A stretch of 64,000 nucleotides of DNA from Planotetraspora sp. A-T 1434 (GTDB lineage: Bacteria > Actinomycetota > Actinomycetes > Streptosporangiales > Streptosporangiaceae): contig NZ_JAOEGB010000004.1 in the NCBI RefSeq assembly GCF_025420585.1, forward strand, positions 124,001 through 188,000, in the 5' to 3' direction. Positions 1 through 64,000 of this stretch are shown here, piece by piece. The position numbers were made by a program, and so were the translations under genes. The notes beneath the pieces are model-generated. The model ran no database searches and was not told the origin of the DNA. It saw nothing but the letters and a program-made list of their open reading frames with translations. Numbering within the stretch: position 1 is the first letter of the stretch; each line of letters opens with the position of its first letter.

Positions 1-359
1 CCGTCCCGTCGACCACCCCCTCGCCTCCGGCCGGGCAGCAGCCGACCACCGGCACCGGCATCACCGAGCCGGGCCAGACCCAGTCTGTACAGCCCCAGCC
101 GGGTGTGACCCAGCAAGGCACGGGCCAGCCGGGCACAGGTCAGCCGGGCGCCCTTGGGGCCGGTACGGCACAGCCGACGCCGGGCCAGGCCATCAGGCCG
201 GTCGGGCAGCACACAGCGGGCACGATGCGGTTCGCCACCTGCAAGGAGGCCACCGAACACGGCCAGGGGCCGTTCTTCAAGGGTCGGCACCAGGAGTATT
301 ACTGGTACACCGACGTCGATCACGACGGCGTCGCCTGCGACCCCGACGACCTCGTCTGA
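1..359 (+). CDS. Excalibur calcium-binding domain protein, C-terminal part (5' end outside window)
   Basis: The frame is open from base 3 to the TGA at 357-359, so the gene begins upstream of the window. The visible product has a low-complexity Pro/Gly/Gln/Thr-rich linker followed by an Excalibur domain of about 40 residues. That domain has the two conserved cysteines (FATCKEA and GVACDPDD) and the calcium-binding loop DVDHDGVAC. Excalibur domains occur at the C-termini of secreted or surface proteins of Gram-positive bacteria. A cell-surface role is therefore likely, but the N-terminal domain that would define the function is not visible. A GC-rich hairpin follows the stop codon directly. 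The gene converges on the molybdopterin enzyme gene, with a 53-bp repeat array between them. Confidence 0.75.
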   Translation, partial: VPSTTPSPPAGQQPTTGTGITEPGQTQSVQPQPGVTQQGTGQPGTGQPGALGAGTAQPTPGQAIRPVGQHTAGTMRFATCKEATEHGQGPFFKGRHQEYYWYTDVDHDGVACDPDDLV

Positions 360-364
360 GAGGT

Positions 365-379
365 GCCCCGGACCGGGGC
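365..379 (+). terminator. GC-rich hairpin after the Excalibur gene
   Basis: GCCCC-GGACC-GGGGC forms a short perfect stem 6 bases after the stop codon. There is no T-tract, as is common for actinobacterial terminators. It lies just before the first copy of the 53-bp repeat. Confidence 0.45.
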
Positions 380-388
380 CGTCACCGA

Positions 389-506
389 TGCATGATCACG
401 TACGGGCTTCTCCCACGTCAGCCCGCGTCGCCGGGAATTTCTGCATGATCACGACTCGCGTTTGCGCAGGTCGCCTCCGCTTGCCGGGAACCTGTGCATG
501 ATCACG
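389..506 (+). repeat. 53-bp-period repeat, array A (3 copies)
   Basis: The 12-mer TGCATGATCACG occurs at 389-400, 442-453 and 495-506, exactly 53 bp apart. In copies 2 and 3 it is preceded by CCGGGAA plus four variable bases, which makes a 23-bp conserved block. The 30-bp segments between blocks differ but share a weak CACGTC or CAGGTC centre. The array sits between two convergent genes and ends 7 bp from the stop of the molybdopterin enzyme gene. Four more arrays of the same family lie at about 14.5, 15.8, 17.6 and 35.5 kb. Confidence 0.85.
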
Positions 507-513
507 CGGGGGG

Positions 514-2805
514 TCAGGAGGGGGCGGCGAGGGCGATGTCCTCGGGCCGGATGGGGACGCGGGGCAGCTCCAGGCCCGTCGCGGCCCGTACGGCGGCCGC
601 CACCGCGGGCGTGGAGGACAGCGTCGGAGGCTCACCCGCGCCGCGCAGGCCGTACGGCGCGTGAGGGTCGGGGTTCTCCAGGATCGACAGCCGCATCGGG
701 GGCATGTCGAGGATCGTGGGGATCAGGTAGTCGGTGAACGACGGGTTGAGCACCCTGCCGTCGCGGACCTGGATCTCCTCCATGAGCGCCAGGCCGAGGC
801 CCTGCGCCGTGCCGCCGTGGATCTGCCCCTCCAGGGCCACGGGGTTGAGGATCCTGCCGACGTCCTGCACGGCGGCCAGCTCGACGACCTTGACCAGGCC
901 GAGCTCGACGTCCACGTCGACGACGGCCCGGTGGACGCACAGCGCGAGCTGGGTGTGCGAGTCGCCCTGACCGGTCACCGGGTCCATGGGGAACGTCGGC
1001 CGGTGGCGGTACTCTCGCGTCTCCTCCACGGGGCCGAACCGCTCCAGCAGCTCCACCAGGCCCAGCTCCGGGTCGCCCGCGCGGAGGCTGTCGAGACGCT
1101 CCCGTACGGCTTCGCAGGCCGCCTTGACCGCGCCGCCTGTGACGTAGGACTGGCGGGACGCCGACGAGGAGCCGGCGGAGCCGACCGAGGTGTCCGCCGG
1201 GGCGACCGTCACCTTGTCGATGCCGAGCTCGGTGCGGGCGATCTGGGCCTTGACCGTGATCAGCCCCTGCCCCACTTCGGCGGCGGCCGTGTGCACGAGC
1301 ACGTGCGGCTCGCCGCCGAGGAGCTCGACGCGCACCCGTGCGGTGGAGTAGTCGTCGAAGCCCTCGGAGAAGCAGATGTTCTTGATGCCCACGCCGTATC
1401 CGACGCCGCGCCGCACGCCCTCGCCGTGGGTGGTCTGCGAGACACCGCCGGGAAGCGACCGCAGGTCCGGAACGGGCTCGGCGCTGGAGGGCTTGGCGCT
1501 GGAGGGCTCGGTGATGGAGCGCCTGGTGACTGTGGAGCCGGGCAGCGGCATGGCGGCCAGCTCGCGGAGCATGCCGGCGAGCGGCGCGGGGGAGTCGACG
1601 ACCTGCCCGGTCGCCAGCCGGGAGCCCTGGGAGACGGCGTTGCGGATCCTGATCTCGACCGGGGACAGCCCGCACGCCTCGGCCAGCCTGTCCATCTGCG
1701 ACTCGTAGGCGTAGCACGCCTGGACGGCCCCGAAGCCGCGCATCGCCCCGCAGGGCGGGTTGTTCGTGTAGACGCCGTAAGCGTCGATCCGGACGTTGTC
1801 CACCTCGTACGGCCCGACGCCCAGCGATGCGGCGTTGCCGACCACGGCGCGAGACGTCGAACAGTAAGCGCCGCCGTCGAGGAGGATCTCGGCCCTGACG
1901 TAGACCAGGCGCCCGTCGGCCGTGGCGCCGTGCTCGTAGCGCATCCAGGCCGGGTGGCGGTGGACGTGCCCGAAGAACGACTCTTCCCGGCCGTACACGA
2001 TCTTGACCGGCCTGCCGGTCCGGAGGGCCAGCATCGAGGCGTGGATCTGCATCGACAGGTCCTCGCGGGCGCCGAACGCGCCGCCCACCCCGGCGAGCGA
2101 CAGCCGCACCTTCTCCTTGGGCAGACCCAGGCAGGGCGCGACCTGGTCCTGGTCGACGTGCAGCCACTGCGTGGCGATGAACAGGTCCACGCCACCGTCC
2201 TCGGCGGGCACGGCCAGGCCGGACTCCGGGCCGAGGAAGGCCTGGTCCTGCATCCCGACCTCGTACTCGCCCGTGACGACCACCTCGGCCTGAAAGCGAT
2301 CACCCACTCGGACCGGCTGGTGCCGTACGAGGTTGCCGTGGGGATGGACCGGCGGGCAGGACGGGTCGAAGGCGGCCCTGCGGGGATCGACGACCGCCTC
2401 GCGCGGCTCGTAGGCCACGATGATGGCGGCCGCCGCGCGGCGGGCCGTCTCCGGATGGTCGGCGGCGACCAGCGCCACCGGCTCGCCCTGGTATCGCACC
2501 TGGTCCACGGCCAGCACCGGCTGGTCCCGGTGCTCCAGGCCGTAGAACTTCTCGCCCGGCACGTCCTCATGGGTCAGCACCGCGAACACGCCCGGCATGG
2601 CCAGCGCGGGCCCGATGTCGATCGAGCGGATCCACGCGGACGGGTGCGGGCTGCGCAGCGTCGCCCCCCACAGCATGCCGTCCAGCCAGAGATCCGAGGA
2701 GTACGCGAACTCGCCCGTCACCTTGAGTGTGCCGTCCGGGCGGGGCACGCTCGCGCCGACGCCGGAGCGCGACCCGGAGCGCGGCTCGGTCTGGATGCTG
2801 GTCAC
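514..2805 (-). CDS. xanthine dehydrogenase/aldehyde oxidase family molybdopterin-binding subunit
   Basis: This 763-residue protein is the catalytic molybdenum subunit of a xanthine-dehydrogenase-type hydroxylase. An aldehyde oxidase/xanthine dehydrogenase a/b hammerhead domain spans about residues 20-135. Two molybdopterin-binding domains follow, at about 145-390 and 430-740. Visible cofactor motifs are GGAFGARED, GAMRGFGAVQA, AEVGQG and, near the end, GLRGAGEPPTLSS, whose Glu (about residue 725) is the family's catalytic base. The start is GTG. The divergent neighbour is a PucR regulator, which points to purine breakdown, though the substrate cannot be read from sequence. The [2Fe-2S] and FAD subunits normally encoded beside this one are absent on both sides, because the gene ends at a repeat array and a convergent gene. 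They must be encoded elsewhere or be missing. Confidence 0.88.
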   Translation of the reverse strand: MTSIQTEPRSGSRSGVGASVPRPDGTLKVTGEFAYSSDLWLDGMLWGATLRSPHPSAWIRSIDIGPALAMPGVFAVLTHEDVPGEKFYGLEHRDQPVLAVDQVRYQGEPVALVAADHPETARRAAAAIIVAYEPREAVVDPRRAAFDPSCPPVHPHGNLVRHQPVRVGDRFQAEVVVTGEYEVGMQDQAFLGPESGLAVPAEDGGVDLFIATQWLHVDQDQVAPCLGLPKEKVRLSLAGVGGAFGAREDLSMQIHASMLALRTGRPVKIVYGREESFFGHVHRHPAWMRYEHGATADGRLVYVRAEILLDGGAYCSTSRAVVGNAASLGVGPYEVDNVRIDAYGVYTNNPPCGAMRGFGAVQACYAYESQMDRLAEACGLSPVEIRIRNAVSQGSRLATGQVVDSPAPLAGMLRELAAMPLPGSTVTRRSITEPSSAKPSSAEPVPDLRSLPGGVSQTTHGEGVRRGVGYGVGIKNICFSEGFDDYSTARVRVELLGGEPHVLVHTAAAEVGQGLITVKAQIARTELGIDKVTVAPADTSVGSAGSSSASRQSYVTGGAVKAACEAVRERLDSLRAGDPELGLVELLERFGPVEETREYRHRPTFPMDPVTGQGDSHTQLALCVHRAVVDVDVELGLVKVVELAAVQDVGRILNPVALEGQIHGGTAQGLGLALMEEIQVRDGRVLNPSFTDYLIPTILDMPPMRLSILENPDPHAPYGLRGAGEPPTLSSTPAVAAAVRAATGLELPRVPIRPEDIALAAPS

Positions 2806-2899
2806 GTGGGCAGTACATCAACCCCGGCCGTCCGGGCCCAATGGGCGGCGGCATGAAACCCGGCGGTGGGGCGGGGCGCTGATTGTAGATTTCTCCAAA

Positions 2900-2905
2900 T
2901 ACGCT
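2900..2905 (+). promoter_or_regulatory. candidate -10 element of the pucR-like gene (leaderless start)
   Basis: TACGCT fits the actinobacterial TANNNT -10 pattern and ends 7 bases before the GTG start, inside the only AT-rich stretch of this divergent intergenic region. No Shine-Dalgarno sequence precedes the GTG, so a leaderless transcript is the simplest reading. Confidence 0.35.
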
Positions 2906-2912
2906 AAGTCGT

Positions 2913-4439
2913 GTGCTCTTGAGGGATCTGCTCGCCGTCGCGGAGCTCCGGCTCGCCCTCCTGACGGGCGACGACCGGCTCGACCGGGAGATCTCCGGCG
3001 TCCTCATCACCGACCTGCCCGACCCGGGGCGGTACGTCTCGGGCGGTGAGCTGGTCCTCACCGGCCTGATGTGGCGGCAGGAGCCCGCGGACTCGGAGCG
3101 GTTCGTGGACGCCCTGGTCAAGGCGGGCGTGGCGGCGCTGGGGGCGGGCGACGCGCGGCTCGGCCTCGTCCCGGACGATCTCGTGGCCGCCTGCCGGGAC
3201 AGGGGCCTGCCGCTGCTAGAGGTGCCCGTCGAGGTGCCGTTCGGGGCCGTCACGGAGATCGTCGGGAGGCGGCTGCCGGGTCTGGCGGGCACCCAGGTGG
3301 GAGAGTTGCGCAGCGCGCTCGGCCGCCACCGCAGGATCGTCGCCGCCGTCGCCGAGGGTGCGGGGCTCGACGAGCTGTTCTCGCTCATGGCGAGCGAGCT
3401 GGGCGTCACCGGAGCCGTGATCTCCGCGTCCGGATCGGTCATCGCGGGCGAGCTCCCGGAGGGCCATGCCGTACGGCTGGCACGGGAGTATCTCGCCGCG
3501 GTCCGCCTTCCCGTCGTGGCCGGGGTGGACGGCCCGTTCACGGTCTTCGCGGTCGACCGCTCGGACCGGGCGGCCGGGTGGGCGCTGGCCTGCCGGGGCG
3601 AGCTGGACGTGGAGATCGGGTTCGAGCTGGCCTCGTGCGTGGCCATGGAGCGGACCCGGATGGAGGAGGGCCGCCGGGTGGAGCGGCGGCTGGCCGAGCA
3701 GCTCATCGCGCTGGCCTGCTCGGGGGCCGCCGACCTCTCCGAGCTGTCGGCCCGGCTCCGGACCTGCGGCATCGACGCGGCCGAGCCGTACGTCGTGGTG
3801 ACCGCGACGGCGGCGAGGCGGAACGCCACGGAGGGTCCGGACCCCGCCGTGCTGGGCGGCCAGGTGGTAGAGGAACTGCTGGGCCGCCAGGTGGTGGCCG
3901 CCGCGGGCGCCGACGGATCGGTCGCGCTCATGCCCCTGCGAGAGCATGGCACGGCTGACGCCCTGGCAGCGCGGCTGCGGGAGCGTACGGCCCTGCTGAG
4001 CGCCGGGCTGCCGGGGACGCGGGTGTCGATCGGCGTGAGCGGCGCCCTGACCGGCCCTTCGGCGATCCGGGGCGGGGTCGAGGAGGCCGGCCACGCGAGG
4101 CGGCTGGCCGACGCGCGCGGCGGGGGAGTGGTGACGAGCGACGAGATCTACACCCACGTCCTGCTGCTGGCCACCGTGCCCGGCGACGTCCGGCGGTCGT
4201 TCGCGGAGCGGCTGCTCGGTCCGCTGTTCGACTACGACCGGCGGCATCAGGCGGAGCTGGTGCGGACGCTCGGCTCGTTCCTCGAGTGCGCGGGTTCGTG
4301 GAACGCGTGCGCGGAGCGGCTGCACGTGCACGTCAACACGGTCCGCTACCGGATCCGCCGGGTCGAGGAGCTGACCGGCAAGAACTTGTCGTCGATGGCC
4401 GACCGAGTCGATCTGTTCCTCGCTCTGCGCGCCGGCTGA
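2913..4439 (+). CDS. PucR family transcriptional regulator
   Basis: This 508-residue protein has the PucR layout. An N-terminal PucR domain spans about residues 1-125 and begins LLRDLLAVAELRLALLTG. A central GGDEF-like region follows. The C-terminal HTH_30 domain (about 440-500) contains NACAERLHVHVNTVRYRIRR. PucR-type proteins control purine, amino-acid or aromatic catabolism. Here the divergent gene encodes a xanthine-dehydrogenase-type subunit and is the likely target. The GTG start lacks a ribosome-binding site but has a -10-like TACGCT 7 bases upstream, consistent with a leaderless mRNA. About 236 bases without any recognisable gene follow before the next convergent gene. Confidence 0.85.
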   Translation: MLLRDLLAVAELRLALLTGDDRLDREISGVLITDLPDPGRYVSGGELVLTGLMWRQEPADSERFVDALVKAGVAALGAGDARLGLVPDDLVAACRDRGLPLLEVPVEVPFGAVTEIVGRRLPGLAGTQVGELRSALGRHRRIVAAVAEGAGLDELFSLMASELGVTGAVISASGSVIAGELPEGHAVRLAREYLAAVRLPVVAGVDGPFTVFAVDRSDRAAGWALACRGELDVEIGFELASCVAMERTRMEEGRRVERRLAEQLIALACSGAADLSELSARLRTCGIDAAEPYVVVTATAARRNATEGPDPAVLGGQVVEELLGRQVVAAAGADGSVALMPLREHGTADALAARLRERTALLSAGLPGTRVSIGVSGALTGPSAIRGGVEEAGHARRLADARGGGVVTSDEIYTHVLLLATVPGDVRRSFAERLLGPLFDYDRRHQAELVRTLGSFLECAGSWNACAERLHVHVNTVRYRIRRVEELTGKNLSSMADRVDLFLALRAG

Positions 4440-4675
4440 CCAGGCTTGCCGGCCAGCGCGGCGTTTATGCGCGCCAGGAGAAGGCTGACTGTCGGCCTCG
4501 AAGCACGCGAATCAGTAACAGTTCCCCGAGTGGAAGTAGCGTGCGTCCCGAGCCCGCTGACCAGCGCCTACATTCCGCGATCAAGCCTCATGTGCCCACG
4601 AACCGCGGAACCGGGTTTAGCATTGCCACGACCCGGTCCGGGTGCGTGGGGCTACATGCAAGTTGAGTATTGGCT

Positions 4676-7591
4676 TCAGCCGCGCTGCGAAGGCGGTTTG
4701 AGTGATTTGGCAAAGGCGGCGTAGATGGCGGACTGCTCCTTGGCCGCGATTTCGCCCCAGCGTTTGTCGTCGACCGTGCGGGCGATCGCGATTGCGTCCT
4801 TGACGCAGCTCAGGGCATTGTCGAGCTCATCGAGCAGGCGAAGGGCGCGGGCCAGGTAACAGAGGCACTTCGGTTTGATGGCGTGGTACTTGATCGTACG
4901 AGCGCGGTCCAGTGCGTCCTCCAGGTGAATCTTCGCTGGCAACGGCTCGTTCTGATCGAGACAAATCTCGGCGATGGCTACAAGGCATTCAGATGCTTGG
5001 TAGTTGTCCCCTGCATCGCGCGCCTGAACTAGCGCATACTTCAGCGCGGCTGTGGCCGCCGTCAGGTCACCAAGACCACGGCTAGCACGACCGGCCATGA
5101 AGAGCGCGTGCCGTTCGCCCACATTCGAGCCGATCTCTCTGGAGATCGCTAACTGCTCCTCTGCGCATCTTAGGGCATCCTCGTATCGCTCCAGATGCAC
5201 GTAGACGACGCTTAGGTTGCCCAGCGCCCGCATTTCAGCGAATCGGTCTCCCAGGCCACGTTGAAGCGCCAATTCCGTTTCCTGATGGGCTGCGGCCTCG
5301 GCCGACTGGCCCATTTGGTGCAATGGCCCGGCGATATTGCCATGAGCACGTGCCTGGATGTGGAGATCGTTGAGGCGTTTCCCCGCGTGCAGGGCTTGCT
5401 GATGGATCGCCATGTTGTCCCTTCTCCGACCCTCGTGATGGAGATACCACCAGAGCGAAAAACACAGGGCCACCCCCTGACGGGCGGTGGGCTCGCTCAC
5501 CGACGTCATTGCTTGCGAAGCGGCGGCGAGGAGATTGGGTCGCTCTTTCTCTAGCCATTCGTGTGCCTCGCTGCCGTCTGCTAGAGGGCACGGTTTTGGC
5601 TCAACCTCCGGTCCCGGTGGCTGTACGCGATGCGGGTCCAGGAGCCTTACGGCGAGACGGGTGGTAGCGGTGTAGAGACCAAGCGCTCGATTGAGCGCGG
5701 CCCACCGCGCGTCCGGGGTCTCGTGCTCTTCGGATAATTCGAACGCGAACCGCCGTACCAGATCGTGAAGCTGAAACCGGCCGTACGTGCCCGACTCGGC
5801 CATGTGGGCATCCACCAGACGCTCAAGCGCCCGTCCAGCAAGATCAACTTCGATGTCGAGGAGGGCCGCGACCACGTCGGCGGTCACATCTGGCACGTGG
5901 AGAAGGCCGAGGCGACGCAATGCCTTGGCCGCCGCCCGGTCGAGGGGTCGGTCACTTCGCGAGAGAAGATCGTAACTGAGCCGAAAGCTCGCACGTACCG
6001 CGATATCGCCTGACTCGAGTTCGTGAAGCACTTGCCGCTCGTCTCTGAGCCGCGCGACCAGATCCGTGACCTTCCAGCCCGGCCGATCGACAAGGCGGGC
6101 CGCCGCAAGGCGCAGGGCAAGCGGTAAACCCCCGCAGAGGTGCACCAACTGTGTCGTCGCCGCGGGATTCGCCGCCACGCGTTCGGCGCCCACCAGCTTG
6201 GCGAGCATGGTGACCGCTTCGAAGTGCGGCATCGTGCCGAGACGCAATTGGGCACAGTTGTCAGCCACCGCGAACGATTCCCGGCTTGTCAGGAGGATGG
6301 CGTTGCCCTGTGGAACGGACAGGACAGGGCGCACCTGATCCAGAGCTGCCGCGTTGTCCATGACGATGAGGACGCGCCGAGCAGCGAGCCGTTCCCGCAA
6401 CAAGGCCGCCGCCTCGTCGATGTCCGAGGGAACGGCCTCAGCAGGTACGAGCAGGGCACGGAGGAACCTGCTGAGCATCTCGTGAGGCTCCAACGGTTTC
6501 ACGCCCGGTGTCGCGCCGTGGAGGTTGACGTAAAGCTGCCCGTCCGGGAAATGCTCGCTTACCGCGTGCGCCGCTTCAATCGCCAGGGCGGACTTCCCGG
6601 CCCCAGGCGCTCCAATGATCACAACCACAGGCTGGGGTGGGCTGCCGTCCCATGGCGCGAGTAGTGACCGAAGCCGGACCAGTTCCGCCGCCCGTCCGAC
6701 GAAACTGAGCACCCTACGTGGGAGCTGACGCGGCACCGGAGCCGGCATCGTCTCTCCGGGGCCAGACGCGGCCGTGACCCAGGACGATGGCAGATCGAGA
6801 GCGGGATCCGCGCGGAGAATTTGTTCGTGACATCGGCGAAGGCTCTCGCCGGGGTCCACTCCGAGTTCCTCGACGAGCAGGCGCCGGGCCTCGTCGAAGA
6901 CGCTCAGCGCGTCAGCCCGGCGGCCGCATCGATAGAGCGCGAGCATCAGGAGTTCACGGGGGCGTTCCCGAAGCGGATTGTCGTGGACCAGGTTCCACAG
7001 GTCGGTGACCGCTCCCTGATGGCGTCCCAGCAGCAGCAGAATATCGGCGCGTAGTTCCAGAGATGTGAGACGCAGATCGCTCAGGCGCCGCCGCGCTCTT
7101 TCCGCGAAGGGACCGGGCACCCCGCTCATAGCCTGCCCCTGCCACAGGCTCAAGGCCTTCGTCAGCGTCAGTAGGGAGGCTTCGTAGGCTCTTTCATCCC
7201 TCAGTTCCCCGGCCTGATCGACATAGCGCTCGAACAGAACCGCGTCGACCTGGTTCTGTTCAAGCCGCAACACATATCCGCCGGACATGGAGACCAGAAG
7301 CCGCGAGGGGCCACGCTGCGTGCGGGACGGCTCCAGGGCTCGCCTCAATCCCGCCACATACGTGTAGACGCTCTGTTCGGCGGTGACCGGAGCCTTCTCT
7401 CCCCAGACGCCATCGATCAGCTGATCCCGTGAGACCGTCCGTCCGGCCTGGATGGCGAGCATACTGAGGACCGCGCGCTGCCGCGGTGGTCCGAAGTCAA
7501 GCTTCTCCTCATCGCGCCGGCCCGTTACGGGACCCAGAACACTGATCTGATAGCCCTCAGCATGCATATCCGCCACATCCACCGGGGGCAT
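4676..7591 (-). CDS. AfsR-like regulator (SARP DNA-binding, BTAD, NB-ARC, TPR)
   Basis: This 971-residue STAND-type regulator of the AfsR/SARP class has an OmpR-like winged helix at about residues 14-105 and a bacterial transcriptional activation domain at about 110-260. An NB-ARC ATPase spans about 300-560. It shows a P-loop GAPGAGKSALAI, Walker B VLIVMDN, sensor ILLTSRE and the GLPLALRLAAARL motif. TPR repeats fill the C-terminal 300 residues. All nucleotide-binding motifs look intact. AfsR-type proteins activate secondary metabolism or differentiation genes, but no biosynthetic cluster is visible here, so its target is unknown. Base composition is lower in GC than the flanking genes. A shrunken relic of a close paralogue lies immediately upstream. 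Confidence 0.85.
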   Translation of the reverse strand: MPPVDVADMHAEGYQISVLGPVTGRRDEEKLDFGPPRQRAVLSMLAIQAGRTVSRDQLIDGVWGEKAPVTAEQSVYTYVAGLRRALEPSRTQRGPSRLLVSMSGGYVLRLEQNQVDAVLFERYVDQAGELRDERAYEASLLTLTKALSLWQGQAMSGVPGPFAERARRRLSDLRLTSLELRADILLLLGRHQGAVTDLWNLVHDNPLRERPRELLMLALYRCGRRADALSVFDEARRLLVEELGVDPGESLRRCHEQILRADPALDLPSSWVTAASGPGETMPAPVPRQLPRRVLSFVGRAAELVRLRSLLAPWDGSPPQPVVVIIGAPGAGKSALAIEAAHAVSEHFPDGQLYVNLHGATPGVKPLEPHEMLSRFLRALLVPAEAVPSDIDEAAALLRERLAARRVLIVMDNAAALDQVRPVLSVPQGNAILLTSRESFAVADNCAQLRLGTMPHFEAVTMLAKLVGAERVAANPAATTQLVHLCGGLPLALRLAAARLVDRPGWKVTDLVARLRDERQVLHELESGDIAVRASFRLSYDLLSRSDRPLDRAAAKALRRLGLLHVPDVTADVVAALLDIEVDLAGRALERLVDAHMAESGTYGRFQLHDLVRRFAFELSEEHETPDARWAALNRALGLYTATTRLAVRLLDPHRVQPPGPEVEPKPCPLADGSEAHEWLEKERPNLLAAASQAMTSVSEPTARQGVALCFSLWWYLHHEGRRRDNMAIHQQALHAGKRLNDLHIQARAHGNIAGPLHQMGQSAEAAAHQETELALQRGLGDRFAEMRALGNLSVVYVHLERYEDALRCAEEQLAISREIGSNVGERHALFMAGRASRGLGDLTAATAALKYALVQARDAGDNYQASECLVAIAEICLDQNEPLPAKIHLEDALDRARTIKYHAIKPKCLCYLARALRLLDELDNALSCVKDAIAIARTVDDKRWGEIAAKEQSAIYAAFAKSLKPPSQRG

Positions 7592-7633
7592 CCGACCTCC
7601 TGACCTTGATTACCGGCGTTCTTGTGACGGCAG

Positions 7634-7953
7634 TCATAGTGGCATGGCGAGAGCGACATAGATTGCAGCCTGTTCCGCGACGGCGCACTCGCTCCAGCCT
7701 TTGTGTCCTGCGAGGCTGCCAATTGCAATGGCCTCCACCCGGCTCGAGGATTCATTTGAGGGATGAATGTGCGTATAGATGCTCTGTTCAGAGGCCTTGG
7801 GGCGTGCTCTCCCCACATCCCGTCGATCAGGTGTTCTTTCGCTAACACCTGTCCCCGGTGGGCGGCCAACGTGCACGGGGCCGCCTCCTGCAAGGGCGGC
7901 CCGAGGTCGATCCTCGGGAAGCCACGCCAGGCGACCACCGGACCAAGCATGGC
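7634..7953 (-). pseudogene. relic of a second AfsR-like regulator (internal deletion plus frameshift)
   Basis: Reading from 7953 downward, one frame gives VLGPVVAWRG...IDLGPP and KEHLIDGMWGEHAP. This matches the winged-helix start of the neighbouring AfsR-like protein (VLGPVTGRR...LDFGPP and RDQLIDGVWGEKAP). Near 7800 the match moves to another frame with EQSIYTHI (neighbour EQSVYTYV). It then jumps to AIAIGSLAGHKGWSE and EQAAIYVALAMPL followed by a stop at 7634, which matches the extreme C-terminus of the neighbour (AIAIARTVDDKRWGE, EQSAIYAAFAKSL). The remnant thus joins the first 70 or so codons to the last 30 or so of a 970-codon gene. It cannot encode a working regulator. Confidence 0.8.
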
Positions 7954-8266
7954 AAGACGGCACGTCTCCGATCGACTCTCCGGTGCCCATCTCTACGCCT
8001 TCGCCTACCACCCTCTGCCGAGTCGGGACCTTGCCTCCATGGAGGCTAGATGATCCGGGATACCCTCACAAGCGAAAAGCGGATGGCCCATAACGATTGT
8101 TTCGGCGACACGTCCTGCCCGCTCAGTTGAAACATGGCATTGGTGCCTCGCTGGCCCAACGCGTTTAGCAGCTCTCTAGGTGGTATCTAGAGACATAGAT
8201 CATAGTGGCCTTGCAGAACGTATTGAACGGGGTGTCCAGAACTCGTCTGTCGACTGAGGGAATGCA
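7954..8266. other. gene-free segment upstream of the short SARP gene
   Basis: About 310 bases of moderate GC hold no convincing gene. They contain decayed upstream sequence of the AfsR relic and two inverted repeats just before the SARP gene, annotated separately. Short ORFs here overlap each other in several frames and show no codon bias. Confidence 0.5.
8173..8193. promoter_or_regulatory. inverted repeat upstream of the SARP gene
   Basis: TCTCTAG-GTGGTAT-CTAGAGA has perfect 7-base arms and a 7-base spacer. It lies about 74 bases before the SARP start codon. This size and place suit a dimeric regulator or a leader hairpin. No specific binder can be named. Confidence 0.4.
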
Positions 8267-8278
8267 ATGTCACATTGC
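8264..8278. promoter_or_regulatory. perfect palindrome spanning the SARP start codon
   Basis: GCAATGT-C-ACATTGC is a perfect 7-1-7 inverted repeat. The ATG start (8267-8269) lies inside its left arm, and the ribosome-binding site GAGGG (8256-8260) lies just outside. It could be an operator for autoregulation. As RNA, its 1-base spacer limits stable pairing, so a DNA-binding role seems likelier. Confidence 0.35.
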
Positions 8279-9076
8279 TTTCGGATCTTGGGGCCGGTGG
8301 AGGTACACAGTACAGGAGAGGTCATCTCCATCAGTGGCCGCAAGCAGCGAGTATTTCTCTTGTCGCTGCTTCTCAAAATCAACCGGCCGGTAGCCCTCAA
8401 CGAGATCGCTGACGTCCTGTGGGACGGTGAACCCCCGGCTTCGGCGTCCTCGAACGTTCGCAATCACGTAGTCGCCCTCCGACGTTCCCTTGCCGCGATG
8501 CAGGACGTTGGAGTAGTCGCTGGGGATCGCTCGTACAAGCTTGTCGCTTCACCGGAACGACTAGATCTGACTCGCTTCGAACGGCTGGCCACGGATGGTC
8601 GGGTCGCGCTGTTCCGACGTGACTATATGACGGCCGTCGAGCATCTCGACCAGGCGATCGCCTTATGGCGGGGACCCGCAGGAGGGGGTATCTCATGCGG
8701 CAAACCGTTGGCCGTACGTCTGCGCATGCTGCATGAGCAGTGGGCGGCTGCGATGGAGGAACGTGCGGAAGCGCAACTTGCTATGGAGCGGAACGTGGAG
8801 GCGGCCGCCGGGATGCGCGTCCTGCTTACCGAGGAGCCACTACGAGAGCGAGCCTGGGGGCTGCTGATCCGTGCGCTGTATCTCTCTGGTGATGCGTCCG
8901 GTGCTCTGCGCGCCTATTCGGAGGCGAGGTTATGGCTGGTGAGCGAACTTGGCCTTGAGCCCGGAGACGAACTCCGTCAACTCCAACAGGCCATCCTTCG
9001 CAGGGACCCTGAACTGCCCCGGCTTTCGTGGAGACCTCAGGGTTTGATTCCAGCGGGTTCGCTGGACTGGTGTTGA
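8267..9076 (+). CDS. SARP family transcriptional regulator (short form)
   Basis: This 269-residue protein has the usual size of a stand-alone Streptomyces antibiotic regulatory protein. An OmpR-type winged helix spans about residues 6-95 (FRILGPVEV and LNEIADVLWDGEPP). A BTAD domain spans about 100-245 (DYMTAVEHLDQAIALWRG, EPLRERAWGLLIRALYLSG and SELGLEPGDELRQLQQAIL). The start is supported by GAGGG six bases upstream. SARPs activate secondary-metabolite genes from direct heptamer repeats, but no biosynthetic genes lie nearby. It stands in the same lower-GC, decayed stretch as the AfsR-like gene and its relic, so this may be a leftover of a larger regulatory locus. Confidence 0.82.
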   Translation: MSHCFRILGPVEVHSTGEVISISGRKQRVFLLSLLLKINRPVALNEIADVLWDGEPPASASSNVRNHVVALRRSLAAMQDVGVVAGDRSYKLVASPERLDLTRFERLATDGRVALFRRDYMTAVEHLDQAIALWRGPAGGGISCGKPLAVRLRMLHEQWAAAMEERAEAQLAMERNVEAAAGMRVLLTEEPLRERAWGLLIRALYLSGDASGALRAYSEARLWLVSELGLEPGDELRQLQQAILRRDPELPRLSWRPQGLIPAGSLDWC

Positions 9077-9129
9077 GCGTAGTAGAGGGCTTCGTCCTCG
9101 CCCTTCGAGCGTCACGTCTGGACCGATGC

Positions 9130-9657
9130 ATGAGCGACCCACGCGGGTGCGGCGTGCCCGGAGCCGATCTTGTGGTCCCCGTGTGCGGCAACGGCGTGCA
9201 GGGTCGACTCCCGGTCGGTCTCAGGCTCGAAACCAAAGGCATCTTCAGAGGGCCCGCACTAAGCGAGGCGATCGTTTACGCCTCCGACTCCGCGCTCCGC
9301 CGCTTGACAGCCGACCCACCCGAACAATGCCGCACTCTCCGGCTGAGCGACGGGCGAAGCTCCTGGACGACGCGGTACCACCGCATCACGCTGCCCAATC
9401 CGCCAACTGGCCAGACCGTGGCGTACCGCCTGGAGGACGAGTCCGGCGCCAACCCGACCACGTGGGTCGCACTGACCCGCGATGGTGACTACCTCATCGA
9501 GGTCCGCCTCCTCATGCTGCCTCTCTCCGACGATGTGGCCGGTCAGCAGGCCATGCTCGATGATCTCATCCGTCAGGCCCACGCCATGGCGGCATCGACA
9601 CTTCGTTGGGTGCGGCCATCCGGAACGTCATCCCCGGGTCAAGGGTCCCCAGGCTGA
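9130..9657 (+). CDS. hypothetical protein, possibly a truncated secreted or lipoprotein domain
   Basis: The family is not recognised. The frame is open from inside the SARP gene (9028) to 9657. The first sensible ATG after the SARP stop is at 9130, giving 175 residues. There is no clear ribosome-binding site, signal peptide or lipobox. Codon third positions are G/C-rich over 9160-9650, so the region looks coding. The C-terminal half (VALTRDGDYLIEVRLL then an Ala-rich helix) resembles the end of the PknH-type extracellular sensor fold in actinobacterial lipoproteins. This is a weak impression, not an assignment. It may be the 3' piece of a gene that lost its signal sequence. Confidence 0.4.
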   Translation: MSDPRGCGVPGADLVVPVCGNGVQGRLPVGLRLETKGIFRGPALSEAIVYASDSALRRLTADPPEQCRTLRLSDGRSSWTTRYHRITLPNPPTGQTVAYRLEDESGANPTTWVALTRDGDYLIEVRLLMLPLSDDVAGQQAMLDDLIRQAHAMAASTLRWVRPSGTSSPGQGSPG

Positions 9658-9728
9658 CAGACCCGGGGAGGACTATGTGGGCCTGTCAGAGCCTTCTCGT
9701 TGTGAACTCGGCGTTGCTGAATAACGAG

Positions 9729-9854
9729 TCAGCAGCAGTAGTCGTTCACCAGACTTGTTGATGACTTGGCGGCACTCGCGGCCGTAACATTGCTGGCAGT
9801 GGCCAGACTGACCGATACAAGGGCGGTCAGGGCGAACAGCGCGAGGCGACGCAT
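9729..9854 (-). CDS. small secreted peptide precursor (41 aa) divergent from an XRE-TPR regulator
   Basis: A 41-codon ORF, too short for usual gene calling, starts with ATG at 9854 and ends TGA at 9729-9731. It is preceded by GAAAGAG about 7 bases upstream. The product begins MRRLALFALTALVSVSLATA, a textbook signal peptide: two arginines, a hydrophobic core, then small residues with a plausible cleavage around TAASA-AKSS. That leaves a mature peptide of about 12-15 residues ending SLVNDYCC. It is transcribed divergently from the XRE-TPR regulator with only 55 bases between the two start codons. Export of a short peptide next to an HTH-TPR regulator is the layout of RRNPP peptide-pheromone cassettes known from Firmicutes. 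Function here is inference. Confidence 0.6.
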   Translation of the reverse strand: MRRLALFALTALVSVSLATASNVTAASAAKSSTSLVNDYCC

Positions 9855-9909
9855 GAGGGTCTCTTTCGTGAGGGTTCGATAGCGGCCTACATCTTCTCAA
9901 GGGGTGCGT

Positions 9910-11208
9910 GTGACCAGTCAAGGTATGGTCGGCGAGCGGATCAAGCTGATCCGCAGGCAGCGTGGTCTGTCCCAGGCACAGCTTGCCCATCCTGAGTTGT
10001 CCGATAGCTACGTTTCTCTTATCGAAAGCGGCAAGCGTACCCCTACTCCTGCCGTGCTCGAACTGCTCGCCCAGAAACTCGACTGCTCGCTGACCTACCT
10101 CGTCAACGGCGTCACCGCCGAGCAGATGGAGGAGCTGGAGCTGGGGCTTCGCTTCGCCCGGCTGGCCCTGGAGAACGGTGATCTCACCGAGGCCAGGCGA
10201 CTGTACGCGGAGCTTCTCCAGGAGAACAGCCTGGCAGGCCTCGCGTCGCTCTGGCAGGACGCCCAGTATGGTTACGCGCTCGCGACCGAGGCCTGCGGCG
10301 ACCTGCCCACGGCGATCGCTCTCCTGACGACCCTCCGCCAGGCGGACACGGAGGCGCAGTCCCCGGAGCGCCGCGTTCAGATCGCCATCGCGCTCTGCCG
10401 GTGCTACCGCGACCTCGGCGACTTCCAGGCGGCCGTCCACGCCGGTGAGGACATGGTCGGGCTCGCGACGTCCCGCCCGGACTGGAGCGACGGCCTGGTC
10501 GAGCTGGGGTCCACGCTGCTGTCGGTCTACATCGAGCGGGGCGACCTGCTCCGCGCCCGGCAGTTCGCCGGCGAGCTTCTGGCGGCGGCCGAGGTGCTCG
10601 GCTCTCCCCGCTCCATCGTCGCGGCGTGCTGGAACGCCGCGATGGCCGCCGACGCGCTCGGGTCCGGCGAGGAGGCGATGTCCCTCATCGAGCGGGCGCT
10701 GGCCGTCCACTCGGAGAACGGCGAGCCGCGCAACCTCGCCCGGCTTCGCTCCGCCTACGCCAAGCTGCTGCTGCGGGTGCGGGGAGCTGAGGCCCTCGCC
10801 GCCAGGGACCTGTCAGCCCGCGCGCTGCGGGAGCTCAAGGAGTCGTCCGCTGGAACGGCGTCCATCGCCCGCTGCGAGCTGAACATCGCGCGTGCGGAGA
10901 TGGCGCTGGGCAACCCGGACCAGGCCGCGGAGCACGCACTGACGGCACGGGACATGGCCGCCGACGGCACCAGCGCCGCCCTTCTCGCGGAGGCCCGCCT
11001 CGTCCTCGGCCAGGCGTACTGGCTCCAGCGCAGGGACGAGGAGTCCCTGACCGAACTGGCCGGCTCCGCCGCGTCGCTGGAGGGCGTCCCGCAGACGCGG
11101 AAGACGGCCGAGAGCTGGCTGGCCGTCGCGGAGGTGCGAGAGCGCATGGGCGAGCGCGGCGAGAGCATCGCCGCGTACGAGCGGGCGCTCGCCTGCGTGG
11201 GGCTCTAA
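9910..11208 (+). CDS. XRE family HTH regulator with TPR repeats
   Basis: This 432-residue protein has an N-terminal Cro/CI-type HTH (about residues 5-65: ERIKLIRRQRGLSQAQLA, SYVSLIESGKRTPTPAVLEL). A superhelical TPR region covers the remaining 350 or so residues. The GTG at 9910 is preferred over the one at 9904 because AAGGGG (9899-9904) then sits 5 bases upstream; with 9904 it would overlap the start. HTH-TPR proteins often bind small peptides or partner proteins in the TPR groove. The divergent 41-codon secreted-peptide gene makes peptide control plausible. Third positions are very GC-rich, so this gene is native-looking, unlike the 4.4-9.7 kb stretch. Its last 15 bases are repeated after the stop. 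Confidence 0.8.
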   Translation: MTSQGMVGERIKLIRRQRGLSQAQLAHPELSDSYVSLIESGKRTPTPAVLELLAQKLDCSLTYLVNGVTAEQMEELELGLRFARLALENGDLTEARRLYAELLQENSLAGLASLWQDAQYGYALATEACGDLPTAIALLTTLRQADTEAQSPERRVQIAIALCRCYRDLGDFQAAVHAGEDMVGLATSRPDWSDGLVELGSTLLSVYIERGDLLRARQFAGELLAAAEVLGSPRSIVAACWNAAMAADALGSGEEAMSLIERALAVHSENGEPRNLARLRSAYAKLLLRVRGAEALAARDLSARALRELKESSAGTASIARCELNIARAEMALGNPDQAAEHALTARDMAADGTSAALLAEARLVLGQAYWLQRRDEESLTELAGSAASLEGVPQTRKTAESWLAVAEVRERMGERGESIAAYERALACVGL

Positions 11209-11226
11209 AAGCTGCGTGGGGCTCTA
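11193..11226 (+). repeat. tandem duplication of the XRE-TPR gene 3' end including stop
   Basis: CTGCGTGGGGCTCTA occurs at 11193-11207 and again at 11212-11226, with period 19. The first copy contains the start of the TAA stop and the second leads into TAG. It is one of five such stop-codon duplications in the window. Confidence 0.7.
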
Positions 11227-11278
11227 GGGACACGACCTGAGCGCCCCGCAGGAGCGGGCGCGCGCCGATGTCTTCCGG

Positions 11279-11304
11279 CGCGGGGTATGGACCGGACCCC
11301 CGCG
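11279..11304. terminator. hairpin between the XRE-TPR gene and copC
   Basis: CGCGGGG (11279-11285) pairs with CCCCGCG (11298-11304) across a 12-base loop. It could end the upstream transcript or fold in the copC leader, which starts 20 bases later. Confidence 0.35.
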
Positions 11305-11323
11305 TCGGTAGCCTTGGTATGCC

Positions 11324-11902
11324 ATGAAGAAACCTCCGATCGCCGCCGTCGTCGCGTTCGTCGTGACTCTCCTGCTCGGTACGGCACTCGCCCTGCCGGC
11401 ACAGGCGCACACGTCGCTCAAGAGCAGCGACCCGCAGAAGAACGCGCAGGTGGAGACGCTGCGCAAGGTGACCCTCGAGTTCACCGAGTCCGTGCGCTTC
11501 CCGGTCGTGATCGTGCGCGGTGCGAACGGCGACCGCTACGAGAGCGGCGACCCGGTGGTCAACGGGCCGAAGGTGAGTGAGGCCGTCGCGGACGGCGTGC
11601 CCCCGGGCAGGTACACGATCGCCTGGCGGGTCGTTTCCGAGGACGGCCACCCGGTCGAGGGGGAGATCCCCTTCACCGTCGTCGGGGCGAAGACGTCCTC
11701 GCCGAGAGCCACGGCCTCCCCGCCGCCGGCGGCTGAGGCTTCCGCTCCGCCCGCTCCGGCCACCACCGCCGCCGGGGCCGCCAAGGACGCCGACGACGCC
11801 GGGGACGACAGCCCGAAGATCCCCGGCTGGCTCTGGGCCGTGGTCTTCGGACTCGCCGGCATCGGCATCGGGATGTTCCTGAGTGTGCGGAAGAAGCCGT
11901 GA
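11324..11902 (+). CDS. CopC-domain copper-binding protein, membrane-anchored
   Basis: This 192-residue protein has a signal peptide ending LPAQA at residue 28. The mature chain therefore starts with His29 (HTSLKSS), the N-terminal copper-ligand position of CopC/YobA proteins. The CopC domain runs to about residue 120 and includes a second candidate ligand, His109, in SEDGHPVEG. An Ala/Pro-rich linker leads to a C-terminal membrane helix (about 165-187, GWLWAVVFGLAGIGIGMFL) with a KKP tail. It would hold extracytoplasmic copper and hand it to the membrane protein encoded next. The following gene begins 4 bases after this stop, so the two are co-transcribed. Confidence 0.88.
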   Translation: MKKPPIAAVVAFVVTLLLGTALALPAQAHTSLKSSDPQKNAQVETLRKVTLEFTESVRFPVVIVRGANGDRYESGDPVVNGPKVSEAVADGVPPGRYTIAWRVVSEDGHPVEGEIPFTVVGAKTSSPRATASPPPAAEASAPPAPATTAAGAAKDADDAGDDSPKIPGWLWAVVFGLAGIGIGMFLSVRKKP

Positions 11903-11906
11903 TGCC

Positions 11907-13901
11907 GTGAACAGGACGCTGCGCCTGACTGTGGCCGCGCTCTGCGCGGCGGCGGGAGCCTTAGTGATCGGGATGGTCGCCGGAGGCGCCGCCACTCCGC
12001 GGATCATTCCCGGCCTGCCCGACGAGGGCATGCTCACCCGCTGGGCGCTGCCCTTCTCCAAGCTCGCCGTGGACGTCTCGGGCGTGCTGACCGTGGGCCT
12101 GCTGGCGTTCGCCGCCGTCTTCCTGCCCAGTGACAAGGGCCTGCTGGGCAAGCCCGCCCTGGGCTACGTCAAGGCCGCCTCGTGGACCGCGCTGGTCTGG
12201 GCCGTCGCGGCCGGCTCCTCGCTGATCTTCAGCCTGTCGGAGGCGCTCGGCCTGCCGGTCGGCGAGATCCTGGGCGGCAACTACCTGACGAGCTACGCCA
12301 GCCAGATTCCGCAGGGCATCGCGCTCACGCTCGTCGTCCTGTTCGGTGTCGCCATCGCGCTGTTCGCCCGCGGCGCGATCACCGTCGGAGCGGCCGGCGG
12401 GCTCCTGGTCTTCGCGCTCGCGACCCTGCTGCCGCCCGCCCTGACCGGGCACACCTCCACGTCACCCAACCATGGCCTCGCCACCACGTCGGTCGCCTTC
12501 CACCTGGTCTTCCTGGCGCTGTGGGTGGGTGGCCTCGGAGTGCTCTGCGTCCATGCCCTGCGCGGAGAGCGCCAGCTCGACGTCGCCGCGGCCCGGTTCT
12601 CCACGATGGCGCTCTGGTGCTTCGTGGGCGTCGGACTGTCCGGCGTCGCCAGCGTGCTGGCGCGGCTCGCGTCCGTCAGCGCCCTGTTCACCTCGGCCTA
12701 CGGGCTGATGCTGCTGGCCAAGACCGCCGCCTTCGTCGTGCTCGGCGTGGTCGGGTACCGGCATCGCGGAAGGACGGTGCCGCGGCTGGCCGAGGGCGAG
12801 CCGCACGCGTTCCTCCGCCTCGCCCTCGGCGAGATCGCGCTCATGGCGGCCACCGTCGGCCTCGCCGTGGCCCTGGCGCGGACCGCCCCGCCGGCGGTCA
12901 AGGTGCCGCCGGACCGTGCTTTCGAGCTGCTCGGCTACCTGGTCCCGCCCCCGGTCTCGCTGGCCAACCTGCTGACCCTGTGGTGGTTCGACCTGTTCTT
13001 CGCCGTCATCGCGGCGACGCTGGCCGGGCTGTACGCCGCGGGGGTCGTGCGGCTCAGGCGCCGCGGCGACAAGTGGCCGTGGGGCCGCACCGTCAACTGG
13101 TTCCTCGGCGTGGTCATCCTGGTGCTGGCCACCCAGAGCGGCGTGGCCCGCTACGCCCCGGTGCTGTTCAGCGTGCACATGACCGAGCACATGGTCCTTT
13201 CCATGCTTGTCCCGATCTTCCTGGTGCTGGGCGCGCCGATCACCCTCGCGCTGCGCGCGCTGAAGCCCGCCGCCCGGCGGGGTGACCGGGGGCCGCGCGA
13301 GTGGATCACGGTGATCCTGCACAGCCGGGCCGCGAAGTTCATCGCCCACCCCGCCATCGCCACGGCGATCTTCGTCACCTCGACGTACGCCCTCTACTTC
13401 ACGCCGCTGTTCGCGTCCGCCATGGAGGAGCATCTCGGGCACATCGCGATGACGCTGCACTTCCTCCTCAGCGGCTGCCTGTTCTTCTATGTGATCATCG
13501 GGGTCGATCCGGGGCCGCAGCGGCTGCCCTACGTCGGTCGCCTGCTGCTGCTCCTGGTCACCATGCCGTTCCACGCGTTCTTCGGGCTGGCGCTGATGAG
13601 CATGGGCACGGTCCTCGCGTCGAGGTGGTACGACCAGCTCGGCCGTACGTGGGGGGCGTCCTCGGTGTCCGACCAGCAGACCGGTGGTGGGATCGCCTGG
13701 GCCTTCGGTGAGATCCCGACGCTGATCGTGCTGCTCGCGCTCGCCATCCAGTGGTGGCGTGACGACGACCGGGCCGCCCGCCGCGCCGACCGCCGCGCGG
13801 ACGCCGCGGCGGCGAAGACCGGGGGCACCGGTGACGCCGAGCTGGATGCCTACAACGACTACCTCGCCAAGCTGAACAAGCGGGACGCGGCCGCCGAGTA
13901 G
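11907..13901 (+). CDS. CopD-CtaG fusion: copper import / cytochrome oxidase assembly membrane protein
   Basis: The 664-residue polytopic protein combines two families. The N-terminal half (to about residue 330) is a CopD copper-transport domain. The C-terminal half (about 360-620) is a CtaG (caa3 oxidase assembly) domain, with FSVHMTEHMVLSMLVPIFL and HLGHIAMTLHFLLSGCLFF carrying conserved Met/His copper-ligand candidates. The frame opens at 11883, but GTG at 11907 (MNRTLRLTV) lies just behind the copC stop and has GGAAGAAG upstream, so it is preferred. Together with CopC it should deliver copper to respiratory oxidase. The C-terminus is a charged Arg/Ala-rich cytoplasmic tail. A strong hairpin follows the stop. 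Confidence 0.87.
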   Translation: MNRTLRLTVAALCAAAGALVIGMVAGGAATPRIIPGLPDEGMLTRWALPFSKLAVDVSGVLTVGLLAFAAVFLPSDKGLLGKPALGYVKAASWTALVWAVAAGSSLIFSLSEALGLPVGEILGGNYLTSYASQIPQGIALTLVVLFGVAIALFARGAITVGAAGGLLVFALATLLPPALTGHTSTSPNHGLATTSVAFHLVFLALWVGGLGVLCVHALRGERQLDVAAARFSTMALWCFVGVGLSGVASVLARLASVSALFTSAYGLMLLAKTAAFVVLGVVGYRHRGRTVPRLAEGEPHAFLRLALGEIALMAATVGLAVALARTAPPAVKVPPDRAFELLGYLVPPPVSLANLLTLWWFDLFFAVIAATLAGLYAAGVVRLRRRGDKWPWGRTVNWFLGVVILVLATQSGVARYAPVLFSVHMTEHMVLSMLVPIFLVLGAPITLALRALKPAARRGDRGPREWITVILHSRAAKFIAHPAIATAIFVTSTYALYFTPLFASAMEEHLGHIAMTLHFLLSGCLFFYVIIGVDPGPQRLPYVGRLLLLLVTMPFHAFFGLALMSMGTVLASRWYDQLGRTWGASSVSDQQTGGGIAWAFGEIPTLIVLLALAIQWWRDDDRAARRADRRADAAAAKTGGTGDAELDAYNDYLAKLNKRDAAAE

Positions 13902-13932
13902 AGACCCAGGCCCATCTCGTCCACGGTGATTA

Positions 13933-13958
13933 CCACGCCACCCCCGGGGGTAGCGTGG
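13933..13958. terminator. strong hairpin after copD-ctaG (alternative: CsoR-like operator)
   Basis: The arms CCACGCCACCCCC and GGGGGTAGCGTGG pair over 13 positions with one mismatch, 32 bases after the stop. As a terminator it closes the copper operon. Its core ACCCCCGGGGGTA also resembles copper-responsive CsoR/RicR operators, which would make it a control site for the next gene. Confidence 0.5.
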
Positions 13959-14040
13959 CGAGTCCGAGAACGGGAATCACTCAATGGAGACGCGGCATCC
14001 CAAGCGGGCGGGCCCGTGCGGCGGGTCAGGAGGGTGGGGA

Positions 14041-14454
14041 TTGTCCGAGGAAGTTCGCCTTCGCAAAGGCGAGGGCCTCACCCAGGCACTGGAGGACTAC
14101 CTCGCTGACTGGACCGAGAGGTCCGGCATCGTGGTGGAGACCTGGGCGCTGCCCGCCGAAACCGTGCCCAGGCGCCTCGCCCAGGCCGTGTTCGCGACGG
14201 TCGCCGAGGCGCTGACCAACGTCGAACGGCACAGCGGCGCCACGCACGTCTCCATCGCGGTGACGCTCGGCCGGAGCGGCCTGCGGCTCACGGTGAGCGA
14301 CGACGGCGCGGGGTTCGAGCTGGACAGGCCCAGCAGGATCGCCGGCAAGGGGCTGGCCGCCATGCGCGCCCATTTCGCCGAGGTGGGCGGCACGCTCAGG
14401 ATCAACAGCGTCCCCGGGGGCGGCACCACGATCACCGGCGTCATCCCGGCCTGA
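14041..14454 (+). CDS. orphan histidine-kinase-like ATP-binding (HATPase_c) protein
   Basis: This 137-residue protein consists almost only of a NarL-type HATPase_c domain, with N box EALTNVERHSG, G1 box DDGAGFE, G2 box GKGLAAMRAHFAEVGG and end GGGTTITGVIPA. No dimerisation/phosphoacceptor helix, sensor domain or response regulator gene is present. The TTG start at 14041 is chosen because AGGAGG (14028-14033) lies 7 bases upstream; an in-frame ATG at 13984 has no such site and adds a non-conserved Gly/Arg-rich stretch. It is either a trimmed sensor kinase or a stand-alone ATPase. Three units of the 53-bp repeat follow before convergent map. Confidence 0.65.
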   Translation: MSEEVRLRKGEGLTQALEDYLADWTERSGIVVETWALPAETVPRRLAQAVFATVAEALTNVERHSGATHVSIAVTLGRSGLRLTVSDDGAGFELDRPSRIAGKGLAAMRAHFAEVGGTLRINSVPGGGTTITGVIPA

Positions 14455-14505
14455 CCCGCGGGGACCGTTTCGGCCGTAGCCGGGGGAGACGCACCGGGAA
14501 TCCAA

Positions 14506-14623
14506 TGCGTGATCGGCAACCGCTGGATGGCAGGTCCAGCCGTATGGCCGGGAACTCGTGCATGATCACGAACTGGCGAGTGGCAGGTCGAGGCGCTCGG
14601 CCGGGACTCCGTGCATGATCACG
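14506..14623 (+). repeat. 53-bp-period repeat, array B (3 copies, first degenerate)
   Basis: Core copies lie at 14506-14517 (degenerate, TGCGTGATCGGC), 14559-14570 and 14612-14623, each exactly 53 bp apart. Each follows a CCGGGA block. Orientation is as in array A. The array fills the junction between the convergent HATPase gene and map, ending 15 bases from the map stop. Confidence 0.85.
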
Positions 14624-14637
14624 GCGGGGGGTGAGGG

Positions 14638-15486
14638 TCAGGGGAGTGTGAGGATCTCGTGACCCGAGTCGGTCACCAGCACCGTGTGCTCGAACTGGGC
14701 GGTCCGCTTGCGGTCCTTGGTCACCGCGGTCCAGTGGTCCGGCCAGATCTCGTATTCGATCGTCCCGAGCGTGAGCATCGGCTCAATCGTGAACGTCATG
14801 CCCGGCACCAGGGTGACCGAAAGCGACGGGTCGTCGTAATGCGGGACGATCAGGCCGGAATGGAACGACGCCCCGATGCCGTGGCCGGTGAAGTCACGGA
14901 CCACGCCGTAGCCGAAACGCTTGGCGTACGCTTCGATCACCCGGCCGACGATGTTGAGCTGCCGTCCGGGGGCGACCGCCTTGATGGCCCGCATAGTGGC
15001 CTCGTGGGTCCGCTCGACCAGCAGGCGGGACTCCTCGTCGACGTCTCCCACGAGGTAGGTCGCGTCCGTGTCCCCGTGCACGCCGCCGATGTAGGCGGTG
15101 ATGTCCACGTTGACGATGTCGCCGTCGTTCAGAACCGTGTCGTCGGGGATGCCGTGGCAGATCACCTCGTTGATCGAGGTGCACAGCGACTTCGGATAGC
15201 CGCGGTAGCCGAGCGTGGACGGGTAGGCGCCGTGGTCGCAGAGGAACTCGTGGCCTATCCGGTCGAGCTCGTCGGTGGTCACGCCGGGGGCGACGTGCCT
15301 GCCGACCTCCTCGAGGGCCTGGGCGGCGATCCGGCCCGCGATCCGCATCTTCTCGATGGTCTCCGGGGTCTGGACGTCGCTGCCGCCCTTCTTCGGTTCG
15401 GCCTTCCCCACATACTCCGGGCGCTCGATGTTGGCGGGGACCTTGCGGGTGGGCGAGATTCGCCCGGGCCGGAGCAGCGTCGTCAT
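14638..15486 (-). CDS. map: methionine aminopeptidase, type I with N-terminal extension
   Basis: Methionine aminopeptidase removes the initiator Met from nascent proteins in the cytosol. The 282-residue protein has all expected ligands: His111 for substrate contact and the metal ligands Asp128, Asp139, His202, Glu235 and Glu266 (motifs NVDIT, GDTDA, TGHGIG, TIEP, QFEHT). The first 40 or so residues form the Pro/Arg-rich extension ([12 protein letters not shown]) typical of the longer actinobacterial MapB isozyme, thought to dock on the ribosome. The ATG start at 15486 keeps that extension. The isozyme assignment is by length and extension only. Confidence 0.92.
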
Positions 15487-15529
15487 GCCGACAAGTCTAG
15501 TTGGGCTTTCACGGGGCAGGATTAGCGGC

Positions 15530-15709
15530 GTGAGCGATCAATGGTGGTTCTGCCTCAAGCACATGCGCGTCGAGCCCGAGAAGGGCTGCCCCAACAAGGA
15601 CCGGCTCGGCCCCTACGAGACGGAGGAGGCGGCGGCCAACGCCCTGCAGACCGCGGCCGAGCGGAACAAGGCCTGGCGGGAGCAGGACAAGAAGTGGGAC
15701 GACGACTGA
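15530..15709 (+). CDS. small conserved hypothetical protein (59 aa)
   Basis: A 59-residue acidic/charged protein begins [19 protein letters not shown] and ends with an alanine-rich amphipathic helix and a run of Asp/Lys. The GTG start at 15530 has GGGGCAGG upstream. The N-terminal WWFCLKH...[13 protein letters not shown] pattern, with two Cys and an aromatic patch, has the look of a small actinobacterial protein family often found beside map. I know no function for it. It is divergent from map by 43 bases and may share a promoter region. The GCAGTCCG octamer is tandemly repeated three times (15721-15744) right after its stop. Confidence 0.65.
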
Positions 15710-15771
15710 CCGTTGGTCCGGCAGTCCGGCAGTCCGGCAGTCCGGCCAGCGGCCCGCCCCCACCCCTCCCG

Positions 15772-15899
15772 CGTGATCATGCACAGGTTCCCGGCGACAC
15801 GGGACGACGTGGGCGACCACAAGACGTGATCATGCACAGGTTCCGGAAACCGAGGACGACCTGCGCGAACGCCAGACGTGATCATGCGCCTGTTGCGGT
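15772..15899 (-). repeat. 53-bp-period repeat, array C (3 copies)
   Basis: CGTGATCATGCA, the reverse complement of the array A core, starts at 15772, 15825 and 15877 (spacings 53 and 52). The 52 comes from one base lost in the CCGG block of copy 2. Copies 1 and 2 continue as CAGGTTCC; copy 3 has decayed to CGCCTGTTGCGG. The array lies between the 59-residue gene and the convergent CBU_0592-like gene. Confidence 0.85.
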
Positions 15900-16002
15900 C
15901 CTTGGGTGACCTTTCAGGCCGCTGGCTTCAGCGGTCCCTCGGTTCGGTCGTCCCGTGTGGCCGCTCCGCCCGGGCCCGCTCCAGCGGTGTCCAGGCCCTC
16001 CC

Positions 16003-16407
16003 TTAAGCCGGTCCTCGTCCCGCGCCCGTCATGACAGGTGCGGAGTCCGGTCCGGCGGCGGGTTCGGTGGCGGAGCCGGCGGTGTGTACGGCATCCGGCT
16101 TGGCTGTTGGTCCGGCGTCCGGGCCGTTGACGGGTTCGGTCGCCCCGGCGTGCCGCCGGCCGGCCGCCCGCCGCGCTACGAACCGGCCGACGGTCACGAC
16201 GCCGATGCCGCTCCACACCATGTTGAGGATCGCGGACGGCCACGCCGCGTGGTAGGCGCTGTTGACCATCAGCGTGGCGGCTCCGCCGAAGTTCAGAAGC
16301 TGGTACGGCAGCCCGTTTCCGGACATCTTCCCGGCCGATACCATCGCGTAGCCGTACAGCAGGGCCATGGCCCCGAAGGTGCCAATGATGGTGACAAATG
16401 TGGACAT
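16003..16407 (-). CDS. CBU_0592-like small membrane protein
   Basis: The first 85 or so residues of this 134-residue protein form a CBU_0592-type unit of about three membrane helices. It begins TFVTIIGTFGAMALLYGYAM, continues LPYQLLNFGGAATLMVNSAY and ends in ILNMVWSGIGVVTVGR. The last 50 residues are a disordered Ala/Gly/Pro/Thr tail. The family is functionally uncharacterised. It diverges from a LysR-type regulator with 105 bases between starts, and a LysR-like palindrome lies in that gap. Control of this gene by the LysR protein is therefore a reasonable inference. Confidence 0.7.
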   Translation of the reverse strand: MSTFVTIIGTFGAMALLYGYAMVSAGKMSGNGLPYQLLNFGGAATLMVNSAYHAAWPSAILNMVWSGIGVVTVGRFVARRAAGRRHAGATEPVNGPDAGPTAKPDAVHTAGSATEPAAGPDSAPVMTGAGRGPA

Positions 16408-16486
16408 TTGGGGTCACTCGCTACCGGGAAGGCTGTTCATGCCTCAATGATCCCGCCGGTCCCGACTGAAGCGCAAGTGAAGAAAT

Positions 16487-16503
16487 CTTAAGCGTCGCGT
16501 AAG
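16487..16503. promoter_or_regulatory. candidate LysR binding site (CTTA-N9-TAAG)
   Basis: CTTAAGCGTCGCGTAAG is a 17-base palindrome with one mismatch per arm. It matches the T-N11-A layout of LysR-type operators and lies 9 bases before the LysR start codon in the divergent region. Confidence 0.5.
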
Positions 16504-16512
16504 CTGTCCTGT

Positions 16513-17466
16513 ATGGAGATCGACCCCCGGCGGCTGCGGGTTCTGCACGAGGTCTTTCGCAGGGGTGGAGTCATGAAGGCCGCCGAGGCGCTGCACCTTA
16601 CGCCGTCCGCGGTCTCCCAGCAGCTCGCGCAGCTGGAGCGGGAGGTCGGCCTGGCGCTCGTCGACCGGTCGCAGCGCCGTGTCACGCTGACTCCGGCCGG
16701 GCGGGTGCTCGCGGCCTACGCCGAGCGGATCGAGGAGCAGCTCGTCGAGGCCCGGCAAGAGCTCAACCGCTTCACCGAGCGGCTGTCCGGCCCGGTCACG
16801 ATCGCGGCGTTCCCCACGGTGATCCGCCACCTCCTCGTGCCCGGGCTTCGCGAGCTCGCCGCACGGCATCCGCGGATCACGCCGGTCATCCGCGAGCTGT
16901 TCGGACCGTCGGCCGTGCAGGAGCTCCGCCTGGGCGGCGTCGACCTGGTCGTGACCGAGCGGGACATGAGCCAGCCGGCCTCCTCGCTGCCGTCGATGTC
17001 GCGGCATCCGCTGTACGACGACGAATATCGCATCGTCGCCCCACCGGCCTGGGCGGACATTCCCTGCACAGTAAACGACCTGGTAGACCTGCCCTGGGTG
17101 GCGGGCGTGCCCGACCAGGCGTGCGGCCAGGCGCTGGAGCGGCTGGCCCAGCTCCAGGGATTCGCGCCGCGCCGGGTGCATGTGATCGCCGAGTTCCCGC
17201 CCGTGCTCGGGCTCGTGTCGGCCGGTCACGGGGTGGCCATCGTGCCTTCCCTGGCCCTTCTCGACGTGCCGCCGGGCGAGGTGGTGGTGACCGGCATCCG
17301 CGGCGTCGGATCCCGCCGGATCGAGGCGCTGACCCGCGTGAGCCGTACGACGTCGGGGGAGCCGGACCCCGTGCAGGCCGTCGTGATCGAGGTGCTCAGG
17401 GAGGCCGCGGACGGGGTCGCCAGGAGAGTCGGCGAGCTGAGCCGTTCCCCGGAGGTCTCCGCCTGA
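16513..17466 (+). CDS. LysR family transcriptional regulator
   Basis: This 317-residue protein has the standard LysR layout. An N-terminal winged HTH (about residues 5-64) contains RLRVLHEVFRRGGVMKAAEA and LTPSAVSQQLAQLEREVG. A LysR substrate-binding domain spans about 90-295. Direct targets cannot be named, but the divergent CBU_0592-like membrane gene and a palindrome next to this start codon suggest divergent control plus autoregulation. The ATG start is well placed at the conserved N-terminus. The gene is followed by the largest 53-bp repeat array of the window. Confidence 0.88.
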   Translation: MEIDPRRLRVLHEVFRRGGVMKAAEALHLTPSAVSQQLAQLEREVGLALVDRSQRRVTLTPAGRVLAAYAERIEEQLVEARQELNRFTERLSGPVTIAAFPTVIRHLLVPGLRELAARHPRITPVIRELFGPSAVQELRLGGVDLVVTERDMSQPASSLPSMSRHPLYDDEYRIVAPPAWADIPCTVNDLVDLPWVAGVPDQACGQALERLAQLQGFAPRRVHVIAEFPPVLGLVSAGHGVAIVPSLALLDVPPGEVVVTGIRGVGSRRIEALTRVSRTTSGEPDPVQAVVIEVLREAADGVARRVGELSRSPEVSA

Positions 17467-17777
17467 TCGTCTCCTCCGCGCACCTGCCATGTGATCATGC
17501 ACATGTTCCCGTACGCGCCGTCCCACCTGGCGCTTTGGGTATCGTGATCATGCATGACGAGGATGCGCCTGACGGACAGACACGCTGCATGATCACAACG
17601 AGTGTCGGCGCTGATCAGACGGCGTGCGGCGGAATCACTGCGTGATCACGACGCGGGAAGCTTCACGTCCCCGGGCTTCCCGGGAAACCCCGCATGATCA
17701 CGACGCGGGAGGCTCCACGTCGCCTGGCTTCCCGGGAAACCCTGCATGATCACGGCGATGGTTGGATGGCCGGCGCT
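17467..17777. other. gene-free convergent junction filled by repeat array D
   Basis: The 311 bases between the LysR gene and the convergent 17778-18356 gene contain no plausible CDS. Almost all of the segment is made of six copies of the 53-bp repeat in two orientations, listed separately. Confidence 0.7.
17490..17754. repeat. 53-bp-period repeat, array D (6 copies, inverted arrangement)
   Basis: Two reverse-orientation cores (17490-17501 and 17543-17554, 53 bp apart) are followed by four forward cores at 17586, 17639, 17691 and 17743 (spacings 53, 52, 52). The switch of orientation occurs between 17554 and 17586. Copies 5 and 6 carry near-identical preceding segments (TTCCCGGGAAACC), pointing to recent local duplication. 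The array separates two convergent genes. Confidence 0.85.
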
Positions 17778-18356
17778 CTAGTCGGGGACACGGGGGCCGG
17801 TCACGCGCTCGGCGAGCCGGGCGAGGCGCTCCCGCAGGCGGAGCCGCCGGACCTCCCCGGCCGCCGTGCTCACGAGGTGCTGCGCCACGTCGAAGCTCAC
17901 CGGCCCATCGTCGGACGGTACGGCTATCGCGTCGTGCGCCAGCGACTCCAGCTCAGGGTCGCCGCCGTCGAGGGCGAGGATCGTGGCGCCGGTACGGCGG
18001 GCGTCGTCCACGCGCTCCAGGAGCGGCACGGGCGCCCGCTGCTCCGCCACGACGAAGAGGGTCTCCCCGCGGCGGGTCTCCTTGAGGCGGTCGAGCCCCA
18101 CGCGCAGATGCGGCGGCGCGTTCTCGGGAGGCGCCCAGCGCAGGAGTGTGGGGGAGAGCTGGGACAGGCCCGACAGCCTCGCCTCGTCGGCCAGGTGGGC
18201 GGTGACGTGCCAGGGCTCGTCCTGGGGCGTGCCGACGACGAGCAGCCCGCCCGAGGAGCGGGTGGTCCGGAGGGCCAGGCCGAGCTCGCGGGTGCGCTCG
18301 ACCCAGCCGGTCGACGCGAGCACCTCGCGGAGCAGGCTCACCGACGCAGCGTCCAT
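17778..18356 (-). CDS. conserved hypothetical protein, possibly SIS-like
   Basis: This 192-residue cytosolic protein has no membrane segment and no signal peptide. The middle (GGLLVVGTPQDEPW, ETLFVVAEQRAP) and the stretch DDARRTGATILALDGGDPEL...AHDAIAVP read like the alternating strands and helices of a SIS (sugar isomerase) fold, in which a loop after LAL contacts phosphosugar. The usual Ser/Thr phosphate-binding motif is not obvious, so catalytic activity is doubtful. It is divergent from the secreted lipase with a strong promoter and operator between them. The family name is a guess; the coding call rests on length and strong codon bias. Confidence 0.55.
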   Translation of the reverse strand: MDAASVSLLREVLASTGWVERTRELGLALRTTRSSGGLLVVGTPQDEPWHVTAHLADEARLSGLSQLSPTLLRWAPPENAPPHLRVGLDRLKETRRGETLFVVAEQRAPVPLLERVDDARRTGATILALDGGDPELESLAHDAIAVPSDDGPVSFDVAQHLVSTAAGEVRRLRLRERLARLAERVTGPRVPD

Positions 18357-18405
18357 GTGGTCATGGTGCCTGACAAGGCACGGTGAGGTCGCGGCAATTG
18401 GGTTC

Positions 18406-18434
18406 TTGACACGAGGTTACCTCCAGGTAACGAT
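18406..18434 (+). promoter_or_regulatory. sigma-70-type promoter with internal operator, upstream of the lipase gene
   Basis: A consensus -35 TTGACA (18406-18411) is followed 17 bases later by AACGAT (18429-18434; or TAACGA with spacer 16). The spacer holds GTTACCT-CC-AGGTAAC (18416-18431), a perfect 16-base inverted repeat that would let a dimeric repressor block RNA polymerase. The lipase start is 53 bases downstream. Confidence 0.6.
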
Positions 18435-18486
18435 CTGCCCACGGCGCCGTTGTTGGAAACTGATCCAATAGCCGGAGGGCGGCTCA

Positions 18487-19647
18487 ATGAACCATCGCGT
18501 TCGTGCCACCATGTCCATGATCCTGTCCACGGTCGGGGCTCTCCTACTGCTGCCCGCGCTGGGCGGCACCGCGCGATCCACTTCGGCCGGCGACGTCGTC
18601 GAGGCCCGGCCCACCACCGTCTACCTGGCGCCCGGGAAGCTCCTGGAGGTGCCGGTGAAGACCTGGCACATCCTCTACCGGTCCACCTCGGCGACCGGCG
18701 CGTCCAACGTCGTCTCGGGCACCCTGCTCGTCCCCAACTCCCCCTATCCGCTCGGCAGGCGCCCGATCGCCGGCTACGCCGTGGGAACCCACGGGATGGG
18801 GGACCAGTGCGCCCCCTCGGCCGCCATGGCGAACGGCACCGAGGCCGAGCTGGCGTTCGTGAGCCTGATGCTGCTCAAGGGCTGGGCCGTCGCCGTCACC
18901 GACTACGAGGGCCTCGGGACGCCGGGCGACCACACCTACATGGCCGGGATCTCGCAGGGTCATGCCGTACTCGACGCGATCAGGGCGGCGATCAGGCTGC
19001 CGGAGGCGAAGCTGTCCGGGGACGCCCCCGTCGTGGTCATGGGCTACTCCCAGGGCGGCTCCTCGGCGGCGTGGGCCGCGCAGCTCCAGCCGTCGTACGC
19101 TCCCGAGCTGCGACTGAAGGGAGTCGCGGCGGGCGGGGTGCCGGCCGACCTCCAGGCGGTGGCCGACCATCTCGACGGCACGGACGACTTCGGACTGGCC
19201 GCCGCGGCCGGCGTCGGGCTGGACGCGGCCTATCCGGAGCTCAGGCTGAACAGCTACCTCACGCCGGAGGGGGCGGCCCTCTTCGACGACGCGCGTGACG
19301 ACTGCGTGGCCGAGCTGAGGTCCAAGCTAGCGGGACGGCACCTGAGCGACCTCACGACCACCGACGTCATGCACCGGCCCGACTGGCAGGCGCGGCTCCG
19401 GGAGAACCGTCTCGGCGCGGCCTCCCCGAGGGTGCCGCTGTTCCTCTACCACGCCAAGGGCGACGAGATCATCCCGTACGGCGTGGACAGGACGCTGCGC
19501 GACGAATACTGCGCTCGCGGGGTGAAGGTGCTGTGGAAGGGCCTCCCGGCGGGGAGCCACGTCCTCGGCGCCGTGGAGGGTGGCCCGCTGGCCGTCGGCT
19601 GGCTGGCCAACCGGGTGCTCGGCCTTCCGGCGCTCACCAACTGCTGA
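18487..19647 (+). CDS. secreted lipase (LIP family, alpha/beta hydrolase)
   Basis: This 386-residue protein has a signal peptide (about residues 1-35) and a secretory-lipase fold. The nucleophile elbow is GYSQGGS. The acid is probably the Asp in KGDEIIPY and the base the His in GSHVLG near the end. GTHGMGDQCAPS and the paired cysteines (DDCVAEL, EYCARG, final NC) are typical of extracellular actinobacterial members. It should hydrolyse lipids or esters outside the cell. The ATG start has GGAGGG upstream. A TTGACA promoter with an operator palindrome precedes it, so expression is likely repressed until a signal is sensed. A hairpin follows the stop. Confidence 0.88.
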   Translation: MNHRVRATMSMILSTVGALLLLPALGGTARSTSAGDVVEARPTTVYLAPGKLLEVPVKTWHILYRSTSATGASNVVSGTLLVPNSPYPLGRRPIAGYAVGTHGMGDQCAPSAAMANGTEAELAFVSLMLLKGWAVAVTDYEGLGTPGDHTYMAGISQGHAVLDAIRAAIRLPEAKLSGDAPVVVMGYSQGGSSAAWAAQLQPSYAPELRLKGVAAGGVPADLQAVADHLDGTDDFGLAAAAGVGLDAAYPELRLNSYLTPEGAALFDDARDDCVAELRSKLAGRHLSDLTTTDVMHRPDWQARLRENRLGAASPRVPLFLYHAKGDEIIPYGVDRTLRDEYCARGVKVLWKGLPAGSHVLGAVEGGPLAVGWLANRVLGLPALTNC

Positions 19648-19651
19648 GGTA

Positions 19652-19685
19652 CCGCCCCGCCCCGGGGGACCGTCAACCGGGGCGG
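19652..19685 (+). terminator. hairpin after the lipase gene
   Basis: CCGCCCCG (19652-19659) pairs with CGGGGCGG (19678-19685) across an 18-base loop starting 5 bases after the stop. It also lies close upstream of npdG. Confidence 0.5.
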
Positions 19686-19703
19686 GCTGGCATCATCTGT
19701 CCC

Positions 19704-20369
19704 ATGGCTGAGCACAACGACCTTCCCGACGTCACCACGCTGTCCATCGGCATCCTGGGTGGAACGGGAGACCAGGGCAAAGGACTGGCCCACCGGTTCG
19801 CCCAGGCAGGGCACCCGGTGCTGATCGGCTCCCGCAGCGCCGAACGCGCGCGGGAGGCGGCGGACACCATCGGCGTCCGCGGGGCGGAGAACGCCGCCGT
19901 CGCCGCCGAGGCGGACATCGTGATCGTCGCGGTGCCGTGGGAGGGGCACAAGGCACTGCTGGAGTCGCTGCGCGAGCAGCTCGACGGGAAGATCGTCGTG
20001 GACTGCGTGAACCCGCTCGGCTTCGACAAGCAGGGCGCCTACGCGCTGCCGGTCGAGGAGGGGAGCGCGGCGCAGCAGGCGGCGGCAGTGCTGCCGGGCA
20101 GCCGGGTCGTGGCGGCCTTCCACCACGTGTCGGCCGTGCTCCTGCTCGACCGGGCGGTGGAGAAGATCGACCTGGACGTGCTCGTGCTCGGGGACGACCG
20201 GGAGGCCACCGACACCGTGCAGGCGCTCGCGGCGCGCATCCCGGGAGCCCGGGGCGTCTACGCGGGGCGGCTCCGCAACGCCCACCAGGTCGAGGCGCTG
20301 ACCGCCAACCTGATCTCCATCAACCGCCGCTACAAGGCGCACGCCGGGGTCCGGATCACTGACGTGTAG
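19704..20369 (+). CDS. npdG: NADPH-dependent F420 reductase
   Basis: Fno/NpdG transfers hydride between NADPH and the deazaflavin F420 and supplies F420H2 to actinobacterial reductases. The 221-residue protein has the N-terminal Rossmann motif ILGGTGDQGKGLAHRFA, then LIGSRSAERA, which reads 2'-phosphate of NADP, and VPWEGH. The C-terminal half contains DCVNPLGFDKQG and VVAAFHHVSA, the F420-contact region of the family. Length is normal for NpdG. ATG at 19704 is chosen because it keeps a short N-terminus; the longer frame runs back through the terminator hairpin. No F420 biosynthesis genes lie in this window. Confidence 0.88.
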   Translation: MAEHNDLPDVTTLSIGILGGTGDQGKGLAHRFAQAGHPVLIGSRSAERAREAADTIGVRGAENAAVAAEADIVIVAVPWEGHKALLESLREQLDGKIVVDCVNPLGFDKQGAYALPVEEGSAAQQAAAVLPGSRVVAAFHHVSAVLLLDRAVEKIDLDVLVLGDDREATDTVQALAARIPGARGVYAGRLRNAHQVEALTANLISINRRYKAHAGVRITDV

Positions 20370-20455
20370 GCCACTCCGGGTTCATCTGATCGTCACCGCG
20401 GAGACGTTCGCGTTCACTACTTTCGGGCGCTGTCCATCGTCTGAAAGGTTCCAAG

Positions 20456-21748
20456 GTGCTACGTCCCGTCTCCGCCGGTCTGGTGCTCGCCGCGGCAGTC
20501 GCTCTCTCGGTCCCCGGTACGGCTGCCGCGGCCCCCGCCCAGGGGCCCGCCGTCGTCTCCGACGTGACCCTCCCCGCTCCCGCGCTGAAGCAGGTGCAGC
20601 CCGGCATCGCCGACGACCACGGCATCAGGCTGGGCGGCGTCGGCAGCGGCCTGTTCCCCGCCGAAGAGCCGGGCGAGTTCTGGCTGTTCACCGACCGTGG
20701 GCCGAACGGCCAGCCCACGGTGAACGGGGAGAAGCGCCGCACCTTCCCGGTGCCGGAGTTCGACCCGGCCATCGTCAAGGTCGCCCTCAAGCACGGCACG
20801 GCCAAGATCAAGAAGTACCTGCCGATCGTCGGCACGTCGGGCAAGGGCGTGACCGGCCTGCCCGACCAGGCGGGCCACGACGAGACCCCCTACACGTGGG
20901 ACGGGCTTACCGCCCTGCCGTACAACCCGGACGGGCTGGACACCGAGGATCTCGTGCGCACCCGCGAGGGCGACTTCTGGCTGGTGGACGAGTACGGCCC
21001 GTCGCTGCTGCACGTGTCGCGGAAGGGCCGGGTGCTGGAGCGATACGTGCCGGGCGGCCTCAACCTGACCGGCACGGACTACCCGGTCAAGGACACGCTG
21101 CCCGCGATCCTGGCGAGCCGCCAGCAGAACCGGGGCTTCGAGGGTCTGGCCATCTCCGCCGACCAGCGCACGCTCTTCCTGGCCGTCCAGAGCCCGCTGG
21201 CCAACCCGGACAAGAAGACCGCCAAGAAGTCGCGCGTCGGGCGCATCCTCACCTTCGACCTGCGCAGCCGCAAGGTCACCGGGGAGTACGCCTACCAGTT
21301 CGAGGCCGTCACGACCTTCGACCCGAAGGTGAACGGCGACCAGAGCGAGATGAAGATCTCCGGGCTCGCCTACGCCGGCCGCGGCCGTCTGCTGGTCGAC
21401 GAGCGCACGGACAACGTCGCCCGGATCTACCAGATCGATCTGTCCAAGGCGACGAACCTGTTGGGCGGCCCCTTCGACTCCCCGGCGACCACGCCGTCCC
21501 TTGAGGCGCTGACCGACCTGTCCGCGATCACCCTCCCGGCCAAGTCGCTGGTCCTGGAGCCGAACACGCTGGTCCCCTCGCTTCCGGGCAAGATCGAGGG
21601 CATCGCAGTGGTCGACCCGTGGACCGTCGCGCTCGCCAACGACAACGACTTCGGCCTCGGCGACTTCGACGCGAACGGCAAACTGATCGACAGCGGCGTG
21701 TCGAGCCGTGTCGTCATCGTCAAGCTCGCCAAGCCCCTCGGCCGGTAA
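20456..21748 (+). CDS. secreted esterase-like phytase family protein
   Basis: The 430-residue protein starts with a signal peptide (LRPVSAGLVLAAAVALSVPG, cleavage near TAAAA-AP) from a GTG codon. The mature part is a beta-propeller-like 'esterase-like activity of phytase' domain, with GIRLGGVGSGLF, LFTDRGPNG, TWDGLTALPYNPD, FWLVDEYGPSLLHV, NRGFEGLAIS and KIEGIAVVDPW. These domains occur in exported phosphoesterases or phosphate-scavenging proteins. The actual substrate is not known, and no PHO-box was recognised upstream. It ends about 58 bases before the flavoprotein gene, in an unusually AT-rich stretch that may hold the promoter for that gene. Confidence 0.82.
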   Translation: MLRPVSAGLVLAAAVALSVPGTAAAAPAQGPAVVSDVTLPAPALKQVQPGIADDHGIRLGGVGSGLFPAEEPGEFWLFTDRGPNGQPTVNGEKRRTFPVPEFDPAIVKVALKHGTAKIKKYLPIVGTSGKGVTGLPDQAGHDETPYTWDGLTALPYNPDGLDTEDLVRTREGDFWLVDEYGPSLLHVSRKGRVLERYVPGGLNLTGTDYPVKDTLPAILASRQQNRGFEGLAISADQRTLFLAVQSPLANPDKKTAKKSRVGRILTFDLRSRKVTGEYAYQFEAVTTFDPKVNGDQSEMKISGLAYAGRGRLLVDERTDNVARIYQIDLSKATNLLGGPFDSPATTPSLEALTDLSAITLPAKSLVLEPNTLVPSLPGKIEGIAVVDPWTVALANDNDFGLGDFDANGKLIDSGVSSRVVIVKLAKPLGR

Positions 21749-21806
21749 GAGACAATTCATTGTAAAAAGGTAGGTTTTATGGGTTAAATGGCGATGAGGA
21801 GGGACC

Positions 21807-23389
21807 ATGACCGATCTGGATCTCATCGCCGATGTGTTCGTGGCGGGCGGCGGCCCGGCGGCGGCCTGGGCGGCGCTCAAGGCGGCCGAGGCCGGGGCCG
21901 ACGTGATCGTCGCCGACAAGGGGTACCTCGGGACGAGCGGCGCCACGGCGGCGGCGGGAACCGGCGTCTGGTACGTCCAGCCGGACCCCGCCGCCCGCGA
22001 GGAGGCCATGGCGAGCCGTGAGGGCCTGGGCGGCTACCTGGCCGACCGGGGCTGGATGGCCCGGGTGCTCGACCAGACCTACGCCAACATGAACGAGCTG
22101 GCCACTCTCGCCCGCTACCCATTCCCCGTCGGGGAGGACGGCCGCCAGATCCGGCGCGGTCTCCAGGGCCCCGAGTACATGCGCCGCATGCGCCTGCGGG
22201 TCAGGCGGGCAGGGGTGCGCATCCTCGACCACAGCCCCGTGACGGAGCTCCTCGTCGACGGCGACGGCGCGGTGGCGGGCGCCGCCGGCCACCGCCGCCA
22301 GCACGACCAGCCCTACCGGGTCCGGGCGGGCGCCGTGGTGCTGGCCACCGGTGGCTGCGCCTTCCTGAGCAAGGCGCTGGGCTGCGACGTAACACCGGAG
22401 ACGGAGCGCTGTACGCGGCCGAGGCCGGCGCGGAGATGTCGGGCATGGAGTTCTCCAACGCCTACGCCATCGCGCCGGAGTTCACCTCGGTCACCAAGAC
22501 GGCCTTCTACTCCTTCGCCACCTTCTACCACGAGGACGGGACAGTCCTTCAGGGCGCGGGGTCGCACAGCCGGTCGGTCATCGCGCGGGCCCTGCTGAAG
22601 GAGCGGGTCTTCTGCCGTCTCGACCTGGCCGACGCCGGCGCCAGGGCCGCGATGCGGCTGGCCCAGCCGAACTTCTTCCTGACCTTCGACCGGCTCGGCG
22701 TCGACCCCTTCACCCAGCTCTTCCCGATCACGCTGCTCGCCGAGGGGACCGTGCGCGGCACGGGCGGCGTCCGCGTCGCCGGCGACGACTGCTCGACCTC
22801 AGTGCCCGGCCTGTACGCCGCGGGGGACGCGGCCACACGAGAGCCGATCTGCGGCGGCTTCACCGGGGGCGGCAGCCACAACGCGGCCTGGGCCATGTCG
22901 TCCGGTACGTGGGCCGGGGTCGGGGCCGCCCGCCACGCCCGCTCCCTCGGCGGCCGGGCGGCGAGCCGTACGGTCAGGGGCGCGGGCGGCGCGGGACTGC
23001 GGCCGACCGGCACGTCCCCGGCGGACACCCACCGTGAGATCGTCGCGGCGGTCCAGGCGGAGGTCCTGCCGTACGACAAGAACTATCTGCGGCACGGCGA
23101 CCGGCTGCGTCCCGCGCTGGCGGCCCTCGACGGCGTGTGGGCCGAGGCCAGGCGGTCGCTGCGCGCCGACGGGGCCGACGTGATCAGGGCCCGCTCGGCC
23201 GCGGCGATGGTGGCGCACGCGCGCTGGATGTACAACGCCGCCCTCGCGAGGACCGAGACGCGCGGCATGCACAAGCGCGAGGACTTCCCCTCCCAGGATC
23301 CGGCGCAGCACCACAGGCTCCTCACCGGCGGCCTGGACGAGGTGTGGACCGCGCCGGAGGCCCCGGCGACCGTGGCGGTGGCGTCGTGA
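21807..23389 (+). pseudogene. FAD-dependent oxidoreductase (fumarate reductase/AprA-like), disrupted by one frameshift
   Basis: Two overlapping frames encode one flavoprotein. The first has the Rossmann FAD site (FVAGGGPAAAWAALKAAEAG), DKGYLGTSGATAAA and ATGGCAFLSKALGCD, then degenerates to Arg/Pro-rich sequence. The second, one base off, resumes at once with NTGDGALYAAEAGAEMSG and continues to GLYAAGDAATREPICGGFTG and the stop at 23389. Continuity is restored if one base is added at about 22389-22391. The repaired protein of about 527 residues has the layout of the flavoprotein partner of a small ferredoxin, and that ferredoxin follows 13 bases later. The break is either a real inactivating mutation or a sequencing error in a GC-rich tract. 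GAGGAGGG precedes the ATG. Substrate unknown; sulfur or organic-acid oxidation is possible. Confidence 0.85.
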
Positions 23390-23402
23390 TGGAGAGGGCG
23401 TC

Positions 23403-23735
23403 ATGATCGAGATCGTTTCCCGCGAGCGGTGCGTGGCCTGCGACAAGTGCGTCGAGGTCTGCCCGACGGACGTCTTCCGGCGGGGCGAGGACGGCATCCC
23501 GGTCATCGCCCGGCAGTCCGACTGCCAGACGTGCTTCATGTGCGAGGCGTACTGCCCGGTGGACGCCCTGTTCGTCGCGCCCCAGGCCCATCCACTGCCG
23601 GAGCGTCCCGACGAGGCGGACGTGCCGCTGGGAAGTTATCGGAGGCAGATCGGCTGGGGACACGGCCGCAAACCGGGAGCGCTGCTCGCCATCGGCCCGG
23701 CCCTGCCCGGAAGCAACGGCCCGCTCATCTCCTGA
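23403..23735 (+). CDS. 4Fe-4S dicluster ferredoxin, partner of the flavoprotein
   Basis: This 110-residue protein has two cysteine motifs, CVACDKCVEVCP and CQTCFMCEAYCP. Each can ligate three irons of one [4Fe-4S] cluster and one of the other. The C-terminal 45 residues (LPERPDEADVPLGSYRR, WGHGRKPG) form the tail seen in AprB-like ferredoxins that dock on an FAD subunit. It starts 13 bases after the flavoprotein gene, so the two form a two-subunit electron-transfer enzyme. If the flavoprotein frameshift is real, this ferredoxin has lost its partner. Beyond the stop, a GACCGGGG(G)TCACG direct repeat occurs at about 23738 and 23767. Confidence 0.85.
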   Translation: MIEIVSRERCVACDKCVEVCPTDVFRRGEDGIPVIARQSDCQTCFMCEAYCPVDALFVAPQAHPLPERPDEADVPLGSYRRQIGWGHGRKPGALLAIGPALPGSNGPLIS

Positions 23736-23774
23736 CGACCGGGGGTCACGACGTCCTGAGCGCGTGGACCGGGG

Positions 23775-24150
23775 TCACGGCGCGGGCACGTCCGCGCGTG
23801 TCCCGACATCGGACGTGGGCAACTCCATGACGAGGTGGAAGCGGCCGTCGCCGGTGCGTCGCGTCTCCACGGTCCCGCCGAGCTGGGCCGCCCGCTCGGT
23901 GAGACCGGTCACCGCGTTGCCGTACGGCCCGGGTGGCGGCGCGTTGTCGTTGACCAGTTCGAGCCGGACGGCGCTCTTCGACCGTGAGACGGTGATCGAG
24001 CAGGTCATGGCGCGGCTGTGCCGTACGACATTGGTGATTTCCTCGCGCACCGCCCACGCGAGGGTCTCGTCGGCGGGCCGGGCCAAGACCGGCGACGTCG
24101 CCGCCGTCCATGTGGCCCCGAGTGCGGCCGGCGGTAGTGATTCTGGGGCG
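23775..24150 (-). pseudogene. 3' fragment of a NarL-type sensor histidine kinase
   Basis: The frame encodes only the ATPase end of a histidine kinase: LAWAVREEITNVVRHSRA (N box), VNDNAPPPGPYGNAVTGL (decayed G1/G2 region) and GGTVETRRTGDGRFHLVMEL. G1 has NDNAPPP in place of the normal DDGxG. No phosphoacceptor helix, no sensor part and no believable start codon remain, and the frame runs into the promoter region of the divergent trans-sulfuration gene. The upstream four-fifths of the gene has been deleted. Confidence 0.6.
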
Positions 24151-24201
24151 CCGGCTGATTGGATCTGACAAATCTGGGCGATATCGGTCATTCTGGTCGG
24201 C

Positions 24202-25395
24202 ATGAGTGCTCTTCGTCCGGAGACCCGTGCGGTCCATCTGCCCAAGCCGGAGCTGAACGGCAGCACGCCGATCTCGGTGCCGATCTACCAGACGTCCGGT
24301 TTCGTCTTCGACGACCCGGCGGTCTTCGCCGACGGGATGGCCCGGCCCGACGGGGCGTACGTCTACGGGCGGCTGTCGAACCCGACCGTCCGCGCCCTGG
24401 AGGAGGCCGTGGCGGACCTGGAGGGCGGCGTCGCGGCGATCGCGACCGGCTCGGGGATGGGCGCGATCAACGCCGTGCTGCTCGGGCTGCTCGGGGCGGG
24501 AGACCACCTGATCGCCCAGACGGCCCTGTACGGTGGCACGGCCACCATGCTGGCCGGCCTGGCGGAACGCCACGGTGTCGAGATCACGTATGTGCCCGAG
24601 GCGGACCCCGCCGCGGTCCGCGCGGCCGTGCGCCCCTCCACGAAGGCGCTGTACCTGGAGACGATCGCCAACCCGATGACACAGGTCGCCGACCTGCCCG
24701 GGATGTCCGCCGCCGGGCGGGAGGCCGGGCTGGTCACCGTGGTGGACAACACGTTCGCGTCGCCGATCCTGTGCCGGCCCATCGAGCACGGCGCCGACGT
24801 GGTGGTGCACTCCGCCACGAAGTACCTGTCCGGGCACACCGACGTCCTCGGCGGCGTCGCGGTCTTCGCGTCCTCCGAGCTGCACCGCCGGATCTGGTCG
24901 TACTCCCTCGAACTCGGCGCGACGGCCGATCCCTTCGCGGCGTGGCTCACGCTGCGCGGCATCCAGACGCTGCCCCTGCGCATGGAGCGCCACTGCGCGA
25001 ACGCCCGGCTGCTGGCCACCCGGCTCGCCGGGCATCCCGCCGTGAGCGCCGTGCACTGGCCCGGCCTGCCGTCTCACCCGTCGTACGAGCTGGCCGCCAA
25101 GCTCCTGCCCGACTTCGGCGGCGTCTTCTCCTTCGACCTCGCCGGTGGCCGGGCCGCGGGGGAGTCCTTCATGCGTGCCGTACGGCTGGCACTGCTCGCG
25201 CCGTCGCTCGGCGGCGTCGAGACGCTGATCCTGCACCCGGCGACGACGTCCCACCGGTCCCTCAGCGCGCCGGAGCTCGCCGCCGCGGGGATCGGCGAGG
25301 GGACGGTGCGGGTGGCCGTCGGCATCGAGCACCCCGAGGACCTCTGGGCCGACTTCGAGCAGGCACTCGGCCGCCTCGGCGGATCGGCGGAGTGA
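24202..25395 (+). CDS. trans-sulfuration PLP enzyme (cystathionine gamma-synthase/lyase or methionine gamma-lyase type)
   Basis: This 397-residue PLP-dependent Cys/Met metabolism enzyme has IYQTSGFVFDD, the phosphate-contacting YVYGRLSNPT, GSGMGAINAVLLGLLGAGD and the Schiff-base lysine in HSATKYLSGHTDVLGG. It catalyses beta- or gamma-elimination or replacement on sulfur amino acids. The exact reaction cannot be told from these motifs. The next gene, a threonine-dehydratase-like PLP enzyme, begins 5 bases after the stop (TGACCATATG), so the two are co-transcribed. Alpha-ketobutyrate formation from methionine or threonine derivatives would be a common theme. Start ATG at the conserved N-terminus. 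Confidence 0.87.
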   Translation: MSALRPETRAVHLPKPELNGSTPISVPIYQTSGFVFDDPAVFADGMARPDGAYVYGRLSNPTVRALEEAVADLEGGVAAIATGSGMGAINAVLLGLLGAGDHLIAQTALYGGTATMLAGLAERHGVEITYVPEADPAAVRAAVRPSTKALYLETIANPMTQVADLPGMSAAGREAGLVTVVDNTFASPILCRPIEHGADVVVHSATKYLSGHTDVLGGVAVFASSELHRRIWSYSLELGATADPFAAWLTLRGIQTLPLRMERHCANARLLATRLAGHPAVSAVHWPGLPSHPSYELAAKLLPDFGGVFSFDLAGGRAAGESFMRAVRLALLAPSLGGVETLILHPATTSHRSLSAPELAAAGIGEGTVRVAVGIEHPEDLWADFEQALGRLGGSAE

Positions 25396-25399
25396 CCAT

Positions 25400-26341
25400 A
25401 TGACAGCCGTGACGATCGTGACCCGTGAGGACGTCGAGCGGGCCGCCTCCCGGATCGCCGGGCACGTCCGCCGGACGCCGGTCGCCGAGGTCGAGCCGGG
25501 GCTCTTCCTGAAGCTGGAGGGCATGCAGCACTCCGGCTCCTTCAAGGTGCGGGGCGGCTTCAACCGGATCCTGGCCGCCGCGGAGGCCAGGCCGCTCCCG
25601 GAGGGCGGCGTCATCGCGGCCAGCGGAGGCAACCACGGGATGGCCGTGGCGTACGCCGCCCGCGCCCTCGGCATCCGGGCGGAGATCTTCGTCCCGGAGG
25701 TCTGCGCGCCGGTCAAGGTCGAGGGGCTGCGCAGGCTGGGCGCGCACGTCACGCAGACCGGCGCCGTCTACGCGGACGCGTACGAGGCATCCCAGAAGCG
25801 GGCGGCCGAGACGGGAGCCCTGGAGATCCACGCCTACGACCAGCTGGAGGTGGCCGCCGGGCAGGGCAGCGTGGCGATCGAGCTGCTGGAGCAGGCCGGT
25901 GACCTCGACACCGTGCTGGTGGCCGTGGGCGGCGGCGGGCTGGTCACCGGAGTGGTCGCCGGCCTGGCGGGACGCGCCAAGGTGGTGGCGGTCGAGCCCG
26001 AGCGGATTCCCACGCTCCACCGGGCGCTGGAGGCGGGCGAGCCCGTCCGGGTCGAGGTGAGCGGCGTGGGCGCCGACGCTCTCGGGGCCAGCATGGCCGG
26101 GCGGCTGGCGTTCGCCACCGTGTCCGGCCAGGAGGCCGGCCGGTTCTCCAGCGTCCTCGTGACGGACGACGCCATCGTCGAGGCCCGCCGGGCTCTCTGG
26201 CGGGACCACCGGGTGGCCGCCGAGCACGCCGGGGCGGCGGCGCTCGCCGCCCTCCGGTCGGGGGTGTACGTCCCGGAGAACGGCGAGCGCGTGGCCGTCA
26301 TCGTGTGCGGCGCCAACACCGACCCGGCGACCCTGGCCTGA
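25400..26341 (+). CDS. threonine/serine dehydratase family PLP enzyme
   Basis: This 313-residue fold-type II PLP enzyme has the catalytic Lys in HSGSFKVRGG, a substrate loop SGGNHGMAVAYAA and the phosphate-binding VGGGGL. It lacks the C-terminal ACT regulatory domain of biosynthetic IlvA, so it is of the shorter catabolic or serine-racemase-like form. It deaminates hydroxy-amino acids to 2-oxo acids. It is the second gene of an operon with the trans-sulfuration enzyme. The last five bases before and including the stop open a four-unit 15-bp tandem repeat that fills the gap to convergent panB. Confidence 0.86.
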   Translation: MTAVTIVTREDVERAASRIAGHVRRTPVAEVEPGLFLKLEGMQHSGSFKVRGGFNRILAAAEARPLPEGGVIAASGGNHGMAVAYAARALGIRAEIFVPEVCAPVKVEGLRRLGAHVTQTGAVYADAYEASQKRAAETGALEIHAYDQLEVAAGQGSVAIELLEQAGDLDTVLVAVGGGGLVTGVVAGLAGRAKVVAVEPERIPTLHRALEAGEPVRVEVSGVGADALGASMAGRLAFATVSGQEAGRFSSVLVTDDAIVEARRALWRDHRVAAEHAGAAALAALRSGVYVPENGERVAVIVCGANTDPATLA

Positions 26342-26395
26342 GTGAAGCGGGCCTGAGTGAACCGGGCCTGAGTGAACCGGGCCTGAGTGAACCGG
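26336..26395 (+). repeat. four 15-bp tandem repeats carrying the dehydratase stop codon
   Basis: GCCTGAGTGAAGCGG is followed by three copies of GCCTGAGTGAACCGG. The first copy contains the real TGA stop (26339-26341). Because the period is a multiple of three, every copy presents another TGA in the same frame. The array sits at a convergent junction with panB. Confidence 0.85.
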
Positions 26396-26407
26396 GCCCC
26401 GGCCTGG

Positions 26408-27292
26408 TCAGTGGTAGCTGTGGTCGGCGGTGGGGAACGCGCCGGAGACCACCTCGTCGGCGTAGGCGCGCACCGCCCGGTCCATCTCGCCGGCCAGGTC
26501 GAAGTACTTCTTCACGAACTTGGCCGGCCGGGGGGTCAGGCCCATGAGGTCCTGCCACACGAGGACCTGGGCGTCGGTGTCCGCGCCCGCGCCGATGCCG
26601 ATGGTCGGGATGCTGAGCGACGTGGTCACCCGCTGGGCCAGGTCGCTCGGCACGCACTCCAGCACGACGGCGAAGGCGCCCGCGTGCTCCAGGGCCTTGG
26701 CGTCGGCCATGAGCTCGTCGCCCGACTGGCCGCGCCCCTGCACCCGGTAGCCGCCGAGGACGTTGACCGACTGCGGGGTCAGGCCGAGGTGGGCCATGAC
26801 CGGGATCCCGGCCGACACGAGCAGCTCCACCTGGGGGAGCACCCGGTGGCCGCCCTCCAGCTTGATGGCGTGGGCCCCCGCCTCCTTCATGAAGCGCGCG
26901 GCGGTCTCCAGGGCCTGCTGCGGCGAGGCCTGGTAGGACCCGAACGGCAGGTCCGCGACGACCATCGCCCGGGACGAGCCCCGGACCACCGCGGCGGTGA
27001 GCGGGAGCAGGTCGTCGACCGTGACGGGCAGCGTCGAGTCGTAGCCGTAGACGACCATGGCGGCCGAGTCGCCGACGAGCATCACGGGGATGCCCGCCTC
27101 GTCGAACACCCTGGCGGTCATGGCGTCGTACGCCGTCACCATCGGCCACTTCTCGCGCCGCTCCTTGGCGGCCGCGAGGTCGCGGACGGTCACCCTGCGC
27201 CCCGCCTGGCCGCCGTAGAGGGCGGTCGGCCGGCTGGGCGCGGGCGTGCTCGATGCGGCGAGCGTGCTGGAAACAACGGAAACAGAGGACAT
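26408..27292 (-). CDS. panB: 3-methyl-2-oxobutanoate hydroxymethyltransferase (ketopantoate hydroxymethyltransferase)
   Basis: PanB makes ketopantoate from 2-oxoisovalerate and methylenetetrahydrofolate, the first step towards pantothenate and CoA. The 294-residue protein carries [37 protein letters not shown] (metal-binding Asp), [16 protein letters not shown] and IGIGAG. All catalytic positions look normal. The first 35 or so residues are a Ser/Thr/Ala-rich extension common in actinobacterial PanB. No panC or panD gene is in the window. The gene converges on the PLP operon. Confidence 0.93.
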
Positions 27293-27515
27293 GGCTACCT
27301 CCAGGCCTCGTGGCGCCCCTGTGGCGTCCCCGGACAGTCAGATCATCGCATGCCGTCCCGGGCTATAACACCCCGGGCGCGTGCGCTAATCCGGCGCGCG
27401 ACACCACGCGGGCGCGCGGGACCAGAACCCGGCGGCGAGGACCGCGCCGGGGAAAACCAGTGGCGGAACTGTCGGAGGCGCAGGGCACAATGCCGTGCGG
27501 AGGTAAGCAATCACA

Positions 27516-28712
27516 ATGGCCATCGAACCTTACCGGCGGGTGCTGGCGCTGCCGGGCGTCCGGGCGCTGCTGCTCGTCGGCCTGGTCGCCAGGATCCCCC
27601 TGACCGGCACGGGCATCACGCTGACGCTGCACGTCGTCAACAGCCTGGGGCTGGGCTTTCTGCAGGCCGGCCTCGTGGGCGCGGCCAGCATGGCCGGGGC
27701 GGCCGTCGGCTCGCCGCTGGCGGGAAGGTTCCTGGACAGGCGCGGGCTTCGGCCGGTGCTCGCCGTCACCACCCTCGTACAGCTCGCCTTCTGGTGCTGC
27801 GCTCCCGCCCTGCCGTACCAGGCTCTGGTGGCAGGAGCGGTGATAGCGGGCCTGTTCAGCCAGCCCGTGTTCGGGGCGATCCGGCAATGCCTGGCCGCGA
27901 TGGTGCCCGCCGAGAGCCACCAGACCGGCTTCGCCCTGGACTCGATGGCCGTGGAGCTGTCGTTCATGGTGGGGCCCGCGCTGGCCGTGGCGAGCGTGAC
28001 GGCGTTCTCCAGCACCGTGACGATGTACGCGGTGGGCGTGGGCCTGGTCGGCTCAGGGGCGGCGCTGTTCGCGCTCAACCCGCCGACGCGGTCGGCCGAG
28101 GAGGCCGCCCAGGAGGACTCGCAGGAGAAGGTCCCCCGGCGGCGATGGCTCGGGCCGGGCCTCCTCACCCTCCTCGGGGTCGCGTCCGCGCTGACGTTCG
28201 TGCTCACCGCGACCGAGTTGTCACTGGTCGCCACGCTGAAAGCCGCCGGCGCGACCGGCTGGACCGGCCTGGTGATCGCCATGTGGTGCGCCTACTCCGT
28301 GATCGGCGGCTTCGTGTACGGCGGGCTGCCCCGGGGATTCTCGCCCCTGCTACTGATCGGCGCGTTGTCCGCGCTCACGGCGCCGCTGGGATTCGTGGGC
28401 GGCGGGTGGTGGTGGCTCTGCCTCGCCCTCGTGCCCGCAGGGGTGCTGTGCGCGCCGTCCCTGTCCGCCACGGTCGACGCGGTCAACCGGCGCGTCCCGG
28501 CCGCCGTCCGGGGCGAGGCGATGGGGCTGCACGGCATGGCGCTGACCATCGGCGTCGCCTCGGCCGGGCCGATCGCGGGAGGGATCGTCGACTCCTACGG
28601 TCCGAGCTGGGCCTTCGCCGCATCCGGCGCGGTCGGAGTGCTCTTCGTCCTGGCCGCCGTGCCGTTCTGGCGCGACGTCCGCCGGCCCGCGGCCGATCCC
28701 GTCACCGCCTGA
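27516..28712 (+). CDS. MFS transporter
   Basis: This 398-residue permease has about 12 hydrophobic segments. The loop between helices 2 and 3 reads PLAGRFLDRRGLRPVL, matching the MFS signature GxLxDRxGRRxxL. The central loop holds a charged stretch (SAEEAAQEDSQEKVPRRR), as usual between the six-helix halves. Substrate unknown; the sequence looks like a drug or metabolite exporter. It stands alone between divergent panB and the DHA2 pump. Its 3' end, stop included, is present in three tandem copies. Confidence 0.85.
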   Translation: MAIEPYRRVLALPGVRALLLVGLVARIPLTGTGITLTLHVVNSLGLGFLQAGLVGAASMAGAAVGSPLAGRFLDRRGLRPVLAVTTLVQLAFWCCAPALPYQALVAGAVIAGLFSQPVFGAIRQCLAAMVPAESHQTGFALDSMAVELSFMVGPALAVASVTAFSSTVTMYAVGVGLVGSGAALFALNPPTRSAEEAAQEDSQEKVPRRRWLGPGLLTLLGVASALTFVLTATELSLVATLKAAGATGWTGLVIAMWCAYSVIGGFVYGGLPRGFSPLLLIGALSALTAPLGFVGGGWWWLCLALVPAGVLCAPSLSATVDAVNRRVPAAVRGEAMGLHGMALTIGVASAGPIAGGIVDSYGPSWAFAASGAVGVLFVLAAVPFWRDVRRPAADPVTA

Positions 28713-28809
28713 CGGCTGCTCCCGTCCCTGCTTGCCGGCCGATCCCGTCACCGCTGACGGCCGCCTGTCTCCGCTTGCCGGCCGATCCCGTCGACGCCTG
28801 ACAGCGGTC
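28691..28809 (+). repeat. tandem triplication of the MFS gene 3' end including stop
   Basis: GGCCGATCCCGTCACCGCCTGACGG and flanking bases recur at 28691-28736, 28737-28779 and, partly, 28780-28809 (periods 46 and 43). Each copy holds a TGA; the first is the true stop (28710-28712). The units end in CTTGCC, giving near-perfect joins. Confidence 0.8.
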
Positions 28810-28848
28810 GCGGCCGGCTCGGGGGAGCCGTGCGCCCACATTATGAAA

Positions 28849-28866
28849 CGATACTGTTGCGTATCG
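28849..28866. promoter_or_regulatory. candidate TetR operator upstream of the DHA2 pump
   Basis: CGATAC-TGTTGC-GTATCG is a perfect 6-6-6 inverted repeat, 60 bases before the pump start. The half-site GCGTATCGAAT recurs near 28902-28912, closer to the start. Spacing and symmetry suit the TetR-family regulator encoded as the second gene of this operon. Confidence 0.6.
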
Positions 28867-28926
28867 AATCTGCTTGCGCTACGCTCGCGTTGCGAAACTT
28901 AAGCGTATCGAATTACTGGGGGGTCC

Positions 28927-30528
28927 GTGGAAACGCATACCGGTCACCCACGCCGCTGGCAGGTCCTCGGTGTGATGGTGTTCAGCCTGCTGGCCGTCGT
29001 TCTCGACAACACGATTCTCAACGTCGCGATCAAGACGATCGCCGACCCGGTTCACGGTCTGGGCGCGACCCAGAGCGAGCTGGAGTGGGCGATGAACTCC
29101 TACACGCTCGTCTTCGCGGCGCTGCTGTTCACCTTCGGGGTGCTCGGCGACCGTTACGGGCGCAAGAAGATGCTGCTCGTCGGCATGGTGCTGTTCGGCC
29201 TGGCGTCCGTGGCCAGCGCCTACTCGCAGGACCCGATGCAACTCATCATCGCCAGGGCGCTGATGGGCTTCGGCGGAGCGGCCATCATGCCCGCCACCTT
29301 GGCGATCATCTCCAATGTCTTCCCGGTCCACGAGCGCGGCAAGGCGATCGGCATCTGGGCGGGCGGCGTCGGCATCGCCGTCGCGATCGGCCCGATCACC
29401 GGCGGCATCCTCCTTGAGCACTTCTGGTGGGGCTCGGTCTTCCTGGTCAACGTCCCGATCGTGCTGATCAGCCTCGTCCTGATCGGCATGCTCGTCCCCG
29501 ACTCCAAGGACCCGAACAAGACCAAGCTCGACCCCGTGGGCGTTCTGCTGTCGATCGTGGGCCTGATCAGCCTCGTCTACGGCATCGTGAAGATCAGCGA
29601 CCTGGGCACGCTCGCCGACGCCTCGGTCATCGTGCCGTCGCTGGTGGGCATCGCGATCCTCGCGGCGTTCGTCTGGTACGAGCGGCGGATCGACCACCCC
29701 GCCTTCGACGTGCGCAACTTCCGCAACGCGGGCTTCTCCACCGCCATCGCCAGCGTGGGCCTGGTCTTCTTCGCCGCGCTGGGCGTCATGTTCTTCATGG
29801 CCTTCTACTGGCAGATCGTCCGGGGCTACTCGCCGCTGCAGTCCGGCGCGCTCGTGCTGCCGTTCGCGGCCGCGCAGCTCATCTTCGCGCCGCAGAGCGC
29901 GCGGATGGTGCAGAAGTACGGTTCCAAGCTCGTGGGCACGGTGGCGATGGTCGTCATCGCGGGGGCGCTCGCGGCCTACACCCTGGTGACCGCCACCACG
30001 CCGATCTGGATCCTGCTCACGCTCGCGTTCATCCAGGGAGTCGCGATGGCCAACATCATGCCGCCCGCGACGACCGTCATCATGAACTCCCTCCCCAGGG
30101 AGAAGGCGGGCGTCGGCTCGTCGATGAGCAACGTCGTCCGCCAGGTCGCCGGCACGCTCGGCATCGCCATCCTGGGCGCGGCCCTGTCGGCGAGCTACCG
30201 CAACGGCATGGAGGGCAAGGTCACCGCCCTGCCGGAGCAACTCCGTCACGTCGTGACCGAGTCGATCTCCGGGGCGGCGGGTGTCGCAGGGCGGCTGGGC
30301 CCGCGTGGCGCGAGCCTGATGGAGACCGCGAACGACGCCTTCGTGAGCGGCATTCACTGGGCGGCCCTCGGGTCGGCTCTCGTCGCCCTCGCCGGAGCGC
30401 TCATCGTGGCGCTGTGGATGCCGGGCAAGACGGGGGCGCACGCCAAGGCCGGGGCGCACGGCCGTACCGGCGCGACCGTTCCTGGAGCGGAAGCGGCAGA
30501 GCCGGAGAAGGAATCAGCGGTAGTGTGA
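28927..30528 (+). CDS. DHA2 family MFS drug efflux transporter (EmrB/QacA type)
   Basis: This 533-residue permease has about 14 membrane helices. It shows the DHA2 signatures VVLDNTILNVAIKTI (motif with the Asp of helix 1), GVLGDRYGRKKMLLVG in loop 2-3 and GIAVAIGPITGGILLEHFWWGSVFLVNVP. The family exports antibiotics, dyes or self-made metabolites with proton antiport. GTG start with a GGGGGG tract upstream. A TetR regulator gene begins 7 bases after the stop, and a perfect inverted repeat precedes the pump. This is therefore a self-contained, probably drug-inducible, efflux module. The C-terminal tail is Ala/Gly/His-rich and cytoplasmic. Confidence 0.9.
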   Translation: METHTGHPRRWQVLGVMVFSLLAVVLDNTILNVAIKTIADPVHGLGATQSELEWAMNSYTLVFAALLFTFGVLGDRYGRKKMLLVGMVLFGLASVASAYSQDPMQLIIARALMGFGGAAIMPATLAIISNVFPVHERGKAIGIWAGGVGIAVAIGPITGGILLEHFWWGSVFLVNVPIVLISLVLIGMLVPDSKDPNKTKLDPVGVLLSIVGLISLVYGIVKISDLGTLADASVIVPSLVGIAILAAFVWYERRIDHPAFDVRNFRNAGFSTAIASVGLVFFAALGVMFFMAFYWQIVRGYSPLQSGALVLPFAAAQLIFAPQSARMVQKYGSKLVGTVAMVVIAGALAAYTLVTATTPIWILLTLAFIQGVAMANIMPPATTVIMNSLPREKAGVGSSMSNVVRQVAGTLGIAILGAALSASYRNGMEGKVTALPEQLRHVVTESISGAAGVAGRLGPRGASLMETANDAFVSGIHWAALGSALVALAGALIVALWMPGKTGAHAKAGAHGRTGATVPGAEAAEPEKESAVV

Positions 30529-30535
30529 GCTTGCG

Positions 30536-31147
30536 ATGACTACGCAGCAGACCGAAGGGGTGGCCCGCCCGGCGGGCCGCCCCCGCAGCGAGAAGGCCGA
30601 GAAGGCCATCATCGACGCCGCCCTCGACCTTCTCGGCGAGGGCATCGGCGTGCCCGAGTTGTCCATCGAGGCGATCGCGGCCAGGGCGGGCGTCGGCAAG
30701 ACGACGATCTACCGCCGCTGGTCCAACAAGGAGGACCTGGTCGTCGACGCCCTGGCGTCGCTGAAGCCGCCGATCCCGCCGCTCCACGGCGCGTCCGTGC
30801 GGGACGACCTGGTCACCTACCTTCGCGTCGTGGGCGAAGAGTCCCGCCACATGCGCACTCGCTGCATCATGAACATCGCGATGAGCGCGTGGGAGCGCCA
30901 CCCGCGTCTTGCGGAGAGGTTCCAGGCGATCGCGATCGAGCCGCGCAAGGCGGCCCTGCGTGCCGTCCTCCAGCGCGGCACCGAGAACGGCGAGCTGCGT
31001 TCCGATCTCGACATCGAGATGGCCATGGCCATCCTGAGCGGCGCCATGCTGTGGCGGACCAAGTGGTCGGGCGAGAACGCCCAGCTCCCCGGCGACCTCC
31101 CGGAGCAGATCGTGGACGAGGCCCTCCGGGGTTTCCGCCCCCGCTGA
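30536..31147 (+). CDS. TetR/AcrR family transcriptional regulator of the efflux pump
   Basis: This 203-residue protein has a TetR N-terminal HTH (about residues 20-65: AIIDAALDLLGEG, LSIEAIAARAGVGKTTIYRR, WSNKEDLVVDAL) and an all-helical ligand-binding C-terminal domain (TetR_C type, from about 80). It is the second gene of the DHA2 pump operon and most likely represses it through the CGATAC-N6-GTATCG site, releasing DNA on binding a pumped compound. The extra ATG context is good and no other start fits. Its 3' end is also tandemly duplicated and forms a hairpin. Confidence 0.88.
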   Translation: MTTQQTEGVARPAGRPRSEKAEKAIIDAALDLLGEGIGVPELSIEAIAARAGVGKTTIYRRWSNKEDLVVDALASLKPPIPPLHGASVRDDLVTYLRVVGEESRHMRTRCIMNIAMSAWERHPRLAERFQAIAIEPRKAALRAVLQRGTENGELRSDLDIEMAMAILSGAMLWRTKWSGENAQLPGDLPEQIVDEALRGFRPR

Positions 31148-31186
31148 GCTGCCGGCCGCTGAGCTCCCCGGCCGGAGGGCTCAGCG
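31141..31186. terminator. duplicated TetR gene end forming a bidirectional hairpin
   Basis: CCGCTGAGCT plus five bases (31141-31155, with the true TGA) is repeated at 31156-31171. The second copy's CGCTGAGC (31157-31164) then pairs with GCTCAGCG (31179-31186) to give a stem around CCCGG/CCGG. It lies between the convergent TetR gene and nadE. Confidence 0.55.
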
Positions 31187-31239
31187 CAGGCCAGGGAGGC
31201 CAAGTCAGGGAAGCCGGGCCGGGGGAGTCAGGCCGGGAA

Positions 31240-33000
31240 TCAGGACAGGGTCTCCCGCCAGCGGTTGGTGATCGGGAGGCGGCGGTCGCGGCCGAAGTTC
31301 TTCGGCGTGATCTTCGGGCCCGGCGGATACTGGCGGCGCTTGTACTCGGCGAGGTCCACCAGGCGGATCACCCGCGTGACCAGCTCGGGGTCGTGGCCCG
31401 CGGCGATCAGTTCGTCGCGGCCCATGTCCTTCTCCACGTAGTCGCCGAGCAGCCGGTCGAGCACGTCGTACGGCGGGAGCGAGTCGGTGTCGCGCTGATC
31501 CGGCCGCAGCTCGGCGCTGGGCTCCTTGGTGATCGAGTTCTCCGGGATGGGCGGCGTGCCCGGCTGGGCGTTGCGCCACTGCGACAGCTTCCAGACCTCG
31601 CTCTTCAGCACGTCCTTGATCGGGGCGAAGCCGCCGGCCGAGTCGCCGTAGAGCGTCGAGTATCCGGTCGCCAGCTCGCTCTTGTTGCCGGTGGTCAGCA
31701 CAAGGTGGCCGTGCTCGTTCGACAGGCTCATCAGCAGCATGCCGCGCACCCGGGCCTGCAGGTTCTCCGCCGCGAGGCCGTGCAGCTCGATCTCCTTCTC
31801 GAATGCGGTCACGATGTCCGCGATCGGCGCCACCTGGGCGTTGAGCCCCTGGCGGCGGACCAGCTCCTCGGCGTCGGTGATCGAGTGGTCGGAGGAGTAG
31901 CGCGACGGCATCAGCACGACGTGGACCCGTTCCGGCCCGATGGCGTCTGCCGCGATGGTCGCGGTCAGCGCCGAGTCGATGCCGCCCGACAGGCCGAGGA
32001 TGACCGACTGGAAGCCGTTCTTCCTGACGTAGTCACGCACTCCGAGGACCAGGGCGTTGTAGACCTCGGCCAGGTCGTCGAGCCGTTCGGCGATCACCGG
32101 CGGTTCCGGCTCGTACGGCTCGACCGGAGTGGCGGACAGCAGCAGGCGTTCGACCGTGATCACCGTGCCGTCGTGGGCGTCGATCCGGAACTCGCCGAGC
32201 TCGCCGGTCGCTTCGGGAAGTTCCAGGTCGGTGACCAGCAGCTCCTCCTGGAACTGCGACGCGCGGGCGACCAGCTCTCCCGACGCGTCCACGACGAGCG
32301 AGTCGCCGTCGAAGACGAGCTCGTCCTGCCCGCCGACCATGTTCACGTAGGCCAGGGCGCAGCCCGCCTCCCTGGCGCGGCGCGCGCACAGCTCCAGCCG
32401 CACATCGTCCTTGTTCGTCTCGTACGGCGAGCCGTTCGGGACGACGAGCAGCCCGGCGCCCGCCTCGGCCACGGCGGAGACCGGGCCGCCCTCCTGCCAG
32501 AGGTCCTCGCAGATCGCGATGGCCACGTCGACGCCGTGCAGCCGGAAGACGGGCAGCCGGTCCCCGCGCACGAAGTAGCGGTATTCGTCGAAGACGCCGT
32601 AGTTGGGCAGGTGGTGCTTGGCCGACTTGATGACGACCTCGCCCTGGTAGAGCAGGGCGGCGGCGTCGAGCGGCGCGCCCTTGGGCTGGCCCACCCGCGG
32701 CGCGAGGTCGGCCCGGTCGAGGTAGCCGACCACGACGGGCAGGTCTCCAAGCCCGTCCTCGGCGAGTCGTGCGGCCACGGACGACAGCGTCGCGATCGAC
32801 GCCTCGACGAACGAGGAGCGCAGCACCAGGTCCTCGGCCGGGTAGCCGGTCAGGAACAACTCGGTGAAGACGACGAGATGTGCGTCACGCTCGGCGGCCC
32901 GGCGGGTCCACTCGACAAGCGTGTCCGCGTTGGCGGCGATGTCGCCGACGACGGGATTGGTCTGGGCGAGGGCGATACGGAGTTGAGCCACGCCCCCCAC
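31240..33000 (-). CDS. nadE: glutamine-dependent NAD+ synthase
   Basis: NadE amidates nicotinic acid adenine dinucleotide to NAD+ using glutamine. The 586-residue protein has an N-terminal nitrilase-type glutaminase (about 1-270) with triad positions visible in FTELFLTGYP (Glu), KSAKHHLPNYG (Lys) and AICEDLW (Cys). The C-terminal synthetase (about 300-580) has the P-loop GLSGGIDSAL, and GNKSELATGYSTLYGD, characteristic of the NadE ATP/NaAD site. Length fits the bacterial two-domain form, shorter than the mycobacterial 680-residue type. The end of the gene is flanked by CCTGA-rich repeats. A gene-free segment of 360 bases lies upstream. Confidence 0.93.
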   Translation of the reverse strand: MGGVAQLRIALAQTNPVVGDIAANADTLVEWTRRAAERDAHLVVFTELFLTGYPAEDLVLRSSFVEASIATLSSVAARLAEDGLGDLPVVVGYLDRADLAPRVGQPKGAPLDAAALLYQGEVVIKSAKHHLPNYGVFDEYRYFVRGDRLPVFRLHGVDVAIAICEDLWQEGGPVSAVAEAGAGLLVVPNGSPYETNKDDVRLELCARRAREAGCALAYVNMVGGQDELVFDGDSLVVDASGELVARASQFQEELLVTDLELPEATGELGEFRIDAHDGTVITVERLLLSATPVEPYEPEPPVIAERLDDLAEVYNALVLGVRDYVRKNGFQSVILGLSGGIDSALTATIAADAIGPERVHVVLMPSRYSSDHSITDAEELVRRQGLNAQVAPIADIVTAFEKEIELHGLAAENLQARVRGMLLMSLSNEHGHLVLTTGNKSELATGYSTLYGDSAGGFAPIKDVLKSEVWKLSQWRNAQPGTPPIPENSITKEPSAELRPDQRDTDSLPPYDVLDRLLGDYVEKDMGRDELIAAGHDPELVTRVIRLVDLAEYKRRQYPPGPKITPKNFGRDRRLPITNRWRETLS

Positions 33001-33360
33001 CTTAGAAGGTCCGATTTGTTGTCGTCAAAGCGACGATAAGGGGGCCGTCCTTCGCGAGCCGGATGCCGTCATCCCGCCCCCCACGGTGACGCGAGCCACG
33101 AAATGAGGTCCCGAGGCATCCTCTCGGCGGGTCCGAACGCAAGGGGGCCGGCGTCCGATCCGCCTTGCCGGCGAGCGATTCCGGCTCCGTCCCCTGACCG
33201 GGTGGTGAGCCACCCAGGGCATTCCCCAACGTGACAAACATCGCATCATGGGATGAATGGCAATAAACGGGATTTAAGTGCAGTTGTGCTCCCACGTAAC
33301 ACCAAGCACGTCGGCGTCCGGAGCCACTGGACCAGCGTGTGTAACAAGGAGAAGAGTGCA
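33001..33360. other. 360-base intergenic segment between nadE and the Trp/Asn/His protein gene
   Basis: This divergent region should hold both promoters. It contains a perfect small hairpin GGGTGG-TGAG-CCACCC (33200-33215). GTGACA (33230-33235) is -35-like, but no convincing -10 follows at the right distance. A strong AAGGAG ribosome-binding site lies just before 33361. I looked for the conserved segments of a cyclic-di-AMP (ydaO) riboswitch, which often precedes actinobacterial secreted-protein genes, and did not find them. Confidence 0.5.
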
Positions 33361-33729
33361 ATGCGCAAGATCACACGGCGTCTCGCCACCACCGCAGCGA
33401 CCCTCGCGGTCGGCGGAGGCATCATCTTCGCCACCAGCGGTGCGGCTTCCGCGTCCACCGCCCAGGTAGAGCGTCACGGCGTTACTGTCGTCACCCGTCA
33501 CACGGGGTGGGACGACAACAACCGCTACAAGCACCACTGGAACAACCACCAGTGGAACAACCACGGCTGGTACAACCACGACCACCGCTGGAACAAGCAC
33601 AACCACCGCTGGAACAAGCAGTACGGCTGGTACGGCTCCAGCTGGAACAACGACTGGAACGACGACTACGACTGGAGCGTCAGCGCCTACGGCTACGGGA
33701 ACGGCTACACGGTCATCTACGGCCGCTGA
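33361..33729 (+). CDS. small secreted Trp/Asn/His-rich repeat protein
   Basis: This 122-residue protein has a signal peptide (RKITRRLATTAATLAVGGGI, cleavage near GAASA-ST). The mature chain of about 91 residues holds ten Trp and many Asn, His and Tyr in short repeats such as HHWNNHQWNNHGW, HDHRWNKHNHRWNK and SSWNNDWNDDYDW. It ends VSAYGYGNGYTVIYGR. Repeats exist at DNA level too (CACCGCTGGAACAAGCA twice). No known enzyme fold is visible. Such sequences could bind metal, carbohydrate or other aromatic surfaces. The start at 33361, not an upstream ATG, is fixed by AAGGAG at 33343-33348 and by the signal peptide. A perfect 17-bp hairpin follows. Function unknown. Confidence 0.8.
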   Translation: MRKITRRLATTAATLAVGGGIIFATSGAASASTAQVERHGVTVVTRHTGWDDNNRYKHHWNNHQWNNHGWYNHDHRWNKHNHRWNKQYGWYGSSWNNDWNDDYDWSVSAYGYGNGYTVIYGR

Positions 33730-33820
33730 TCTCGAACCGGACCATCGGGAGCGGGATCCGATGATCGTCCGTCGAGACTGACCACCTGTAAGGCCACGGA
33801 AGCCGAGCGGGTGAATGGAT

Positions 33821-33856
33821 GAGGCCCACTGTCGGCACATGCCGACAGTGGGCCTC
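33821..33856. terminator. perfect 17-bp bidirectional terminator hairpin
   Basis: GAGGCCCACTGTCGGCA (33821-33837) and its exact reverse complement (33840-33856) flank only two bases, effectively a long stem with a 4-6 base loop. It lies between the convergent Trp/Asn/His protein gene and the fusion regulator gene and can serve both. Confidence 0.75.
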
Positions 33857-33936
33857 CTCAATTCATCGTCGCCACGAGGGCGTGGAGCAGAGAAGCGTCA
33901 TTCGCGCGATGGCGGATCACAAGACCTTCAGGCGTG

Positions 33937-35406
33937 TCACGGCTCCGGGGAGCCGGGGCTGACCAGACCTCTCTCGTACGCCAGGACCACGAGTTGCGCG
34001 CGGTCGACCAGCCCGAGCCGCTTGAGTAGCGCGGTCACCTCGTCGGCCACCTCGCGCTCGGGGACGGCCAGCGTCACGGCGATCTGCCGGTTGGTGAAGC
34101 CGCGGGCGACGAGCTTGACAAGGTCCACGTCGGAGTCCGACAGGCCGCTCGGCGCGGCGGGGTCACGCCGCCCGGCGAAGGCGGCGATGAGGTGCGTGGT
34201 GACGGCGGGGTCGAGCAGGGCGTCGCCCGCGACCGCCGCCCTGACCGCCGCGATGAGCTGCTCGGGGGCCGAGGTCTTCAGCACGAAGCCGCTGACGCCC
34301 GCCCGGAGGGCCGAGTAGAGGTTCTCGTCGGTCCCGAACGTCGTCATCATGATCACCTTGGGCGGTGCCTCGGACGTGAGGATCCGGCGGGCCGCGGCGA
34401 GGCCGTCGAGGCGGGGCATCTGGATGTCCATCAGCACCACGTCCGGCCGGGTGGCCTGGACGAGGGCGATCGCCTGCTCGCCGTTCTCGGCCTCGCCCAC
34501 GAACTCGAGCCCGGGCTCACTGTCGAGGATCACTTTCAGACCCGTCCGGACCAGCGCCTGGTCGTCGGCGATCGCGACGCGCAGCGTCCCGGCGGCCGCC
34601 CCCGTGGCGGACGCGGCGGCCTGCCGTACGGCCTGCGACGCGTCGGCGGGCGTGTCCAGATGGGCGGCCTGGTTGAGGATGTCCTGCTCCAGGCGCTGGA
34701 GCGTGGGGCCGAGATCGAGGCCCAGCTCGTCGCGCAGCGCCTCCCTGGCCCGGCGCAGCGCGCCCAGCGCGTCTCCCTGCCGCCCCGCGCGGTAGAAGGC
34801 CAGGGCGAGCAGCCGCCAGGCCTCCTCCCTCAGCGGGTGCGCGGACGCGTGGCTTTCCAGGTCGGGGATCATCGCGCCGGTACGGCCGAGCCGCAGGGCC
34901 GCGTCACCGCGGCGTTCGATGGCGAGGAGGCGCAGCTCGTCGAGCCGCAGCGCCTCGGACTGGGCCCACGGCAGCTCCTGGAACTCGGCCAGCGCGGGAC
35001 CCCGCCACAGCCCGAGCGCCGTCTCCATGAGCTCCAGGCTCCGCGCGGGGTCGTCGCCGTGGTCGTTCTTGACCACGTTCTCGAACCGCCAGGCGTCGAC
35101 GTCCTCGATGTCGGCGCGCAGCGCGTAGCCGGGGGGCGCCGAGATCAGGATGCCGGCCTCCTCGCGCGGCGCCCGGCCGGGTTCCAGGGCCCGCCTGAGC
35201 CGCGAGACGTAGCCCTGGATCGTCGAGAGCGCCTGCGCGGGCGGCTCTCCCGGCCACAGCTCGTCTATCAGTACGCCGACGGGCACGGCTCGACCGCCGG
35301 CCACCAGGAGCCGGGCCAGCACGGCCTGCTGCCGCTGCCCGCCGAGGTCGAGCGTCTCACCATCGGCAACCGCCTCGAAAGGCCCGAGAGCACGAAATAT
35401 CACCAT
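33937..35406 (-). CDS. fusion regulator: SARP (winged helix + BTAD) joined to a NarL-type response regulator (REC + LuxR HTH)
   Basis: A 489-residue protein joins two regulator types. Residues about 1-90 form an OmpR-type SARP winged helix (FRALGPFEAV, VGVLIDELWPGEPP). Residues 95-245 are a BTAD (LMETALGLWRGPALAE, ELGLDLGPTLQRLEQDIL). Residues 270-390 are a receiver domain with acidic pocket IADDQ, phosphoacceptor Asp in VLMDIQMPRLDG and Lys in VLKTSAP. The last 65 residues resemble a LuxR HTH, but the recognition helix reads PEREVADEVTALLKRL where NarL proteins have a TVKxHV-like core, so its DNA binding may be lost. The ATG at 35406 starts at the usual SARP N-terminus. A longer frame reaches ATG 35508, inside a 53-bp repeat copy. 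The kinase gene directly upstream is the likely partner. Confidence 0.85.
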   Translation of the reverse strand: MVIFRALGPFEAVADGETLDLGGQRQQAVLARLLVAGGRAVPVGVLIDELWPGEPPAQALSTIQGYVSRLRRALEPGRAPREEAGILISAPPGYALRADIEDVDAWRFENVVKNDHGDDPARSLELMETALGLWRGPALAEFQELPWAQSEALRLDELRLLAIERRGDAALRLGRTGAMIPDLESHASAHPLREEAWRLLALAFYRAGRQGDALGALRRAREALRDELGLDLGPTLQRLEQDILNQAAHLDTPADASQAVRQAAASATGAAAGTLRVAIADDQALVRTGLKVILDSEPGLEFVGEAENGEQAIALVQATRPDVVLMDIQMPRLDGLAAARRILTSEAPPKVIMMTTFGTDENLYSALRAGVSGFVLKTSAPEQLIAAVRAAVAGDALLDPAVTTHLIAAFAGRRDPAAPSGLSDSDVDLVKLVARGFTNRQIAVTLAVPEREVADEVTALLKRLGLVDRAQLVVLAYERGLVSPGSPEP

Positions 35407-35499
35407 CGCATCGGTAAGCGTAGAGGCACCGGCGGGTTCGGTGGTGGTGGCCTCCTCTCGGTCGCGTCCGTCCACGGCCCGATCAGGGCCGATACTGTT

Positions 35500-35606
35500 T
35501 GTGATCATGTTCTGTGTGTGTCCGGCGGCGCGCCATCGTCATGCATGATCACGCGGAACAGAGCGCCAGGCAGGGCGGTATGTGCGGGAACATGCGCATG
35601 ATCACG
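35500..35606. repeat. 53-bp-period repeat, array E (3 copies, inverted arrangement)
   Basis: One reverse core (35500-35511, TGTGATCATGTT) faces two forward cores at 35542-35553 and 35595-35606, 53 bp apart. The distance from reverse to forward TGATCA is 44 bases, against 45 in array D, so the inverted junction is also conserved. This array lies between two co-directional genes (kinase stop and fusion-regulator start), unlike the other four. Confidence 0.8.
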
Positions 35607-35628
35607 CCGGAGGGTTGGGGGGTGGGGG

Positions 35629-37686
35629 TCAGGCGGGGAGGGGGAAGCGGGCCTCGACGACCGTGCCGCCTGTGTCCGGGGAGGTGACCACGCAGCTCCC
35701 GCCCAGCTCGGCGGCCCGCTCGCGCATGGATGACATGCCGACCCCCGCCCGCATGCGCGCGGGGATGCCGATCCCGTCGTCCGTGACGCGGACGCGCAGC
35801 TCGCCGCCCGATCCGTCCGGTACGGCGGGGCCGCCCCTTTCCAGCACCACGTCGACCCGGGTGGCGCGGGCATGCCGTCTGACGTTGTTGAGCGCCTCCT
35901 GGACGATGCGGTAGACGGCGACCTCGACGGCGGCCGGAAGCCCCTCCAGATCGCCCTCGACCCGCACCCGCGTGGTCGCCTCGCCCTCCGGCGCCGACAC
36001 AGCCGGGGAGGCTGAGGGCGCCGGCGGGGCCGGGGGCACGGTCTCCTCCGCGAGGGCCTGTACGGCTCCCGCCAGCCCGAGGTCGTCCAGCGCCGGGGGC
36101 CGCAGGCCGTACACGAGCTCGCGGATGTCGCCCGCGACGGCGTCCATGCCGACGCGCAGGTCCTGCAGGAGGCCGTCGGCGGCGGCGGGGGAGCGGGTCA
36201 GGCTCATCCTGGCCATGTTGATCGTCATGGCCATGGCCCCGAGGGTCTGGCCGAGCCCGTCGTGCAGATCGCGGCGGAGGCGGCGGCGCTCCTCCTCCCG
36301 CGCGGCGAGGATGCGCTCCCTAGACCGCTGGAGGTCGGCGGCCATCCGCACGGCGTGGGCCACGTCGGCCACGTAAGGGAGCAGCGTGGCGATGACCCGC
36401 TCGTCGTGGGCCGCCGCGAACCGCCTGGCCCCCGGCTTGCCGATCAGCAGCCGCCCGACCGGCTCCCCGTGCCAGATCAGCGAGATCTCCCGGGGCGTCG
36501 TGCCGACCGTGCCGCTCTCGACGTATCGGGGCCGCCCGTCGGTGATCTCGACCGCGACGCCGTCGACCGCCAGGCCGTCCCGGACGACCGTGACGACCGA
36601 GGCCAGCGCGTCGGCCGGGTCGGCCCGGCGCACCTCCTGGGTGAGCCGCTCCGCGAGCAGGGCGGGGTCGCCCACGCTGCCGTACAGCGTCCGGTCCACC
36701 ACGCGCTGGAGGGCGCGCCGGAGCGGCTGGAAGAACGCCCCGGCGAATAGGGCCGCGGCCAGCCCGGCGACCTGGTGATATCCGGAGACGACGAGGCTCG
36801 ACACCGCGCCCACGCCGAAATAGACCCCGCTGATCACGGCGAGCAGCCCGGCGGCCACGAAGGCCCTGCTGATCACCGTGTCGATGCCGTAGAGCCGGTA
36901 GCGCAGCGCCGAGAAGAGGATGGCGAAGGGGATGACCGCCGTCCACACCGACGCGATCATCCACATCGACTCGCCGAGCACGTAGAACACGACGTAGCCG
37001 GTGAAGGCGCTGAGCGGCCACGCGATCTGCCGCCGGGTGGCGGGGTCGGCGTGGCGCAGGCGCAGGACGAGCGAGGCGAGCGCCGCGACCACACAAGCCA
37101 TGATCACGTACTGCATGGCGTTCCAGGCCGGCAGGTAGTACGGCGCGAGCGCCCTGATCTCCAGCGGGTTGTGGATCACCGTCGGCCACGGGTACGTCGC
37201 GGGGTCGGGGTCGGGACGGACCAGGGAGAGCCCGGCCTCGGCGACCGTCGTGACGGCCCCCACCACGACCACCGGCCGCCAGCGGGGCGAGGGGAGCCGC
37301 CCAGTGGGCGAGTAGAGCGGCAGCAGGATCGCCAGCAGCAAGCCCGCGACCGCCCAGCACAGGATGTTGAGCCAGCGCGCGGAGGCCGCCGTGACCATGT
37401 CGCCGTGGGACGCCGAGGAGAACGACACCGCGGTGAACAGGACGTTCCCCGACGCGAGCAACCCGCCGGCGCACATGAGCCACGCCATGCTGAGCCGGGG
37501 CCGCTGGGAGACCAGGAACGCGCCCACGGCGGGGAAGGTGATCGCCGCGCCGAGGTCGGGGGTCAGAGGGTTGCCGGGCTGCCACTCGGCCGGGGTCCGG
37601 AGCTGGATCAGCACTCCGACCGGCGTCAGGACCAGTGCGATCGCCGCCATCACCCAGGCGGCCGTCCGCCCCTGTGTGTCTTTCAT
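35629..37686 (-). CDS. NarL-type sensor histidine kinase (copy 1)
   Basis: This 685-residue membrane kinase has an N-terminal region of about eight hydrophobic segments (to about 290) and a GAF-like cytosolic region (about 310-430). The HisKA_3 phosphoacceptor helix is EEERRRLRRDLHDGLGQTLG. The HATPase_c domain has N box VQEALNNVRRHARA, G1 VTDDGIGIP and G2 GVGMSSMRERAAELGG. It is upstream of, and on the same strand as, the SARP-REC fusion regulator, 122 bases before array E ends, so it is the best candidate for phosphorylating it. A second kinase with the same layout lies at 39988-42153. A -10-like CATAAT lies about 11 bases before the ATG, with no clear ribosome-binding site. Confidence 0.88.
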   Translation of the reverse strand: MKDTQGRTAAWVMAAIALVLTPVGVLIQLRTPAEWQPGNPLTPDLGAAITFPAVGAFLVSQRPRLSMAWLMCAGGLLASGNVLFTAVSFSSASHGDMVTAASARWLNILCWAVAGLLLAILLPLYSPTGRLPSPRWRPVVVVGAVTTVAEAGLSLVRPDPDPATYPWPTVIHNPLEIRALAPYYLPAWNAMQYVIMACVVAALASLVLRLRHADPATRRQIAWPLSAFTGYVVFYVLGESMWMIASVWTAVIPFAILFSALRYRLYGIDTVISRAFVAAGLLAVISGVYFGVGAVSSLVVSGYHQVAGLAAALFAGAFFQPLRRALQRVVDRTLYGSVGDPALLAERLTQEVRRADPADALASVVTVVRDGLAVDGVAVEITDGRPRYVESGTVGTTPREISLIWHGEPVGRLLIGKPGARRFAAAHDERVIATLLPYVADVAHAVRMAADLQRSRERILAAREEERRRLRRDLHDGLGQTLGAMAMTINMARMSLTRSPAAADGLLQDLRVGMDAVAGDIRELVYGLRPPALDDLGLAGAVQALAEETVPPAPPAPSASPAVSAPEGEATTRVRVEGDLEGLPAAVEVAVYRIVQEALNNVRRHARATRVDVVLERGGPAVPDGSGGELRVRVTDDGIGIPARMRAGVGMSSMRERAAELGGSCVVTSPDTGGTVVEARFPLPA

Positions 37687-37735
37687 TCTGGAAAGGGATT
37701 ATGTCGGGAGTGTGCTGATATCACCACCTTGCGCG

Positions 37736-39004
37736 TCAGCGTGCCGCGCGGCGGCGGATGGCCGGGCCCAGCGCGAGCTGCCCGGCGGCGGCGAGCAGAC
37801 CGAGCCCGCCCACCAGGAGCCACAGGACCGCGGGCCCCACGGCCAGCAGGCGCGTCCCGGCCAGCGGCGCCAGCAGGCCCCCGGCCGACCAGGACAGGCC
37901 GTACAGGCCGGAGTAGCGCCCGCGCAGGTGGGCGGGGGCGAGTGAGGCGACGATCGACCCGGCGAGGCCCGCGGTGAGGACCTCGCCCAGCGTCCAGACC
38001 GCGACGGTCATCGCGTAGCCGGCCGTGGACGTCGCGATGGCGGTGAGCGCGAGCCCGGCTCCGACGACGGCGATCCCGGCCGCCAGCGCCCTGCTCGGGT
38101 CGCGCCGGGCCAGCCACCCGTTGGTCACCGGCTGGACGACGACGATCAGCAGTCCGTTGACCGCCATCGCGACGCCGTACGCGCCGGGGGGCAGGCCCTG
38201 GCCGGTCATGGCGAGCGGCAGCGTGCTGTACGCCTGGAGATAGACGAACGTGAAGGCCAGGTTGATCAGCACGAAGGCGACCATGAGCCGGTCGCTGAGC
38301 ACGTCGGTGAAGCGTCCCGGCCGATCCTCCTCCCGGACGGGCCGTGTCTCAGGAATGGCCCGCCACACCAGCAGGCCGAAGATCAGGCAGGTGACGGCGT
38401 CCACCCAGAAGAGCACGGTGAAACCCGACTGGGCCAGCCAGCCGCCGGTGACCATAGCGATCGAGAACCCGAGGTTGACCGCCCAGAACAGCAGGCCGTA
38501 CGCCCGGGGCCGCTCTTCGGCGGAGACCAGGTCGGCGACGAGCGCCTGGGACGCCGGCCGGTAGGCGTCCACGACGACGCCGAGCACGAGCATGGCCGCG
38601 ACGATGCCGGGGACGCTGGTGGTGTACCCCAGCGCGAGCATCGTGGCGGCCGTCGCGACCATGCCGCCGGTCAGCGTCGCCCGCCGGCCGAAATGATCGG
38701 CCGCCCACCCCGCGACCGGCTGCGACAGCAGCGACCCCACGCCGAACGTGGTCATCACCAGCCCGGCCGCGGTCAGCGACATGCCCCGTGCCTGCGTCAG
38801 GTAGATGCCGATGAACGGCTCCACCATCGTGCCGAGGCGGTTCACGAGCGTGCCGGCGAACAGCACCCAGAACGCCCGGGGCAGCCCGCCGAGCCGGGAG
38901 CGGAGAAAGCCCGGCGTGCCGGTCGCGGCCCGGTGGGCCTCGGTCTCGTCGGTCTCTGGCTTGCCGGGTTTCGGCCTGTCGATCGCGGTGCTCACGCGCT
39001 CCAC
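37736..39004 (-). CDS. MFS transporter under ArsR-type control
   Basis: This 422-residue permease has about 12 membrane helices, with the MFS loop motif GWAADHFGRRATLTGG and a second one before helix 9 (WLARRDPSRALAAG). It has features of multidrug exporters. The divergent gene encodes an ArsR-type regulator, and a perfect TTTAGC-N4-GCTAAA repeat lies between the two starts, so it is very probably repressed by that protein. Pump and regulator sit between two paralogous histidine kinase genes, as if inserted. Substrate unknown. ATG start; the N-terminal 25 residues are charged and cytosolic. Confidence 0.87.
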   Translation of the reverse strand: MERVSTAIDRPKPGKPETDETEAHRAATGTPGFLRSRLGGLPRAFWVLFAGTLVNRLGTMVEPFIGIYLTQARGMSLTAAGLVMTTFGVGSLLSQPVAGWAADHFGRRATLTGGMVATAATMLALGYTTSVPGIVAAMLVLGVVVDAYRPASQALVADLVSAEERPRAYGLLFWAVNLGFSIAMVTGGWLAQSGFTVLFWVDAVTCLIFGLLVWRAIPETRPVREEDRPGRFTDVLSDRLMVAFVLINLAFTFVYLQAYSTLPLAMTGQGLPPGAYGVAMAVNGLLIVVVQPVTNGWLARRDPSRALAAGIAVVGAGLALTAIATSTAGYAMTVAVWTLGEVLTAGLAGSIVASLAPAHLRGRYSGLYGLSWSAGGLLAPLAGTRLLAVGPAVLWLLVGGLGLLAAAGQLALGPAIRRRAAR

Positions 39005-39036
39005 CCTTGGACATCCGCCCGGAGCCGTGCCAATCT

Positions 39037-39052
39037 TTTAGCCCTCGCTAAA
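39037..39052. promoter_or_regulatory. candidate ArsR operator between the MFS and ArsR genes
   Basis: TTTAGC-CCTC-GCTAAA is a perfect 6-4-6 inverted repeat in the 66-base divergent intergenic region, 18 bases before the regulator's GTG. The same short site could control both genes. Confidence 0.6.
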
Positions 39053-39070
39053 TCGTCGGAGGGGGTCCGC

Positions 39071-40033
39071 GTGCCGGTGGAGTGGCGGTTCGCCGCGGAC
39101 GACGTGGCGCGGCTGCGGTTCGCGTTCTCCCCCATGTGGGAGCTGGTGACCAGCCTCCGCGTGCTCCGCGCCCCGGCGCGCCACTCGCTGCACCTGCCGT
39201 GGCTGCGTGCCGTACGGCCCCGCCTGCGCGATCTCGACCTGGCGGAGCTGTTCGCGCTGCTGCCGCTCACCGGCTACATTCCCGACTTCCTGACACCACC
39301 GCCGGACACGCCGCTGCCGGATTTCGCGGCGGAGCTGGAACGCGTCCGGCTCACGCCCCCGGACATGGCGTCCGAGGAGGTGGCCTCGGTGCGGACCGCC
39401 GACCCGGAGGCCGTCGCGCGGTTCCGGGACGACCCCGCCAAGGGCGTCCAGCGGGTGGCCGACCGGCTCCAGGACTACTGGACGGTCGCGTTCGAGGAGT
39501 TCTGGCCGACGATTCACGGCCTGCTCGACGCCGATGTGATGTGGCGGTCGCGCAGGCTCGCCGCGGGGGGAGTGCGCGAGCTGTTCGCCGACCTCCATGC
39601 CTCGGTCGCCTGGCACGGCGACCGGCTCGTCACGGTCAAGGAATGCGACTTCTCCGGCGACATCGGGGGCGACGGCCTGGTCCTCGTGCCCAGCGCCTTC
39701 GGCTGGCCGGACGTCTCGATCATGTACGAGCCGTACCGGCCGATGCTCAGCTACCCGGCGCGCGGCATCGGCACCCTGTGGTCGGGTGGCGCCCCCTGCA
39801 CGCCGAATGCCCTGTCCGCCCTCATCGGCCGCACCCGCGCCCAGATCCTCGTCGCGCTGGAGGACCCCGTCTCCACCACCGCGCTCGCCCGGCGGCTCGA
39901 CCTCACGCCGGGCGCGGTCAGCCAGCACTTCACCGTCCTGTCCGACGGCGGCCTGGTGACCCGGCAGCGGCTCGGCCGGGAGGTCCTCTACCGTCGCACG
40001 TCCGTCGGCGACACGCTCGCCTGCGGCGCGTAG
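39071..40033 (+). CDS. ArsR family regulator with N-terminal DUF5937-type domain
   Basis: A 320-residue protein carries its winged HTH at the C-terminus (about residues 255-310: RAQILVALEDPVSTTALARR, LTPGAVSQHFTVLSDGG). It follows a large uncharacterised N-terminal domain (EWRFAADDVARLRFAFSPMW, PWLRAVRPRLRDLDLAELFA) typical of longer actinobacterial ArsR-like regulators. The GTG start at 39071 has GGAGGGGG upstream; the longer frame runs into the divergent pump gene. It probably represses that MFS pump from the TTTAGC-N4-GCTAAA site. Whether it senses metal is doubtful, as no Cys cluster is seen. The 3' end overlaps the convergent kinase gene by 46 bases. Confidence 0.85.
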   Translation: MPVEWRFAADDVARLRFAFSPMWELVTSLRVLRAPARHSLHLPWLRAVRPRLRDLDLAELFALLPLTGYIPDFLTPPPDTPLPDFAAELERVRLTPPDMASEEVASVRTADPEAVARFRDDPAKGVQRVADRLQDYWTVAFEEFWPTIHGLLDADVMWRSRRLAAGGVRELFADLHASVAWHGDRLVTVKECDFSGDIGGDGLVLVPSAFGWPDVSIMYEPYRPMLSYPARGIGTLWSGGAPCTPNALSALIGRTRAQILVALEDPVSTTALARRLDLTPGAVSQHFTVLSDGGLVTRQRLGREVLYRRTSVGDTLACGA

Positions 40034-42153
40034 CCGGCCGGCAGGCGCGCGGTCACGGTCGTTCCTTCACCGGGCGCCGAGGTCACCGCGCACGTGCCGC
40101 CCAACTCGGCGGCGCGTTCGGCCATGGAGAACAGCCCGACTCCGGCCCTCCGGTCGCGTGGCAGGCCCACGCCGTCGTCGGCGACGACGACCAGCAGTTC
40201 GTCGTCCAGGCGCAGGGTGACGCGGACGTGCCGGGCGCGGGCGTGCTTGCGGACGTTGGTCAGCGCCTCCTGGACGATGCGGTAGGCCGCGACCTCCACG
40301 GCGGCGGGCAGCCCGTCCAGCTCACGGTGTCCTTCCACGGCGCCGTCTCCCGCCGTCGTGCCCGGCCCCTCTGGTAGCACTGCGGGACCGTGCGCCTCGA
40401 CCACGATTCCGCCGCCCGATCGGTGAACCGTCCCGTCCTCACCCAGGTCGAGATCGGGGCGCACCTCCTCCGCGAGGGCTCGTATCGCCGCCACGAGACC
40501 GAGGTCGTCGAGGGCCGGCGGGCGCAGGCCGTACACGAGCTGCCGGACGTCGGCGGAGACCGCGTCCATGCCGCCGCGCAGGTCCTGGAGCAGGCGGTCG
40601 GCCGTCCCGGGGGAGCGTTCCAGGTTGAGCCGCGCCAGGTTGAGCGTCATCGCCATGGCCGAGAGCGTCTGGCCCAGCCCGTCGTGCAGGTCACGGCGCA
40701 GGCGGCGGCGCTCCTCCTCCCGCGCCGTGAGGATGCGCTGGCGGGAGCGCCGCAGGTCGTTGGTCAGGCGCATGGTGTGCGCGGCGTCCGCGACGTACGG
40801 CGTGAGCACCCCGATGACCCGCTCGTCATGGGCCGCCGGGAAGCGCCGCCTGCCCGGCGGGCCGATGAGCATGCGGCCGACGGGCTCCCCGTGCCAGACG
40901 AGCGCGATCTCGCGGGTGACGTGGCCCACCTCGCCCGCGGTCGTGGTGGTGCCCTCGGCCTCCACCGCGATGCCGGTCACGGACAGCCCCTCGCGGAGCG
41001 CCTCCAGGGCGGCGAGCAGGCCGTGGGCCGGGTCCGTCTGCTGGAGCCGCCGTCTCAGGCCCGCGGCCAGCGCCATGGGGTCGCCGCGGGAGCCGTACAG
41101 GGCACGGTCGACGACGCGCTGCAGGCCGCGCCGGATGGGGTGGAAGAACGCCCCGGCGAACAGCGCCGCGGCCAGCCCGGCGAACCGGTCCACGCCCGAC
41201 AGGATGAGGCTGGAGCCGGCGGTCACGAGGAGATAGACCGCCGCGATGGCGCTGACCAGGCCGACGCCCACGATGGTCCGGCTGATCAGCGTGTCGATGC
41301 CGTAGAGCCGGTAGCGCAGCACGGCGACCGCGATCGCGGCGGGGACGAGCGGGATGGTCAGAGACGCCACCCACCAGAGCGGAGGGCCGATCACCCACGG
41401 GGTCACCAGGCCCGCGATCGCCACCAGCGGCCACAGGATCTGCCGGCGCTCCACGGGGCCCGCTTTGCGGAACCGCACGACGAGCGAGAAGAACGCCAGC
41501 GCCATCGCCGCGGTCACGACCGTGTTCAGGACGCCACGGGTGCTCTGGAAGTAGGGCGCGAAGGCGGTGATCTCCCACGGGTTGTGCCCCGTGCGGACGC
41601 TCGACGGGCCGATCAGCACGCAGACCCAGTCGAGCGCGAGGGCGCTCGCGGCGAACGCCCCCGGGACGCACCAGCGCTTCGACAGGATCCGGCCCGTCGG
41701 GTAGAGCAGGGGGAGGAGGATGCCGAGGGCGTAGGTCGTGAGGTTCCACACGCCGTCCGCGAACACCCAAAGGGGGTGCACCGCCGGGTGACCGCCGTTC
41801 TGGACGAGCAGCCCCGCGAGGTTCACCGCGAGAATGTTGGCCGCCGAGCCGAGCCCGCCGAGGCAGAGCAGCCATCCGAGCAGCAGCCGCGGCCGGGAGA
41901 TCACCAGCAGCGCCCCGAAGGCGGGGAAGGCCGTGCCCGCCATGTCCTCCGGGGCGAACGGCAGCGGCGTGTAGTCGGCGGGCGGCAGCTGGGCCGTGAC
42001 CCAGATGTCGCCGAACTCCAGGCAGACCGCCACGACGGCGATCGTCACGGCGACGGCCGGCCCGAACGCCCGAACGCGGTCGAACGGCTGATCTGCCACG
42101 ACGAGGGGCTCCTTCGGTTCGGCCGCCGTCGTGTTCGCTGTGGCCACCGGCAT
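39988..42153 (-). CDS. NarL-type sensor histidine kinase (copy 2)
   Basis: This 721-residue paralogue of the kinase at 35629-37686 has the same order: several N-terminal membrane helices, a GAF-like region, HisKA_3 (ARLRRDLHDGLGQTL-type; here EERRRLRRDLHDGLGQTLSA) and HATPase_c (VQEALTNVRKHARA, VADDGVGLP, GVGLFSMAERAAELGG). The ATG at 42153 (MPVATANTTAAE) is chosen. The frame continues to 42345 but would run through the promoter region of glnA2 and its GlnR-like site. No response-regulator gene is adjacent; the fusion regulator at 33937-35406 is the only receiver domain in the window. The insert between HisKA_3 and ATP site is longer than in copy 1. Confidence 0.85.
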   Translation of the reverse strand: MPVATANTTAAEPKEPLVVADQPFDRVRAFGPAVAVTIAVVAVCLEFGDIWVTAQLPPADYTPLPFAPEDMAGTAFPAFGALLVISRPRLLLGWLLCLGGLGSAANILAVNLAGLLVQNGGHPAVHPLWVFADGVWNLTTYALGILLPLLYPTGRILSKRWCVPGAFAASALALDWVCVLIGPSSVRTGHNPWEITAFAPYFQSTRGVLNTVVTAAMALAFFSLVVRFRKAGPVERRQILWPLVAIAGLVTPWVIGPPLWWVASLTIPLVPAAIAVAVLRYRLYGIDTLISRTIVGVGLVSAIAAVYLLVTAGSSLILSGVDRFAGLAAALFAGAFFHPIRRGLQRVVDRALYGSRGDPMALAAGLRRRLQQTDPAHGLLAALEALREGLSVTGIAVEAEGTTTTAGEVGHVTREIALVWHGEPVGRMLIGPPGRRRFPAAHDERVIGVLTPYVADAAHTMRLTNDLRRSRQRILTAREEERRRLRRDLHDGLGQTLSAMAMTLNLARLNLERSPGTADRLLQDLRGGMDAVSADVRQLVYGLRPPALDDLGLVAAIRALAEEVRPDLDLGEDGTVHRSGGGIVVEAHGPAVLPEGPGTTAGDGAVEGHRELDGLPAAVEVAAYRIVQEALTNVRKHARARHVRVTLRLDDELLVVVADDGVGLPRDRRAGVGLFSMAERAAELGGTCAVTSAPGEGTTVTARLPAGYAPQASVSPTDVRR

Positions 42154-42296
42154 GGCCGGGACGCTATCCCGGGCCGTTCGACACCGGATCAACGACGGAT
42201 CAACAGCATTGACGCGCCGCCGGAGGGAAAGGTTCGAGCCCGGCTCACAGGTCTCGGAAGGCGCACCTCGGGGAGAGGGGCGGCTCACAGACCCTC

Positions 42297-42334
42297 GTAA
42301 CGCCTGTGAAACACACAAGAGGCAGACTGGTAGA
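42297..42334 (+). promoter_or_regulatory. candidate GlnR box upstream of glnA2
   Basis: GTAAC-GCCTGT-GAAAC (42297-42312) matches the first a/b half (GTNAC-N6-GAAAC) of the actinobacterial GlnR box exactly. The second half (GAGGC at 42319, GTAGA at 42330) is poor. It ends about 32-53 bases before the TTG start. Confidence 0.5.
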
Positions 42335-42365
42335 CGACCAGACATGTATTTCCGAGAGGTACGCC

Positions 42366-43727
42366 TTGGACCGCCAGCAGGAATTCGTCCTTCGCACGCT
42401 CGAAGAGCGTGACATCCGGTTCATCCGGCTGTGGTTCACGGACGTGCTCGGGTTCCTGAAGTCCGTGGCGATCGCGCCAGCCGAGCTCGAAGGGGCCTTC
42501 GCCGAGGGCATCGGGTTCGACGGCTCGGCGATCGAGGGCTTCTCCCGGGTCTACGAGTCCGACATGCTGGCCAAGCCGGACCCGTCCACGTTCCAGATCC
42601 TGCCGTGGCGCAGCGAGTCGCCCGGCGCCGCCCGCATGTTCTGTGACATCCTCATGCCGGACGGCTCGCCGTCGCACGCCGACCCGCGCTGGGTGCTCAA
42701 GCGCACGCTGGCCAAGGCCGCCGACATGGGCTTCACCTTCTACACCCACCCCGAGGTGGAGTTCTTCCTGCTCCGCAACAGGCCGGAGAAGGGCCAGCGG
42801 CCGGAGCCGATCGACGACGGCGGCTACTTCGACCACACGCCCCACAGCGCGGGGCACGACTTCCGCCGCAACGCGATCATGATGCTGGAGTCCATGGGCA
42901 TCTCGGTGGAGTTCAGCCACCACGAGGGCGCCCCCGGCCAGCAGGAGATCGACCTGCGCTACGCCGACGCGCTGACGACCGCCGACAACATCATGACCTT
43001 CCGCCTGGTCATGAAGGAGGTCGCGCTGGAGCAGGGCGTCTGGGCGTCGTTCATGCCCAAGCCCTTCACGGAGTATCCGGGCTCCGGCATGCACACCCAC
43101 ATGTCGCTGTTCGAGGGTGACCGCAACGCCTTCTACGAGCCGGGCGCCGACTACCAGCTCTCCAAGGTCGGCCGGTCGTTCATCGGCGGGCTGCTGAAGC
43201 ACGCCGCCGAGATCACGGCCGTCTGCAACCAGTGGGTCAACTCCTACAAGCGGCTGTGGGGCGGCGCCGAGGCCATCGCCGGGGCGGGAGGCGAGGCCCC
43301 CTCCTACATCTGCTGGGGCCACAACAACCGGTCCGCGCTCGTCCGGGTGCCGATGTACAAGCCGCACAAGAGCGGCTCGACCCGCATCGAGTTCCGCTCG
43401 CTCGACTCCTCGTGCAACCCCTATCTGACCTTCGCCGTGATCCTGGCGGCCGGGCTGAAGGGAATCGAGGAGGGCTACGAGATGCCTCCCGGCGCCGAGG
43501 ACGACGTGTGGGCGCTCACCAGTGGCGAGCGGCGGGCGCTCGGCATCCAGCCGCTGCCGCAGTCGCTCGACGAGGCGATCTCGGTGATGGAGCACAGCGA
43601 GCTGGTCGCCGAGACGCTGGGCGAGCACGTCTTCGACTTCTTCCTCCGCAACAAGCGGTCGGAGTGGCGGGAGTACCGCCGCCAGGTCACCGAGTTCGAG
43701 CTCGGCCGCTACCTGCCCGTCCTGTAG
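42366..43727 (+). CDS. glnA2: glutamine synthetase, GlnA2 type
   Basis: This 453-residue type I glutamine synthetase contains FDGSAIEGFSRV, PEVEFFL, SHHEGAPGQQEIDLRY, NRSALVRVP and STRIEFRS, the substrate and metal-site motifs. The TTG at 42366 is chosen because the protein then begins LDRQQEFVLRTLEERDIRF, as in mycobacterial GlnA2 (MDRQ...), and GAGAGG lies 6 bases upstream. At the position of the adenylylation Tyr of GlnA1 it has Trp (DVWALTSGE), so GlnE should not control it. Some GlnA2 proteins of actinomycetes have roles apart from main ammonium assimilation. A GlnR-like half site precedes it. The last 37 bases of the gene region are tandemly duplicated. Confidence 0.9.
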   Translation: MDRQQEFVLRTLEERDIRFIRLWFTDVLGFLKSVAIAPAELEGAFAEGIGFDGSAIEGFSRVYESDMLAKPDPSTFQILPWRSESPGAARMFCDILMPDGSPSHADPRWVLKRTLAKAADMGFTFYTHPEVEFFLLRNRPEKGQRPEPIDDGGYFDHTPHSAGHDFRRNAIMMLESMGISVEFSHHEGAPGQQEIDLRYADALTTADNIMTFRLVMKEVALEQGVWASFMPKPFTEYPGSGMHTHMSLFEGDRNAFYEPGADYQLSKVGRSFIGGLLKHAAEITAVCNQWVNSYKRLWGGAEAIAGAGGEAPSYICWGHNNRSALVRVPMYKPHKSGSTRIEFRSLDSSCNPYLTFAVILAAGLKGIEEGYEMPPGAEDDVWALTSGERRALGIQPLPQSLDEAISVMEHSELVAETLGEHVFDFFLRNKRSEWREYRRQVTEFELGRYLPVL

Positions 43728-43778
43728 CGGATCCGCGTTCTGCCGCTACCTGCCCGTCCTGTGGTGGATCCGTGTTCT
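43705..43778 (+). repeat. 37-bp tandem duplication of the glnA2 3' end
   Basis: GCCGCTACCTGCCCGTCCTG and the next 17 bases (43705-43741) are repeated at 43742-43778 with four differences. The stop TAG of copy 1 has become TGG in copy 2, so only the first copy ends the gene. Confidence 0.85.
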
Positions 43779-43890
43779 GCCGATCCCGAACATCCCGTCC
43801 AGGCGTCATCGCGCTGTTACAGACCGCTAACGGCCGCGACACCGCGCCTGTTTACTTTTGTCGAAAGCCGGAAGAGTAAAATCGGCTCAC

Positions 43891-43919
43891 TTGTTACGGG
43901 TATGCGGACAGACCGTAAT
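43891..43919 (+). promoter_or_regulatory. candidate promoter of the hotdog-fold gene
   Basis: TTGTTA (43891-43896) and CGTAAT (43914-43919) are separated by 17 bases, in an AT-rich patch 30 bases before the ATG at 43950. Each hexamer matches four of six consensus positions. Confidence 0.35.
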
Positions 43920-43949
43920 GAGGCATGACGTGGTGAGGGGTGTGGCTAG

Positions 43950-44714
43950 ATGACGGCAGTCGCGGGGTTGCAGACCGTTTTGAGCGTTCCCAACCGCTTC
44001 CGGGGGCCTGAGGGCACCGCCAACGGCGGATGGATCGCGGGCACGCTGGCGAGCTCGCTGACCTGCGCGGGTCACGAGTCGGCGGTGGAGGTCACCCTGC
44101 ACAGACCCGTCCCCCTGGAGACGGAGCTCGCGGTGGAGCACGTCGGCAACACCGTCACCCTTTCCGACGGCGAGCGCCACCTCGTGGAGGCGATCCCCGT
44201 CGTGATGGGTTCGGGCGAGACGCTGACGCCCCCTCCTTTCGTGCCGTTCACCGACGCCGCCCGGGCGGAGGCCGGTTTCCCCGGACGGCACGGCCGGGCC
44301 ATCGCGGGCTGCTTCGCCTGCGGCGTGCGGGAGCCGGGCGACGGGCTGCGGATCTTCCCCGGGCCGGTGGAGGGGACCGACCTCGTGGCCGCCGGATGGC
44401 GGGTCCCGATCGGCGTCACCGACGAGAACGGCGTCGTCCCCGACTCGATCATCTGGGCCGCTCTCGACTGCGCCACGGGCTGGGCCCACTACAGCTCCGA
44501 GGAGGACGCGCCCCAGCCGGTGGAGTCGGCCCTGCTCGGCCGGCTGACGGGCCAGGTGTTCCGCCGGGTGTACCCGCTCGGCCGATACTCGGTCGTGGCC
44601 CGTCCCGTCGGGCGTGAGGGCCGCAAGCTGTTCGGGGTGAGCGCGGTCTACGAGGTCGACGGCACCCTGGTCGCCGCCGCCAAGGCCACCTGGATCACGC
44701 CGCGCCCCCAGTGA
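43950..44714 (+). CDS. hotdog-fold thioesterase-like protein
   Basis: This 254-residue protein reads as two hotdog units. The first (about 5-85) contains NGGWIAGTLASSL, typical of the helix that carries the active site of acyl-thioesterases. The second (about 115-250) starts with the CFACGVREPGDGLRIF motif of PaaI-like proteins. Double-hotdog proteins of this kind often hydrolyse or bind acyl-CoA. No catalytic Asp/Glu can be assigned with certainty, so the substrate is unknown. The 3' end overlaps the convergent hydrolase gene by 20 bases. Confidence 0.72.
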   Translation: MTAVAGLQTVLSVPNRFRGPEGTANGGWIAGTLASSLTCAGHESAVEVTLHRPVPLETELAVEHVGNTVTLSDGERHLVEAIPVVMGSGETLTPPPFVPFTDAARAEAGFPGRHGRAIAGCFACGVREPGDGLRIFPGPVEGTDLVAAGWRVPIGVTDENGVVPDSIIWAALDCATGWAHYSSEEDAPQPVESALLGRLTGQVFRRVYPLGRYSVVARPVGREGRKLFGVSAVYEVDGTLVAAAKATWITPRPQ

Positions 44715-45567
44715 GGCGGGCGGCGACCGTTTCGACGCAGCGCGGGTCGAACAGGATCGTGTAGTGGTTGCAGTCCTCGACCAGTTCGTCGCGCAGGCCC
44801 AGCAGGCGGCCGGCCCAGGCGGCGGCGAGCTGCTCGGGGAGCATCCCGGTGTCCTGGTTCAGCAGGCCGCGAGGGGCGCGGAGCAGGATCAGCGGCGACT
44901 CGATCGCTTTCAGGGCCGTGCCGATCGCCTCGTCCTCGGTCAGGAGCCAGCGCCCGTCCTGGCGGACCGCGTCCTCCCGTGCCCGTGACCGGATCGCGGC
45001 GCCCTCACCGGTTCCGGCGGCGTCGTAGCGGACGTACTCCTCCACGGCCGGGGACCAGTGGCCGGCGAAGGCGGGATGGGCCCGGAAGAAGTCCAGGTAG
45101 GCGTCCACACTCGGGTAGGTCTGGCTGAGCCGCGCGATGGCCGGGCCGAGGGTCAGCTCCAGCACCTCGTCCGGGTCGGCGTCCGGCGGGAGCGGCAGCG
45201 GCAGGCCGCCGTCCACCAGCACCACCCGGGCGTAGCGGCGGTCCGCCCCGTGCAGCGCCGCGACGTACGCCCCCATCGAGTGCCCGGTCAGCACGCTCGT
45301 CTCGTCCGCGCCCACATGCCGCGCGACGAGTTCGAGGTCCTCGGCATGCCGTGCCAGGCCGTACGGGCCGGGGAGGCCCGCGCTGTGCCCGCGCCCGCGC
45401 AGGTCGGCGGCGACCAGCGACCAGCCGGGCGGCAGCGCGTCGCCGACCGCGCGCCAGGCCATCAGCGAGGCGGTGATGCCGTGCGCCGCGATGACGAGGC
45501 GCGACCCCTCGCCGAACCTGGCGATGCGCAGTTGTCCGCCGGGGACGGCGACGTGGTCGAATTCCAT
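44695..45567 (-). CDS. alpha/beta hydrolase
   Basis: This 290-residue hydrolase begins MEFDHVAVPGGQLRIARFG. It contains the oxyanion HG loop (VIAAHGITASLMAW), nucleophile elbow LTGHSMGAYVAAL and catalytic His in DCNHYTILFDPR. The acid position, normally after the strand ILLRAPRG, is unclear. It is cytosolic, with no signal peptide. The longer frame upstream of 45567 runs through the divergent amidotransferase gene and is discarded. Substrate unknown; such proteins hydrolyse esters, lactones or epoxides. Divergent from the glutamine-amidotransferase gene with 67 bases between them. Confidence 0.85.
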   Translation of the reverse strand: MEFDHVAVPGGQLRIARFGEGSRLVIAAHGITASLMAWRAVGDALPPGWSLVAADLRGRGHSAGLPGPYGLARHAEDLELVARHVGADETSVLTGHSMGAYVAALHGADRRYARVVLVDGGLPLPLPPDADPDEVLELTLGPAIARLSQTYPSVDAYLDFFRAHPAFAGHWSPAVEEYVRYDAAGTGEGAAIRSRAREDAVRQDGRWLLTEDEAIGTALKAIESPLILLRAPRGLLNQDTGMLPEQLAAAWAGRLLGLRDELVEDCNHYTILFDPRCVETVAARLTGGAA

Positions 45568-45634
45568 GGCCGGACTGTACGGCACAACCGTCCCGGGGAT
45601 GCCGATTAGCGTCATATGTCCGTAAGCTCGGCTC

Positions 45635-46378
45635 ATGCGGGAACGTGTCATCGTCATCGAGCACGAGGCCGAGGCGGGCCTGGGGTTCTTCAAGGGATGG
45701 CTGGAGGACGCGGGCGCCGGATGCGAGGTGGTCCGGCCGTACAAGGGGGACGCGGTTCCGGACAGTGCCGACGGGGGACTGCTGGTCCTCGGCGGCGAGG
45801 CGTCGGCCTGGGACGACGAGGGGTACGGCTGGCTCCCCGCCACGAGGGCGCTCCTCGCGCGAGCGGTGGAGGAGGGCGTGCCGACGCTGGGCATCTGCCT
45901 CGGAGCGCAGCTCATGACCATCGCCTGCGGCGGCACGGTCGAGCGCGGCGCCGCGGGGCTGGAGATCGGCGCGTGCGCGGTGGAGCCGCTGCCCGAGGCC
46001 GCCGACGATCTCCTGTTCTCCGCCCTGCCCACGTCGTCGCCCTATCGCGCGGTGCAGTACCACTACGACGCCATGACCGAGCTGCCCCCCGGCGCCGTAC
46101 GGCTGGCCACGGGCGGGCAGTACCCCAACCAGGCCTACCGGCTGGGGGAGCGTGCCTGGGCCGTGCAGTTCCACCCCGAGGCCACCGCCGGCATCTTCAT
46201 CTCCTGGACGAGCGGCAGCCGCCTCGCCCCCGACCGGATCGACGAGCTGAACACGCAGGTCAAGGACGCGGAGCCCGAGCTCGTGGAGACCTGGCGGCCC
46301 CTGGCGGAGGCGTTCGCGGCCGCGGTCCGCGAACGCCACGCCGGAAGTTCACCGGAGCGTGCCCCGAACATGCCGTAA
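45635..46378 (+). CDS. type 1 glutamine amidotransferase domain protein
   Basis: This 247-residue class I amidotransferase is of the stand-alone, GMP-synthase-like type. The nucleophile Cys is in LGICLGAQLMTIACGG, the His/Glu pair in WAVQFHPEATAG. It would release ammonia from glutamine, glutamate or a related amide, for example gamma-glutamyl compounds. Lying among glnA2, glnE and glnA suggests nitrogen metabolism, though its acceptor is not known. ATG start at the conserved N-terminus (RERVIVIEHEAEAGLGF). The C-terminal 40 residues form an extra helix beyond the core domain. Confidence 0.83.
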   Translation: MRERVIVIEHEAEAGLGFFKGWLEDAGAGCEVVRPYKGDAVPDSADGGLLVLGGEASAWDDEGYGWLPATRALLARAVEEGVPTLGICLGAQLMTIACGGTVERGAAGLEIGACAVEPLPEAADDLLFSALPTSSPYRAVQYHYDAMTELPPGAVRLATGGQYPNQAYRLGERAWAVQFHPEATAGIFISWTSGSRLAPDRIDELNTQVKDAEPELVETWRPLAEAFAAAVRERHAGSSPERAPNMP

Positions 46379-46585
46379 GAAGACACGAGTGCGCGGGCAA
46401 TCCGCGTGGTGGCGTGATTACGCTGAGAAACCGCTAAGGACGTCGCACAACGTCACGGGTTACCGTGTGCGCGGCGCCCGTCAGGCCGATCTCTGCGAGG
46501 AGGCTCTCATCCCATGGGTAATTTGGCTGGGAAAGCCCGTCGCGGAGGAGCCGACGTCCTCGACGCCGGCGTGGAGGAAGGAACG

Positions 46586-49585
46586 GTGAACGCCGCGCCC
46601 CGCATCCAGACCACAGCAGGACGCCTGGCCGCTCTCGGGTTCGCCGACGGCGCCAGAGCCGAGCGGCTGCTCGACGAGCTCGGCCCGGAAGCGGTCGGCG
46701 ACTTCGAGCTGCTCGACGACCTCGTCGCGGCCGCCGACCCCGATCTCGCGCTGACCTGCCTCAACCGCCTGGTCGAGCGCGATCCGAGCGTGCTCGGGGC
46801 GCTCCGCGCGGATCCCGGCGCGCGTCGCGGGCTGCTCGGCGTCTTCGGCCTGAGCGCCGCCCTGGGCGACCACGTCGTCAGGCATCCCGGCAGCCTGTCA
46901 CTGCTCCAGGCCCGCGAACGGCTCACCGACCGCGAGCTCCGCGAGGAGCTGCTGCTGGCGGTCGGCGCCGGCCCGGAGGCGGGCGAACCGGTCGCCTGCG
47001 AAGTCCCGCCACTCGCCGGCCAGCCCGTCGGCGCGGCGCTCGAAGCGCTGCGCGTGGCCTACCGGGGCAGGCTGCTGCACCTGGCGGCCCGCGACGTCAG
47101 GGGCGAGACGACGCTGGCCGAGACCGCCGCCGAGCTGGCCGACCTGGCGGGCGCGGCCCTCGACGCGGCCCTCGCCATCGCGCGGGCCGAGACCGAGGAC
47201 TCCGGCGACGTACGGCTGGCCGTCGTGGGCATGGGCAAGTGCGGCGCGCGGGAGCTCAACTACATCTCCGACGTCGATGTGATCTTCGTCGCTGAGCCGA
47301 AGGACGGGGTCGACGAGACCAAGGCCCTGCGGATCGCGACCAGGCTCGCGCAGGCCACGATGCGGGCCTGTTCGACCAGCACCCCCGAGGGCTCCCTGTG
47401 GGAGGTGGACGCCAACCTGCGGCCCGAGGGCAAGATGGGCCCGCTGGTGCGGACCCTCGACAGCCACCTCGCCTACTACCGCCGCTGGGCCAAGACGTGG
47501 GAGTTCCAGGCCCTGCTGAAGGCCCGGCCGGTCGCCGGTGACCTCGACCTCGGCCAGGAGTACGTCGCGGCGGTCAACGAGCTCGTGTGGCAGGCCGCGG
47601 CGAGGCCGAACTTCGTGGAGGACGTCCAGGCGATGCGGCGCCGCGTCGAGGCGCACATCCGGGCGGGGGAGGCCGACCGGCAGATCAAACTCGGGCCGGG
47701 AGGGCTGCGGGACATCGAGTTCGCCGTGCAGCTCCTCCAGCTCGTGCACGGCCGTTCGGACCCGCTGCTCCGCCGCCGGGCCACGCTGTCCGCCCTGGCG
47801 GCACTGTCCAGAGGGGGATATGTCGGGCGGGACGACGCCAAGGCGTTCGCGGAGGCATACACCTTCCTCCGCCGGGTCGAGCACATGATCCAGCTCTACC
47901 GGCTGCGGCGCACTCACGTGGTGCCCTCCGACCCCGCCGACCTGCGCCGGATCGGCCGGGGGCTCGGGATGACGACCGACCCGGTGGGGGAGTTCACCAC
48001 GACGTGGAAGCGGCACGCCCGGGAAGCGAGGCGGCTGCACGAGAAGCTGTTCTACCGGCCGCTGCTGCAGGCGGTCGCCCGGCTCCCCGAGTCGGAGTCG
48101 CGGCTGTCCACCGCCGCGGCGAAGGCCCGCCTCGAAGCCCTCGGTTACGCCGACCCCGAGGGAGCGCTGCGGCACATCGCCGCTCTGACCAGTGGCGTCT
48201 CCCGCCGGGCCGCCATCCAGCGCACCCTGCTGCCGGTCATGCTCGGCTGGTTCGCCGACGCCCCAGACCCGGACGCCGGTCTGCTGGGCTTCCGCCAGGT
48301 GAGCGACAAGCTGGGGGCGACGCCGTGGTATCTGCGGCTGCTCCGCGACGAGACCGCCGTCGCCGAGCGCCTCGCCCGGTTGCTCGGCACCAGCCGCTAC
48401 GCGACCGTCCTGCTGCTCCACGCCCCCGACGCCGTCAACATGCTGGGTTCGCAGGCCGAGCTGGCCGTACGGCCCGCCGAGACGCTGACGACGGAGGCCG
48501 CAGCGGCGGTCGGCCGCCACAGACAGGACGCCGAGACCGCCGTCGCCGCCGTCCGCGCCCTGCGCCGCAGGGAGCTGCTGCGTACGGCATGCGCGGATCT
48601 GTCGGGGCTGATCGACATCGAGACGGTCGGGCAGGCCCTCTCGTCGCTGAACGACGTGACGATCCAGGCGGCGCTCGACGCGGCCGTCAACAAGGTCTCC
48701 GCCGATCGGGGCGCGGCCTTCCCGACCAGGCTCGCGGTGATCGCGATGGGCCGCCTGGGCGGCCTGGAGAGCTCCTACGCGAGCGACGCCGACGTCATGT
48801 TCGTGCACGCCCCCCTGCCCGGAGTCACCGAGCGGGACGCCACGGACGCCGCCCAGGCGGTGGCCGAGGAGATCCGCAGGCTGCTCGCCCTGCCGGCTCC
48901 GGATCCGCCGCTCCAGGTCGACGCCGGTCTGCGTCCGGAGGGACGGCAGGGGCCGCTCGTCCGCACGATCGCGTCCTACAAGGCGTACTACGGCCGGTGG
49001 TCCGCGCCGTGGGAGGCCCAGGCACTGCTGCGGGCGCGGTTCTGCGCCGGGGACGCCGAGCTGGGCGCGGACTTCATGGACCTGATCGATTCGCTGCGAT
49101 ATCCGGCGGACGGCATCTCGGCCGACGCCGTGAGGCACATCCGCAAGCTCAAGGCGCGGATGGAGGCCGAACGGCTGCCGCGCGGCGCCGACCCGGCCCT
49201 CCACACCAAGCTCGGCAGGGGCGGGCTGTCCGACGTCGAATGGGTCGCCCAGCTCATCCAGCTCCGGCACGCGGGAGCCGTACCGTCCCTCCGGACGACC
49301 CGCACCCTCGAAGCCCTCCGCGCGGCGGCGGGAGCGGGCCTGCTGGACCCGGCCGATGAGGCGGTGCTGGCGGAGGCGTGGCGGTTCGCCTCCCGCGTCC
49401 GCGACGCCATCATGCTCGTGCGCGGCCGGGCCGCCGACAGCATCCCCGGGCTGGTCAAGGAGCGCGCGCTCATCTCGCAGGCGCTCGGCTACCCGCCGGA
49501 CGGCTCGGAGGATTTCATCGAGGACTACCGCCGCGTGACCCGCCGGGCCCGCGCGGTCGCCGAACGCGTCTTCTACGAAGACTGA
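46586..49585 (+). CDS. glnE: glutamine synthetase adenylyltransferase / adenylyl-removing enzyme
   Basis: GlnE attaches AMP to and removes it from the regulatory Tyr of GlnA1, and so sets glutamine synthetase activity. The 999-residue protein has both nucleotidyltransferase units: the N-terminal adenylyl-removing one (GMGKCGARELNYISDVDVIF) and the C-terminal adenylylating one (AMGRLGGLESSYASDADVMF). Each is followed by RPEGKMGPLVRT or RPEGRQGPLVRT and by a GlnD_UR_UTase-like helical domain. GTG at 46586 is chosen because GGAGGAAGGA lies 5-14 bases upstream and the length then matches actinobacterial GlnE. The frame is open to 46514. Its substrate GlnA1 is encoded 3 kb away. A hairpin follows. 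Confidence 0.94.
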   Translation: MNAAPRIQTTAGRLAALGFADGARAERLLDELGPEAVGDFELLDDLVAAADPDLALTCLNRLVERDPSVLGALRADPGARRGLLGVFGLSAALGDHVVRHPGSLSLLQARERLTDRELREELLLAVGAGPEAGEPVACEVPPLAGQPVGAALEALRVAYRGRLLHLAARDVRGETTLAETAAELADLAGAALDAALAIARAETEDSGDVRLAVVGMGKCGARELNYISDVDVIFVAEPKDGVDETKALRIATRLAQATMRACSTSTPEGSLWEVDANLRPEGKMGPLVRTLDSHLAYYRRWAKTWEFQALLKARPVAGDLDLGQEYVAAVNELVWQAAARPNFVEDVQAMRRRVEAHIRAGEADRQIKLGPGGLRDIEFAVQLLQLVHGRSDPLLRRRATLSALAALSRGGYVGRDDAKAFAEAYTFLRRVEHMIQLYRLRRTHVVPSDPADLRRIGRGLGMTTDPVGEFTTTWKRHAREARRLHEKLFYRPLLQAVARLPESESRLSTAAAKARLEALGYADPEGALRHIAALTSGVSRRAAIQRTLLPVMLGWFADAPDPDAGLLGFRQVSDKLGATPWYLRLLRDETAVAERLARLLGTSRYATVLLLHAPDAVNMLGSQAELAVRPAETLTTEAAAAVGRHRQDAETAVAAVRALRRRELLRTACADLSGLIDIETVGQALSSLNDVTIQAALDAAVNKVSADRGAAFPTRLAVIAMGRLGGLESSYASDADVMFVHAPLPGVTERDATDAAQAVAEEIRRLLALPAPDPPLQVDAGLRPEGRQGPLVRTIASYKAYYGRWSAPWEAQALLRARFCAGDAELGADFMDLIDSLRYPADGISADAVRHIRKLKARMEAERLPRGADPALHTKLGRGGLSDVEWVAQLIQLRHAGAVPSLRTTRTLEALRAAAGAGLLDPADEAVLAEAWRFASRVRDAIMLVRGRAADSIPGLVKERALISQALGYPPDGSEDFIEDYRRVTRRARAVAERVFYED

Positions 49586-49642
49586 GCAGCCACTTCGCCG
49601 CTTCTGCCGCGAGGTGCCGCGCGGGTGGTTTGAGCCCTTCTG

Positions 49643-49674
49643 GTACGGCTTGCGCCGCCCGGCGAAAGCCGTAC
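49643..49674 (+). terminator. hairpin after glnE
   Basis: GTACGGCTT (49643-49651) pairs perfectly with AAGCCGTAC (49666-49674) across a 14-base loop, 58 bases behind the stop. Confidence 0.55.
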
Positions 49675-49683
49675 AGACCGTGA

Positions 49684-51273
49684 TTGTGTGAAGCGTTGCG
49701 CTTGCAGCCTGTAACGGTGTATCAACTGGTGCGGGTGATCTCATTGATCTCGTATTACGCGGACCTCGCCATAGGTCTAGTTCTCGCCTTCCTGCTGCTG
49801 TCGCTGCTGGTCAGCGGCCTCAACGAGGGCATCGTCAGGCTGCTCGGAATTCGCAGCAAGTTTCTGTGGGCCTACCTTCGCGACACGCTGGACGGCGCGG
49901 AGACGGCGGACAAGGTCTCGGCGCCGCTCAAGGCCCTCGACCGGCTCCTCGGGATGCTCAAAGGCCTCGGGCGCAGGCTGCGGAATCCGCTCGTGGACCT
50001 GCTGCCGCCCCCGAGCGAGGGGCGCTCCCGGCTGCCCGCGACCGTGCTCGGGGTCTTCGCCAAGCTGCCGTTCGGCAAGGACCCCCGCCCCGACTTCATC
50101 GCGCAGCCGGCGCCCGCCGAGAGCCCGCCGCTCGCGCCCGCGCCGGACTCGGTCGCCGCCGAGGAGGTGACGACGCCCGTCACCGAGACGGATGCGTCCG
50201 CAGCCCCCGCCGACGGTGTCGTGCCTGATCAGGCTGTGCCCGACCAGCCTGTGCCGGCTCAGCGGGAGCCGGTCGACGACGTTCCGGCCGAGAGGCCGGT
50301 CGAGACCGTGGCGATGGGCGTGGCGACGGGCGCGGCGATGGGTACGGCGGCGCGGACCGGCGTCACGGCCCTGGCCGGCACCGCCGACCAGGCGGCCGAC
50401 CCGGCCCATGGAGCCGACCAGGCCGACGCCGCAGAGGTGGCCGAGGTCGCGGAGGCGGCGGCGGCCGCCGCACAGGGCGACCCGGTGGAGGCGGCCGCGC
50501 CCCAGATCGTCCCGGCCGGGCAGGGCAAGTCGATGGCCGAGCTCCTCCACGAGCGGCTGCAGGAGATCGACCACACCAAGCGCGGCAAGACCAGCATCGC
50601 CGAGATCCCCCCGGCCCGGTTCGCCGTCGCGCTCCTGGAGATCGCCACCGAACACGGCGGCATCGAGGCGCTGATGAGGGACCTCGACACCCTCAAGAGC
50701 CCGCTCTACCGGCCGCTCAAGGCCGTCTGGGACAGGACGAACGACGACCTCGAAGCCTTCCGCAGGGGCGTCGAGGAGTGGTTCGACGGCGAGATGACGC
50801 GGCTCACCCTGCTGTACCGCCGCTACGTCCGGTGGGTCCTGGGCATGCTCGCCCTGGTCGTCACCCTCCTGTTCAGCATGGACGCCCTCGAATACGGCAA
50901 GACGCTGCTCAACGACAACGCCTACCGGAGCGAGGTGACGGCCTTCGCCCAGTCGGGCCCCGAGGCGCTCGCGCCGTTGAAGGCCCAGTGTGAGCCGGGC
51001 CAGGACCCGTACGCCTGCGTGACCGACGTGCTCAGCACGCCGGCCTTCGTCAAGATCTTCACGCATGCGCCGGTGAGCGTGGTCATGCGGGCCGACGCGA
51101 GCCCCGCCTGGCAATGGCACGGCGGCGACTGGTGGAGCCGCCTGGCCTCCCCGGGCCACTGGCCGGGGTTCCTGGCGACACTGGTGGCCCTGCTCTTCGG
51201 CGCCCCCTTCTGGTGGGACATCCTCCGCCGCATCACCGGGATCCGCTCCCGCGCCGGCGGCAACGCCAAGTAG
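49684..51273 (+). CDS. hypothetical membrane protein with long Ala/Pro/Val-rich linker
   Basis: This protein of up to 529 residues is not a family I recognise. An N-terminal membrane helix (YYADLAIGLVLAFLLLSLLV) is followed by SGLNEGIVRLLGIRSKFLWA. Then come a Pro/Ala/Asp/Val-rich low-complexity stretch (about residues 110-285), a compact helical region (KSMAELLHERLQEIDHT, FAVALLEIATEHGGIEAL) and two C-terminal helices (YVRWVLGMLALVVTLLF, FLATLVALLFGAPFWW). It looks like an inner-membrane scaffold with a large cytosolic part. Start uncertain: TTG 49684, GTG 49717 or GTG 49735 are all in frame and none has a good ribosome-binding site. It ends 7 bases before the convergent DinB gene. Confidence 0.7.
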   Translation: MCEALRLQPVTVYQLVRVISLISYYADLAIGLVLAFLLLSLLVSGLNEGIVRLLGIRSKFLWAYLRDTLDGAETADKVSAPLKALDRLLGMLKGLGRRLRNPLVDLLPPPSEGRSRLPATVLGVFAKLPFGKDPRPDFIAQPAPAESPPLAPAPDSVAAEEVTTPVTETDASAAPADGVVPDQAVPDQPVPAQREPVDDVPAERPVETVAMGVATGAAMGTAARTGVTALAGTADQAADPAHGADQADAAEVAEVAEAAAAAAQGDPVEAAAPQIVPAGQGKSMAELLHERLQEIDHTKRGKTSIAEIPPARFAVALLEIATEHGGIEALMRDLDTLKSPLYRPLKAVWDRTNDDLEAFRRGVEEWFDGEMTRLTLLYRRYVRWVLGMLALVVTLLFSMDALEYGKTLLNDNAYRSEVTAFAQSGPEALAPLKAQCEPGQDPYACVTDVLSTPAFVKIFTHAPVSVVMRADASPAWQWHGGDWWSRLASPGHWPGFLATLVALLFGAPFWWDILRRITGIRSRAGGNAK

Positions 51274-51280
51274 GCCCCCG

Positions 51281-51784
51281 TCAGGCGCCGGTGACGCCGT
51301 CGGCCATCTCGCGGAGGATGTCGAGGTGGCCGTTGTGCCGGGCCGTCTCCTCGATCAGGTGCATGATGATCCAGCGCAGCGTGACGTGCCTGCCATCCCG
51401 GATCGGGCGCTTCGCGGTGGCCTCCAGGTCGTTGGCGGCCACGAGCTCGCGGTAGCGGGCGCACTGGGCCTCGTAGTCGTCCAGGAGTTCGTGGAGCGGG
51501 ATGTCCACGCCGATGCGCATCTCCCGGTCGGGGTCGTCGTCCGTCCACGGACCCTCGTCCTCCTCGCCGAGGAAGACCACCTGGAACCAGGAGTACTCCA
51601 CCCACCGGAGGTGGCTGACCAGGCCGGACATCGTCGTGAGCGGCGAGTCCGGCAGGGGAGCGCGGCGGGCGTTCTCCTCCGACACCCCGTCGCACTTCGC
51701 GTGCACGGTGGCCCGGACGTAGTCGAGGAAGGTCGTGAGCGTGGCCCGCTCGTCCCAGGTGGGCGGCGTGTCGGTTCGTGTCAT
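51281..51784 (-). CDS. DinB/DUF664 family protein (mycothiol-dependent S-transferase type)
   Basis: This 167-residue four-helix bundle of the DinB/DUF664 superfamily has its three metal-ligand histidines in visible positions: SHLRWVEYSWF (helix 2) and HLIEETARHNGHLDIL (helix 4, two His three residues apart). Actinobacterial members use mycothiol for detoxification or thiol exchange, a likely but unproven role. The ATG at 51784 is preferred over 51793 because AGGAGG lies 9 bases before it, whereas it directly abuts the earlier ATG. Divergent from nothing close; 170 bases of featureless sequence separate it from the next gene. Confidence 0.83.
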   Translation of the reverse strand: MTRTDTPPTWDERATLTTFLDYVRATVHAKCDGVSEENARRAPLPDSPLTTMSGLVSHLRWVEYSWFQVVFLGEEDEGPWTDDDPDREMRIGVDIPLHELLDDYEAQCARYRELVAANDLEATAKRPIRDGRHVTLRWIIMHLIEETARHNGHLDILREMADGVTGA

Positions 51785-51955
51785 GCGCCGCATCCTCCTG
51801 GGCGCCGACCGGCCGTGTCGAACGAATAAGTCCCCGGCGTGTCCCCGTCACAACCCCTGGGATTGATCGCTCATCTCGGCGCGGTGCTGCCCGGTTAGAG
51901 GCCGGACAACCTATCTCGTCACACGTCGTCGGCTCCGGCCGGGCGAATACGGCTC

Positions 51956-52501
51956 TTAACGTCTCCCGAAGACTCCCAGCCTTCTGGGACCTCGGACGGA
52001 ACCAGAACGGTCCTGCGATTGCGGGGACCTCGCTGTCAGGTCCCCGTCTACTGTGTCAGCCGTCAACCTCGGCTCAAGCTCCGTCAAGCCGAAGCCGAGC
52101 TGGCTGTACAGCTCCAGCTGATCGAAGTATTCACGGTGTGAGGTGATCTTGCCGTCCTGGACGTGGGTGGCACATGTGGCGCGGAGAGCGACGCGGTGAC
52201 CCGTTCCGACTATTTCCCGCCCATTCGGCAGGAGGAAAGGTCCCGTATGGGTGCCGGTATAGGTCCATTCCGTGATGGCCGGGTTATCGCAGTCGGAGAG
52301 CTCGAACCAGGCTGTGGCGTAAAAGTCGGGGAACCCCCTGAAGAATTGCTCATACATCCACGCGATCTGATCGTGTCCTTCTGCCACGCCTGACGGTGTC
52401 ACGTACACAGCGTCGGTGCTGTAGCAGGAGAGGATTCCTGATAAGTCGTGAGCGTTGATCGCGTCGCCCAGTCGGTGCTTGAGGTCCCAGTAAGTGGTCA
52501 T
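51956..52501 (-). CDS. SnoaL-like / NTF2-fold protein
   Basis: This 181-residue protein has an NTF2/SnoaL fold in the first 135 or so residues: the helix DLKHRLGDAINAHDLSGILS, CYSTDAVYVTPSG, then EWTYTGTHTGPFLLPNGREI and HREYFDQLELYSQLGFG. These domains act as small hydrolases, isomerases or ligand carriers, often in secondary metabolism. The last 45 residues are an Arg/Ser-rich tail unlike the family; its DNA contains a GGGGACCT/AGGTCCCC hairpin (about 52023-52045), so the natural stop may have been lost. ATG at 52501 has GAAGG 7 bases upstream. It lies in a lower-GC patch together with an integrase relic. Confidence 0.72.
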   Translation of the reverse strand: MTTYWDLKHRLGDAINAHDLSGILSCYSTDAVYVTPSGVAEGHDQIAWMYEQFFRGFPDFYATAWFELSDCDNPAITEWTYTGTHTGPFLLPNGREIVGTGHRVALRATCATHVQDGKITSHREYFDQLELYSQLGFGLTELEPRLTADTVDGDLTARSPQSQDRSGSVRGPRRLGVFGRR

Positions 52502-52559
52502 GGGATGCCTTCGGTCGATCGAACCTTTCTGACATTTCAACGTACTCAGCGAGGGGTTT

Positions 52560-52803
52560 GCCACTGGTCCCGGTGGCGTATTGCCGACGCAAAGGGCGTC
52601 CTCGATCTCCGTGCTCGCGCAGGGCCACGCATGACGGCGAGACGCGGCTCACGGACGACGATGGCGCCCGAGCCGGCCCGCGGAAGTTCGAACGCGCAAT
52701 GCGGAAAGCCCGTGGCAAGGTGCGGGACCTTTCCACGGGCTTCCGTTTCCACGACTTGCGGCACTACCTCGCGTCGCTCCTGATCGTCGGCGCGCGGTAC
52801 CGA
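52560..52803 (+). pseudogene. C-terminal relic of a tyrosine recombinase (phage-type integrase)
   Basis: One frame gives DGETRLTDDDGARAGPRKF, then FERAMRKARGKVRDLSTG and FRFHDLRHYLASLLIVGA. HDLRHxxASLLI is the box II signature (catalytic His and Arg) of tyrosine recombinases. Box I and the final catalytic Tyr are missing; the frame is cut at the end of convergent glnA, immediately beside its stop. No attachment-site duplication or excisionase gene was found. This is a remnant of an integrated element. Confidence 0.65.
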
Positions 52804-54228
52804 TCACACGTCGTAGTAGAGCTCGAACTCGTGCGGGTGCGGGCGGAGCCGGATCGGGTCGATCTCGTTCTCGCGCTTGTAGGCGATCCAGGTCTCGATC
52901 AGGTCGGGAGTGAAGACCCCGCCTTCGAGCAGGTACTCATGGTCGGCCTCAAGGGCGTCGAGGACCTCGGGCAGCGAACCCGGCACCTGCGGGACCTGGC
53001 GGGCCTCCTCCGGCGGAAGCTCGTAGAGGTCCTTGTCCACGGGCTCCGGCGGCTCGATCTTGTTGCGGATGCCGTCCAGACCGGCCATGAGCTGCGCGGC
53101 GAAGGCGAAGTACGGGTTGCACGACGGGTCCGGCACGCGGAACTCGATGCGCTTGGCCTTCGGGTTCGAGCCGGTGATCGGGATGCGGACGCAGGCCGAG
53201 CGGTTGCGCTGCGAGTACACCAGGTTGACCGGGGCCTCGTAGCCCGGCACGAGACGGTGGTAGGAGTTCACCGTCGGGTTCGTGAAGGCGAGCAGCGACG
53301 GGGCGTGCTTGAGCAGGCCGCCGATGTAGTAGCGCGCCGTGTCGGACAGGCCCGCGTAGCCGACCTCGTCGTAGAAGAGCGGCTCGCCGTCCTTCCAGAG
53401 CGACTGGTGGCAGTGCATGCCCGAGCCGTTGTCACCGAAGATCGGCTTCGGCATGAAGGTGACGGTGTGGCCGTACTCGATGGCCGTGCTCTTGATGATG
53501 TACTTGTACAGCATCAGATTGTCGGCGGTCTTGAGCAGTGTGCCGAACCTGAAGTCGATCTCGGCCTGGCCGGCGGTGCCCACCTCGTGGTGCTGCATCT
53601 CGGTCTCGATGCCGGCGTCGATCAGGTTGCGGACCATCTGCGAGCGCAGGTCGGTGAAGTGGTCCATCGGTGGGACCGGGAAGTAGCCGCCCTTGTACCG
53701 GGGCTTGTAGCCCAGGTTGCCGCCCTCGGAGGCCTTGCCCGTGTTCCAGGCGCCCTCGATCGAGTCGATGTAGTAGTAGCCCGCGTTCTGCCGGGTCTCG
53801 AAGCGCACGTCGTCGAAGATGTAGAACTCGGCCTCGGGACCGAAGTACACCGTGTCCGCGATGCCGGTTCCCTTGAGGTACTCCTCGGCCTTGCGGGCGA
53901 CGTTGCGCGGGTCGCGGCTGTAGGCCTCGCCCGTCAGGGGGTCGTGCACGAAGAAGTTGATGTTCAGCGTCTTGTGCTGGCGGAACGGGTCCACGACGGC
54001 CGTCGAGGGGTCGGGCAGCAGGAGCATGTCCGACTCGTGGATGGCCTGGAAACCGCGGATCGACGAGCCATCGAACATGAGCCCGTCGGTGAAGACGCTC
54101 GGACCGAAGTTCTCAGCGGGAAAAGTGAAGTGGTGCGTCGTCCCCGGCAGGTCCGTGAACCTGACGTCAACGAACTGCACACCCTCGTCCCGGATGAACT
54201 TGAGGACGTCGTCGGCAGAGTTAAACAC
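52804..54228 (-). CDS. glnA: glutamine synthetase, type I (main, adenylylation-controlled)
   Basis: Primary ammonium-assimilating glutamine synthetase, a 474-residue GSI-beta subunit that forms dodecamers. Motifs: [62 protein letters not shown] and [18 protein letters not shown]. The adenylylation Tyr is present in [17 protein letters not shown], so GlnE can switch it off. GTG at 54228 is chosen because GGGAGG lies 8 bases upstream and the protein then begins [16 protein letters not shown] as in relatives; the frame continues 16 codons further. A four-part GlnR-like box lies 51 bases upstream. Downstream an integrase relic abuts the stop. Confidence 0.95.
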
Positions 54229-54279
54229 TCTCGAACCTCCCAGGGGCATGGCTAGCAGACCCGAACATAGGCCCATGCC

Positions 54280-54317
54280 GTTTCGACCCCATGTCTCGTT
54301 TGTTTCGCGCGTGTTAA
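54280..54317 (-). promoter_or_regulatory. GlnR box upstream of glnA
   Basis: On the minus strand the site reads TTAAC-N6-GAAAC-N6-GACAT-N6-GAAAC. It has both b-sites (GAAAC) perfect, the a-sites degenerate and all three spacers exactly 6 bases, the spacing of the actinobacterial GlnR box gTnAC-N6-GaAAC-N6 repeated. It lies 51 bases before the GTG start. Confidence 0.7.
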
Positions 54318-54420
54318 GGGGAGTGCCCTCTCACACTAACCCCGGGTTCGATGTGAAACCGGCGTCCCAGGCGCTCGTTGACTGACTCTTGTCCCGCAAT
54401 CTGTACGGCGTTCGCCCAGG

Positions 54421-55476
54421 TCAGGTGCCTGTCGTCGATCGGCATCCGGCGCGGTCGAGATCGTCGTGCCTCCGGTCGTACGGGTCGACCGGTCGTCCGG
54501 ACGGTTCGACCTTCGAGGGCTCCCCCGGAAAGTCGGGATGGACGAATCCGTCATGGAAGTCGCAATTGATGCCCGACGTGAATCCGCGGGTCTCATCCAC
54601 CCACACGACGGTCCTGCCGTTCTCCCGAAAGGCCGCGATCTTCGCCGTCTCGTGGGCGACCACCCGCTTCGTGCCGCCGGGGTCTCCCGGACGCCTGACG
54701 GCGTACACGAACAGGTAGTCCACCTTGATCGTGACGCCTTTACGGCCGTCGCCGTCCCGCCGCCGGGAAAAGGTCGTCTCCCCGTCGACCTTGATCACAT
54801 CGCTGGCCGGCTCGGCGGTGCCGGGCTTGAGGCCGAACACCCACGAGCGGGTGCCGCCGTACCGCCCCTTGCCGAAGTGCCGGACGAACCACTTGCGCTG
54901 CTCAGGCTCCAGGAGCTTGATGAACTCCGCCGGCTTCTTGCCGCGCACGGTGTCCAGGTCGAGGTAGGCCGCGACGAGCATCTTCCGCACCCGCTTCAGC
55001 GCGGCGCCGACCTGCTTCCGGGTCAGCCCGCCCAGCGCCTCGGCCGCGGGCATGACCAGGCCCTTCTCTCCGTTCGCGTACTGCGCCGCCTTCGATCCGG
55101 CGAAAGGATCCCAGGTGGGCTGAACCGTGGGCTGAACCGTGGGCTGAACCGTGGGCTGAACCGGGGGGCCGGCTTCCTCGACGGGCGTCAGGACCGGGCC
55201 CGGGCGGGCGAACGCGGGAGCCATGCTGTGCTCCGCGACGGGCTCGTCGGCGTCGGCGAACCCGTCCAGCACGTCGGGACGCATGCTGATCAGCAGCCCC
55301 GCAGCCACGACCAGCCCGCACAGGGTCAGCACCACGATCGGCGCCTTGTCCCGCACTCCACCCCTCCTCCTGAGGCGCGCCGCCTCCACGCCGAGCCGCC
55401 TGATCTCGTCCTCGTCGAACTGGGCGACCAGCGCCTCGAAACGTCCGTCGATATCGTCAGGGTCCGCAGGCCGCAC
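54421..55476 (-). CDS. hypothetical membrane-anchored protein with PTVQ repeats
   Basis: This 351-residue protein is not a recognised family. A charged N-terminal cytosolic stretch (DDIDGRFEALVAQFDEDEIR) leads to one membrane helix (APIVVLTLCGLVVAAGLLI). A Pro-rich spacer with four VQPT repeats follows, encoded by a 12-bp DNA repeat (55117-55164). The extracytoplasmic domain of about 220 residues includes KVDYLFVYAVRRP, HETAKIAAFRENGRTVVWVD and SGINCDFHDGFVHPDFPGEP. The last part is acidic and His/Asp-rich. GTG start. The order glnA, this gene, RDD protein recalls other actinomycetes. Its role is unknown. Confidence 0.7.
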   Translation of the reverse strand: MRPADPDDIDGRFEALVAQFDEDEIRRLGVEAARLRRRGGVRDKAPIVVLTLCGLVVAAGLLISMRPDVLDGFADADEPVAEHSMAPAFARPGPVLTPVEEAGPPVQPTVQPTVQPTVQPTWDPFAGSKAAQYANGEKGLVMPAAEALGGLTRKQVGAALKRVRKMLVAAYLDLDTVRGKKPAEFIKLLEPEQRKWFVRHFGKGRYGGTRSWVFGLKPGTAEPASDVIKVDGETTFSRRRDGDGRKGVTIKVDYLFVYAVRRPGDPGGTKRVVAHETAKIAAFRENGRTVVWVDETRGFTSGINCDFHDGFVHPDFPGEPSKVEPSGRPVDPYDRRHDDLDRAGCRSTTGT

Positions 55477-55597
55477 CGATCACTCCAAACGACTGAATAA
55501 ATGTGAATATCCGGAAAAGGGGAGAGCCGTGCTAAATGATGTACGGCTTGGCCTCCGAGCGGAAGACCGGTGACTGGCCCCGATACGCTGATGGACT

Positions 55598-56059
55598 ATG
55601 AGTGACCGGCAGCCGCGATGGACGCAGACCTGGATCGGAGGCTCCCGGGCCACCGGGGCCGACCTCGGCTATCCGGGTGAGCGGCTGGGATTGCCGGAGG
55701 AGGGCAGCGGCGCCGTGGCCGGGTTCGGCCGGAGGATCGGCGCGGTCCTCGTCGACTGGCTGGTGTGCACCTGGGCGATCGCCGCAGGCCTGCTGCGCGC
55801 CAGGGGACGGGACCAGGGCTGGGTGGGCCTCGCCGTCTTCGCCCTGGAGTACGTCCTGCTGGTCAGCACGCTCGGGATGACGCTCGGCATGCGGCTGTTC
55901 GGCATCCGCGTGGCCACGCTAGACGGCGGCCGTCCGGCGTTCGTTTCCGTGCTGATCCGCACGCTTCTGCTGTGCCTCGCCGTACCGGCCCTGATCTGGG
56001 ACCGGGACCGCCGCGGCCTGCACGACCGCGCGTCCGGCACCGTGGTCGTCAACGGCTAG
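55598..56059 (+). CDS. RDD family membrane protein
   Basis: This 153-residue protein has the RDD signature: GFGRRIGAVLVDWLVC (Arg and first Asp), hydrophobic segments IAAGLLRA and LAVFALEYVLLVSTLGMT, then LGMRLFGIRVATLDGGRP and DRDRRGLHDRASGTVVV (last Asp). Three membrane helices. RDD genes sit beside glnA in many actinomycetes, but their role (possibly transport) is not settled. ATG start with good coding bias. Divergent from the preceding hypothetical gene with 121 bases between. Confidence 0.85.
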   Translation: MSDRQPRWTQTWIGGSRATGADLGYPGERLGLPEEGSGAVAGFGRRIGAVLVDWLVCTWAIAAGLLRARGRDQGWVGLAVFALEYVLLVSTLGMTLGMRLFGIRVATLDGGRPAFVSVLIRTLLLCLAVPALIWDRDRRGLHDRASGTVVVNG

Positions 56060-56198
56060 ATCTGGTGTCTCAGGACGTTTGCTTCGTTCCCGTCACGACC
56101 GGGGCAGCGGCCCTGCTGGTGGCGCTCCTGGACTCGGCGGCCGCGTTCACCGGGAGCCCTGGGATCTCGGGCTCCCGCGTGAGCGGCTGTGCGTGGCG

Positions 56199-56597
56199 TC
56201 AGCGTGCGAACTTTTCGATGGCCTCCGGGGTGACGGGGGTGAAGAAGTTGACGAGGTTGCCGTCGGGGTCGCGGAACAACAGCGACCGGTTGCCCCAGGG
56301 CATCGTGGTGGGCTCGTTGACGAAGTCGGTGACGAAGCCGGTCAGGTTCTGGTGAACGCGGTCCACGTCGCCGACGAGGAACTCGGTGATCACGCTGTGG
56401 TTGTCCGCCGGGCGGGCAGAGCCCGGGGCGAACAGCGGGACGGTGCGGGTGCTGGCGATCGCGAGGGTTGCGCCCGCGGTCTTGAGTTCGGCGAAGTCCT
56501 CGGTGGCCCGTATCGCCTGCATCCCTGTAGCTCGCTCGTAGAACTCGACGAGGCGTGCGACGTCGCTGGTGATGATGCGGATCGAGACGAAGTCCAT
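56199..56597 (-). CDS. VOC (glyoxalase-like) family protein
   Basis: This 132-residue vicinal-oxygen-chelate protein has a double beta-alpha-beta-beta-beta fold: FVSIRIITSDVARLVEFYER, then LAIASTRTVPLF, EFLVGDVDRVHQNL and SLLFRDPDGNLVNFFTPV. Metal-ligand positions are only partly clear, so it may be a binding protein or dioxygenase-like enzyme rather than glyoxalase I. ATG at 56597 is fixed by AAGGAG 6 bases upstream. It is divergent from a WYL-domain regulator that is its probable regulator. Confidence 0.85.
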   Translation of the reverse strand: MDFVSIRIITSDVARLVEFYERATGMQAIRATEDFAELKTAGATLAIASTRTVPLFAPGSARPADNHSVITEFLVGDVDRVHQNLTGFVTDFVNEPTTMPWGNRSLLFRDPDGNLVNFFTPVTPEAIEKFAR

Positions 56598-56690
56598 GGG
56601 AATCTCCTTGGCTGTGCTGGAGGCGTGCACGTCGCAGGCTAGGAGAAATAGTGGACAGAATCGGTCCCGTATTCGCGTTAGGCTGCGAAC

Positions 56691-57680
56691 ATGCCACGAC
56701 CCACCGGCCGCGTGCTGACACTCCTGGAGCTGCTGCAGTCGGGCGGCACCCGGACTGTGGCCGAGCTCGCCGACCGTCTCGGCGTCGAAGGGCGCACTGT
56801 GCGGCGGTATGTGGACCAGCTGATCGACCTGGACGTGCCCGTGGAGTCGGTGCGCGGCCGCTACGGCGGGTACCGGCTAGCTTCCGGGTACCGCTTGCCT
56901 CCGCTCATGCTCAGCGACGACGAGGCGCTGGCCGTGCTGCTCGGCCTGGTCGCCGGCCGCCGGGCAGGGCTGACGACGACGGAGCGCACCGCAAACGAGA
57001 CGGCGTCAGCGAAGATCCGGCGGGTGCTGCCCAAGCACATCGCCCGCCGGCTCGACACACTCCTGGAAGCTCTCGCCTTCACGGATCAGCCCGGCGAGTT
57101 GGACCACCCGGACGCCGGGCTCCTGCTCACCATCGCCGATGCGGTGCGCCACCGCCGACCGGTCTCGATCCGCTACACCGACCGCGACGGACGGCACAGC
57201 GAACGCACACTGCACGCGTACGGGATCGTCGCCCATGCGGGCCGGTGGTACGTCACGGGCACGGACCCTGAGATCGGCGAGGACCGGACCTTCCGGCTCG
57301 ATCGCATCACAGACGCACGGACCCTGCCCGGCTCATTCGAAACGCCCGTGGGTCCCGATCCGGCACAGCGCGTGTTGTCAGGATTCGCCACGGCCGAGTA
57401 CCGGCACGAGGTGACCTTGCGGATCCACGGGACAGTCGAGCAAATCCGCGCGCACCTCCCCGCCACCGTCGCGAGCCTGGAGGAGCACGAGTCCACGGCA
57501 GACAAGGACCCGGCGGCCGAGCACTGGCTGCGCGTCCAGCTACGGGCGCAGCAGCTCGACTGGTTGCCTCGGATACTCGCCTCACTCGACCGGCCGTTCG
57601 TCATCGAGCGCCCCGATGAACTACGCGACCTCGTCATCGCGTTCGCCGATCGCCTCACGTCCTACGCCCGCCAAGCCTGA
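56691..57680 (+). CDS. WYL domain-containing transcriptional regulator (YafY type)
   Basis: This 329-residue protein has an N-terminal HTH_11 domain (about 5-60: VLTLLELLQSGGTRTVAELA, RLGVEGRTVRRYVDQLIDL) and a central WYL domain (about 140-215: RRPVSIRYTDRDGRHSERT, AHAGRWYVTGTDP). A WCX C-terminal region (to 320) is capped by LDRPFVIERPDELRDLVIAF. WYL regulators sense ligands such as nucleotides or DNA ends and are common next to stress or defence genes. Here the only neighbours are a divergent VOC protein and a convergent methyltransferase. ATG start. Confidence 0.88.
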   Translation: MPRPTGRVLTLLELLQSGGTRTVAELADRLGVEGRTVRRYVDQLIDLDVPVESVRGRYGGYRLASGYRLPPLMLSDDEALAVLLGLVAGRRAGLTTTERTANETASAKIRRVLPKHIARRLDTLLEALAFTDQPGELDHPDAGLLLTIADAVRHRRPVSIRYTDRDGRHSERTLHAYGIVAHAGRWYVTGTDPEIGEDRTFRLDRITDARTLPGSFETPVGPDPAQRVLSGFATAEYRHEVTLRIHGTVEQIRAHLPATVASLEEHESTADKDPAAEHWLRVQLRAQQLDWLPRILASLDRPFVIERPDELRDLVIAFADRLTSYARQA

Positions 57681-57712
57681 CAGCGAGGAACCAATGTCAT
57701 GAGACGGCACAG

Positions 57713-58501
57713 CTAGACCGGCCGCCGGCACTGGAATATCGCGGTGCCGGGGATCAGCCGGCCGCGCAGCGGGCTCCAGCCGCCCCAGACGCCGTTGTGA
57801 CCCTCTGGCCACTCGGGCTCCATCAGCCCGTCCAGGAGCAGCCCCGAGAAGACGATCGACCCGACCCAGTCGGCCATCGTCCGGTGATGCTCCACATAGG
57901 ACGGCACGCCGCCGGAGAGCTCGACGTACGGCGACCGGTCGAAGTAGGAACGGTCGGCCGTCAGCCCGCGCGGCCCGGGGTCGTCGGGGAACGCCCACCG
58001 GATCGGATGGCTGACCGAGAAGACGAACCGCCCTCCCGGTCGAAGCACCCGCCGGACCTCGGCCAGCACCGCCCCGGCGTCCGCGACGAACGGCAGCGCC
58101 CCGAAGGCGGAGCACGCCAGGTCGAACGAGGCGTCCCGGAACGGCAGGACCTCGGCGTCGGCCTGCACCACGGGCAGGCGACGCTCACTGGAAAGATCGA
58201 TGCGGCGGGAGTGCTGGAGCTGGCGGTACGACAGGTCGAAGGCGACGACGGTCGCACCCTGGCCGGTCAGCCACCGGCCGCACTGCCCGGCCCCGCAGCC
58301 GACCTCCAGGACGCGTTTGCCCTTCACCTCGCCCAGGAGTCGGGCGTCGGCCTCGTCCAGGCCCTCCGGGCACCAGACGAAGCCGTCGTCACGCAGGAAC
58401 TCGCCGTGCTCGGCCTGGTACTCGTCGGCCGCGCCGTCCCACCAGCCGCGGTTGGCCCGTGACGTCTCCGTGCGGGAGACCGGCCGCCTGCCGACGTCCA
58501 C
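57713..58501 (-). CDS. class I SAM-dependent methyltransferase
   Basis: This 262-residue methyltransferase has the SAM-binding motif I VLEVGCGAGQCGRWL, acidic motif II VVAFDLSYRQL, motif PFRDASFDLACSAFGALPFV and motif III RRVLRPGGRFVFSVSHPIRW. The WWDGAADEYQAEHGEFL start is a UbiE/Coq5-like feature found in many small-molecule methyltransferases. Substrate unknown. GTG at 58501 has a GGGGG site 8 bases upstream and is preferred to the longer frame (58567). The gene follows the DUF4191 gene by 31 bases and may belong to the lipA transcription unit. Confidence 0.82.
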   Translation of the reverse strand: MDVGRRPVSRTETSRANRGWWDGAADEYQAEHGEFLRDDGFVWCPEGLDEADARLLGEVKGKRVLEVGCGAGQCGRWLTGQGATVVAFDLSYRQLQHSRRIDLSSERRLPVVQADAEVLPFRDASFDLACSAFGALPFVADAGAVLAEVRRVLRPGGRFVFSVSHPIRWAFPDDPGPRGLTADRSYFDRSPYVELSGGVPSYVEHHRTMADWVGSIVFSGLLLDGLMEPEWPEGHNGVWGGWSPLRGRLIPGTAIFQCRRPV

Positions 58502-58532
58502 TGTCCAGACCCCCGTGGTGGATAAGCAGTTG

Positions 58533-59204
58533 TCAGCGGGCCTTGGGGCCGCGCGGCATCCGGGCACCCCGAGGCAGCGGGCCCTTCGGCAACGGCACGG
58601 CCGGGGTCAGCGCCCGCATGCGGTTGTTGACCTCGGACACGGCCGGCTTCTTGAGGTTGCGGGGCAGCTTCATCAGATGCCGCTGGAGCTTCGCGAGAGG
58701 AATCTGGCCCTCGCCGTCACCGCACTGGATGTCGTACACCGGGACGTCGACCGCGACCCGCTGCACGCGCTTCTTCTCGGCGACGAGCATTCGCTGGACC
58801 CGGCTCGACGGCCCCTCGGAGATCAGGATGACCCCCGGGTAGCCGACGATCCGGAACACCAGGTCCTGGTCACGGTTGACCGCGACCGGCTTGTCCTCCA
58901 CATGCCAGGTGCCCCGCAGGCCCTGCAGGATGGCGTACGTCGCGCCGGGCTGACCGTCCAGCATCGAGTACTGCGCGCGCTGGGCCAGCCGGCTGAAGAC
59001 CAGCATGCCGACCAGCAGGGCGGCGAAGACGCCGAAGACGATCCAGCTCCAGCCGAAGATCACGCCCACCACGACGAACACGGCGAGTGTGCCCAGCGCC
59101 GATCCGTAGACGATCGGCATCCCCTTGGGATCGGCCTGTTTGATGATCTGGGCGACCATCCGGATCTGCTTGAGCCGTCCGGGAGTCGCTGGGTCTTTCG
59201 CCAT
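58533..59204 (-). CDS. DUF4191 domain membrane protein
   Basis: This 223-residue protein has two adjacent membrane helices (about 32-75: GMPIVYGSALGTLAVFVVV, FGWSWIVFGVFAALLVGML) and a cytosolic C-terminal domain (RGTWHVEDKPVAVNRDQDLV, GYPGVILISEGPSSRVQRML, VYDIQCGDGEGQIPLAKLQR). DUF4191 genes are nearly always downstream of lipA in actinobacteria, as here (48 bases after it), though their role is unknown. A link to lipoate or membrane quality control is only inference. ATG start. Confidence 0.88.
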   Translation of the reverse strand: MAKDPATPGRLKQIRMVAQIIKQADPKGMPIVYGSALGTLAVFVVVGVIFGWSWIVFGVFAALLVGMLVFSRLAQRAQYSMLDGQPGATYAILQGLRGTWHVEDKPVAVNRDQDLVFRIVGYPGVILISEGPSSRVQRMLVAEKKRVQRVAVDVPVYDIQCGDGEGQIPLAKLQRHLMKLPRNLKKPAVSEVNNRMRALTPAVPLPKGPLPRGARMPRGPKAR

Positions 59205-59252
59205 GGTGTGAAGGATACAAATCCGGGGGCCGATTAATGAAAACGAGACCGA

Positions 59253-60182
59253 CTAGAGCGTCTGGCGCGCGGCGATCGCCTGCTGGTAGAGCCGCCCGGC
59301 GCGGTAGGAGGACCGCACGAGCGGCCCGGACATGACGCCGGCGAACCCGATCTCCTCGGCCTCCCGCTGGAGCTCCACGAACTCCTCGGGCTTCACCCAG
59401 CGGTCCACCGGGTGGTGGCGCGGGGTGGGCCGGAGGTACTGCGTGATCGTTACGAGGTCGCATCCGGCCTCGTGCAGGTCGCGCAGGGCCTGGGTGATCT
59501 CCTCGCGCTCCTCGCCCATGCCGAGGATGAGGTTCGACTTGGTGACCAGCCCGGCCTCGCGGGCCATCGTGATCACCTCGAGCGAGCGCTCGTAGCGGAA
59601 GGCGGGCCGGATCCGCTTGAAGATCCGCGGTACGGTCTCGATGTTGTGCGCGAAGACCTCGGGCTTGGCGGAGAAGACCTCCTCCAACTGCTCCCGGTGG
59701 CCGTTGAAGTCCGGAACGAGCAGCTCGACGCCGCAGCCGGGGACCATCGTGTGGATCTGCCTGGCGGTCTCCGCGTACAGCCACGAGCCGCCGTCGCGCA
59801 GGTCGTCGCGGGCGACGCCGGTGACCGTGGCGTACCGCAGGCCCATCTGCAGGACCGACTCGGCGACGCGGCGCGGCTCGTCCCTGTCGTACTCGGCGGG
59901 CTTGCCGGTGTCGATCTGGCAGAAGTCGCAGCGGCGGGTGCACTGGTCGCCGCCGATGAGGAAGGTCGCCTCGCGGTCCTCCCAGCACTCGGAGATGTTG
60001 GGGCAGCCCGCCTCCTGGCAGACGGTGTGCAGCCCCGCGCCCTGGACCAGGGACTTGATCTCGTTGAAGTTGGGCCCGTTATGCAGCCGCGTCTTGATCC
60101 ACGGCGGCTTCTTCTCGATGGGGGTCTGGCTGTTGCGCACCTCCAGGCGGAGGAGCTTTCGGCCTTCTGGTGCAACCGTCAC
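59253..60182 (-). CDS. lipA: lipoyl synthase
   Basis: LipA inserts two sulfurs into octanoyl-lipoyl domains by radical SAM chemistry. The 309-residue protein has the auxiliary cluster cysteines in [16 protein letters not shown], the radical SAM CxxxCxxC in CTRRCDFCQ, and the C-terminal RSSYRAG whose Ser closes the auxiliary cluster. All residues are intact. GTG start, giving the usual actinobacterial N-terminus [18 protein letters not shown]. It follows lipB by 64 bases on the same strand, so octanoyl transfer and sulfur insertion are encoded together. Its product is used by SucB 3 kb upstream. Confidence 0.95.
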
Positions 60183-60246
60183 ACATTCAGCTTATTACCT
60201 GGGCTCAGGTGATCTGGGACAGCTCCCCCGGTCCGGAAAGGCGTCG

Positions 60247-60909
60247 TCAGGTCAGGTCTTCTTCGTACAGGTCGTACGGCTCGGCTCCGAGGGCCTCGGC
60301 CAGCCGCTTCTCCGCGAAGGGGATGACCTCCTCGACGGTGATGCGGCGGCCCGTCTCGGCGGACAGGGACGTCACGCCCGCGTCCGCCACGTCGGCGGGC
60401 ATGATCCGGTTGTACCAGCTCAGGTCGTTCACGCAGTTCAGCGCGAAGCCATGCATGGTCACGCCACGGGACACCCGGATGCCGATGGTGCCCAGCCTGC
60501 GGTCGGGCAGGCCGTGAGCCGGGTCTCCCGGAACCCAGACCCCGCCGCGACCTTCGACGCGGCGGGCGACCAGCCCGAAGTCGGCGCAGACCTGGATCAG
60601 GACTTCTTCCAGCGTGCGGACGTAGGAGACGACGTCGTCGATCCGGATGATGGGGTAGCCGACGAGCTGCCCGGGGCCGTGCCAGGTGACCTTCCCGCCG
60701 CGGTCGACGTCGATGACCGGCGTGCCGTCGGCCGGCCGCTCACCGGGGAGGGTCCGCGTGCCCGCCGTGTAGACCGGCGCGTGCTCCAGCATGATGCACA
60801 GGTCGGAGATCTCGCCCGCCACCCGCCGGCTGTGCGCCACCCGCTGCGTCTTCCATGCCTGCTCGTACGGTACGTCGACGCCCATGCGGACGATGGCCAG
60901 CCCTTTCAC
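60247..60909 (-). CDS. lipB: octanoyltransferase LipB homologue lacking the usual catalytic Lys and Cys
   Basis: LipB moves octanoyl from acyl carrier protein to lipoyl domains. This 220-residue protein aligns throughout: LEHAPVYTAGTRTLPGERP, DRGGKVTWHGPGQLVGYPI, TMHGFALNCVNDLSWYNRI. But the active-site dyad known from M. tuberculosis and E. coli LipB is absent. The Lys of RKxAAIG-type motifs is Arg138 (DRRLGTIGIRV), and the Cys of PCG is Ala172 (MPADVADAGVTSL). Both changes are clear in the DNA, with no frameshift. The protein may be inactive, or use another residue such as Cys159 (ALNCV). GTG start overlaps the TGA of the previous gene (GTGA). Confidence is high for family, low for normal activity. 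Confidence 0.88.
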   Translation of the reverse strand: MKGLAIVRMGVDVPYEQAWKTQRVAHSRRVAGEISDLCIMLEHAPVYTAGTRTLPGERPADGTPVIDVDRGGKVTWHGPGQLVGYPIIRIDDVVSYVRTLEEVLIQVCADFGLVARRVEGRGGVWVPGDPAHGLPDRRLGTIGIRVSRGVTMHGFALNCVNDLSWYNRIMPADVADAGVTSLSAETGRRITVEEVIPFAEKRLAEALGAEPYDLYEEDLT

Positions 60910-61652
60910 GGTTCAAGGGTAGACGTCAGCTGGCGGGGCTCGATACGGAACTCCTTCACCTTGGCCCCGTCCCGCTCGACGCGGTAGGCGTAGCCCTCCG
61001 GATTGACGCTGACCGCCTGGATGAACTCGGTGCCGACGTAGTGGAGCGCCACGCCCTCGTCGGCGGCGTACCCGTCGGGCAGTTCGCCCGAGGCGACCGA
61101 CGCGTGCAGGAGCCTGCGGCGCTGCGCGTCGGAGTTGTAGTGGACGCCGCAGGAGTAGGGCAGGAGGGCCAGGCCCTCGGCCCAGGGCCGCAGCGTGGGC
61201 CCGAAGGAGTCGGTGTTGCCGCCGACGTGCCAACACAGGGCTCCGGCGCTCTGGCCGGACAGGACGACGCCCGCCCGCCAGGCCTCGGCGAACGCCTCGT
61301 CGAGCCCGTGGAGCCGCCACAGCGCCGCGAGGTTGGCCACGCTCCCGCCGCTGACGTAGATGGCGTCCTGCTCCAGGATCCACTCTCCGGGGTCGTCGAC
61401 GTTGGGCATTGGGAAGACCGTTAAGTGGCTCACCTCGACGTCCCACCGGGCGAACGCGCCGTACATCTTGAGCAGCCAGTCGGCGTCGTCGCCGGTCGCG
61501 GTCGCGAGGATGCCGAGCTTGGGCCGGTCCTCGCCGGTGAGATCGAGCACGTAGCGCAGCAGCGCCGTCGGCTCGATGAACCCGTACCGCTCCGTCTGCC
61601 GGAACGACCCCCCGCCGATGGCGACGATGTGCGACTGTCCAACCCGGCTCAT
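60906..61652 (-). CDS. peptidase E-like protein (S51 family)
   Basis: This 248-residue protein of the class-I-amidotransferase-like fold carries the S51 nucleophile motif LSGQSAGALCWHVGG, with Ser in place of Cys. Strand/loop YVSGGSVANLAALWRL and the conserved QSHIVAIGGGSF start fit dipeptidase E/cyanophycinase relatives. It probably hydrolyses Asp-X dipeptides or a related small substrate. ATG start with AGGAG upstream. Its TGA overlaps the lipB GTG by four bases, so translation of LipB is coupled to it. This is an uncommon upstream partner for lipB. Confidence 0.82.
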   Translation of the reverse strand: MSRVGQSHIVAIGGGSFRQTERYGFIEPTALLRYVLDLTGEDRPKLGILATATGDDADWLLKMYGAFARWDVEVSHLTVFPMPNVDDPGEWILEQDAIYVSGGSVANLAALWRLHGLDEAFAEAWRAGVVLSGQSAGALCWHVGGNTDSFGPTLRPWAEGLALLPYSCGVHYNSDAQRRRLLHASVASGELPDGYAADEGVALHYVGTEFIQAVSVNPEGYAYRVERDGAKVKEFRIEPRQLTSTLEP

Positions 61653-61683
61653 TGTTCACTCCTGTGTCAGGACGAAGGACTCA

Positions 61684-62586
61684 CTAGAGTACGGCGGCCA
61701 GCGCGTCTTCGAGGGCGGGATGGGCGAACCGGTGACCCGCGTCCAGCAGCCGCCGGGGCAGCACGCGCTGACCGGCCAGAACGCCCTCGGTGGCGAACTC
61801 CCCGAGCGCCAGGCGGAGGGCGAACGCCGGTGTGGCGATGGGCATCGTGGGCCGGTGCAGGGCTTTGCCGATGGCCCTGGTGTACTCGGCGTTGGTCACG
61901 GGCTCCGGCGCGGTGACGTTGACCGGGCCAGACATGGCCGACATTTCCTGATTGTTCAGGAGGAACCGGATCGCGGCCACCCAGTCCGGGAGCGAGATCC
62001 ACGACACGTACTGCTTCCCGCTCCCCAGGACGGCGCCCGCCCCGAGCTTGAATATCGGGAGCACCTTGGCTAGCGCGCCGCCCCGGCCGCTGAGCACGAT
62101 GCCCGTGCGAAGCCGTACGACCCGGATGCCGGCCTCCTCGGCGGGCGCGGCGGCCGCCTCCCACTCCCGCACGAGACCGGCGAGGAAGCCCGCGCCGGAC
62201 GGGGAGGACTCGTCGACCGAGCGGTCGCCGGTGTCGCCGTAGAAGCCTACCGCCGATCCGGACAGCAGCACCCTGGGCTTGCCGGCCAGCGCGGCCAGCG
62301 CCTCCGCGAGGGTCCGGGTGCTGTTGACCCGGCTGTCCACCAGCTCGCGCTTGTACGACTCCGTCCACCGGCGGTCACCGATCCCCGCCCCGGCGAGATG
62401 GACGACGGCGTCCACCCCCTCCAGCACGGCCGGGTCCAGGACCCCTCTCGCAGGGTCCCAGAACGCCTCGTCCGGCCCCGCGGGCTCGCGCCGTACGAGC
62501 CTGAGGACCTGGTCCCCGTCGGCTCGCAGGGCGCGGACCAGGGCCGAGCCCAGAAGGCCGGAGGAACCGGTCACCACGATGGTCAT
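61684..62586 (-). CDS. TIGR01777 family NAD-dependent epimerase-like protein
   Basis: This 300-residue SDR-type protein has the N-terminal Rossmann motif VVTGSSGLLGSALVRAL and then HLAGAGIGDRRWTESYKREL, VNSTRTLAEAL, SGSAVGFYGDTGD and WISLPDWVAAIRFLL. C-terminal DUF1731-type features appear in TPAFALRLALGEFATEGVLA and RVLPRRLLDAGHRFAHP. Human SDR39U1 and cyanobacterial relatives are of this family; the reaction is unknown. It lies between the S51 gene and sucB on the same strand. ATG start. Its stop is 31 bases before the next gene's start, so co-transcription is likely. Confidence 0.87.
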   Translation of the reverse strand: MTIVVTGSSGLLGSALVRALRADGDQVLRLVRREPAGPDEAFWDPARGVLDPAVLEGVDAVVHLAGAGIGDRRWTESYKRELVDSRVNSTRTLAEALAALAGKPRVLLSGSAVGFYGDTGDRSVDESSPSGAGFLAGLVREWEAAAAPAEEAGIRVVRLRTGIVLSGRGGALAKVLPIFKLGAGAVLGSGKQYVSWISLPDWVAAIRFLLNNQEMSAMSGPVNVTAPEPVTNAEYTRAIGKALHRPTMPIATPAFALRLALGEFATEGVLAGQRVLPRRLLDAGHRFAHPALEDALAAVL

Positions 62587-62623
62587 GAGGCCACGCTAGT
62601 TGACCGCCCGCGAAGACGGCGGA

Positions 62624-62651
62624 AGCCGCCCCGCGTTGATGCGGGGCGGCT
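62624..62651 (-). terminator. terminator hairpin of sucB
   Basis: AGCCGCCCCGC and GCGGGGCGGCT form a perfect 11-bp stem with a 6-base loop (GTTGAT). It lies 89 bases beyond the sucB stop, ahead of the TIGR01777 gene. Between stop and hairpin are three loosely spaced GACGTCT repeats. Confidence 0.6.
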
Positions 62652-62739
62652 CCGTCGTCGACGCGGCCGTGTCTCCGGGGACGTCTCCGTCTACGGGACG
62701 TCTACGCGACGTCTCTGGGTCCTCTCCGGGTCGCTCCGC

Positions 62740-64000
62740 TTACGCGAGCCCGAGCTGGCCCTCGAAGCGGCCCTCCTCCAGACGGCGCTTGATCGTGGTG
62801 AGGAAGCGGGCGGCGTCCGCTCCGTCGACCAGGCGGTGGTCGTAGGTCAGCGCCAGGTAGACCATCGAGCGGACCGCGATGACCTCGCCCTCGGGGGTGT
62901 CCACCACGACCGGGCGCTTGACGACGGCGCCGGTGCCCAGCATGCCGACCTGCGGCTTGTTGAGGATCGGCGTGTCGAACAGGGCGCCGCGGCTGCCGGT
63001 GTTGGTCAGCGTGAACGTCCCGCCGCCGAGCTCGTCCGGGCCGATCTTGTTGGTGCGGGTGCGCTCCGCCAGGTCGGCGATCTTGCGGGAAAGTCCGGCG
63101 ATGTTGAGGTCGCCCGCGTTCTTGATCACCGGGACGATGAGGCCGCGCTCGGTGTCCACCGCGATGCCGAGGTTCTCGACGTCGTGGTAGGTGACCTCGC
63201 TCGTCTCGTCGTTGATCACGGCGTTGAGCTTCGGGTGGATCTTGAGTGCCTCGACCGCCGCCAGCGCGAAGAACGGCATGAACGACAGCTTGACGCCCTC
63301 ACGGGCCTCGAAAGCGCTCTTGGCCTTCGCGCGCAGGGTCGCGATGCGGGTCACGTCGACCTCGACGACGGTCGTGAGCTGCGCCGAGGTGTGCAGCGAC
63401 TCCATCATGCGGTCGGCGATGACCTTGCGCAGGCGCGACATCTTCGCGGTGGTGCCCCGCAGCGTCGTGTCCACCTGGACCGGCTCGGGCGCCGCCACCT
63501 GGGCCGGCGCCTGGGCCGGCGCGGCCGCGGCCGGAGCCGGAGCGGAGGGAGCCTCCGGGGCCGGCGCGGCCGCCGCGGCGGCGGCCTGCTCGCGCTGGAC
63601 CCGGGCCGCCTCGATGACGTCCTGCTTGCGGATGCGGCCGCCCACGCCGGTGCCGGTCAGCGAGTCGAGGTCGACGCCGTGCTCGGCGGCGAGCTTGCGG
63701 ACAAGCGGCGTGACGTACGGGCTCTCGCCCGACGACGGCAGCGGCGCGGGCTCGCTGGCCGGCGTGGTGGCGATCGGCGAGACCTGGGCCGGAGCGGGAG
63801 CGGCGGCCTGGACGGGCGCCGGAGCCGGGGCGGGCGCCGGAGCGGGCGGCGTCACGACGGAGGGCGCGGGCTGCGGGATCGACGAGATCGGCGACGGCTG
63901 AGCGGGCGCCGGAGTCGGGGCCGGAGCGGCGGCCTGGACCGGAGCGGGCTCAGGCTCGGGCTCGGGCTCGGGAGCCGGCTCGGGGGCGGGAGCCTCGGCC
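62740..64000 (-). CDS. sucB: dihydrolipoamide succinyltransferase (2-oxoglutarate dehydrogenase E2), 5' end outside window
   Basis: The frame is open through base 64000, so the N-terminal lipoyl domain(s) lie beyond the window. Visible are a long Ala/Pro/Glu linker, the peripheral-subunit-binding domain (about 63600-63740: [37 protein letters not shown]), a second Ala/Pro linker and the catalytic acyltransferase domain with [16 protein letters not shown] at the end (His and Asp of the HxxxDG active site). It transfers succinyl or another acyl group from lipoyl to CoA. Distinguishing 2-oxoglutarate from branched-chain or pyruvate E2 rests on overall resemblance. The lipoyl group must come from LipB/LipA encoded downstream. 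Confidence 0.87.

Follow-up and report, generated by a model that had tools for sequence, protein, structure and literature searches.

Arrays of a strictly spaced 53-bp unit at gene ends in Streptosporangiaceae: candidate sites for a putative DNA-binding protein

The window, meaning the whole 64-kb stretch of DNA that was analysed, contains five arrays of the core TGCATGATCACG, all of which are intergenic, as a sequence-only reading of this DNA had stated (Table 1). Four of them lie in convergent gaps and the fifth in a tandem gap. Among the 18 cores listed in that reading, 10 match TGCATGATCACG exactly, 6 have one mismatch and the other 2 (14506 and 35500) are degenerate, falling beyond the two-mismatch limit of our scan yet near the expected register. 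Allowing up to two mismatches, the window holds 25 matches to the core against 4.6 expected, a number reached by no shuffle. The 52-53 bp that had been claimed between neighbouring cores holds for same-strand cores in all five arrays but not for the inverted junctions, which measure 43 bp from 17543(-) to 17586(+) and 42 bp from 35500(-) to 35542(+) and are array centres, not units. The HATPase-domain gene beside array 2, together with flanking DNA (13902-14454), separates the M24 peptidase gene from a conserved gene; it does not occur at this place in P. phitsanulokensis, in which only about 20 bp lie between the M24 peptidase gene and the conserved gene. The junction of array 3 also has an array in P. 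thailandica (locus L091) and none in P. phitsanulokensis.

Table 1. Arrays and associated features, in window positions
Feature	Positions	Strand	Remarks
Array 1	389..506	+	Three cores, 389-400, 442-453 and 495-506; two full 53-bp units
Array 1, setting			Convergent genes 225-359 (+) and 514-2805 (-); 7 bp from end of outermost core to stop codon of the - gene
Array 1, G-rich outer border	507..526	+	Strand-asymmetric; border type general outside terminal cores
Array 2	14506..14623	+	Degenerate core 14506; cores 14559-14570 and 14612-14623
Array 2, flanks			HATPase-domain gene 14041-14454 (+); M24 metallopeptidase/methionine aminopeptidase-like gene 14638-15486 (-)
Array 3	15772..15888	-	Cores 15772-15783, 15825-15836 and 15877-15888; convergent gap
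Array 4, left arm	17490..17554	-	Cores 17490-17501 and 17543-17554
Array 4, centre	17555..17585	.	Flanked by inverted innermost cores
Array 4, right arm	17586..17754	+	Cores 17586-17597, 17639-17650, 17691-17702 and 17743-17754; final two units with 52-bp spacing
Composite element (whole array 4)	17491..17773	.	270-320 bp; further copies in contig C1
Array 5	35500..35606	+	Degenerate core 35500 (-), then 35542-35553 and 35595-35606 (+)
Array 5, setting			Tandem gap; 22 bp to stop codon of gene 35629-37686 (-)

Each unit consists of GCA(T/A)GATCACG followed 13 bp later by CAGGTCA, then a GA block and the next core, with a period of 53 bp. Analysis of 576 distinct Planotetraspora units indicated that information is concentrated in three blocks: the core GCATGATCACG, CAGGTCA starting 13 bp past the core, and CGAA (CGGGAA in the window genome) ending five bases ahead of the GCATGATCACG of the next core. 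The conserved block ahead of the core that had been described earlier is real (CGGGAA and four bases, followed by the core), as is the proposed CAGGTC or CACGTC centre. Units of 52 bp in the window genome keep the distance from the centre to the left core in 22/24 cases and that from the GGA block to the right core in 40/41, and thus the base is lost from the stretch that joins two half-modules, each of them rigid. With 10.5 bp per turn, 53 bp amounts to 5.05 turns, with the distances from core to CAGG and from CAGG to CGA each being about 20 bp, centre to centre, from which we infer that the units would be helically phased at about five turns. The unit core is imperfectly symmetric and occurs singly in each unit, and there is no conserved internal stem.

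The arrays also have a higher-order polarity. In a sample of 120 arrays the units point outward from the centre, with the order -+ in 51 and +- in 3; in many of them two inverted cores occupy the centre, and about half are unidirectional. The terminal cores are bordered on their outer side by G-rich sequence, with G at 0.53-0.54 and C at 0.18-0.20, which is alike at 3'- and 5'-facing edges. Gene ends without arrays lack this border, with G at 0.38 and C at 0.33. When the complete site was sought at the outermost cores, the CAGGTCA block was mostly missing, with the G-rich border there instead. Additionally, some array centres (contig C1 of the window genome, at about 114.8 kb and 166.1 kb) contain two inverted copies of a related motif, GTGCAAGGTCACG, which may represent a second type of core or an older one.

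The copies in the window are not the only ones, and the spacing is not random elsewhere in the genome. A scan of the entire window genome (7.78 Mb) detected 368 exact pairs of the form GCATGATCACG-N38-43-GCATGATCACG and 0 of the reversed pattern. These pairs are unevenly distributed, as contig C1 comprises 10% of the genome and holds roughly a quarter of them. A looser pair pattern occurs 439 times in the window genome, 146-630 times in five Planotetraspora genomes, 35 and 161 times in a further genus (g35), and 9-105 times in five species of Microbispora (the genus of Microbispora sp. H11081, G187), with counts of 0-4 in the other Microbispora tested. The exact 53-bp spacing is matched by 15/299 genomes of the order, with the reversed control at 0 in all, and the 53-bp core pair was found in 0/118 sampled genomes elsewhere in the phylum. 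The survey of related actinomycetes that the sequence-only reading had proposed places the module in Planotetraspora, where each genome has hundreds of pairs, in part of Microbispora and in a small number of sister genera. No description of these arrays was found in the open-access literature, in which the matches to the core letters appeared by title to concern subjects other than bacteria, and the novelty of the family is provisional.

Context statistics were obtained from 0.83 Mb of the window genome and 0.36-0.40 Mb from each of five others with the use of a home-made gene caller. By type of gap, the 120 arrays in these roughly 2.8 Mb from six species divide into 48 convergent (18 would be expected by length), 71 tandem (69.5 expected) and a single divergent one (32 expected), counts that are not fully independent because the four Planotetraspora regions are orthologous. 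Contig C1 of the window genome alone contributes 22 convergent, 39 tandem and 1 divergent array. Within tandem gaps the array edge lies a median of 17 bp from the upstream stop codon versus 75 bp from the downstream start (p ~1e-9), and the TGA of the outermost core is itself the stop codon of the gene in 20/123 facing 3' ends. Unidirectional arrays in tandem gaps face 3' ends in 23 cases and 5' ends in 17, which provides no link to the sense of transcription. This placement makes a role in termination attractive. In a first pass 3' ends with arrays seemed to be poor in intrinsic hairpins, but the difference lost its significance when whole gaps were compared with dinucleotide shuffles, which leaves termination as a candidate role.

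Comparison of orthologous arrays in four Planotetraspora species revealed that they occupy the same gaps and differ by whole 53-bp units, with some missing in P. phitsanulokensis. Between P. mira and P. silvatica, and between P. mira and P. kaengkrachanensis, the core without its variable first T is changed at 4/374 and 3/253 positions, respectively (about 1%, values obtained by subtraction from per-position counts). The units were located through consensus cores in P. mira, a procedure that biases the reference lineage and not the compared lineage. Four-fold degenerate sites in matching comparisons are changed at 6.75% and 19.5%, and the other spacer positions at 13% and 36%, the latter being an upper figure as some P. 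kaengkrachanensis comparisons may pair non-orthologous units. Among spacings of 50-56 bp, the range that the length test took in, changes of spacer length occur in 0/39, 0/39 and 0/10 orthologous unit pairs (88 units in total), while array-free gaps accumulate 0.19-0.22 indels per substitution. The conserved letters and the spacing of the arrays are, on these sequence comparisons, maintained by selection. In the same three species divergence at the variable spacer positions is roughly double that at four-fold sites despite the constant spacer length, possibly as a result of conversion between units or of imperfect orthology.

The positions of the arrays are also shared between genera, more often than expected by chance. 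Most of the 64 kb is collinear with Planotetraspora, and among 54 orthologous gaps between the window genome and Planotetraspora, arrays are present in both at 5, among them the gap of array 3, in the window genome only at 1, in Planotetraspora only at 2 and in neither at 46 (p 4e-5 for this distribution). The Planotetraspora loci were chosen for carrying arrays, a choice of which the contrast of 5/7 versus 1/47 is independent. An initial impression from one species that arrays are unshared between genera was overturned by this wider test. In the shared gaps the spacers can no longer be aligned by eye and flanking promoter sequence can, and there are orthologous junctions without arrays. The earlier judgement that this is a dispersed, strictly spaced family and not simple slippage is borne out by selection on the blocks and on unit length, by the shared positions and by the lack of a match in the literature or in Rfam. 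A convergent-junction array of P. silvatica (G022:C2:346754-346925) includes a long palindrome and seems to run in the opposite direction to its counterpart in P. kaengkrachanensis. Some neighbouring units are nearly identical (for example, C1:477559-477728). Comparison of copies further shows that whole arrays have also spread within the window genome, as composite copies. Specifically, array 4 has about a dozen further copies with 76-84% identity over at least 200 bp in 769 kb of contig C1; over 833 kb the composite element numbers about a dozen copies. This homology starts at the left outer core and extends beyond the right outer core of array 4, and the element ends near inversely oriented cores.

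Constraint on separated blocks, a helical length and a defined position together point to recognition of double-stranded DNA by a protein, and as the conserved letters and spacing are under selection the units are probably docking sites and not junk. The reading that we tentatively favour, at somewhat short of even chances, is that the arrays are phased sites for a putative DNA-binding protein that probably mark the ends of transcription units. Each unit would be a double-stranded recognition module, most likely for a putative sequence-specific DNA-binding protein, with one site comprising (C/G)GA(A/G), about five bases, GCA(T/A)GATCACG, 13 bases and CAGGTCA. Head-to-tail sites every 53 bp, or about five helical turns, would place bound subunits on one face of the helix where they are able to touch. 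Two runs of sites would point out from a centre, each closing in a G-rich border, with the array positioned directly behind stop codons. The resulting nucleoprotein array at transcription-unit ends could block read-through or set a topological boundary, in a manner similar to that proposed for the BIMEs of enterobacteria. What the analysis shows is the recurrence of the arrays, the constraint on their sequence and spacing, their placement and the positions common to genera, and from these we infer a reader protein and a function at boundaries. A gene for a reader protein was sought among array-adjacent genes, which yielded only ordinary orthologous neighbours. Additionally, any function of the arrays must be dispensable given their patchy presence within Microbispora.

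The main rival is that the arrays are a selfish REPIN- or MITE-like repeat that is spread by a trans-acting transposase, with insertions near promoters being removed and with no function for the host. We consider this unlikely overall, but it remains the main rival because the composite element has spread and because presence is patchy, and the spread of composite copies is better explained by a mobile element than by protein binding. The patchy copy number within Microbispora, the array-free orthologous junctions and the avoidance of divergent gaps, which is also typical of extragenic repeats, are all in keeping with a mobile repeat, as is the resemblance of inverted core pairs to REP doublets (PMC3116915). 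However, the RAYT-type Y1 transposase PF01797, the only partner transposon that was sought, is absent from the window genome, from 4/5 Planotetraspora and from the array-rich Microbispora H11081, and among these genomes (the window genome, five Planotetraspora and Microbispora H11081) its presence does not correlate with arrays. The RAYT model fails on this lack of a transposase. No target-site duplication was noticed by eye, and a selfish repeat would not be expected to have fixed-site units under purifying selection without length change at positions that are common to genera. Tandem duplication that is entirely neutral, in which recombination at the conserved core multiplies functionless units, would explain why species differ by whole 53-bp units and why neighbouring units are near-identical in places. 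We regard it as highly improbable, since drift would not keep three separated blocks and an exact length within diverged spacers, and since it does not account for the placement statistics or the shared junctions.

The sequence-only reading had left open whether the unit is a protein-binding or an RNA-structure module, and of these protein binding with roughly five-turn phasing, by a putative protein, fits best. An RNA element of 3' untranslated regions, serving as a transcription terminator or as an RNA-stability module, would suit the tight placement after stop codons and the use of the core TGA as a stop codon, and the hairpin depletion seen in the first pass suggests that arrays may replace hairpins. 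It is nevertheless improbable, as there is no covariation in 86 units, the one plausible stem has a covariation score no higher than that of shuffles, no clear excess of hairpins is seen, and no Rfam family matches in the window. Furthermore, the near-balanced orientation in tandem gaps shows no bias by transcript sense, the G-rich border does not change where an edge faces a 5' end, and RNA hairpins do not need a strict 53-bp spacing. The regular spacing of n cores with n-1 variable stretches, which the earlier reading had likened to that of a CRISPR array, would suit a CRISPR array or another spacer-acquiring immune locus. This likeness is superficial, as the variable stretches carry conserved blocks, are inherited vertically in the same order between species and are dispersed over hundreds of loci; an array compared with phage and plasmid collections had no match, and the array-flanking window genes that were examined have no Cas domain. 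We accordingly give an immune locus almost no credence.

The arrays can also be set against known repeat systems. For REP/BIME, REPIN, MITE and CRISPR alike, one or more defining features are absent from the arrays or the assignment lacks confirmation. Enterobacterial BIME/REP elements number in the hundreds, lie outside genes at 3' ends and in convergent gaps, avoid promoters, and form mosaics of inverted and tandem units for which binding of gyrase or IHF has been reported. The arrays are most closely like BIMEs in placement, being extragenic, at 3' ends and nearly absent from divergent gaps. In contrast, the BIME unit is a palindromic REP hairpin of 20-40 bp while the array unit is not palindromic and does not covary, and the arrays have a strict head-to-tail register, three blocks, units that point outward and borders rich in G. 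Array units showed no REP head tag. REP element biology is also treated in PMC3733652, and for REPINs with RAYT a few regularly spaced tandem REP arrays have also been described (PMC3116915). The arrays share with REPINs inverted core pairs and dispersed extragenic copies (PMC3116915). They differ in that tandem arrays are the rule here, that RAYT is lacking in the window genome and most Planotetraspora, and that positions are conserved across genera. The MIRU of Mycobacterium tuberculosis are actinobacterial intergenic tandem units that can overlap stop codons. They have a comparable unit size, whereas the arrays favour convergent gaps and show binding-site-like constraint, a distinction drawn by description and not by sequence. 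The DNA uptake sequences of Neisseria are likewise a short extragenic motif with inverted pairs behind genes and species dialects; compared by description, the arrays differ in being long, phased at 53 bp and composed of three blocks.

The three blocks also occur in lineage dialects, with CGAA-CCTG in most Planotetraspora, GGGAA in the window genome, CGAA-CTTC in P. thailandica (CTTCTG in 103/137 units) and GCGAC-AAACT with the core GCAAGATCACG in Microbispora. Such dialects are expected if the sites co-evolve with a reader protein. It is possible, though less likely than not, that the arrays constitute a new chromosomal nucleoprotein boundary system in Streptosporangiaceae, in which five-turn phased arrays at transcription-unit ends would be bound by a putative dedicated reader that co-evolves with the site dialects, including the within-genus dialect of P. 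thailandica. Most bacterial interspersed repeats have been treated as selfish or as hairpins, and in this array family selection on three separated blocks and on an exact helical spacing can be read at hundreds of gene ends from sequence alone. If a dedicated protein does bind, the family would be a bacterial case of phased boundaries that is open to experiment, and in which site-protein co-evolution is readable directly from species dialects, and they could bear on how neighbouring transcription units are separated in high-GC actinomycetes. As a separate observation, genera g49 and g51 (G048, G050, G089 and G090) contain the 12-bp core in another arrangement, as inverted pairs near GCGATCAA/TTGCATGATCACG, which is perhaps a related but distinct element.
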